Position numbers and translations under genes: made by a program. The notes beneath the pieces are model-generated. The model was given only the letters and a program-made list of their open reading frames with translations. It was not told the origin of the DNA and ran no database searches. 31,095 nt of DNA from a virus: positions 1-31,095 of the IMG/VR virus record IMGVR_UViG_3300043420_001157; one strand, 5' to 3'. Below, piece after piece: positions 1 to 31,095 of this stretch. The stretch's first letter is position 1. Each line of letters opens with the position of its first letter.

Positions 1-1
1 T

Positions 2-1819
2 GTCCATAGACATTTTGAATGTTATATTTTGTCTTGGAACATAGTCACTATTTACTGGGTTTACACACAATACAAGAAGATCGTTTATACAAAGTTCTAA
101 AAATGTTTTCAAACTCATATTTGTTATATTTTGAGAACTTATATTTTTATTGAACCAATATTTAAAAGTTGAAAGTGCTATTGGAATGTCTAAAATGTTT
201 ATTTTTTCAAGTTTATTTTCTATAAGAGCCTGATTGTTTTTTCCAAGAGATAAACCGTTGTCAATAAGGGTTATATACTCTGGGTTTTCTGCCAGTGTTT
301 TTGGATCTATTAGTTCTCCTGTTTTGAACTTGGCTATAAATATTTCTGTTCCAAGCATGATGAAGTTGCTTTCTTTATTATCCTTTCCGTATAGTGATTG
401 TAGTGATTTCAATAAGTTACGGAATGTAAAAAATGGAATACGATAATATTTCTTATTGTCTTGTCTATCTTCTATAACAACAGTATCTTCGGAAAATTCC
501 AGTTTATTTAAATGATTTTTTATATCTTGTTCTTCTTCGTCTTCATATTGTATACCATATTTAATAAAAGCGTTTTCTTGTTGATTTTCAAGTTTTATTA
601 GTTGTTGAACTTTTGAATTACTCTCGAGAACACCAATATTGCCTGCTTCAAACAAACTTCTTCTTGAAGAATAAACTTGTTCATCTATTACAAATACTGG
701 TAGTTTTTTTGCCAGAGTGTTTGTTACTACTTGTCCATTCTCATCAAAAACTGTACCAAACTGCAATAAAATATTTTTTATTATGCCTTCTCTAAACTCT
801 TTTTCATCATTACCTTCTTTTTCTTTCTTTTCGTTATAAAGTTGTTCAAGTTGTTGCCTCTCTGGTCTTTGTACTTCATTTTTTTGATCATCAAGTATTT
901 TTATATTTATTTTATCTTTATCAGTGGTTGGTTCTGGTTTTAGACCATTTTTTGTTAATGAATCTTCTATATTACTTATTTGTTCTGCTATTTCTTTTAG
1001 TCTTTCTATATTTTTGGAAGTTAGAACACAAAACTTATTTGGATCTCTTGCTTCAAGTTCAAGAGAACCGACATATTCAACATTTAGAGACACTGAACCA
1101 TCTTCATTTATGCCAATAGTGTGCTTTATGTAGTTCAAAAATATTTCACTACTTGATGCATCTGCAAAGTCTTTTACAGAAGTGGGATTTAGATTAGATT
1201 GTATACCTTGCGTATTTACATTCCACCCAAACTTCAATTTTATTTGATAATATTTTTGTTCACCAGAACCTCTTTTGAACTTATATTTTTTTGGAGGATT
1301 GAAAAGTTCAATATATTTTGAGTTATCATTGAACAATGTTTGAACTGAATCAAATATAAACTTCATTTGAACTGTATAAATAAAAGCAGTTGCAGTATCT
1401 TTACCTTGTGATGCTATTTTTATACTTTGTATATTTGCTTGATAGCCACGATCTGATCTGCTGTTTGTGATAGCATCAAGTGATGCTTTGGGAAAAAAGT
1501 TATTGAAAGGTATAAGTCTTTGCGATTCGTCTTCATATATCTTGTATATTTCAATATATGGATTCAAAAGCGAAAGAGAAGCAGGAGTAAGTTTATTATA
1601 TTGTTCTATAAACTTTTTGAAGTTATAAAGTTTATTTACAGAAATGCCATCTACTTCTTTTTGTTCAGCATTACTGATTTCTAAACCAGATACATAAACA
1701 CTCCATTCTGGGACATTATATGTTCCGCCAGGAGCTGATTTCATCTTATCAATATTTTGGATAAGCGCTGCTTGATCTGATATTCTACGAAAGTTTATTT
1801 TTTGATCTTCTTTGCCCAT
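2..1819 (-). CDS. Large tail/baseplate structural protein, partial (runs off left edge)
   Basis: I translated this frame codon by codon from the ATG at 1819 to the left edge: 606 codons with no stop, so the gene continues outside the window. The start follows the stop of the LysM gene by three bases and has GGAAG eight bases upstream. The protein begins MGKEDQKINFRRISDQ. It is soluble, rich in Lys, Glu, Asn and Ile, has a charged helical stretch around residues 260-345 and no membrane segment. I do not recognise the family. Its place after the tape measure, tube-like and LysM genes suggests a baseplate hub or wedge component. That role is inferred only from synteny; the existence of the open frame is directly seen. 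Confidence 0.85.
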   Translation of the reverse strand, partial: MGKEDQKINFRRISDQAALIQNIDKMKSAPGGTYNVPEWSVYVSGLEISNAEQKEVDGISVNKLYNFKKFIEQYNKLTPASLSLLNPYIEIYKIYEDESQRLIPFNNFFPKASLDAITNSRSDRGYQANIQSIKIASQGKDTATAFIYTVQMKFIFDSVQTLFNDNSKYIELFNPPKKYKFKRGSGEQKYYQIKLKFGWNVNTQGIQSNLNPTSVKDFADASSSEIFLNYIKHTIGINEDGSVSLNVEYVGSLELEARDPNKFCVLTSKNIERLKEIAEQISNIEDSLTKNGLKPEPTTDKDKINIKILDDQKNEVQRPERQQLEQLYNEKKEKEGNDEKEFREGIIKNILLQFGTVFDENGQVVTNTLAKKLPVFVIDEQVYSSRRSLFEAGNIGVLESNSKVQQLIKLENQQENAFIKYGIQYEDEEEQDIKNHLNKLEFSEDTVVIEDRQDNKKYYRIPFFTFRNLLKSLQSLYGKDNKESNFIMLGTEIFIAKFKTGELIDPKTLAENPEYITLIDNGLSLGKNNQALIENKLEKINILDIPIALSTFKYWFNKNISSQNITNMSLKTFLELCINDLLVLCVNPVNSDYVPRQNITFKMSMD

Positions 1820-1822
1820 ATA

Positions 1823-2164
1823 TCATACTTCCGCATATTGAAAAAGATTGTTTAGGTCTGTTGGTATATAGAATACATCACCTATTGTAAAGTGTGCATC
1901 TGTTGGTTTGTTGTTATACATTGCTATAACCCACCAAAGTTGAGGATCTAAATAATAACGCTCTGCGTATTTTGAAAGACGATCTCCTCTTTTCCAAACT
2001 GCACCAACAGTTTTTATATTTACTCTGTCTAAATAAGTTGGTATTTTGAACTGTGGAGAAACATAGTGTCTTATACCGTTAATGTTTTTTATATCTAATA
2101 TTTTTTGGATTAGTTCGCTTTGGTTATATTTTATTCTTCTGTTGCTGTATCTATTTATACTCAT
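1823..2164 (-). CDS. LysM-like baseplate wedge protein (gp53-like)
   Basis: A 113-residue protein. Residues about 55-105 form a LysM-like unit: KRGDRLSKYAERYY, then DPQLWWVIAMYN, then FTIGDVFYIPTD, the usual pattern of a repeated helix with a closing G-D-x-x-x-I-P strand. T4 gp53, a baseplate wedge protein, also carries a LysM-type domain, and LysM proteins next to the tape measure and tube initiator are typical of contractile tails. Here the module probably serves virion assembly rather than peptidoglycan cleavage, as no catalytic domain is attached. The start ATG lies two bases after the upstream stop, with GGTGA as ribosome binding site. The LysM call is fairly sure; the gp53 equivalence rests on position and size. 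Confidence 0.7.
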   Translation of the reverse strand: MSINRYSNRRIKYNQSELIQKILDIKNINGIRHYVSPQFKIPTYLDRVNIKTVGAVWKRGDRLSKYAERYYLDPQLWWVIAMYNNKPTDAHFTIGDVFYIPTDLNNLFQYAEV

Positions 2165-2166
2165 TT

Positions 2167-2964
2167 TTATTCACCAATATTGTAGTTTGTTTTCTCGCCT
2201 GGAATATATGTGTGAAGTATTGTAAAAGCCATATTTATATTGAACTCACCTGGTATCGCCTTACCATCTCTGTCAAGAGAAGTATTACCAGCATCAAACT
2301 TCATTTTGTGTTTGAAGTTTGTTACCGCCACAACATATTGTTCATTATTTAGAAGATTCATAAAAGATATTTCTAATAATGGTGACCGGTCTATTACTCT
2401 TATTCCAAAGTCGCTTATTACTTGATTTTGTTCCGTGGCATTTCTATTAATATTAGTTATTTGTTGTTCTATAGATTGTATTTCTTGTGTTATTGTTTGG
2501 TTTACAATTTCAGATATTGTGTCAGTAGCTTCCTGGGGGACATTAGCAAAGTCATTGATTGCAGATAAATCTTTAACTAACTGTTCTTTTTTGCTCTGTA
2601 AATCAGCAGTATTACCAACAAAAATTGGCGTTTTATATTTTGGATATAGTCCTTGTATTAGTTTTTGCAGATTTTCAAAGTTATTTTCAGCAGTCGGTAT
2701 GTCGGGATTCTTTTGTAAATCTTTTGGCAGATCTTTGGTTTTTGACTCGGCAACAACATTGAAAGACAAATTTGCTGTTCTTGAAGTTCTTTTATAAGTC
2801 ATAACAGGGTCCATTCTACCAAAACCATCATAAGAACCCCATTCTGGTTTGAAGATGTCATCAAATTCAAAATCATATGGAAAAAACTGAACTTTTTCAC
2901 CAGTTGATAAACAAGTTATTCTCACTTGAGCTATTCGTTCTGTGTTGGGTTTATTTATGGTCAT
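2167..2964 (-). CDS. Tube-like baseplate/tail initiator protein
   Basis: A 265-residue protein whose start overlaps the tape measure stop (TAATG), implying translational coupling. The N-terminal part (VQFFPYDFEFDDIFKPEW, then a G-R-M-D-P motif and a strand ending LSFNVVAE) resembles the tube-type fold of contractile injection system proteins that sit between baseplate and inner tube. The C-terminal part (SPLLEISFMNLLNNEQYVV and later FNINMAFTILHTY) looks like the second half of the same beta-rich fold. A helical insert of about 90 residues (115-205) separates them. Position between tape measure and LysM protein fits the gp48/gp54 or Afp7-like slot. The fold assignment is from memory of the family pattern and is moderate. 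Confidence 0.55.
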   Translation of the reverse strand: MTINKPNTERIAQVRITCLSTGEKVQFFPYDFEFDDIFKPEWGSYDGFGRMDPVMTYKRTSRTANLSFNVVAESKTKDLPKDLQKNPDIPTAENNFENLQKLIQGLYPKYKTPIFVGNTADLQSKKEQLVKDLSAINDFANVPQEATDTISEIVNQTITQEIQSIEQQITNINRNATEQNQVISDFGIRVIDRSPLLEISFMNLLNNEQYVVAVTNFKHKMKFDAGNTSLDRDGKAIPGEFNINMAFTILHTYIPGEKTNYNIGE

Positions 2965-5705
2965 TATTTATCATTTCCTACCGATATTCTATCCATAGAG
3001 AACAAGCCTGATTGCGCCAAACCAATAGCGTCCATTGCATCAAGTGCCTGACCTTTGGAGATGTTGGCTATATCTTCTTTCAATATTTCTATTATTGTTT
3101 TTTTATCTATTTGAACAACAAGAGGAACAAAAGCAGTTGTTTGTTGTGCTGGTATAAGAGTTTGTTGTGTGTTTGATGTTTGGCCTATTTCACTAGCCGT
3201 TGCTGCTACTTCTTGAACAGTTTTACTAATATTTTCAGTTACTGTAGATTCAACATTTCCTCTTATATTCATATTCGCAGAAAAACTAGCTAATCTTTCA
3301 AGATTTGTCGCCAATAAACCAATAGCATTAGCTAAAGTATTAATTGGTTCATAATCTACATTTGATAATTGAGCCAAGAAAGATTCTATAGAAGAAAAAT
3401 TATCTTTTAAATCTTTTATTTCAAATAATTGTTTAAATGAATTTGCTAAATTACTTAAAGCTGGAGATGCATTTGCGATTGCATCAACAATATTCTTTAA
3501 TGCTATGCCCATAATGGCGAGGGCGGCCCCAATTGCTATTATAATTCCTATACCTATTGTTAAAGTTATAGCTTGTGGACCACTAAACATAAGACCCAAT
3601 CCTGCTATCGCCAAACCAAGTCCAAGTATTATCGCTCCAACACCGGCGACAAGTTTCCAATCAACTTTACTAAACATTTGTAGTGCAAAACCTAAAACAA
3701 GCAATGATGCTGACAATGCTAAAACAACTAATGCTCCTATACCAATTTGTCCTGCAAATTTGCTTAAAATAAGAGCAGATACAACAAGACTAGCAAGTGC
3801 AACACCGGCTTTACCAACGCCATCCCAATTTACACCGGTACTAAATTCCTGTAGAGCTTTAGCAGTAATAAATAAAGCCGCAGATAATATCAATAATGCA
3901 CCTGCTGCTACAATTAAATTACCAGGTTTTATATTGTTAATAAAAGATGTAAATTTTCCTGATCCAGCAGGTGTTGGTGCGGCTGATGCCACTGAAGATG
4001 CTGCTGGACCTGTTTTAAATTTAGTAATTCCTTCAAAATTGGGTTTTGTAGAATTAGCTTTATCAAATAATGATTTTTGGAATATCCAATTCTTCATTTT
4101 TGTTATTCCGGCAGTAAGACCAGAACCAAGCCAACTTAATACTCCTCCAAACATTCTAGTAGAAAATATAAGTTTACCTAAAGCAAAAACAGAAGCCATG
4201 ATAATGCTAGTAAATATTGCTCCACCTGTTTTACCTAATGTTTCAAATGACGAAAAGAAATTGTTTAGCTCTTGAACGCCATCCGCGATTACATTTACTA
4301 CTTTCATAAAAGTTGTTACAATTGGCTCTAATATTATCAACAAGCCATTGAGTGAACTTTTTAGTTTATCCATAGCAAGTGTTGCGCTTTGCGCTTGTTC
4401 TGCAAGTGTTTTTTGAACTTCTGCCCCTTCTGCTTGTTGTCTTGTATTTTGCAACGAAGTTTGACCAAATAATTTTGATGCTTCATTTAGATCATTGATA
4501 CCAGCAGCATTCGCAATCGCCATTTGTTCAAAACGATTCATACTTTCAAACTGCATTCCACTTGCAGCAACACCTTCTTTTATAAGTCTTATTCTTTCAT
4601 CATCGCTGGCTGTTAACAATTCAATACTGTTGAAATAGTCTCCTCCAAGAAGAGCATTTAGATTACCAACTTTTCTACTGGCATCTTCAAATGTATCAAA
4701 GCCTTGTGCTATACCTACAAGTTTTCCAATAGCAATACCGGTTTTTAGCGATTGTTCTGCAAGTCCATCAAGAACTTTGCTCATTTGTTCGCCATAACCA
4801 ACAAATCTGCTTGAGTTTTCTGCAAATGCTTGTGCTACAGAACCAAGAGCAAGTCTGTTTTTTGATGCCATTTGGACAAAACTTTCTTGTATTTTGTATG
4901 CTTGTGCAGGTGTCTTGCCCATAGCGTTCACAAGACTATCAAAGCCACGAGAAGCGGTTGCGGCATCAACTCCAAGTTTCCCTAACCGAGATACACCAAG
5001 ACTCATTTGATTTATTGATTCTGCGGATTGTGTTGATAATCCAATAAAATTTGTTGAAAGTTGTTGTATTGAGCGATTTGCTTCTTCAAACATTATACCA
5101 GTTCCAACAGTTGAAGCATACAATAACTTATTTGCTTCGCCTATGGTTTCTTTATACTTATCATATCCGCCATTCAAAGTGCTTATTTGAATAATATGTT
5201 TTTCAAGTTCGCTGCCATATTGCCTTGTTAGTTGCAATGTTTCTTTTGCAATAACAAGTATTTTTTCTTTTATTTCTTTTTCTTTATTAGCATCCTGTAT
5301 TGCTTTACCTTGAAGTCTGGTTGTTTCTTCAAGATGTTTTATTTTTTTATTCAGTTCATCATTATTTTCGCCTACAACTTCTCTTTCTTCAAGCAGTTGA
5401 ACAAGTGTTTGTTGGTTTAGTCTAAACTCTTCTTTTAGTCTATTCAGTCTTTCTTCTTTTAGATCGTTTTCTATTTGCTCATAGTCAATTATTGTTTTTT
5501 TATTTTTTGCTATGGTTTTAATATTTTTATCTATTTCTTCATATTTTTTAGAGCCTGCATTTATGGCGGCATTCAAATCGTCGGCACTCATGGCAGCACG
5601 ACGAGTTGCTTCAGCAATTTTATTCATTTGTTCGGCATTGCTTTTTGAAGATAACTGCTTTTCAAGTTCTTCTATGCGTTTTGTTAGATCTTCGTTTTCT
5701 GCCAT
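2964..5705 (-). CDS. Tail tape measure protein
   Basis: A 913-residue protein. Residues 1-165 are charged and coiled-coil forming; 165-470 are helical and rich in Ala, Ser and Gln; about 595-740 hold several strongly hydrophobic Gly/Ala/Ile/Leu segments (for example LIVAAGALLILSAALF and ALVVLALSASLLVLGFAL), a hallmark of tape measure proteins that set tail length and later insert in the host membrane. The gene follows the tail assembly chaperone pair, the standard position in contractile and siphoviral tails. AGGA lies eleven bases before the ATG, and a strong hairpin sits in the 66-base gap upstream, so the gene may be transcribed or controlled separately. In T4 the equivalent is gp29, which this protein does not obviously resemble in sequence. 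Confidence 0.85.
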   Translation of the reverse strand: MAENEDLTKRIEELEKQLSSKSNAEQMNKIAEATRRAAMSADDLNAAINAGSKKYEEIDKNIKTIAKNKKTIIDYEQIENDLKEERLNRLKEEFRLNQQTLVQLLEEREVVGENNDELNKKIKHLEETTRLQGKAIQDANKEKEIKEKILVIAKETLQLTRQYGSELEKHIIQISTLNGGYDKYKETIGEANKLLYASTVGTGIMFEEANRSIQQLSTNFIGLSTQSAESINQMSLGVSRLGKLGVDAATASRGFDSLVNAMGKTPAQAYKIQESFVQMASKNRLALGSVAQAFAENSSRFVGYGEQMSKVLDGLAEQSLKTGIAIGKLVGIAQGFDTFEDASRKVGNLNALLGGDYFNSIELLTASDDERIRLIKEGVAASGMQFESMNRFEQMAIANAAGINDLNEASKLFGQTSLQNTRQQAEGAEVQKTLAEQAQSATLAMDKLKSSLNGLLIILEPIVTTFMKVVNVIADGVQELNNFFSSFETLGKTGGAIFTSIIMASVFALGKLIFSTRMFGGVLSWLGSGLTAGITKMKNWIFQKSLFDKANSTKPNFEGITKFKTGPAASSVASAAPTPAGSGKFTSFINNIKPGNLIVAAGALLILSAALFITAKALQEFSTGVNWDGVGKAGVALASLVVSALILSKFAGQIGIGALVVLALSASLLVLGFALQMFSKVDWKLVAGVGAIILGLGLAIAGLGLMFSGPQAITLTIGIGIIIAIGAALAIMGIALKNIVDAIANASPALSNLANSFKQLFEIKDLKDNFSSIESFLAQLSNVDYEPINTLANAIGLLATNLERLASFSANMNIRGNVESTVTENISKTVQEVAATASEIGQTSNTQQTLIPAQQTTAFVPLVVQIDKKTIIEILKEDIANISKGQALDAMDAIGLAQSGLFSMDRISVGNDK

Positions 5706-5730
5706 TTATATGAGTTTCCTAAATAAAATA

Positions 5731-5763
5731 TATCTCGCTACATTATTATTTAGTAGCGAGATA
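5731..5763 (-). terminator. Hairpin terminator between chaperone and tape measure genes
   Basis: Perfect 11-base-pair stem TATCTCGCTAC / GTAGCGAGATA with an 11-base AT-rich loop, followed in coding sense by TATTTTATTT. It could end the sheath-tube-chaperone transcript or lower the amount of tape measure mRNA relative to tube mRNA. Confidence 0.7.
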
Positions 5764-5771
5764 CAATATTT

Positions 5772-6020
5772 TTATTTACCCCTGGATGCTTTCTCTATTT
5801 GCTCTGCTTCTTCTTTTTTCTGCTTCACTAAACGCTTGACAAACCAGTCTCGTATTGGTATTGGTAAGTTGTAAGCCTCTGTGAAACTCCATCCTCCATG
5901 ATATTTGAGAGCAAAAAACATCTCATATACACTTTCTATGTATTCATCACTTAGACCAAAAAAATTCCAAATTAAATGGAACCTCCATGTCTGCACTGTA
6001 GTCACAGGCTTTACATTCAA
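5772..6020 (-). CDS. Tail assembly chaperone extension, reached by +1 frameshift
   Basis: An open frame of 82 codons overlapping the end of the gp26-like gene by 74 bases in the +1 frame. It has no ATG at its upstream end; the nominal start is a TTG without a ribosome binding site, and the first in-frame ATG comes about 33 codons in. The natural entry is a shift on seven T's at 5958-5964: zero frame reads GAA TTT TTT TGG, the extension reads TTT TTT then GGT CTA AGT. A fusion would be 347 residues, with 61 residues from this frame (GLSDEYIES, then YHGGWSFTEAYNLPI and a basic/acidic tail). G/GT-type frameshifted chaperones directly before the tape measure gene are a known theme. A sequencing indel in the homopolymer is the main alternative, although the zero-frame ending EFFWSK looks like a normal terminus for this family. 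Confidence 0.6.
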   Translation of the reverse strand: MNVKPVTTVQTWRFHLIWNFFGLSDEYIESVYEMFFALKYHGGWSFTEAYNLPIPIRDWFVKRLVKQKKEEAEQIEKASRGK

Positions 6021-6816
6021 AGTGTTGAGTTAGATCAACATTTGGGGTTATTTCTTTATAGGCTTCTTTTAGAAAGCGTGAATCGCGCACAGGCATCACA
6101 TCAACAAAGCGAGATATGAGATTTTTATCCCTTTCACCTTCGGCACTTTCAATAAGCAGTTTTAGTTGCTGTGTATTGCTGCTATCAACAGCAGCATTTT
6201 TATTTGCTTCACCTATTTGCATTATTGCTCGCTCATCATTACCAGTCATAAGACGAATATTCACTGTTACACCGGTTTGTGGAAGTGTAATGGCAAATAT
6301 TTTATCTTCAACATGCTTTACACTATCGCAAAGATGCTCTGGTATTGTTCCATCGCTTAGTTTTTTGTTTTCATCAAGCAAAAAAGTATGTTTTGAAACT
6401 GTATTGCAAGCAGGACAAGCAACACTTGTTGTATATTTGCTTCCAAAACCGCTTATTCTGGCATCTATAAGTAGAGCATTTCTATCACCTACCAATAAAT
6501 CGCCAACATTTATAGACTTATCTATCATAACACTTTCAAGTAGGCGATCAAGAACAATGCCTTTTTTGATAAGTGCTTTTGATGTAAGAATATCTTCTTC
6601 TTTTGCTGTCATAAACTTTATTTCTAAAGTTTCTCTTCCTTGCAAAGCATTACCTGCTTTGTAATATTTGCCTTTTGATGGCAGTTCTACAAAAAGAGTT
6701 GGAGCGGCAAAGGCCAAGTCTAATTTTGACTTTAGCCCGCCGCTTGCAACTACATTTGTAGAGACTGGATCTTCGCCTGCTATTTGCAGTCTACGCTCAT
6801 TGTCTCTGTCATTCAT
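5947..6816 (-). CDS. gp26-like baseplate hub / tail assembly chaperone
   Basis: A 289-residue protein of the T4 baseplate family (gp26-like). After a variable N-terminus it reads FVELPSKGKYY (residues 42-52), then KEEDILTSKALIKKG, the family core. It carries two CxxC pairs, C134/C137 (CPAC) and C268/C271 (CKAC), likely one metal-binding unit closing the domain, and ends at VPFNLEFFWSK. In T4 gp26 functions in the hub; relatives preceding tape measure genes behave like tail assembly chaperones. The ATG at 6816 is preceded by GAGGTG and lies about 14 bases after the tube gene. The downstream frame appears to be fused to it by a +1 shift, so two products are expected. Confidence 0.75.
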   Translation of the reverse strand: MNDRDNERRLQIAGEDPVSTNVVASGGLKSKLDLAFAAPTLFVELPSKGKYYKAGNALQGRETLEIKFMTAKEEDILTSKALIKKGIVLDRLLESVMIDKSINVGDLLVGDRNALLIDARISGFGSKYTTSVACPACNTVSKHTFLLDENKKLSDGTIPEHLCDSVKHVEDKIFAITLPQTGVTVNIRLMTGNDERAIMQIGEANKNAAVDSSNTQQLKLLIESAEGERDKNLISRFVDVMPVRDSRFLKEAYKEITPNVDLTQHFECKACDYSADMEVPFNLEFFWSK

Positions 6817-6830
6817 CTATCACCTCTATA

Positions 6831-7430
6831 TCAAGATTCAGTTTGATTGATTGGTAGAGTTACGGTTCCATCTCCGGATGTTAGTTGTGCCCAGTCGTAT
6901 CTAACTTGCATAGTAACTGTCAATATATCATCAGAACCGTAATCTAATCCATCTGGCTTTACGCTTTCAAGCCAGCCATTTTTCAAAAGCCATTTTTCCG
7001 CAATGCCATCGTTTTCAACAACAACTTCATTAGTTGATGTGAATGAGTTTAGAACCAAAATACTTACATCTCCGAGAGCACCAACAGCAGCTTGTTTTCC
7101 AATTGTTTTAAAGTTTCCATCTGCTGCAAAATATTGAAGACCAGATTTGGCTAATACTTTTAGTAAACTTTCATTTGTATCTATGGTGTTTCCACCTTTT
7201 TTTTGTATATCAACAAGTTTGATTGAAAGAGGGTTTGGGTCCCAAGTTACACGGCCTGGATGATTATATGTTTTATCAAAATACTTGTGTTCAGTATTTG
7301 CAACTTTTACACCAGGACGATCACAGGTCTGTGCCAAGAACTGAAAATCTGCTAAACCAGTAAATGTAACTAAATATCTAAATTTTCGTTTTGGTTCAAG
7401 TGCTGCATTTGTCCAAATTAAGTTAGCCAT
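6831..7430 (-). CDS. Tail tube protein (gp19-like)
   Basis: A 199-residue protein matching the T4-type tube pattern: N-terminal strand RKFRYLVTFTGLADFQF, the DRPGVKV motif, then a K-Y-F-D/YNHPGRVTWDP motif and a C-terminal LTVTMQVRYDWAQL strand. The motif 'P-G-x-V-x-W-(D/E)-P' before a strand is characteristic of contractile tail tube proteins (gp19/XkdM type). T4 gp19 is 163 residues, so this one is somewhat longer. It sits directly after the sheath gene, 38 bases away, with AGAGGA about seven bases before the ATG. It polymerises as hexameric rings inside the sheath. Confidence 0.88.
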   Translation of the reverse strand: MANLIWTNAALEPKRKFRYLVTFTGLADFQFLAQTCDRPGVKVANTEHKYFDKTYNHPGRVTWDPNPLSIKLVDIQKKGGNTIDTNESLLKVLAKSGLQYFAADGNFKTIGKQAAVGALGDVSILVLNSFTSTNEVVVENDGIAEKWLLKNGWLESVKPDGLDYGSDDILTVTMQVRYDWAQLTSGDGTVTLPINQTES

Positions 7431-7468
7431 TTATAAATCCTCTTTTATAAGTTATATTAGTATATATA

Positions 7469-10303
7469 TCACTCGTCAAAACTTGCACCAGTATTTGTGA
7501 TGATAAAGTCTATTGCAATAAATTCAATCGCACGCGCTGGTTTGATATAAACTTTCGCATACATTATATTGCGGTCAATGAGATCTGGTGTAGTGGTTGT
7601 GCTATCAAGAACAACTTTGTAATCACTTAGACCAAAACGCGCTTTTGTATCAGCAAGTAGCGGATTGACTTGTGCAAGGAAGCGATCCCAAGTAATTTGT
7701 AGATTTGGATCAAACAAGATGCCTCTTGAAATCTTGCCGATTCTATCTTTGAGATAGATAGCAAGACGGCGAACATTGATGCGGTCAAGTGCTGAAGGAG
7801 TTGCTTGTAGGGTCTTTTGACCAAATATTACAATACCTTCGCTTGGGAATGAAGCAATTGGATTTACGCTTACTTCATATAGAGCATCGCGCTGTTTGAG
7901 ACTTAGTCTTTCACGAACATCAAGAACATTTAGACCTGATGAACCATTACTTAGACCACCACGATTGAAGCCGGCTGGTGCAAACCACACAGCGGTTGAT
8001 TCTTGACTGCTTGCCATTGTTCCAAGAGCAACAACACTTGGTGGAACCCATAGTGGAATACCGCCACCTGCATCAATAGAAACCCATGGATAATAGGCAC
8101 AGCCAAAGTTATTGTTCAGTGCTCGTGCCTTGATGCTGGTCACAGCAGTATTTACATTACCAATACGGCTTCTTTCTGCACTTACATTCTCAGTTGTTGG
8201 CTGATAACCACCTTCAATATCTATTATTGCAAGAGTGTCATTTCTTGTTTTGGCAACTTCAAGAACTTTATTTGTTACAGTTGTGTTTGTTACACCTGGA
8301 ACAGTTAGTAGGTTCATCTCTACAACTTCTGGATCTGCAACCATGTCAAGTGCTTTTTCTAAACTATACAGAGCATAGTTTGATCTTGGTTCAGATGTTA
8401 CACCAAGAACACGGTTTGCAAATGCTTCTTTTTCTTTTATATTTAGACCATCAAAACCACCAAACATTGGCATAACAAACTTGTCTACACCTTTATCAAG
8501 TAGTGAGCGATATGAAGCACTGGCTGCTGTTATAGAAGAACCAGCAACACGACTACCATTTTGCCAGAAATATTTACCAGCAAAACCAGACACTTCATTT
8601 ACATCATCAAGTGTAAATATAGTTGAGTATTCTGTTAGAGAGCCAGTTGGAACAAATGTGTCAAGATTGAATGGTTTGACTCTTACAAGGTCAATGTATT
8701 CTTCGTTGAGTTGTGCGCGTGTTCCAATATTACTGATTGTGCCGAAATATACATCACGGTCGGTTAGAACACCAGCGTCTGAACTTGATACACGCATTCT
8801 TAGTTCTGGGAATACAATAGAGGCAGTTAGATCAGTGATACCAGTCATGTTGACTGTATCGTTTGTTCCCGCTGGAGCATATGGTATTCTGCCAACTGCT
8901 TTGAGTAGATCGGTGCCAGTTATTGCTGAACCGCTTGCTACTGTTACTGCTTTATATTTGACTGGACCGAGGAAGCCGAATGGTAGTGATTCTGGATCAA
9001 CGCCACCTTCTTCAACAAGGGAGTTCATTTCTACACGAACAAGTTTTGAAACATTGTCATAGTTTCCAAATACTTTGTGTCTCTTTTCGCCGGTGACAAC
9101 ATCGTCAGTCCATTCAAGATACTTGTCGCCGATTCTTTTTGCGATATAGTTTTCTGAGTTTGGATTGAGGTTACAGTTTGTAAATACCTCAAGAACACCT
9201 GGTTGTGAATCTGAGTCAGCAGTTGAGCGAATCTCAACAGTGAATGAACCATATTTTTCAAATGGTGTTGGTGAATATTTTATATCTCTTATTGCGACTT
9301 TGAATGATCTTTGGTTCCAATCGCCAGATCCTTCTCCGCCGAGAGCAACAAAGCGGAAAAGTTTACTCATATTTTCTGGGTTATAAGAACCTGTTACTGT
9401 GCTTAGATCTTGTGAGAAAACCCAACCAGTTTTTGCTGGTTGTGCTGCAAGTTGGAAATCACTAAGATCAGCAGTTGTGCTCTTTAGACCAGCGACGAAA
9501 GCGTATGCCGAACCAGCAGCAACTGTGTCGTTTAGGAAGTCAGTAAAGGTTTCACCAAGCCAGTATTTTTCTGCATTTTCAGTTGATGTAATAACAGAGT
9601 TTACAAGAGTTGGATTGGTATTGAAAACTTTACGAATATATTTGTCAGAGTTTTTATCAAAATTGAATGATGTATCAAGTATGGCAGCATCATTTACAGT
9701 TGCACCACTGAGAACTTTCATGCGAAACTCAAAGTTGTTGCCGATTGATTTGATAAGTGCTGCTGAACCGGTTGTCATTGTTCCTGCTGGGTTTTGACCA
9801 ACAAGAGCAAGGCTTGCACTTGCATCAACATAGAATATAGCAGCAAGAGCACCGGTTACTGTTGTTGCGGAGCCGGATGGTATAACGAAAAGACCATAAG
9901 CGCCACCGTTGCTGGTTACTGTTGTTGATATAGTTTTGTCAGTTTTCCAACCTGGAGCACCCTGAGCATTAGCCTCTGGATGTTCTGAACCCATTAGACG
10001 AACGAATGTTAGTGGACTTGAGTTTGCTAAATATGCTTTTGCAGCCCATGTAGCATATGCTGGAGCGGTTAGGTTTCCTTCACGCCAGATATCACCATCA
10101 GTTGAACCGCGAACTGGTTCACCGAATATTTGAACGAACTCTTCATATGAACGAACTTTCACTGGAACCATACCAGGACCACGACGAGCACGACCAACAA
10201 GAACTGGTCCAACTGCGTCATTCAGGTTATTTACCTGTGAACGATCTATCTCTTTTATTTGAATTCCGGGGGAAACGAAACGATACTTATTTGCTCCACT
10301 CAT
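7469..10303 (-). CDS. Tail sheath protein (gp18-like)
   Basis: A 944-residue contractile sheath protein. The N-terminus (YRFVSPGIQIKEIDRSQ, then AVGPVLVGRARRGP and a V-x-S-Y-x-E-F-V-x-I-F-G motif) and the C-terminus (RRLAIYLKDRIGKISRGILF, then ARAIEFIAIDFIITNTGASF) are the conserved sheath core and handshake regions. T4 gp18 is 659 residues; the extra length lies in the middle, roughly residues 100-560, which should form surface-exposed inserted domains. The start has AGGAG about nine bases upstream and a copy of the ACTATTTAT motif 34 bases upstream, so this gene probably heads a tail transcript. Codon use is richer in GC than in most neighbours, as expected for an abundant protein. Confidence 0.92.
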   Translation of the reverse strand: MSGANKYRFVSPGIQIKEIDRSQVNNLNDAVGPVLVGRARRGPGMVPVKVRSYEEFVQIFGEPVRGSTDGDIWREGNLTAPAYATWAAKAYLANSSPLTFVRLMGSEHPEANAQGAPGWKTDKTISTTVTSNGGAYGLFVIPSGSATTVTGALAAIFYVDASASLALVGQNPAGTMTTGSAALIKSIGNNFEFRMKVLSGATVNDAAILDTSFNFDKNSDKYIRKVFNTNPTLVNSVITSTENAEKYWLGETFTDFLNDTVAAGSAYAFVAGLKSTTADLSDFQLAAQPAKTGWVFSQDLSTVTGSYNPENMSKLFRFVALGGEGSGDWNQRSFKVAIRDIKYSPTPFEKYGSFTVEIRSTADSDSQPGVLEVFTNCNLNPNSENYIAKRIGDKYLEWTDDVVTGEKRHKVFGNYDNVSKLVRVEMNSLVEEGGVDPESLPFGFLGPVKYKAVTVASGSAITGTDLLKAVGRIPYAPAGTNDTVNMTGITDLTASIVFPELRMRVSSSDAGVLTDRDVYFGTISNIGTRAQLNEEYIDLVRVKPFNLDTFVPTGSLTEYSTIFTLDDVNEVSGFAGKYFWQNGSRVAGSSITAASASYRSLLDKGVDKFVMPMFGGFDGLNIKEKEAFANRVLGVTSEPRSNYALYSLEKALDMVADPEVVEMNLLTVPGVTNTTVTNKVLEVAKTRNDTLAIIDIEGGYQPTTENVSAERSRIGNVNTAVTSIKARALNNNFGCAYYPWVSIDAGGGIPLWVPPSVVALGTMASSQESTAVWFAPAGFNRGGLSNGSSGLNVLDVRERLSLKQRDALYEVSVNPIASFPSEGIVIFGQKTLQATPSALDRINVRRLAIYLKDRIGKISRGILFDPNLQITWDRFLAQVNPLLADTKARFGLSDYKVVLDSTTTTPDLIDRNIMYAKVYIKPARAIEFIAIDFIITNTGASFDE

Positions 10304-10337
10304 TATAGAATACTCCTATATACCATGTATTTCATAA

Positions 10338-10346
10338 ATAAATAGT
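10338..10346 (-). promoter_or_regulatory. Candidate late promoter motif upstream of sheath
   Basis: Coding-sense ACTATTTAT, 34 bases before the sheath ATG. Same 9-mer as upstream of the neck, adhesin, scaffold and fibre genes. Confidence 0.5.
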
Positions 10347-10370
10347 AGGTGCCAGTTTCAAAAGAAGCTC

Positions 10371-11222
10371 CTAATATTTCTTCTTATCATTTTCCGTACT
10401 TTCACCAAACATTTCTTTTTCTCTTGGTATCTTTACCTCTACTATTGTTTCGCTTGTAACAACTTTTGGTTTTTCGCTATTAGCACCAGCACCAAGTAAA
10501 TATCCCAAAACATTTAGTGAAAAGTCACTTGTAAACATTCTGTTTTCTTGCTCTAACTTTGTTATATTACCGCCATTTTTGAAACTTGAATCTTTATCAA
10601 AAAATGCTTCATATCTGTGTTCTTCTTTTGAAAGCATAAAATGATTTATTCCAGCAGTATAAGTCATAAATGGTTGTATTATTTCATTTATCTGTTGTTG
10701 ATATTCTGTATTTACTGTTATAACATATTTTACATCAATATAAGTTGGTAATGGTATTTTTGTTACCTCATAAACAACTTTTTCATTTTTTTCTTTTACA
10801 TTATATTGTATTGCTTTTTTGTTATTATTATTTTTAGCATAGTTGTTTGATTTTTCTTGTGATATTTGTTTTGTGACAGTTACAACTCCACCACGAAAAT
10901 CATCTGGCGGAACATTAGCATAAAATGTTCCTTTTTTAGATAAACTTTTTGTTATATTTTCTCTTTGCAACACAATAACCGGCAATATAAAGTTGCCGTT
11001 TATATCTCGCAGATTTCTGTCAAACTTTATTTGATGACTTCTTTCACCTGCAACCCAAATAACTGGAACTTTCTTCCAACCACGATTTGTGTGAGTATGA
11101 ATATTCATGGTTTTATCAAGCCATTCATAAACAGCAAGGTCTATTGTTTCTATTGTTGAAGGTTCAATAGAAACTTGATTTTTTTCTAAACCTCTTCTTT
11201 CGTACTCGGTTTTATCGTTCAT
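10371..11222 (-). CDS. Tail terminator / proximal sheath stabiliser (gp15-like)
   Basis: With the start at the ATG at 11222 the protein has 283 residues (T4 gp15 has 272). I chose this start because it lies four bases after the previous stop and has GGGAAGA upstream; a longer in-frame reading begins inside the previous gene. The N-terminal half has ETIDLAVYEWLDKTMNIH and the segment GWKKVPVIWVAGERSHQIK, and the second half has EYQQQINEIIQPFMTYTAG followed by HRYEAFF and LNVLGYLLG, a pattern I associate with gp15-like tail completion proteins of marine T4-like phages. Gene order (gp14-like, this, sheath, tube) supports it. An insert near residues 120-150 is Asn/Lys rich. Confidence 0.72.
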   Translation of the reverse strand: MNDKTEYERRGLEKNQVSIEPSTIETIDLAVYEWLDKTMNIHTHTNRGWKKVPVIWVAGERSHQIKFDRNLRDINGNFILPVIVLQRENITKSLSKKGTFYANVPPDDFRGGVVTVTKQISQEKSNNYAKNNNNKKAIQYNVKEKNEKVVYEVTKIPLPTYIDVKYVITVNTEYQQQINEIIQPFMTYTAGINHFMLSKEEHRYEAFFDKDSSFKNGGNITKLEQENRMFTSDFSLNVLGYLLGAGANSEKPKVVTSETIVEVKIPREKEMFGESTENDKKKY

Positions 11223-11226
11223 GTTT

Positions 11227-11475
11227 TTATTCTTCCCATTCGGCAAAAGGAATGCCATAAGTATCTTTTGTCTGCCATTGTCCACCTTCATTTAGGTAAA
11301 ACTTTTTTGGCTCAGCGAAAGGTTGATATATTTCATCTTCATCTATTTCTTTTAGATATACAATATAACCTTTATAGTTTTGCGGATTATTTACCATATC
11401 TAAAAAAAGTTCTCTTCCAGCACTTGTTCTTTTGCCTGAAATATGTTTTAGACGATCAAAACTTACACTTGACAT
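11227..11475 (-). CDS. Small paralogue of the gp14-like C-terminal module
   Basis: An 82-residue protein that is almost entirely one module: ISGKRTSAGRELFLDMVNN, then YKGYIVYLKEIDEDEI, then KKFYLNEGGQW. By hand alignment about 37 of 57 residues are identical to the C-terminus of the preceding gp14-like protein, and the DNA is also visibly similar, pointing to a fairly recent partial duplication. It has its own ribosome binding site (AAGGA, nine bases before ATG) and its own C-terminus (IPFAEWEE). It is wedged between gp14-like and gp15-like genes, so a role at the neck is plausible, but I recognise no family for it. Confidence 0.75.
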   Translation of the reverse strand: MSSVSFDRLKHISGKRTSAGRELFLDMVNNPQNYKGYIVYLKEIDEDEIYQPFAEPKKFYLNEGGQWQTKDTYGIPFAEWEE

Positions 11476-11486
11476 AAAATATTTCC

Positions 11487-12293
11487 TTATAACGCAAAGA
11501 ACTGACTAACGAACCATGCACCATCTTCATTGAAATAAAACTTATCTACTTGGTCAAAATCTCCAAGTATCTCGTCTTCGTCTATCTCTGTTAGATATAC
11601 GATACAGCCTTCATATTTTTGTGGATTATTTACATAATCTAAAAACTGCGCTCTTTGACTGCTTGTTCTTTTGCCTGAAATAAGTTGTATTTTACCTTCG
11701 CAAGCACCAGTTACTTCGGTATTTTCTATTATATCAAGTATGTTTTCTTGTGTTTGACGATATTTTTCTCTTATTTGCAGAGCAGCAATAGGTTCGTTGA
11801 AGAAACCTTCTCTAACACGAACACAGGTTGCCTGTATTTCCATTTTGTGTTCTACTTGGCCGAATAGTGGTCTTGGTTCGGAAAGTTTTACTATTTCATA
11901 AAAAGTCATTCCGTAGAAAACAATATCGCCTTCTCTAACATAAAGATCTTGATCTTCTGTAAGTCTTCTTTTGTGAAAGTTTATAACTATTTTAGCATTT
12001 TTATCAAGACCATATATTTCTGTTGTTGTTTCGTCTTGATCTATTTTTATTAGTGCCTTTATTATGATTGGTCTTAGAAAGGTTTTTGTTATCGCTTCGC
12101 CATAAAGTGGATGAAAGTTGCTATTTTTTACATTTACTGGAAAATAAATAACTGTTTGACCTATAACTCTTTCAATAAGTTCATCATTTACTTGTTTTGT
12201 AAGATCACGCTCTTTCTTTCCTAAAAACATAGGAGGAGGTGGTTGTTCTGGCTGAACCCATTTATTTTGATCTATTTTCTTTTTTCTTGCCAT
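11487..12293 (-). CDS. Neck protein (gp14-like) with extra C-terminal module
   Basis: A 268-residue protein. Residues 35-175 carry the pattern I associate with gp14-like neck/head completion proteins: IGQTVIYFPVN, HPLYGEAITKTFLRPI, INFHKRRLTEDQDLYVREGD, then EPRPLFGQVEHKMEI. In T4, gp13 and gp14 form the neck ring joining portal and tail. After residue about 204 comes an added module (SGKRTSSQRAQFLDYVNNPQ to KFYFNEDGAWFVSQFFAL) which is duplicated as the next small gene and whose end recurs at the C-terminus of the 690-residue fibre. The ribosome binding site is weak (AGTGGT). Neck assignment is supported by family pattern plus position before the gp15-like and sheath genes. Confidence 0.72.
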   Translation of the reverse strand: MARKKKIDQNKWVQPEQPPPPMFLGKKERDLTKQVNDELIERVIGQTVIYFPVNVKNSNFHPLYGEAITKTFLRPIIIKALIKIDQDETTTEIYGLDKNAKIVINFHKRRLTEDQDLYVREGDIVFYGMTFYEIVKLSEPRPLFGQVEHKMEIQATCVRVREGFFNEPIAALQIREKYRQTQENILDIIENTEVTGACEGKIQLISGKRTSSQRAQFLDYVNNPQKYEGCIVYLTEIDEDEILGDFDQVDKFYFNEDGAWFVSQFFAL

Positions 12294-12313
12294 TTATATT
12301 ACCACTTTATAAA

Positions 12314-13630
12314 CTATCCAACAAATATAATATTTGGTATTGCTGCCAAAGTTTTATTCGCATTATCAGCCATAGCAGTTCGCTTTTCAGCGAGTATTGC
12401 ATAGTCTGTATCTTCAAGTATTTTGAGCAACTCTTCTTTGAGAGCGTCTTTTTCTTCTTTACTTTGTGCCCGCAGATCAGCACCATTTAGCGTTACGCTT
12501 TCACCAGGTATTGGTATTGTTTGGAACTTACTACGAACTTCGGCAAGCATACCTTTTGCTACAGCAAGAGCATAACGACGAATCCAGTGTTTGCCTATTG
12601 CGTTTATGTTTTCAAATGGTATGTTTGAGAAAGGTAAAGTATTTATGTTATTTACTCCACCTATTCTGGGATCTTTATCGCTTGCCGCAACATAAGAAGA
12701 ACCAGATAGGTTTCCTATGCCAATATTTGAACCATTTCCACTACCAACACTGAACTCAAACCAAAATGTTCTTATATCGGTTGAATCGGGAATAGGGAAA
12801 ATACGAAGTTTATTATTTTTTATCTCATAAGAATAGTGAGAGATACGAGTATAAATATTATCTTCATAAGCCATTGCTTGAAGTTTATTGTGCCATGCTG
12901 GTATAACTTCAAATGTGCTGTCATCAGCATATTGGCCGTATGTAGAAAGGTTTCCTACTGCATTTAGACCACCATAATATCCATAAAATCTCCACATAGC
13001 ACGAGCAGATTTATAAAATACTTTTTTTACTGTTATTCTATTTCCCGGTGCTACTTTTCCAAACAGGGGAGAACCGGGATCGCTTGCTGAACTTGACACT
13101 ATCATTTGTAAGTCATAGTCTTGTGTGTCGGGAGTAGCATCAAAAGAAGCAGAATAAATATCTATTCTTCCGCCAACACCTGCTTCATGTGAAAATGCAT
13201 CAGCAATATCTCTTACTGCTGTAATATCATACATTGGATAGGCAAGGCTCAAAGAACCATTTTGATTTACAAGATCAAAAAGAGCACTACCACTTTTTAT
13301 TTCACCATCACTATCAAATGTTCCAGTTGGAGAACCAAGAAGTGTTCCAAGGGCATTTTTTGCTTGATGTAGATTTACAAGATAACCATATGTAAGAACG
13401 GCATCTTCATAAGCAGCATATACTTGACCTTCTGTTATTTCTATATCAAGAACATCTCCACCTATCATTTTATAGGTATAAGCAACTTGATCTACCGCTC
13501 CACTAATAAAGTCAGTATTATCGGCATATATGCCAAGGGGAAGACTGGAAACAACATTGGAAAATGTTCCTGTGGCTGGTAATACGATAGCACTTGTTTG
13601 TTGCTTTGGTGTTAGAACGGGAACAGACAT
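12314..13630 (-). CDS. Neck protein (gp13-like)
   Basis: A 438-residue virion protein. Recognisable segments are FISGAVDQVAYTYKMIGGDVLDIEI near residue 45, ARAMWRFYGYYGGLNAVGN near 215, and AWHNKLQAMAYEDNIYTRISH followed by IKNNKLRIFPIP near 250-285, a pattern I know from neck/structural proteins of marine T4-like phages, where it precedes a gp14-like gene as here. T4 gp13 is 309 residues, so this is larger. The C-terminus (KEEKDALKEELLKILEDTDY) is helical. AGGAG stands eleven bases upstream of the ATG and an ACTATTTAT motif 25 bases upstream, so it likely starts the neck transcript, which is separated from the adhesin array by a terminator. Confidence 0.62.
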   Translation of the reverse strand: MSVPVLTPKQQTSAIVLPATGTFSNVVSSLPLGIYADNTDFISGAVDQVAYTYKMIGGDVLDIEITEGQVYAAYEDAVLTYGYLVNLHQAKNALGTLLGSPTGTFDSDGEIKSGSALFDLVNQNGSLSLAYPMYDITAVRDIADAFSHEAGVGGRIDIYSASFDATPDTQDYDLQMIVSSSASDPGSPLFGKVAPGNRITVKKVFYKSARAMWRFYGYYGGLNAVGNLSTYGQYADDSTFEVIPAWHNKLQAMAYEDNIYTRISHYSYEIKNNKLRIFPIPDSTDIRTFWFEFSVGSGNGSNIGIGNLSGSSYVAASDKDPRIGGVNNINTLPFSNIPFENINAIGKHWIRRYALAVAKGMLAEVRSKFQTIPIPGESVTLNGADLRAQSKEEKDALKEELLKILEDTDYAILAEKRTAMADNANKTLAAIPNIIFVG

Positions 13631-13655
13631 TTATATGTGTCTCCTATGGGCTACT

Positions 13656-13664
13656 ATAAATAGT
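13656..13664 (-). promoter_or_regulatory. Candidate late promoter motif upstream of gp13-like gene
   Basis: Coding-sense ACTATTTAT 25 bases before the gp13-like ATG and just after the terminator of the last adhesin cassette; a second ATTTAT lies directly upstream. Confidence 0.5.
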
Positions 13665-13682
13665 TATAAATAATAATAAAAG

Positions 13683-13708
13683 AAACCCACCATATTTCAG
13701 GTGGGTTT
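13683..13708 (-). terminator. Terminator of adhesin cassette E
   Basis: Coding-sense AAACCCACC, loop TGAAATAT, GGTGGGTTT, then CTTTTATTATTA. Nine-pair stem, rho-independent type. Confidence 0.85.
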
Positions 13709-13728
13709 GTTGGTTTATTTATAGTTTA

Positions 13729-14442
13729 TCAAGTTGTTGGATGTGAATCTGGTGGTGTGAAGTTTTCTGTGTATCTCCCAACACCTTTTGTTATACGAAT
13801 GTCATCCATATAACCTTTATAGCCAACAGTTCCTGGGTTGCTTTCAGAACTGGTACCAAAGAAAAAACGACCGTTGTTTGATGGAATTGTAATATTGGTG
13901 TTGAGTGCTATTATATGCTTTGTTCCATTTACAAAATAATACCAATCATTACCATTTCTTACGAGTGCAAGATGAACCCATTCACCTGCAGGTATTGAAA
14001 ATGATGGATAAAAGATCCAACTAGCAGCAGAATTAGGTATGTATATGTTTATGTTATATGTTTCGGCATTCGGTCGTGAAATATAAGACAATAAACCATA
14101 TGTAAGTTCATCTGGTCTTTTGGCAAAGAATCTTCTTTGATTACCAGTGAAATCTGGTTTCATCCACATTTCAAGAGTAAAATCTTCTGCACCAAAGTTC
14201 AAGCCATCACTATTGTCAACAGCTATATAATCGCTGGTTCCATCAAAATAAGCACTTGAACCACCATATTTACTATCTGCAGTGCTTATTTTTGCACCAT
14301 CATATGTGGTTATGTTTAGATTGTTGTTGCTACTGTCTGTAAATACAGTGCTGTTGTTGGCACCGTCTGCTTTGATCAGCAATGATACACTGCTGAAATA
14401 AGGATCTGCCGGGCCGGATGGTGATTCTCTATAAAAAAACAT
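13729..14442 (-). CDS. LamG-like surface protein, cassette E
   Basis: A 237-residue protein with leader MFFYRESPSGPADPYFSNV-type start and a single concanavalin/LamG-like domain: the SLLIKADGANNSTVFTDSSN entry, GGSSAYFDGTSDYIAV, FTLEMWMKP, EWVHLALVRNGNDWYYFVNG, and the closing GYMDDIRITKGVGRYTENFT. These are the strands of the Laminin_G_3 type jelly roll, common on phage fibres and decoration proteins that bind glycans. There is no signal peptide or membrane segment. The gene is a single-gene unit with AGGAG eight bases before ATG, a promoter-like motif and its own terminator. The end, PPDSHPTT, is shared with cassette D. Binding partner unknown. Confidence 0.82.
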   Translation of the reverse strand: MFFYRESPSGPADPYFSSVSLLIKADGANNSTVFTDSSNNNLNITTYDGAKISTADSKYGGSSAYFDGTSDYIAVDNSDGLNFGAEDFTLEMWMKPDFTGNQRRFFAKRPDELTYGLLSYISRPNAETYNINIYIPNSAASWIFYPSFSIPAGEWVHLALVRNGNDWYYFVNGTKHIIALNTNITIPSNNGRFFFGTSSESNPGTVGYKGYMDDIRITKGVGRYTENFTPPDSHPTT

Positions 14443-14480
14443 TTTTATTTCTCCTGTCTTTGTAGGACACTTATAATGTT

Positions 14481-14489
14481 ATAAATAGT
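14481..14489 (-). promoter_or_regulatory. Candidate late promoter motif upstream of cassette E
   Basis: Coding-sense ACTATTTAT 38 bases before the ATG, followed by AACATTATAAGTG as in the other cassettes. Confidence 0.5.
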
Positions 14490-14507
14490 TATAAATAATA
14501 ATAAAAG

Positions 14508-14533
14508 AAACCCACCATATTTCAGGTGGGTTT
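14508..14533 (-). terminator. Terminator of adhesin cassette D
   Basis: Same AAACCCACC / GGTGGGTTT hairpin with 8-base loop and CTTTTATTATTA tail as after cassette E. Confidence 0.85.
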
Positions 14534-14553
14534 GTCAGTTTATTTATAGTTTA

Positions 14554-15249
14554 TCAAGTTGTTGGATGTGAATCTGGTGGTGTGAAGTTTTCTGTGTAGC
14601 GGGCTATTCCTTTAGTTACTCGTAGGTCGTCAATGTATCCGGCAAGAGAGTAAAGATTATCCAGCGTGACGCCGTTGCTAAAGCTTCCGATGCTTACCAC
14701 ATTCGTGCTATTAGCAAAGCCTCCTGATGCAGTAAACGTAGATGCATCTTGAATGCCATTAACGAAGAACCGTATGGTACTGCCAGAGCGGGTAACAGCA
14801 ACATGCGTCCAAGTATTTGCAGAAACAAGCGTACTTGTGCCCTGAATACCGACGTCCGTGGCAGTTCCAATTTTGTACGCCAAATACGGCTTACCGTTAT
14901 CGACTCTGAATGAGAAAGAAGACGGCGACCAGTGGGAGATTATTGAGCGAGCGCCCGCCGTGTTAGTCATGTAGACCCAGGCTTCAATAGTAAAGTCGCC
15001 ATCAAACGTGAATGCGTTATTATCAGCCAGAAATAAACCGCTGCCACCGTCGAAATAAGCACTTGAACCACCATATTTACTTTGGGTAGTGCTAATTTTT
15101 GTATTGCCGATCCTTGAGATGGCAAGATTGTTGTTGCTACTGTCTGTAAATACAGTGCTGTTATTGTCACCATCTGCTTTGATCAATAATGATACATTAC
15201 TGAAATAAGGATCTATTGGGCCATCTGTTGCTTCACTATAAAAAAACAT
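14554..15249 (-). CDS. LamG-like surface protein, cassette D
   Basis: A 231-residue protein, leader MFFYSEATDGPIDPYFSNV, one LamG-like domain (GGSSAYFDGGSGLFLAD, FTIEAWVYMTN, NTWTHVAVTRSGSTIRFFVNG, and the closing GYIDDLRVTKGIARYTENFT). Compared with cassette E the ends match nearly base for base, while the centre (about 14610-15050) is clearly richer in GC and uses different codons, for example GCG, GAC and CGG-type codons rare in neighbours. This suggests that the domain core came from elsewhere by recombination inside conserved flanks. Single-gene unit with its own terminator and the standard ribosome binding site. Likely glycan-binding; target unknown. Confidence 0.82.
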   Translation of the reverse strand: MFFYSEATDGPIDPYFSNVSLLIKADGDNNSTVFTDSSNNNLAISRIGNTKISTTQSKYGGSSAYFDGGSGLFLADNNAFTFDGDFTIEAWVYMTNTAGARSIISHWSPSSFSFRVDNGKPYLAYKIGTATDVGIQGTSTLVSANTWTHVAVTRSGSTIRFFVNGIQDASTFTASGGFANSTNVVSIGSFSNGVTLDNLYSLAGYIDDLRVTKGIARYTENFTPPDSHPTT

Positions 15250-15287
15250 ATTTATTTCTCCTGTCTTTGTAAGACACTTATAATGTT

Positions 15288-15296
15288 ATAAATAGT
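15288..15296 (-). promoter_or_regulatory. Candidate late promoter motif upstream of cassette D
   Basis: Coding-sense ACTATTTAT 38 bases before the ATG of cassette D. Confidence 0.5.
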
Positions 15297-15314
15297 TATA
15301 AATAATAATAAAAG

Positions 15315-15340
15315 AAACCCACCATATTTCAGGTGGGTTT
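15315..15340 (-). terminator. Terminator of adhesin cassette C
   Basis: AAACCCACC / GGTGGGTTT hairpin with T-rich tail, identical to those of cassettes D and E. Confidence 0.85.
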
Positions 15341-15350
15341 GTCAGTTTAT

Positions 15351-17426
15351 TTATAGAGCATCAGGAGGTGTGAAGTTTTCTGTATATCTCGCAACACCTT
15401 TTGTTATACGGAAATCATCGATGTAGCCGTTGAAATCGTAGGTATAGCCGGAGTATACTGTCCGCCCGATGGTCAGCGCATTCGGATTTGTTATACTCTG
15501 GTTATTTATATTTCCGGATGCAACGATAGTTCCATTGAGGAATAGGCGCATCAAAGCTCCTTGCCTAGAAACGGCAACATGATGCCAGACGCCCTGTGCT
15601 ATGGCTCCTGCATAGTCGAAGTACCAAGATGTGCCTGAAACATAGTTCGCAAATAAGATGCCAGTTCCAGTAGCTGTACTGTCGCCCATTATAAAAAGTC
15701 CCATGCCAGTGATTGTACCTGATGACGGGTATGTGGCAGTTAGTGCTGCGATACGTCGATTCATATTGTCAAGAGGTGAGTTACCTGCGACGTAGAACCA
15801 GCACTCAATCGTGAAGTCACCGGTTCCAAAATCAAGCTGTGGACTTGCTGGACTTGATAGGTAGTCTCCAGTGCCATCAAAAGATACGCTGGAGCCGCCA
15901 AACTTGCTCTGCTCGGTGCTGATCTTGGCATTTCCGACTGTTGTCAAGATAAGATTCTTCGCGCTGTCCACGGCACCAGCATTAGCGAAATTTGCCAGCA
16001 GCTTCGTGTTAGCGACTGCCGTAGTCGGGCTGGTCGGGACCGAGAAGTTACCAGTATAAAGTGCTGTACCGTTGACTATTCTCAGGTTTGAGATGTGTCC
16101 TTTTAGGGAGGGCGAGGAAAGTGCATTTCCACGACCAATATATAGAATGCCGCTGGCGTCGTTGTATGATCCTGATACAGTAGCGGTTGCGTCAACTACG
16201 CCATTGACAAATAATCTTACCGTCGTACCAGTTCGTGATACCGCAACATGTGTCCAAGTATTTGGGATTAGCGTAGTCGCACCAGTAGTGGGAATAACCG
16301 AGGTTCCAATTCCATGGAGATGAGATAACTTACCGGTACTCGTTACTTGTACTAGAAATGAGCGGTTAGTAGTTGTATTATTTGGCCAATGAGCGACTAT
16401 GGCCTGGGTAACAGTTGTCGTTTCTAAGTATACCCAAGCATCAATTGTGAAATCTCCGGCAAATGTCCAATCATTGTTATCAGCCAGCGTCAGATAATCT
16501 GTTGTTCCGTTGAAGTATCCACTTCCTAGCTCAGAAGTAGTAACCAGATTTGTGTCTGCGAACGGACCGTATGCGGACACGGTCGGAGTACCCTGCTGGA
16601 CAGTGCAGCTATAGTTATTTGGACCGTTGTCTTTTAGGCGGTTATCCTGACATACCAGCAAGACAGTTCCGGTGATCGCCGTCAGCGGAGATGCAGAAGG
16701 CGTAAAGGAATCTGTATAAACTGCTGTGTTTGTTATACGAACATTAGACAGATGGCAGTTTGTACGGCCATAGTCGCCGCCTGTGCTATTATTTGTTCCG
16801 CCGCCGACAGTGACGTTGTACGCAGTACTAGAATTAAGTGCGGTTGCAAATACCTCTGTGCTTTGTAAAACGCCATCTACAAAGATAATATACGTGGTGC
16901 CTTGTTTTACGGCAGCGCAATGATGCCATCTGTCGTCATCTACACGAGATGTTGAAAAAAACAGTTTTACTTGATTAGTGCTATGATATACTCCAAGAAA
17001 AAATTTACCAACATTTTCACCAGTATGCGACACGCCGGACCACCATACGTCTGAGGAGGTGGTATTCCACGCAGTCTTTCCTACGACCGCTGACCATGCA
17101 GAGGACGAACTTCCTTTGAACCAGAACTCCGCAGTAAAGTTTTCTCCAATGTTCCCGGTACTGGTAGTACCATTGACAAAGAAACTGTTGGCAAAATAAC
17201 TTGTTCTTACTGGATGATACGTGGACCACGCCCCGTTCTGTCTTGAAAACGGGCTAAAGCTGCCCTGTGTTGTTGTACCAAAGCGTGTGATAGCCAAACC
17301 GGAAGGCCCGCTGTCTACAAACTCGTTATTGGTTGAGTTGTTCGCAGCATCGCCTTCTAGCAGCAGGGATACGTAACTCAAGTATGGATCTGTTGGTTCA
17401 TCTGTTGCTTCACTATAAAAAAACAT
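15351..17426 (-). CDS. Triple LamG-like surface protein, cassette C
   Basis: A 691-residue protein, about three times the size of the other LamG cassettes. Leader MFFYSEATDEPTDPYLSYV, then three LamG-like domains at about residues 20-250, 295-475 and 475-690. Each has the W-x-H-x-A-(V/A) strand (DDRWHHCAAVKQ, NTWTHVAVSRTG, GVWHHVAVSRQG) followed by F-(V/L)-(D/N)-G, and a closing SN-(V/L)-RI or DDFRITKG segment. The first domain differs most. The interior is markedly richer in GC than the flanks, whereas the start and the end (FTPPDAL) match cassette A, so the body looks imported. Own promoter-like motif, AGGAG and terminator. Probably a multivalent glycan-binding decoration or fibre protein. 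Confidence 0.82.
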   Translation of the reverse strand: MFFYSEATDEPTDPYLSYVSLLLEGDAANNSTNNEFVDSGPSGLAITRFGTTTQGSFSPFSRQNGAWSTYHPVRTSYFANSFFVNGTTSTGNIGENFTAEFWFKGSSSSAWSAVVGKTAWNTTSSDVWWSGVSHTGENVGKFFLGVYHSTNQVKLFFSTSRVDDDRWHHCAAVKQGTTYIIFVDGVLQSTEVFATALNSSTAYNVTVGGGTNNSTGGDYGRTNCHLSNVRITNTAVYTDSFTPSASPLTAITGTVLLVCQDNRLKDNGPNNYSCTVQQGTPTVSAYGPFADTNLVTTSELGSGYFNGTTDYLTLADNNDWTFAGDFTIDAWVYLETTTVTQAIVAHWPNNTTTNRSFLVQVTSTGKLSHLHGIGTSVIPTTGATTLIPNTWTHVAVSRTGTTVRLFVNGVVDATATVSGSYNDASGILYIGRGNALSSPSLKGHISNLRIVNGTALYTGNFSVPTSPTTAVANTKLLANFANAGAVDSAKNLILTTVGNAKISTEQSKFGGSSVSFDGTGDYLSSPASPQLDFGTGDFTIECWFYVAGNSPLDNMNRRIAALTATYPSSGTITGMGLFIMGDSTATGTGILFANYVSGTSWYFDYAGAIAQGVWHHVAVSRQGALMRLFLNGTIVASGNINNQSITNPNALTIGRTVYSGYTYDFNGYIDDFRITKGVARYTENFTPPDAL

Positions 17427-17464
17427 TTTTATTTCTCCTGTCTTTGTAGGACACTTATAATGTT

Positions 17465-17473
17465 ATAAATAGT
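17465..17473 (-). promoter_or_regulatory. Candidate late promoter motif upstream of cassette C
   Basis: Coding-sense ACTATTTAT 38 bases before the ATG, here preceded by CAGATTTATAAA as in cassettes A and B. Confidence 0.5.
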
Positions 17474-17495
17474 TTTATAAATCTGTAAAAAAAAG

Positions 17496-17519
17496 AACCC
17501 ACCATATTTCAGGTGGGTT
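17496..17519 (-). terminator. Terminator of glycine-rich cassette B
   Basis: AACCCACC / GGTGGGTT stem with the same TGAAATAT loop, then TTCTTTTTTTTAC in coding sense. Confidence 0.87.
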
Positions 17520-17524
17520 TATAA

Positions 17525-18187
17525 TCAGGCTATTTGATATCTAACTATTACTATACCAGAACCGCCGACGCCTCCTGACTTTGTAAAACCAGAGCTATCT
17601 CGTTGACCACCGCCACCGCCGCCGCCAGTATTTACCTGACCGTTGCCACCAGACCATCCTGCATAACTTCTACCACCCCCACCTAATCCTCCAAGATAGC
17701 CACCACCTCTTGCACCACCACCAGCATAATATTTAGTTGTTCCATCTATTGAAGATTGTAGGCCATTAATTGTGCCAGCAGCACCGACACCATCAATTGG
17801 TGTTCTTGAGGAACCTTTCGCTAGGCCACCCGATGCAGTAATAGAGGAAAACGAAGAAGCATTTCCATTTCCCGTTGTAGCAGAACCAACAACAACGGAA
17901 AGTTCTTGTGCGTTTATTTGTAATGAACCAGTAAGCATTTGTCCGGCGTCACCACCATTACCTATATAATAGCCGGAGATGCCCGGTTCGAAGCCGGAAC
18001 CATAAAATCCACTACCACCGGCACCACCGGCACCAACAACCAGATACTCAACTGTTCCACCGGTTTCAATAGTAAATGTACCATTAGTTGTGAATGTATG
18101 AACGCGATAAGTTTTATCACCTACTGTTATATCACTTATTGTTCCACCAGTGGCAACAACAAATGGCGATTCACTATAAAAAAACAT
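17525..18187 (-). CDS. Glycine-rich surface/adhesin protein, cassette B
   Basis: A 220-residue protein that shares only the leader MFFYSE with the LamG cassettes. After a strand-rich lead (DKTYRVHTFTTNGTFTI) comes TVEYLVVGAGGAGGSG, then a long run of glycine-rich loops (GGGARGGGYLGGLGGGG and others) and the closing GGVGGSGIVIVRYQIA. The 'VEYLVVGAGG ... GSGIVIVRY' frame is the known phage glycine-rich domain; glycine-rich modules of this kind form receptor-binding tips such as the polyglycine sandwiches of T-even adhesins. It occupies the same cassette slot, with the same ribosome binding site, motif and terminator, so it is an alternative body in a shared frame. Function as adhesin is inferred. 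Confidence 0.8.
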   Translation of the reverse strand: MFFYSESPFVVATGGTISDITVGDKTYRVHTFTTNGTFTIETGGTVEYLVVGAGGAGGSGFYGSGFEPGISGYYIGNGGDAGQMLTGSLQINAQELSVVVGSATTGNGNASSFSSITASGGLAKGSSRTPIDGVGAAGTINGLQSSIDGTTKYYAGGGARGGGYLGGLGGGGRSYAGWSGGNGQVNTGGGGGGGQRDSSGFTKSGGVGGSGIVIVRYQIA

Positions 18188-18225
18188 CTTTATTTCTCCT
18201 GTCTTTGTAGGACTTGTATGATGTT

Positions 18226-18234
18226 ATAAATAGT
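18226..18234 (-). promoter_or_regulatory. Candidate late promoter motif upstream of cassette B
   Basis: Coding-sense ACTATTTAT 38 bases before the ATG of the glycine-rich gene. Confidence 0.5.
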
Positions 18235-18255
18235 TTTATAAATCTGTAAAAAAAG

Positions 18256-18279
18256 AACCCACCATATTTCAGGTGGGTT
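18256..18279 (-). terminator. Terminator of adhesin cassette A
   Basis: AACCCACC / GGTGGGTT stem with 8-base loop followed by TTCTTTTTTTACAG in coding sense. Confidence 0.87.
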
Positions 18280-18290
18280 TGTTGGTTTAT

Positions 18291-19025
18291 TTATAGAGCA
18301 TCAGGAGGTGTGAAGTTTTCTGTGTATCGCGCAATGCCTTTTGTAATTCTAATGTCATCTAAATAACCAGAATAAAAAGAAGTGAGATAATTACCATCAT
18401 AATCTGAGCATGAACCAAAAACAAATGGAGAATTATTTGATGGAATAGTACCAGAATTAATTCCAATTAAATATTTTATTCCATTTATATAAACAGAAAA
18501 TTCGTTTCCATTTCTAATAAAAGCTAAATGTGTCCAAGTATTTATAGGTACATATGCGTTATTTATATAGCCATTTGCAATACCCCAAGTTGAACCATCA
18601 AATGAAGCATAAAAAGCCACATTATATCTACTATTGACACTATCATATGTAAAGTAACTCAAACAGCCACCATATATATGGACAGAAGCTCTTTTACCAA
18701 ATAGCCATTTTTCAGCACCATTATCAGCTGGAGATGCATATACCCACATTTCTATGGTAAAATTACTATTACCAAAATTTAAACCATCATTTGATGGGGC
18801 ACTTATAATATCTCCATTTCCATCAAAATAAATACTTGAACCACCAAATTTACTTTGAGCTGTGCTTATTATTGTATTACCGCTTCTTGAAATTGTAAGA
18901 TTATTGTTGCTGCTATCAATAAAAGATGTACTGTTATTTGTTCCATCACCTTTTAATAGTAATGATACATTTGAAAAATATGGATCTGAATTTACTGCTA
19001 TTGAATTTTCACTATAAAAAAACAT
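18291..19025 (-). CDS. LamG-like surface protein, cassette A
   Basis: A 244-residue protein, first of the array after the capsid gene. Leader MFFYSENSIAVNSDPYFSNV, then one LamG-like domain: SLLLKGDGTNNSTSFIDSSN, GGSSIYFDGNGDIISAP, FTIEMWVYAS, NTWTHLAFIRNGNEFSVYING and closing GYLDDIRITKGIARYTENFT, ending PPDAL. Unlike cassettes C and D its base composition is as AT-rich as the surrounding genome, with many AAT and ATA codons, so it looks long resident. AGGAG lies eight to nine bases upstream, and the transcript is insulated from the capsid gene by two hairpins. Likely a glycan-binding virion surface protein; no experimental target can be named from sequence. Confidence 0.82.
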   Translation of the reverse strand: MFFYSENSIAVNSDPYFSNVSLLLKGDGTNNSTSFIDSSNNNLTISRSGNTIISTAQSKFGGSSIYFDGNGDIISAPSNDGLNFGNSNFTIEMWVYASPADNGAEKWLFGKRASVHIYGGCLSYFTYDSVNSRYNVAFYASFDGSTWGIANGYINNAYVPINTWTHLAFIRNGNEFSVYINGIKYLIGINSGTIPSNNSPFVFGSCSDYDGNYLTSFYSGYLDDIRITKGIARYTENFTPPDAL

Positions 19026-19064
19026 TGTTTATTTCTCCTGTCTTTATAGGACACTTATAATGTT

Positions 19065-19073
19065 ATAAATAGT
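19065..19073 (-). promoter_or_regulatory. Candidate late promoter motif upstream of cassette A
   Basis: Coding-sense ACTATTTAT about 39 bases before the ATG, directly following the tandem terminators of the capsid gene. Confidence 0.5.
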
Positions 19074-19095
19074 TTTATAAATCTGTAAAAAGAAA

Positions 19096-19115
19096 ATGCC
19101 CGCTTGCGCGGGCAT
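19096..19115 (-). terminator. Second terminator after major capsid gene
   Basis: Perfect ATGCCCGC / GCGGGCAT stem with four-base loop, followed in coding sense by TTTCTTTTTACAG. GC-rich and strong. Confidence 0.9.
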
Positions 19116-19126
19116 CGTCTCTAAAA

Positions 19127-19142
19127 TGGCTTTTTGAAGCCA
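19127..19142 (-). terminator. First terminator-like hairpin after major capsid gene
   Basis: TGGCTT / AAGCCA six-pair stem with four-base loop and TTTTAGAG after it in coding sense; together with the next hairpin it forms a tandem terminator. Confidence 0.6.
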
Positions 19143-19151
19143 GTTTATCTA

Positions 19152-20819
19152 TCAACCAAGAAGGTCTTGGACAACGACGAGGCCATACATATCTGGTCTA
19201 ACCATTTTCTTGGCGTAGCGTGTCATCACACCTTTTCTTGGAACGAAATCTTCGGTTCCAAAGATGGTTGGTGTAACTTGTAGTGGTACATATGGAGCAT
19301 ATACGAATCCACTTTCGAGGAAACTATTGCCTTTACGACCAACAAGGATCAGGTTGCGTGGGAAGTATGGGTCAACAAAGACATCCCATTTCTTGCTGAG
19401 TGAACCTGCTTTGACAGCACCGATTGTGCCCTTGGCATCATCATGAACAACATTGGCACGGAAGCCACTGGTGAATTCAAGGATGTTGGCAACTTCTGGA
19501 CCACAAACAACAAAGTTTGCGCCACCACGAAGTGTTTTACGGTGAATTGCAGCACTTACATCGTTGATTGTTTCAACGAGGGTTTCGTACCACATACTGA
19601 CATTGCCGGTGAAGTCAGCACCATTTGGATCATTTACACCACTGACAATCGCAAGACCGGTTGTACGATCTACGAATTTACCTGGACGACGTGACCAGTA
19701 TAGTGTTGCAGCGGTTGCACCTTTGACAAGTTCACCAAGCATTTCTTGATCAATTTCAAGACCAATCTGTTCTGACAGAATTGAAGTGAGTTCAACTTCT
19801 GCATCAAGATTGTGGTATGCATTGAGGTCTTGACCAAGTTCTGGTGTCCATTTTGCCTTGAGTTTGCGGGTCTTGGCAGTTACAGCAACACTGTCAACTT
19901 TGATGTCAATTTCTGGAATGTTTGCTTCACCTTCAAAGGTTACCTGTGAGGCAACAATTGCACCTAGTGAATCAGCAACATTACCAAGAACATCGGCAAT
20001 TGGCCAAGTTAGAGGACGAGCGCCAGTTGTCATAGTTTCTGCGTCAGTACCAACAACAACTAGTTTGAGGTGAGTATATGTATCGCCACCTACTGCGTTT
20101 CCGTCAGCGTCTGATTTAGAGGTTAGACGACGAACAAGTGAACCACTTTCAAAAGTACCTGAAACAGCAATTAGATCGCTGCGATCAAGACTTGTTAGAT
20201 CGCTTGCTGAAACAACGAAAACTGCTACAGATGCACTAACGGCAATATCTGGATCAAAGCGACAGTGCTTGTCAAGAACAAGATCGCCAGTGCCAAATTT
20301 ACCGCTATCAATTAGTGTGCCGGTAACAGTTGCACTGCCGGTTGCTAGTGAATAGCCGTTGTTTAGAGCGCGGAGTGAGTTTTCAGCATTTAGACCGGTA
20401 AGATCAACGCCACCGGTGAGTTGTGAACCAACAACGCCACCACCGAATAGTGATGAGCCACTTACTGCACCTGAACGATCACGATCAAACTTGAAGTCAA
20501 GGAAGAAGATTAGACCGCTTGGGAGACTCATTGGTTGAACGCTTACGAGTTCATTGGCAATAAGACTGCCGAATACACGGCGGACGATTGGGAATGCAAC
20601 CGCAGCGAAACCTTCTACTTCACCTCCTGACATTGTGTTCGCTTCACGTAGTAGTTCTTGTGCTTGATTTTCTAATAGACGAGCCATTGAAGATTTGGCA
20701 CGATCATCGCCCATACCTTCGAGTAGACCTGTTTCTGACCATTTGCTTAGTAGAGCGCCGCCTTCTTTTTCAAGGTCACGCTTTACGACGCCTTCTGTTA
20801 ATTTTTTGATAACTGACAT
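19152..20819 (-). CDS. Major capsid protein (gp23-like)
   Basis: A 555-residue HK97-fold capsid protein of the T4 type (T4 gp23 has 521). Conserved stretch: ARLLENQAQELL near residue 46, then PIVRRVFGSLIANELVSVQP and MSLPSGLIFFLDF (75-110), and C-terminal GVMTRYAKKMVRPDMYGLVV. A likely prohead protease site is Leu-Arg-Glu59/Ala60, close to T4's Glu65/Ala66 cleavage of the gp23 propeptide. AGGAG lies eight bases before the ATG. The gene is followed by two hairpins, so its message ends before the adhesin array. Codon use is GC-richer than average here, fitting very high expression. Confidence 0.93.
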   Translation of the reverse strand: MSVIKKLTEGVVKRDLEKEGGALLSKWSETGLLEGMGDDRAKSSMARLLENQAQELLREANTMSGGEVEGFAAVAFPIVRRVFGSLIANELVSVQPMSLPSGLIFFLDFKFDRDRSGAVSGSSLFGGGVVGSQLTGGVDLTGLNAENSLRALNNGYSLATGSATVTGTLIDSGKFGTGDLVLDKHCRFDPDIAVSASVAVFVVSASDLTSLDRSDLIAVSGTFESGSLVRRLTSKSDADGNAVGGDTYTHLKLVVVGTDAETMTTGARPLTWPIADVLGNVADSLGAIVASQVTFEGEANIPEIDIKVDSVAVTAKTRKLKAKWTPELGQDLNAYHNLDAEVELTSILSEQIGLEIDQEMLGELVKGATAATLYWSRRPGKFVDRTTGLAIVSGVNDPNGADFTGNVSMWYETLVETINDVSAAIHRKTLRGGANFVVCGPEVANILEFTSGFRANVVHDDAKGTIGAVKAGSLSKKWDVFVDPYFPRNLILVGRKGNSFLESGFVYAPYVPLQVTPTIFGTEDFVPRKGVMTRYAKKMVRPDMYGLVVVQDLLG

Positions 20820-20843
20820 TTTATAACTCCTGTGAATATATTT

Positions 20844-20859
20844 GGTATCATTTGATACC
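20844..20859. promoter_or_regulatory. Inverted repeat spanning scaffold stop codon
   Basis: GGTATC-AAAT-GATACC in coding sense, containing the TGA stop of the scaffold gene and lying 25 bases before the capsid ATG. No T-run follows, so it is more likely an mRNA processing or stability hairpin than a terminator. Confidence 0.4.
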
Positions 20860-22203
20860 GGCTAATTTCAACCATCGATCTTTATTTGGATCACCTGGTT
20901 GTTCTACTTGTTTGTGTGGCAAACGAAATGAACTCTTTTTACTAATCGCTTCATTCAGTGATTTTGGTGAACGTTCTTCTTTTGCATGACCACCCACCGA
21001 ACTGATCAGTGTTTCATATATCGTTTTTGCTTCACTAACAGAATCAGCCCTGGAAACAGCTTCGACAATTTGTGTTTTTTGTCGCTCATTCAAGGAGGCG
21101 CTTTTCAAGATCTGATTTTCATAAAACAGTCTGGCATTCAGTAGATTTACTTCTTCAAGTTTCTTGAATGCCACAGACATTTGTTCTATGGTGGAAGAAA
21201 ATGTTTTGTTCTCTTCCAAGAGTTTGTTTATTTTTGCATCTTTGCTCTCAACTTCTTTTAGGAGAACTTGTGATGCTTTTAGTAGTTCGTTTGTTTTTGA
21301 TTCTTTTATTTGTTTTTTATCTGCTGGAGGAGCAGCCCTGGCTATTTTTTGTTGTTTTGCAGAAAGTTTCTTTTCTTCTGCCATCGCTAATGGACCTGCA
21401 GAGGTTTGTTTTTTGTTCTTATCTACAAGTGGCATACTTGGATCACCAGTCATTTCATAATCATTCATCAAATTGCTTATTTCTTCTGACGAAAGTCCAT
21501 CAACAAACTCTTCGCCAAATGCTACTTTTAGTGCATCTTTGAACTCCTCAAAAACTGGCTTTTCTTGTTGTTGTTCTTTGTCAAAAGAATACTGTGTACT
21601 TCCTGCTTCGAAGTTTGGAAGTCCTTCCATTTCACTTAGTGCTTCATCCAAATTTACTTCGGTAATTTCTTCTTCAACGACATCTTCTTCAAGTTCAATA
21701 CTTTCAAGTTCAATACTTTCAAGTTCAAGGTTTTCTGTTAGACCGGTTCCGCCCATGGCTGGTGGCATTTGTTCTATACCCATAGAACCTGGCTCTTCTT
21801 CTTTATCGCCTATTTGTAGCTGATCAGCGAGATCGGCAAGATTTATTTCTAATGAAACTTCTTCATCGTCATCAGGGCAAGGACAAAGTTTTTCTCCATC
21901 TGTTGCCGCTAGCGGAATATCTGCTGCAGTTCCAGCAACATAACCTTTGTTTGATTCATCTGGTGGAGCACCACCAAAGTCAGTTATTGGCATATCACTT
22001 TGGCCACCGGCAAGAGCATCAGTTGGTGATGGCGTATCTGCACCCGGCTCTTCTTCTTCGTCTTGTTCCAAAAGTTTTTCAACTGCTTCTTTTACTTGTG
22101 GAGCAAACTTTTCTAATAGGGTTGCTTGTGCGCTTTTGTATGCTGAATCTCGTAGTGCTTGTGCATCTACTATTGCTTGTTCTAATAGCTTTGAACTGCT
22201 CAT
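20848..22203 (-). CDS. Prohead core scaffold protein (gp22-like)
   Basis: I start this 451-residue protein at the ATG at 22203 (MSSSKLLEQ), eight bases after AGGAG; an in-frame TTG sits just before it. The N-terminal helix, a very acidic centre (residues 50-220, including CPCPDDDEE and a LESIE repeat) and a helical C-terminal core (KASQVLLKEVESKDAKINKL, then LNARLFYENQILKSASLNE, VEAVSRADSVSEAKTIYETL) are typical of scaffold cores of T4-like proheads, which the prohead protease degrades to acidic peptides. It lies immediately before the capsid gene, as gp22 does before gp23. The C-terminal residues DRWLKLAGIK are basic and may contact capsid protein. Confidence 0.82.
   Translation of the reverse strand: MSSSKLLEQAIVDAQALRDSAYKSAQATLLEKFAPQVKEAVEKLLEQDEEEEPGADTPSPTDALAGGQSDMPITDFGGAPPDESNKGYVAGTAADIPLAATDGEKLCPCPDDDEEVSLEINLADLADQLQIGDKEEEPGSMGIEQMPPAMGGTGLTENLELESIELESIELEEDVVEEEITEVNLDEALSEMEGLPNFEAGSTQYSFDKEQQQEKPVFEEFKDALKVAFGEEFVDGLSSEEISNLMNDYEMTGDPSMPLVDKNKKQTSAGPLAMAEEKKLSAKQQKIARAAPPADKKQIKESKTNELLKASQVLLKEVESKDAKINKLLEENKTFSSTIEQMSVAFKKLEEVNLLNARLFYENQILKSASLNERQKTQIVEAVSRADSVSEAKTIYETLISSVGGHAKEERSPKSLNEAISKKSSFRLPHKQVEQPGDPNKDRWLKLAGIK
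21691..21728. repeat. 15-bp tandem repeat in scaffold gene
   Basis: AAGTTCAATACTTTC occurs twice in a row plus a partial third copy, encoding Leu-Glu-Ser-Ile-Glu units in the acidic region of the gp22-like protein. Confidence 0.9.
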
Positions 22204-22235
22204 CAAAAATACTCCTAAAAATACGCTTTACTGAA

Positions 22236-22244
22236 CTAAATAGT
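22236..22244 (-). promoter_or_regulatory. Candidate late promoter motif upstream of scaffold gene
   Basis: Coding-sense ACTATTTAG preceded by AAATAAA, 32 bases before the scaffold ATG; differs from the common 9-mer in the last base. Confidence 0.45.
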
Positions 22245-22280
22245 TTTATTTTTCACAACTTACCACAAATATGGGCAAAA

Positions 22281-22832
22281 CTATAGTTTATTTATAAAGC
22301 ATTTTATCAAGTTTGTTTCCCCGTCTGCATTTTCAAGTGCTTGGCCGATTACTTTGCCAAATAAATCTCGTTTTGTTCCAAATAATGTTCGTGTTTTTGC
22401 GGCACATCCATGACCATATTTTTCGCTGGTAACAATCCAGTCGCCTTCATTTACTTTTCCAGTAACAAGAACATATTCAGCACCTAATATTATTGGTTGT
22501 TCTTTTCCGTGCATTGTGGCACCAACAACTCTGTGATCTTCTTTTATATAACAAGGTATTGCTTTTCCATTTTCCCATACCACAACTGTTCCAGTTGGAT
22601 ATTCAGCGAGTTCTGCAGTTGTCAAACCGGCTTCAAACACAGCGCCAACAGTTGTTTGCTGTGCATATATATCATTCCATCTATTTTGTGGAGAACCAAT
22701 AGTTCTTACGGCATCTCCTTGAGGTAATAAAGAGCCAGTTATTTGTATTGAACCGCTGAAACTAACAGTTCCATCATTCAATATTTTATGAATGTGCGTT
22801 GATCCACTTACTACACTTATACCTTTAGTCAT
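22281..22832 (-). CDS. Fibre/virion surface protein with shared N-terminal anchor
   Basis: A 183-residue protein. The first 30 residues (TKGISVVSGSTHIHKILNDG) resemble the start of the 690-residue fibre. Next, SIQITGSLLPQGDAVRTIGS and QNRWNDIYAQ form the strand-turn motif of phage tail-fibre tips ('L-G-S-x-x-x-R-W-x-D-I-Y'). The rest (EYPTGTVVVWENGKAIPCYI, then GAEYVLVTGKVNEGDWIVTS, KVIGQALENADGETNLIKC) looks like the small beta domain that often ends such fibres, including the autoproteolytic type, but I cannot identify catalytic residues. The ribosome binding site is weak. It stands alone between a strong terminator upstream and the scaffold gene downstream. Confidence 0.65.
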   Translation of the reverse strand: MTKGISVVSGSTHIHKILNDGTVSFSGSIQITGSLLPQGDAVRTIGSPQNRWNDIYAQQTTVGAVFEAGLTTAELAEYPTGTVVVWENGKAIPCYIKEDHRVVGATMHGKEQPIILGAEYVLVTGKVNEGDWIVTSEKYGHGCAAKTRTLFGTKRDLFGKVIGQALENADGETNLIKCFINKL

Positions 22833-22906
22833 TTCTTACCCGCTTCTTCAATAAATATGAAGCAAAAACTTGTTTTTCACAATAAGTAGCATTTTACAAT
22901 AAAAAA

Positions 22907-22928
22907 CCGGCACCTTTTCAGGTGCCGG
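22907..22928 (-). terminator. Strong terminator after long fibre gene
   Basis: CCGGCACC-TGAAAA-GGTGCCGG in coding sense followed by TTTTTTATTG. A further palindrome, ATAGTTTAT around 22932-22950, precedes it next to the fibre stop codon. Confidence 0.93.
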
Positions 22929-22953
22929 CCTATAGTTTATTATAAACTATCTA

Positions 22954-25026
22954 TCAGACTGCGAAGAATGGACTTGCGTGCCATTCACCGTCTTCACAGA
23001 AGTACCATTTCTGGCCTTGTGGGAAGGCAGCTACAGCGTCATCAGCGGCATCAAGATAGAACATGTGGCCGTTGTTTGCTGATTGATCACCACTGGTGTA
23101 AGCGGCTGGGATTGTTTCAGCAGTAAACTTAGGCGCTTGGAACTTACCGTTTACTGTGATTTGATCCGCAGAACTGTCACCGAGTGTTGCATTACCATTT
23201 ACAGTTAGGTTGCCAGCGATGGTTACATCATCTGGTAGACCGATTGTAAAGGTGTTTTCTGCACCAAGAGCGAATGAACCGCTTACTGTAACTTCATTGG
23301 CTGTGCCATTGATTACGAGTGAAGTTAGTTCAACACTGTCAAGGCGTGCATCAAGTGAATCATCACCAGCAACACGACTTGATTCTTCAGTTGATAGTGC
23401 TGTGGCTAGGCTTGCATCTGCACTTTCGCGAGCAGAAGTTTCACCTGAGAGAGCATTTTCAAGACTGGTGTCAGCATTTTCAAGACTTGTTACTGCACTT
23501 ATACGACTTGATGCTTCACCTGAAACAGCAGTTGAAAGAGCACTTGCAAGACTTGCGTCGGCGATTGATACAACAGCTTCAATACTTGCAACATTGCTTG
23601 CAATGGTGCTTGTTACTGTTGTGGCAAAGTTTGGATCGTCACCAAGAGCCGCAGCAAGTTCGTTGAGAGTGTCAAGAAGTTCTGGAGCACTATCAACAAG
23701 GGCTGCTACTGCTGAATCAGTGTAGCTGTTTGCTTCAGCAACAACTGATGCATCAGCTGAAATTCTTGCAGATGTTTCATTTGAAAGAGCACTTGCAAGG
23801 CTTCCGTCAGCACTTGCACGAATACTCTCTTCGCCACTGATACGAGTATCAATGGACGCCAGATCGGTTGAAAGATCTGTTGTGATAGCATTTTCAAGAC
23901 TTGTTACTGCACTTTGACGTGCTGAAATTTCAGTGCTTACTTTGGCGTCAAGACTTTCTTCTACTGAAGTTGCTCTTGATGTTTCGGTGCTGATTTGGTT
24001 TGCAAGACTTTCATCACCACTTATACGACTAGAAACTTCAGTTGAAACTGATGTTGAAAGAGAACTTGCGAGACTTTCGTCTGCACTTGCACGAGCTAAT
24101 GCTTCTGTTGATACACTGTTTGATAGAGCAGTTTGAACTGAATCAACTTTACTATCTAGTGAGCCTTCGGCAGCAGTAGCGCGGGATTCTTCGCTACTGA
24201 TTTGTGCTGCGAGACTTGCTTCTGCAGATTCAGCACGAACTTCTTCTGCACTAACAAGAGCGGCAACACTGTCATCGCCAGCAACACGACTTGATACTTC
24301 AGTTGATAGTGCTGTGTCTAGGCTTGCATCACCACTTGCACGGGCACTTTCTTCAGTTGATAGACGAACAGTTAGACTGCTGTCTGCTGAAGCGCGAACA
24401 CTTTCTTCTGCTGTTGCGCGTGCATCAATACTTGCAACACTAGCTGTTAGTTCATTGACTTTTGAGGTCAGGTCGCCAATACCAGAAACAAGTTCAGATG
24501 CTGCTTGACCGTCGCCATCAAGGAATTCTTGAATGTCTTTGATTGTGCTTAGTGTGCCAGAAAGAACACCATCGCCACCAACGAGAGTATCTATTCTGAG
24601 ATCAACTGCTGCATCAAGACTTGCAACTGCGCTTTCACGGGCTGATACTTCAGCACTGAGAGCGTTGTCAAGACTTGTGTCTGCTGCAGCGCGTGCACTT
24701 TCTTCTGTTGATACGCGAGCATCAATAGATTCAAAGTTAGCACTTTGACCGCTTGACAGACTATCAAGTATTGCTTGAACTGTGCTGCCATCGCTTGCAA
24801 GAACATTACCAGCTTGGACTTGGGCTAGTGATGCTGTACCGTTTGCATCAACGTGAAGAACTTTGCCTTCACCACCGGCTGAACCGGAAAGATCAAGAAC
24901 AAGTGTACCACTGACTCGTAAATCAACTGGCTTGTCTTGACCGAATACTACTGTGCCGTTTTCCATGATTTTAGCAACAACTGTGCTAGAACCTGAAATA
25001 ACTGCAAAACCTTTTTGTTTTGACAT
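22954..25026 (-). CDS. Long coiled-coil fibre protein
   Basis: A 690-residue protein starting at the ATG at 25026 (MSKQKGFAVISGSSTVV) with TAGGAGAT upstream; the ten longer in-frame residues begin before the ribosome binding site. Residues about 90-560 are degenerate repeats of the form STEESARASADxSLxxxLS, an Ala/Ser/Glu-rich pattern expected to make a long trimeric coiled coil, broken by a globular patch near 145-185 (DIQEFLDGDGQAASELVSGI) and another near 400-440. The tail has FTIGLPDDVTIAGNLTVNG, common in phage structural proteins, and ends with a module (KWYFCEDGEWHASPFFAV) shared with the gp14-like neck protein. Likely a whisker or side fibre; attachment site unknown. GC-richer codons suggest high expression. 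Confidence 0.8.
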   Translation of the reverse strand: MSKQKGFAVISGSSTVVAKIMENGTVVFGQDKPVDLRVSGTLVLDLSGSAGGEGKVLHVDANGTASLAQVQAGNVLASDGSTVQAILDSLSSGQSANFESIDARVSTEESARAAADTSLDNALSAEVSARESAVASLDAAVDLRIDTLVGGDGVLSGTLSTIKDIQEFLDGDGQAASELVSGIGDLTSKVNELTASVASIDARATAEESVRASADSSLTVRLSTEESARASGDASLDTALSTEVSSRVAGDDSVAALVSAEEVRAESAEASLAAQISSEESRATAAEGSLDSKVDSVQTALSNSVSTEALARASADESLASSLSTSVSTEVSSRISGDESLANQISTETSRATSVEESLDAKVSTEISARQSAVTSLENAITTDLSTDLASIDTRISGEESIRASADGSLASALSNETSARISADASVVAEANSYTDSAVAALVDSAPELLDTLNELAAALGDDPNFATTVTSTIASNVASIEAVVSIADASLASALSTAVSGEASSRISAVTSLENADTSLENALSGETSARESADASLATALSTEESSRVAGDDSLDARLDSVELTSLVINGTANEVTVSGSFALGAENTFTIGLPDDVTIAGNLTVNGNATLGDSSADQITVNGKFQAPKFTAETIPAAYTSGDQSANNGHMFYLDAADDAVAAFPQGQKWYFCEDGEWHASPFFAV
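23350..24790. repeat. Internal repeats in long fibre gene
   Basis: Near-identical stretches recur within the coiled-coil region, for example about 23355-23420 and 24268-24330 (both encode a segment close to LSTE(E/V)SSRVAGDDS). They may change fibre length by recombination. Confidence 0.75.
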
Positions 25027-25085
25027 GTAAAGATATCTCCTAATAAAGAAACACAAGACGACAAACAGGTGCCGTCAGTGTATTG

Positions 25086-25094
25086 ATAAATAGT
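25086..25094 (-). promoter_or_regulatory. Candidate late promoter motif upstream of long fibre gene
   Basis: Coding-sense ACTATTTAT preceded by AAATAAA, 59 bases before the fibre ATG, inside the 124-base gap after the 61-residue gene. Confidence 0.5.
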
Positions 25095-25150
25095 TTTATT
25101 TTTATAAAAATCAGTGCCGATATCTACCGTGAAAATGACAGTTGATTGTA

Positions 25151-25336
25151 TTAATAATATTCAGCAAAACCCGCCCAAATACCTTCAAATTCTTTTTCAC
25201 TTTCAACAACAAGAATTAGATTTCTTGATTGTGCTAATGCTTTTTTATCTGCCAACTGTGATTCTTTACAAATATAATTACGTGTTTCACCTGTTTCTGG
25301 TAATGTTATTGAATATCTTATATAGTATTCTTCCAT
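25151..25336 (-). CDS. Small conserved-looking protein of unknown function
   Basis: A 61-residue protein beginning MEEYYIRYSITLPETGETRN. Its ATG overlaps the stop of the 257-residue gene (TAATG), with GAGGTG upstream, so it is translationally coupled. The N-terminal half reads as two beta strands, the second half as a helix (LADKKALAQSRNLILVVESE) and an acidic aromatic end. I recognise no family. Position directly after one fibre protein and before the long fibre suggests a fibre-associated or chaperone role, which is inference only. Confidence 0.7.
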   Translation of the reverse strand: MEEYYIRYSITLPETGETRNYICKESQLADKKALAQSRNLILVVESEKEFEGIWAGFAEYY

Positions 25337-26109
25337 TATGACACCTCACGATATCTAAAAAAGCTATTTGCTTTGATTATAGCAAGAGCACCAGTTTCAC
25401 TAGCAAGTGTAATGCTCCAAGGAATAGCAGCTGTATTGCTGTTCGTCACTAGCAAACAGTGTATTATAGCTAAATAACTGTGTGAAGTAGTTGGTAGACC
25501 GGTCGACGCAGCATTTTCCGTTGTTCTTGCACCTTGATTTCTAAAAGTTAATTCAGTATTACTACTTGGAGAAGATATTTGTGATGCACCGTCAGACACA
25601 TTATTGCTCCATTGAATACCCGGCCTTGGTCCGGAACTATTAGTATTGGTTCTAATCAATAATCTGCCTTCTATTTCGTATACTTTATTAGGACTAGGAA
25701 AGAAAGAAAGACCAGTGACTGGTACATTGTCTTGTAAGTATGTAGAAAAATCTGAAGAACGTTTGATGTATGTCCACGGATCTCCACCTGCGCCACCATC
25801 AGACGATATAACACCATTTGATATTGTTATATTTGTTCCGGCACTAAACTGTGCTCTAACATCATTTGTAAAATTTGAAATATTAGAAGCAGTTATGCTG
25901 TGGAGTTGTGAACCATCTCCCTTGAAAGAAGAACTAATAATAATATCTTCAGCATTTATATCTTCGTTGAAGGTTGTGTTTGCGTTTATAACAAGAGAAT
26001 CAGTAAATAAATCGCCTATAACTGTGTCACCAGCAATAGACAAGTTGCCAGGAATATTTATCCCGGCAGAACTTGATATTTCGCTGTCTTTTATTATTAT
26101 TTTTGCCAT
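25336..26109 (-). CDS. Fibre or capsid surface protein
   Basis: A 257-residue protein. The N-terminal part (MAKIIIKDSEISSSAGINIP, then GNLSIAGDTVIGDLFTDSLV) carries the repeated 'G-N-L-x-(V/I)-x-G-(D/N)-x-x-(V/I)-G-D' strand motif typical of phage fibre shafts, and KGDGSQLHSITASNISNF resembles the linker before a tip domain in marine phages. The C-terminal 120 residues (VYEIEGRLLIRTNTNSSGPR to INTGALAIIK-type strands ending ANSFFRYREVS) form a separate beta-rich head, a candidate receptor-binding or decoration domain. The start has TAGGT five to six bases upstream. No LamG signature was seen. Confidence 0.68.
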   Translation of the reverse strand: MAKIIIKDSEISSSAGINIPGNLSIAGDTVIGDLFTDSLVINANTTFNEDINAEDIIISSSFKGDGSQLHSITASNISNFTNDVRAQFSAGTNITISNGVISSDGGAGGDPWTYIKRSSDFSTYLQDNVPVTGLSFFPSPNKVYEIEGRLLIRTNTNSSGPRPGIQWSNNVSDGASQISSPSSNTELTFRNQGARTTENAASTGLPTTSHSYLAIIHCLLVTNSNTAAIPWSITLASETGALAIIKANSFFRYREVS

Positions 26110-26149
26110 TATTTACCTACACATATACATTTATATATAGGTAGTTTTT

Positions 26150-26353
26150 TCAATCTTCTTTTCCCGCTGCGGCCTTTTCTTTTTCCATAGCCCTTGCTTT
26201 TTGTCTACGCTTTGTATGAGCCTCCATAGAAGGTTTTACAAAGTATCTACGATCATATACTTGTTCTACTATTCTCATTTTCTTTGTTTTTTTGACAAAC
26301 TTTTTTATCATTTTTTCTACGCTGCCATCAACTTCGTCTAAACTTACTTTCAT
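26150..26353 (-). CDS. Phage-encoded ribosomal protein bS21 homologue
   Basis: A 67-residue basic protein that matches bS21 along its length: an N-terminal KVSLDEVDGSVEKMIKKFVKK (bacterial form: a short strand then a helix with the pattern E-x-x-x-x-x-F-K-R), then VEQVYDRRYFVKPSMEAHTK, aligning with the V-R-R-R-x-(F/Y)-x-x-K-P-(T/S)-x-x-(R/K) signature, and a basic C-terminal helix (RRQKARAMEKEKAA). Cellular bS21 is about 70 residues and helps mRNA binding on the 30S subunit; phage bS21 genes are known and may replace the host protein to favour phage messages. Strong GAGG site five to six bases before ATG. It lies among late structural genes, so it should be made late. Confidence 0.85.
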   Translation of the reverse strand: MKVSLDEVDGSVEKMIKKFVKKTKKMRIVEQVYDRRYFVKPSMEAHTKRRQKARAMEKEKAAAGKED

Positions 26354-26368
26354 TTTTTCCTCGTAATA

Positions 26369-26821
26369 TCAACCTATGTTGAACTTTTTCCCACCAAATA
26401 ATCTGCTTATATCAACGCCGGGATCGTTTGGTGATACTCCTCCAAGCGGGTTTGCTACTGTTTCTTGTATGGTAGCTGGTGCAGGAGTTGTTCCACGGAA
26501 GACATCAACTCCACCAACTTTCATTGATAAACTTTTACTGACTTGTTCGTTTTGTTTACGAAACTCATTGGTCATTTCTTGACGTTCACGCCTTATTTGC
26601 TCCATCAACTCATTATTGACTTGTGGATTGGCTTTTGTTGGCTGTGAAGCATTCGCTGCTTGTGCCTTGGTTGCCTCTGTAAGAACAGGAAGGGCGCCCT
26701 TCATAACTTCTTTTATAACACTGGATAAAAGACCGCCTTCAAGAAGTATTTCTTCAACGCTTTCTCGCACACACTCTTGAACTATTGGTTTTATTATTTC
26801 TTTTAGTTCGCTTTTTTTCAT
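26369..26821 (-). CDS. Probable prohead core protein
   Basis: A 150-residue protein starting in a four-base ATGA overlap with the prohead protease stop. The first 27 residues form an amphipathic helix (KKSELKEIIKPIVQECVRE) followed by Leu-Leu-Glu28/Gly29, which fits the (I/L)-x-E/(G/A/S) cleavage rule of T4-type prohead proteases. After an Ala/Gln/Asn-rich linker comes a helix (LMEQIRRERQEMTNEFRKQN) and a flexible Pro/Gly-rich end with VDISRLFGGKKFNIG. I do not know a named family. Size, place between protease and scaffold, and the cleavage site suggest an internal or core protein. Confidence 0.65.
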   Translation of the reverse strand: MKKSELKEIIKPIVQECVRESVEEILLEGGLLSSVIKEVMKGALPVLTEATKAQAANASQPTKANPQVNNELMEQIRRERQEMTNEFRKQNEQVSKSLSMKVGGVDVFRGTTPAPATIQETVANPLGGVSPNDPGVDISRLFGGKKFNIG

Positions 26822-27423
26822 TTTACACCTATAATGTCGTTTAGCAGGCGATTTATTCTATCTGATTTTGTAAAAATGTTAGGTGCTTTTTTGCTTTCTG
26901 AAAGGCTCATAAAAGCTCCACCTGTTGATGGTTCGCTTACAAAATCAAAACAAATAAGTTGAAAGTCATCTTCAACATAGGTTAGGCCACCACGCTCTCT
27001 TACACTACCAAGGCCACGACTTGATATGCCGAGCTTTACGCCACTCTCAACAAGAGACTTCAATATTTGACCTGATGGTGTTGATAAAACTTTTACTTTA
27101 CCCATTACATCTTTACCATTCCACCAAATGTCTGTAACAATATGTGAAGCATTTTTTAGATTTATAACACTTTCATCTGGATGGTCCAGTTCTCCAAGGG
27201 CACGATTTTCAGCAATAAGTTTTTTATAGTTTTCTACTTCTCTTCGCAGAACACTTTCTGGATATACACGACCATTGCCATTTTTAGCATCTGCTCTCTG
27301 TATAACGCCGGAAAGCATCATTCCGCCACTTTTGACAAAAGTTTTTTCTGCTTCTGTCAGTAAGTCCTGACATACACCGCCTTCACAGAGTTCAAAATAT
27401 TCACGAAGTAGAAACTGGCTCAT
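26818..27423 (-). CDS. Prohead maturation protease (gp21-like)
   Basis: A 201-residue serine protease of the T4 gp21 type (T4 gp21 has 212). I start at the ATG at 27423 (MSQFLLREYF), seven bases after AGGAG and overlapping the previous stop as ATGA. Recognisable parts: SGVIQRADAKNGNGRVYP (residues 38-55), the LGELDHPDES segment with likely catalytic His81, and VKLGISSRGLGSV with the Ser134/Ser135 nucleophile, then FDFVSEPSTGGAFM. It cleaves scaffold, core and capsid propeptides inside the prohead, and neighbouring proteins carry matching sites. The first 20 residues may themselves be removed by self-processing. Confidence 0.92.
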   Translation of the reverse strand: MSQFLLREYFELCEGGVCQDLLTEAEKTFVKSGGMMLSGVIQRADAKNGNGRVYPESVLRREVENYKKLIAENRALGELDHPDESVINLKNASHIVTDIWWNGKDVMGKVKVLSTPSGQILKSLVESGVKLGISSRGLGSVRERGGLTYVEDDFQLICFDFVSEPSTGGAFMSLSESKKAPNIFTKSDRINRLLNDIIGVK

Positions 27424-28466
27424 AATATAACTCCTGTTTTGGTGTATTGTTTCCAACTATTATAAAAATTTTTATAGTCTTTTGATTCTTGTATATTTTC
27501 GCGGTCGTATTCTGCACTCAAGATCATCTCTCTGAGTCTTGGATCGTTTGTATGTAATAATTTGTTATAAAGTCGTTGACTTATAGCTATTCTTCCATCT
27601 TGATATAGAGTTGTTATAATAAATTCAATTATTTTTTTATCAATCGTATTAGAAAAATGTTTTTTAGTCGACTTATATAAAGCATGTATATACCATTCTT
27701 CAATCCCAACTTGTTGAGCAGATGGAGCTTGTTGTCGGTTTTCATCTACTTTTTTTGCTGAAACATCTTTTGGAACTATGGTTGGATTAGATAAAATTCT
27801 ATTTTTTGATATAAGATATTTTAATACTGTATCAATACTATCACTATATTTTTGTTTTTCTTGTTCTGGTAGGTTTGTTGTTTTAAGTTTTTCAAAGAAT
27901 TTTGCTTGAATTCGATCAAATAATTTTTGATAGGATACACCATCTATTGATTTCTGCAGATCGCTAAGTTTATCGGCAACGCCTATAATTTTTGGTGCTT
28001 GTAATTGTTTTGGTATATTTCCAGATGGAGGAAGATCGCCTGATGGCTGAACGGTTTCTGGTGATTTTTGACTTGGTGGCAGTGCTTTTTGTTGAGAAGG
28101 AGGAAGTTTACGCTGTGTTCCTAAATCATATGTTCCAGTCGGAGCACTTGCTTGTTTATCTTGTGGCTCATCGGCATCAATATTACTCGGTTCTAATGAA
28201 CCTGTCTTCTTTATTGTAAGTCCGGTTTGTGCTTGTTGTTTTTCTGGTTCTTGTTCTGGTTTTTTTACTTGTTGCGCTGGTGGTTTATATCTAAAACCAG
28301 CAAATGCTTTGCCAACACCCTGTGAAGCATTTGGTTTTGGTTTTGTAAAACTTTTATAAAGGTCTTTTATTCTATCAAGAAAACCTTCACTCACCCCTTC
28401 TTCTTCAAGGAGTTTTATGGTTTCTTCTTGCAATATTTGATCAAACCTTTTATTTGAAAAAGACAT
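27420..28466 (-). CDS. Probable prohead core/internal head protein
   Basis: A 348-residue protein. The N-terminus (KRFDQILQEETIKLLEEEG then VSE27/GFLDRIKDLYKSF) resembles that of the next gene upstream, including an E27/G28-F at the same residue number. Residues 45-165 are a low-complexity Pro/Gln/Lys/Ser linker with many PPSQ and PSG motifs; 165-235 and 255-345 are helical domains, the latter holding EEWYIHALYKSTKKHF and ILSAEYDRENIQESKDYKNF. No family recognised. Direct coupling to the protease gene and the propeptide-like start suggest that it is packaged in the prohead and processed. AAGG stands before the ATG. Confidence 0.65.
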   Translation of the reverse strand: MSFSNKRFDQILQEETIKLLEEEGVSEGFLDRIKDLYKSFTKPKPNASQGVGKAFAGFRYKPPAQQVKKPEQEPEKQQAQTGLTIKKTGSLEPSNIDADEPQDKQASAPTGTYDLGTQRKLPPSQQKALPPSQKSPETVQPSGDLPPSGNIPKQLQAPKIIGVADKLSDLQKSIDGVSYQKLFDRIQAKFFEKLKTTNLPEQEKQKYSDSIDTVLKYLISKNRILSNPTIVPKDVSAKKVDENRQQAPSAQQVGIEEWYIHALYKSTKKHFSNTIDKKIIEFIITTLYQDGRIAISQRLYNKLLHTNDPRLREMILSAEYDRENIQESKDYKNFYNSWKQYTKTGVIL

Positions 28467-28479
28467 TTATAAAACCTTT

Positions 28480-28863
28480 TTATTCTGCTGCTCTGCCTCG
28501 GCGGCGCATTCCACCAACTGGTTCGTTGACGCGTGACTTACCAAATTGTGCAGAACTTTCTGGTGCTCCAGTTCCTTTTGGTGTCATTTTACTATACAGA
28601 CCTGCTACATCGTTTGATATTCTTGTTACTTGTAGACCAAGTTCTTTATTGTCTTGTTTTGAAGCAAGACCTCGTAGATCTCCAAGGTTTTTTTGAACTA
28701 TGTCAAGTTTCTTTTTTACATCATCATCTGTAACAAAGTCGCCAAATCTTGGTTGTTTACCAAGGAGTTTATCAAAGAAACCTTCTTCAAGTTCTCCTGC
28801 TGCCGTCATGGCATTGAGTTCTTCTTTGATTATTTTTTGTAGCTCTTCTTTTGTTATTTTCAT
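28480..28863 (-). CDS. Probable prohead core protein with cleavable N-terminus
   Basis: A 127-residue protein with an amphipathic N-terminal helix (KITKEELQKIIKEELNAMT) followed by Leu-Glu-Glu27/Gly28-Phe-Phe-Asp, a good (L/I)-x-E/G prohead protease site. The middle (DDVKKKLDIVQKNLGDLRGL, then ISNDVAGLYSK) is helical and the C-terminus (GMRRRGRAAE) is basic, as in DNA-contacting internal head proteins. No named family recognised. GAGG precedes the ATG by about nine bases, and a GC-rich hairpin lies some 25 bases further upstream. It is separated from the next gene by only 13 bases. Confidence 0.65.
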   Translation of the reverse strand: MKITKEELQKIIKEELNAMTAAGELEEGFFDKLLGKQPRFGDFVTDDDVKKKLDIVQKNLGDLRGLASKQDNKELGLQVTRISNDVAGLYSKMTPKGTGAPESSAQFGKSRVNEPVGGMRRRGRAAE

Positions 28864-28874
28864 ATGATAAACCT

Positions 28875-28991
28875 CTATACTAAACTAAGTGCGGGCGCAA
28901 CCCGCACGATATAACTTCCTTTACAGCATCTGCGACTATTGGTCTGTGGAAGAAACCACTTGCGAATATTTTGATCTACTGTGTTTTTCAT
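28875..28991 (-). CDS. Possible small or frameshifted gene
   Basis: In the 162-base gap between the membrane protein and core protein genes there is an ATG at 28991 with a good GAGGTG site, giving a 38-residue frame (MKNTVDQNIRKW and so on). Its later part looks unnatural, while the +1 frame from 28975 to 28880 reads IKIFASGFFHRPIVADAVKE then VISCGLRPHLV, which looks like real protein but has no start. A one-base indel or shift after MKNTV would join them into a protein of about 36 residues. Too short to name; either a tiny gene, a decayed one, or a sequence error. Confidence 0.35.
   Translation of the reverse strand: MKNTVDQNIRKWFLPQTNSRRCCKGSYIVRVAPALSLV
28889..28907 (-). terminator. GC-rich hairpin upstream of core protein gene
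   Basis: GTGCGGG-TTGCG-CCCGCAC in coding sense followed by TTAGTTTAG. Perfect seven-pair stem but poor T-run; a weak terminator or processing site. Confidence 0.5.
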
Positions 28992-29025
28992 ACTCACCTC
29001 ACATCTTATAAATATATTCAAACTT

Positions 29026-29340
29026 TTATTTGTTCACTATATTTAGCAAAAAACCATTATCACTAAAAGTTTTATCTAAAACATAACTACAAAATGAAGA
29101 TAAACAACTAAAAACAAATAATCCAATATAAAAGTTGGAAAACAAAAATATATTTGAAAACCAAAAAAGCATAAACATTACATATCCAACATGAAAACCA
29201 ACACACATACTACAACCGAATAGTTCTCCAAAGAAACCGGTTTTTGGCCTTATTGGTTCTAATATGGTTCCATAGCACGCTATTTGTGTTGCGCCAGCAC
29301 ACGCTAAAATAAAAACTATAATATTATAAACCATAGGCAT
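29026..29340 (-). CDS. Small membrane protein with CxxC (DUF1360-like)
   Basis: A 104-residue protein starting at ATG 29340 (MPMVYNIIVF), which overlaps the end of the preceding gene; longer readings begin far inside that gene and have no better site. Three hydrophobic segments (about residues 4-22, 48-68, 70-86) indicate an integral membrane protein. Between the first two lies ILEPIRPKTGFFGELFGCSM with C43/C46 and VGFHVGY, the 'C-x-x-C-x-G-F-x-x-G' signature of small membrane proteins of the DUF1360 kind found in bacteria and some phages. Function unknown. It is odd to find it among head genes, where products are otherwise soluble virion parts. Confidence 0.68.
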   Translation of the reverse strand: MPMVYNIIVFILACAGATQIACYGTILEPIRPKTGFFGELFGCSMCVGFHVGYVMFMLFWFSNIFLFSNFYIGLFVFSCLSSFCSYVLDKTFSDNGFLLNIVNK

Positions 29341-29902
29341 AGCGACGAACCTGGTGTATTGGAACTGAACCTTTTTCTTGTGCTGCTGGAACCTTTCCAA
29401 GCTCTGTGCTTTCTTTGTCGTTTGGTTCAGTAACGCTGTCTATATATGCATCTGCAACTGCTTGTTGATAAACAACGGATGGTTTTTCGCTATCTATCCA
29501 TTTAGATACAAGCATCAACATTAGATTGTCTATTGGCATGTCTTGTATTGGTTTTATTATTTTTGCTTCTAATGAACCATATACATTTCCGCTGGCTATG
29601 CTGTCAAAAACTATTGTGCCTTTTTTTGTTAGATATTTCATAAAACGATCTTGAGTTTGGTAAATATGATCGTCAAAGTTTTCTTTTGAAAAAGTTATAA
29701 CTCGCATTTTGTCAGGCATGATAACAATATCAATCTCGGGATGATCTGAAACAATAATATTGCCGTCAAGAGTTCTTCTTGCTTTTACTTTTATTGTAAA
29801 AAGTTGTTTTTTCTTTTCAGGTGTTTCTTCTGCCGGAATATCATCAAAGGCTTGATCTGGCTGTGGATCTGTGCTTGTGATCTTTACTTTTAGGTCAGCC
29901 AT
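29324..29902 (-). CDS. Conserved-looking head-region protein, function unknown
   Basis: A 192-residue acidic protein whose start overlaps the previous stop by eight bases. After an acidic, Pro-rich lead (DPQPDQAFDDIPAEETPEKK) comes a beta-rich domain (FTIKVKARRTLDGNIIVSDH, then IVIMPDKMRVITF), a helical part (DDHIYQTQDRFMKYLTKKG) and NVYGSLEAKIIKPIQDMPID. The C-terminus has PIHQVRRYAYGL. No membrane segment or known catalytic motif. I do not recognise it; its place in the head cluster suggests a role in head assembly, by position only. Confidence 0.72.
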   Translation of the reverse strand: MADLKVKITSTDPQPDQAFDDIPAEETPEKKKQLFTIKVKARRTLDGNIIVSDHPEIDIVIMPDKMRVITFSKENFDDHIYQTQDRFMKYLTKKGTIVFDSIASGNVYGSLEAKIIKPIQDMPIDNLMLMLVSKWIDSEKPSVVYQQAVADAYIDSVTEPNDKESTELGKVPAAQEKGSVPIHQVRRYAYGL

Positions 29903-30761
29903 TGTTTGTTTCTTCCTTTGATTCTATTTCTTTTATCAAACTTTGTATTTTCATAACTTCTTCTATTAGAGAGTTGTCAATACTCTTTTCTTTATAGTTT
30001 TCTACTCTTTCTAATACAATACCTGTTTTATCTTTTAGAAAACGGTCTTCTGCAAACTGTTTTTGTTGAAGACTTGTTTTTAGAGAAGTTTTTATTCTTT
30101 CTATTTCTTCATTTAGATATAGTTTGAACTCGGTTCCGCCATCGGCGAAACTCATTACATATTTTGTTAGAAGTTCTTTTTGTTCTGCAAAAAGAGTATT
30201 ACTATATTGCTCGTTGAACTTCTTTACAAACAACTTATATGTTAGAGAATCAAGTGTAGCAAGTTTATCTTTTTCAGCATCTTCTGGGGATGAAGTCATT
30301 TTGTTTATTATCGCTGTTTCTAATAAAACTTTTTCTTTTACCGGAACACTATTGTTGAATATCTGAGATATTGTAGCAAGGTTTTTATAATCTGATACAA
30401 AAGTGTTGAACATCGTTCCGTTAGATATTTTATTTAGAATATTTATAAGCTTTGTTTGTTCGTTGAATATGGCTTTTTTATCCAAACTTTCATATTGAAA
30501 CTTTGCTTCATTTAGTATTCTTTGTGCTATATCGCTTGAAACTTCGTGCGATTCGTGAACTGCACGATATAAATCAAGTTCTTTTTTTAGAACCTTACCA
30601 CTTGAGAAAAAAGACTTACAAACTTTTACAAGAAACTTTTTTTGTTCTTCATTTTTTTGTAATACAGCGTTTGTTATTTCGCGGATAATAACTTCGTATA
30701 AAAACGCTGTATTTCTTTTTTTATTGTGTTTAGTCTTCGCTATTTTCTTTGTTTGTTGCAT
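29895..30761 (-). CDS. Helical head-region protein, function unknown
   Basis: A 288-residue, almost wholly alpha-helical protein. A basic start (QQTKKIAKTKHNKKRNTAFL) leads into YEVIIREITNAVLQKNEEQK and a series of helices with many Lys, Glu, Leu and Ile, ending with a coiled-coil-like LIEEVMKIQSLIKEIESKEE. GGAGA lies six bases before the ATG, which sits 32 bases inside the upstream gene. I have a weak memory of similar proteins near portal and prohead genes in marine T4-like phages, but can give no function. A core, scaffold-like or portal-associated role is possible. Confidence 0.7.
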   Translation of the reverse strand: MQQTKKIAKTKHNKKRNTAFLYEVIIREITNAVLQKNEEQKKFLVKVCKSFFSSGKVLKKELDLYRAVHESHEVSSDIAQRILNEAKFQYESLDKKAIFNEQTKLINILNKISNGTMFNTFVSDYKNLATISQIFNNSVPVKEKVLLETAIINKMTSSPEDAEKDKLATLDSLTYKLFVKKFNEQYSNTLFAEQKELLTKYVMSFADGGTEFKLYLNEEIERIKTSLKTSLQQKQFAEDRFLKDKTGIVLERVENYKEKSIDNSLIEEVMKIQSLIKEIESKEETNNG

Positions 30762-31095
30762 TTTTCTTCTCCAAAGAACTTATTAGTTGTTTCAAGCTAT
30801 CGTTATTAGATAATATTTTTTGTTCTATAATATCGTTGTCTTGTTTTTTATTTATCTCTTCTACTATCTCTTCACTATAACTATTTTCATATTGTTCGTA
30901 AATGCCATTACCAAGACCAAATAAATCTTGCGTTCCGCTTCCCCAAATATTTCTATTAGAACCGCCGCCCAACTCTTTGCTGAACTTTGATTGATAGCTT
31001 CTTGTTCTTGCCCCTGTTGGTCTGCTATCTCCTCCACGATATTTTACAGGCATATACATTTTGCCTCTTGAAGCAGGAGTAGTTGTTAGTTTATC
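30730..31095 (-). CDS. Unrecognised gene, probably open at right edge
   Basis: The frame is open from the stop at 30730 to the window edge: 121 codons, reading DKLTTTPASRGKMYMPVKYR at the upstream end. An internal ATG at 31059 with AGAGG four bases before it could be the real start (109 residues), but the residues before it also look like protein, so I annotate the open form. The sequence is basic and Gly/Ser-rich first (GGDSRPTGARTRSYQSKF, then a GSGTQDLFGLGNG loop) and acidic helical later (SYSEEIVEEINKKQDNDIIE). No family recognised. It could be the end of a larger head protein, for example portal-region, or a small separate gene. Confidence 0.6.
   Translation of the reverse strand, partial: DKLTTTPASRGKMYMPVKYRGGDSRPTGARTRSYQSKFSKELGGGSNRNIWGSGTQDLFGLGNGIYEQYENSYSEEIVEEINKKQDNDIIEQKILSNNDSLKQLISSLEKKNATNKENSED

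Follow-up and report, generated by a model that had tools for sequence, protein, structure and literature searches.

A bS21 gene in the head module of a T4-like phage

The window, i.e. the whole 31,095-base virus record that was analyzed, carries late genes of an uncultured T4-like phage, almost all of them on the minus strand. These genes encode the baseplate hub, tail tube, tail sheath, duplicated baseplate/fibre proteins, the capsid, a fibre-like protein, the ribosomal protein bS21, a protein that we call X, and a prohead protease. Among ribosomal proteins, bS21 is the one that phages carry most often. The genes of interest follow each other on one strand in the order prohead protease (gp21/S77), gene X, bS21, fibre genes, and major capsid protein (Table 1), and an S77 prohead protease followed by a gp23-type capsid gene is the arrangement of the T4-like head module (gp21-gp23). 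A sequence-only reading of this DNA had proposed a phage-borne bS21 inside the head gene cluster, and both the phage origin and the placement hold, with S77 and gene X upstream of bS21 and the 257-aa and fibre-like genes downstream. The S77 gene probably starts at 27423, behind an AGGAG site, instead of at 27456.

Table 1. Features around the bS21 gene of the window
Feature	Position	Strand	Basis
Major capsid protein (gp23 family)	19152..20819	-	PHROG 138 2.4e-67
452-aa gene preceding the capsid gene; by position only, a probable gp22 scaffold	20848..22206	-	T4 order; no PHROG match
Fibre-like protein	22954..25056	-	PHROG 1197/454 tail (fiber) protein
257-aa gene directly after bS21	25336..26109	-	weak bactofilin-like repeat match, PF04519 0.0026, below cut-off
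bS21 (rpsU-like) gene, 67 aa	26150..26353	-	PF01165, PHROG 21469, homologues L002-L015
15-nt gap between bS21 and gene X, holding the GAGG ribosome-binding site	26354..26368	-	sequence; pairing -5.9 kcal/mol
Gene X, 150 aa, uncharacterised family	26369..26821	-	family HMM; no PHROG/Pfam match over cut-off
Prohead core protease (T4 gp21, peptidase S77)	26818..27456	-	PF03420 3.1e-30; PHROG 207 2e-55

The capsid protein matches those of the uncultured huge phage LR756508, Flavobacterium phage immuto, and Microcystis phage Mel-JY01 at 48-52%. Two further genes of the head region (27420-28466 and 28480-28863) lack, like the 452-aa gene, any PHROG match, and the three are by their position probable prohead core/scaffold genes; the N-terminus of one of them resembles that of X (MKITKEELQKIIKEE). 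Elsewhere in the window, five related baseplate/fibre-type genes lie in tandem (13729-19025), each starting with MFFY behind a near-identical leader (TACAAAGACAGGAGAAATAAA-ATG), which points to a recent duplication carrying its own promoter.

The 67-residue protein belongs to the bS21 family

The protein is basic, with a computed pI of 10.0 and 20 K/R against 11 D/E residues. Its assignment to bS21, previously made from the letters only, was confirmed by profile search, since the match to Pfam Ribosomal_S21 (PF01165; E=1.4e-6, 28.3 bits) passes the gathering cut-off of 27, as do those of eight relatives. PHROG 21469 'ribosomal protein S21' also matches (E=0.0023), and the score against the NCBIfam equivalog TIGR00030 (E=1e-6, 28.4 bits) is half a bit below the naming cut-off of 28.95. 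In a phmmer search of the PDB, all eight matches were bS21 chains, each weak alone (best E=0.044). The core RRYFVKPS at residues 35-42 fits R-x-x-F/Y-x-K-P-S; the core motif announced earlier is thus present, while the pattern then given for it had one 'x' too many. The AlphaFold model (pLDDT 87.5, pTM 0.47) predicts helices at 12-26, 28-36, and 41-66, and Foldseek returned with it a single match, to the mitochondrial ribosome chain Bt (bS21m; E=9.5, VIA Z 3.9), which is too weak to be relied on.

Close homologues in IMG/VR retain the frame at 64-94% identity, and dN/dS against clade members is mostly 0.04-0.14, reaching 0.30 against the most distant one. Because the frame is kept and dN/dS is low, the reading frame goes beyond chance; the gene is under purifying selection and is a genuine phage-borne member of the bS21 family.

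bS21 is co-directional with S77 and capsid genes in diverse phages

We retrieved 103 loci by bS21 sequence alone and then sought S77 and capsid genes in them with profiles built from the window, its 124-kb relative G001, immuto, Mel-JY01, T4, and Pelagibacter phage HTVC008M. In 90 of the 103 loci, S77 was found upstream of bS21 with the same orientation, often at a spacing of 413-498 nt, and bS21 was co-directional with S77 wherever the latter was found; the capsid gene, where in reach, lay downstream on the same strand. Nine of the 13 loci devoid of S77 are on contigs that start no more than 2.8 kb from bS21 and end before the S77 site. The other four (L157, L159, L160, and L161) encode a phage bS21 of another type (MKAWRKMKKKL...), and neither S77 nor a capsid gene was recognised in their vicinity. 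Over 47 non-redundant loci, the divergence of bS21 correlates with that of S77 (Mantel r=0.46, 0/2000 permutations), as would fit a long co-inheritance of the two sequences. In the relative G001, a 231-aa protein (L019:10198-10893) has a just sub-threshold match to Pfam ATLF, a metallopeptidase-type domain, over its C-terminal 40 residues only.

The proximity of bS21 to prohead protease and capsid genes is already published, and the window phage adds another case: in a survey of 900 phages, a prohead protease lies near bS21 in 310 (Chen 2022, PMC9723584). The Bacteroidetes lake phages of that study resemble the window in that genes for terminase, portal, prohead protease, and capsid lie a few genes away from bS21, and late expression was shown there (PMC9723584). 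Their bS21, however, is on the opposite strand from the structural genes and has an aromatic residue 54 (PMC9723584), whereas that of the window is co-directional, lies downstream of S77 and X, and combines Arg54 with gene starts rich in Shine-Dalgarno (SD) sites. A Flavobacterium bS21 query led to loci (L163-L182) that match the published description, with bS21 antiparallel to S77 and on its upstream side, Tyr or His at position 54, and SD-less starts.

Individual phages resemble the window to different degrees. Mel-JY01 (PP395634, cultured) carries S77, a gene of ~155 aa, an annotated RpsU, and the capsid gene on one strand, but its bS21 is only 34% identical to that of the window and its middle gene has no match to the X family. 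LR756508 (484 kb) has bS21 ~2 kb before the capsid gene on the same strand but differs by its SD-less gene starts, and X was not recognised in it. HTVC008M is likewise a T4-like myovirus with bS21, but the gene is at 91 kb, ~16 kb from the capsid gene; pelagimyophage bS21 was described as outside any gene cluster (PMC7029224), and the bS21 of LR756511 is also located elsewhere. Flavobacterium phage immuto is a near relative by its S77 and capsid proteins (~48%), but it is SD-less and bS21 is absent from its whole genome, as from that of RM378. Eighteen contigs close to immuto (L266-L283), obtained in a scan anchored on S77, have SD-poor starts, and neither bS21 nor X was found on them, L274 being cut short after S77.

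The conservation of the head-module position despite very diverse bS21 sequences could also mean that the fold, as a basic protein, now works solely in the head core or in binding DNA. We hold such an exaptation to be very improbable, as the R-x-x-F/Y-x-K-P-S core and the bS21 helix layout persist, and as the HTVC008M bS21, encoded away from head genes, still enters ribosomes (PMC6375957).

Gene X accompanies bS21 and resembles a processed head protein

The X family, which has no match in PHROG, in Pfam over the cut-off, or in the cultured-phage collection, was found by HMM in 92 of the 103 bS21 loci, usually at most 30 nt from bS21. Scanning with X alone gave 450 relatives, the best 80 of which were examined for their neighbours. 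S77 lies upstream of X in 79 of these best 80, and bS21 is on the strand of X in all 78 among them that have enough sequence to be tested, mostly directly downstream. The S77-anchored scan also yielded 36 loci that carry bS21 between S77 and capsid without X, and the idea that X is obligatory for bS21 was therefore rejected. The pairing is thus one-sided: bS21 occurs without X, while no X without bS21 was seen among the 78 testable loci. In a limited literature search, we did not find this family and its one-sided pairing described.

The cleavage rule of the T4 protease gp21 is (L/I)-x-E. The N-terminus of X is a helical segment ending in an LLE|GG-type motif that is near-universal among members, and its C-terminal half is disordered; since the motif resembles the gp21 rule, X is probably a processed head protein. 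The structure model of X (pLDDT 68, pTM 0.24) shows no confident fold.

Packaging of phage bS21, together with late action, has been proposed (Chen 2022, PMC9723584), and here bS21 could enter the prohead alongside X and reach the cell together with the DNA, acting as infection begins. The position of the gene, with the S77 protease and X upstream of it and scaffold/capsid genes downstream, would suit this idea, as would the gp21-like motif near the N-terminus of nearly all X proteins. However, bS21 itself has by inspection an ordinary N-terminal layout with no conserved targeting propeptide, and an LxE near its N-terminus, considered as a packaging signal, was rejected since other lineages do not keep it. 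We thus regard packaging as improbable. A functional partnership of X with bS21, in which X loads phage bS21 onto the 30S subunit, evicts host bS21 from it, or brings bS21 into the prohead to be delivered when infection starts, is likewise a doubtful proposal.

Shine-Dalgarno use, residue 54, and the host

The bS21 gene was said to stand behind a strong GAGG site. GAGG is indeed present 5 nt before the ATG, but its strength is ordinary, the predicted pairing ranking 16th of 29 window genes. Extended SD pairing under -13 kcal/mol underlies rpsU autoregulation in Bacteroidota (PMC9976891), and with -5.9 kcal/mol this type of control is not seen at the window bS21. A 4-nt SD match precedes 88% of the window gene starts against 40% in shuffles, the same count giving 78% for T4, 5% for immuto, and 10% for Cellulophaga phage phi14:2, figures to be read comparatively as start codons were assigned mechanically. 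The window phage is thus SD-using.

In Flavobacterium johnsoniae, Tyr54 of bS21 stacks on the anti-SD tail, and ribosomes lacking bS21 or its C-terminus prefer strong-SD mRNA (PMC9976891). The corresponding residue is an arginine in the window protein, invariant in its clade, and position 54 is aromatic in none of the 47 non-redundant loci with the window arrangement; the window bS21 is therefore not of the Bacteroidia type, defined by an aromatic residue 54 and anti-SD sequestering. A rule of two types, aromatic 54 with SD-less starts and basic 54 with SD-rich starts, fitted the first sets of loci and was broken by a third, S77-anchored sample, in which 19 loci combine aromatic 54, a co-directional bS21, and SD-rich starts. 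On these 19 SD-using contigs (within L285-L341), the bS21 gene itself apparently has no SD site.

Since SD sites are used throughout and residue 54 is Arg, a Bacteroidia host is unlikely. It had been considered because the nearest protease and capsid proteins include those of Flavobacterium phage immuto, and both SD use and Arg54 weigh against it. The expectation that the closest bacterial bS21 could name the host failed: a scan of GTDB genomes with the bS21 and capsid queries found no relative, and the protein has diverged too far for a donor to be named from it. The genes of G001 yield no taxonomic pointer to the host either.

The earlier reading had also suggested that the phage bS21 favours virion mRNAs with strong SD sites, altering the ribosome so that these outcompete host mRNAs. 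The SD-rich starts of the phage would agree with such selectivity, as would Arg54, which is not expected to make the stacking contact with the anti-SD tail that Tyr54 makes in F. johnsoniae, and the strong-SD preference of F. johnsoniae ribosomes without bS21. However, SD sites, near-universal at late genes, also precede early genes of G001 (50% vs 30% expected), where they are less frequent, and thus are no mark of virion mRNAs; the site of bS21 is ordinary, and a phage like this one probably infects a host that already relies on SD sites. Furthermore, bS21 is found in this region in SD-less phages as well, and one group joins aromatic 54 to SD-rich starts. These comparisons do not support the suggestion, and we consider selectivity unlikely.

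Timing of bS21 expression

A motif, ACTATTTAT / ACTATTTA(T), occurs on the coding strand 33-67 nt upstream of late-gene starts, at 10345, 13663, 14488, 15295, 17472, 18233, 19072, 22243, and 25093 (minus), and ACTATTTAT precedes fibre, scaffold/capsid, and sheath genes. Of 194 upstream regions in the clade, 33 contain the 7-mer CTATTTA, against none of the coding controls, and TATAAATA, a near reverse complement of the ACTATTTA(T) motif, occurs 24 times against 2.9 expected. The ACTATTTA(T) motif is a possible phage late promoter. As the coding strand carries no ACTATTTAT between 25.1 and 31.1 kb, bS21 has no such element of its own; it is probably read from an upstream promoter together with S77 and X, and this unit may be timed differently from the ACTATTTAT-preceded genes. 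Late expression of bS21 is plausible, judged by its position and by transcript data for related arrangements, namely lake phages in which bS21 is transcribed with structural genes (Chen 2022, PMC9723584).

A putative role of phage bS21 on host ribosomes

The family membership of the protein, the purifying selection on its gene, its co-directional synteny with S77, X, and capsid genes, the SD-rich starts, and the non-aromatic residue 54 are all directly supported. We infer late expression, 30S incorporation, and a benefit to phage translation, and the explanation that we favour, and hold to be fairly probable, is that bS21 is made with the head proteins and then joins host 30S subunits to keep phage initiation going. 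Probably co-transcribed with S77 and X, it would accumulate during virion protein synthesis, join host 30S subunits or replenish their bS21 at the platform, the site at which bS21 adjoins the anti-SD, and there maintain initiation on phage transcripts. Incorporation has a precedent in the HTVC008M bS21, which enters E. coli 70S ribosomes (Mizuno et al. 2019, PMC6375957). In that single published assay, however, translation by ribosomes bearing the phage protein was ~5% of wild type (PMC6375957), which could mean inhibition instead of help and counts against our explanation, as do the lone weak Foldseek match of the predicted structure and the lack of ACTATTTAT around the bS21 unit.

The same in vitro value, ~5% of control protein, could be taken to indicate host shut-off, the phage bS21 displacing host bS21 and lowering general translation while another factor spares phage mRNAs. 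But the assay was cross-species, in E. coli, and a brake co-expressed with head proteins would harm the phage at its peak protein need, so that we give shut-off little credence. The presence of bS21 in SD-using and SD-less phages alike speaks against an explanation by SD selection alone. Whether phages remodel ribosomes during virion building can be tested on concrete material, namely the block of S77, X, and bS21 on one strand, which extends across highly diverse T4-like phages, and Mel-JY01 as its cultured example; X is a specific, unstudied gene to include in such tests.
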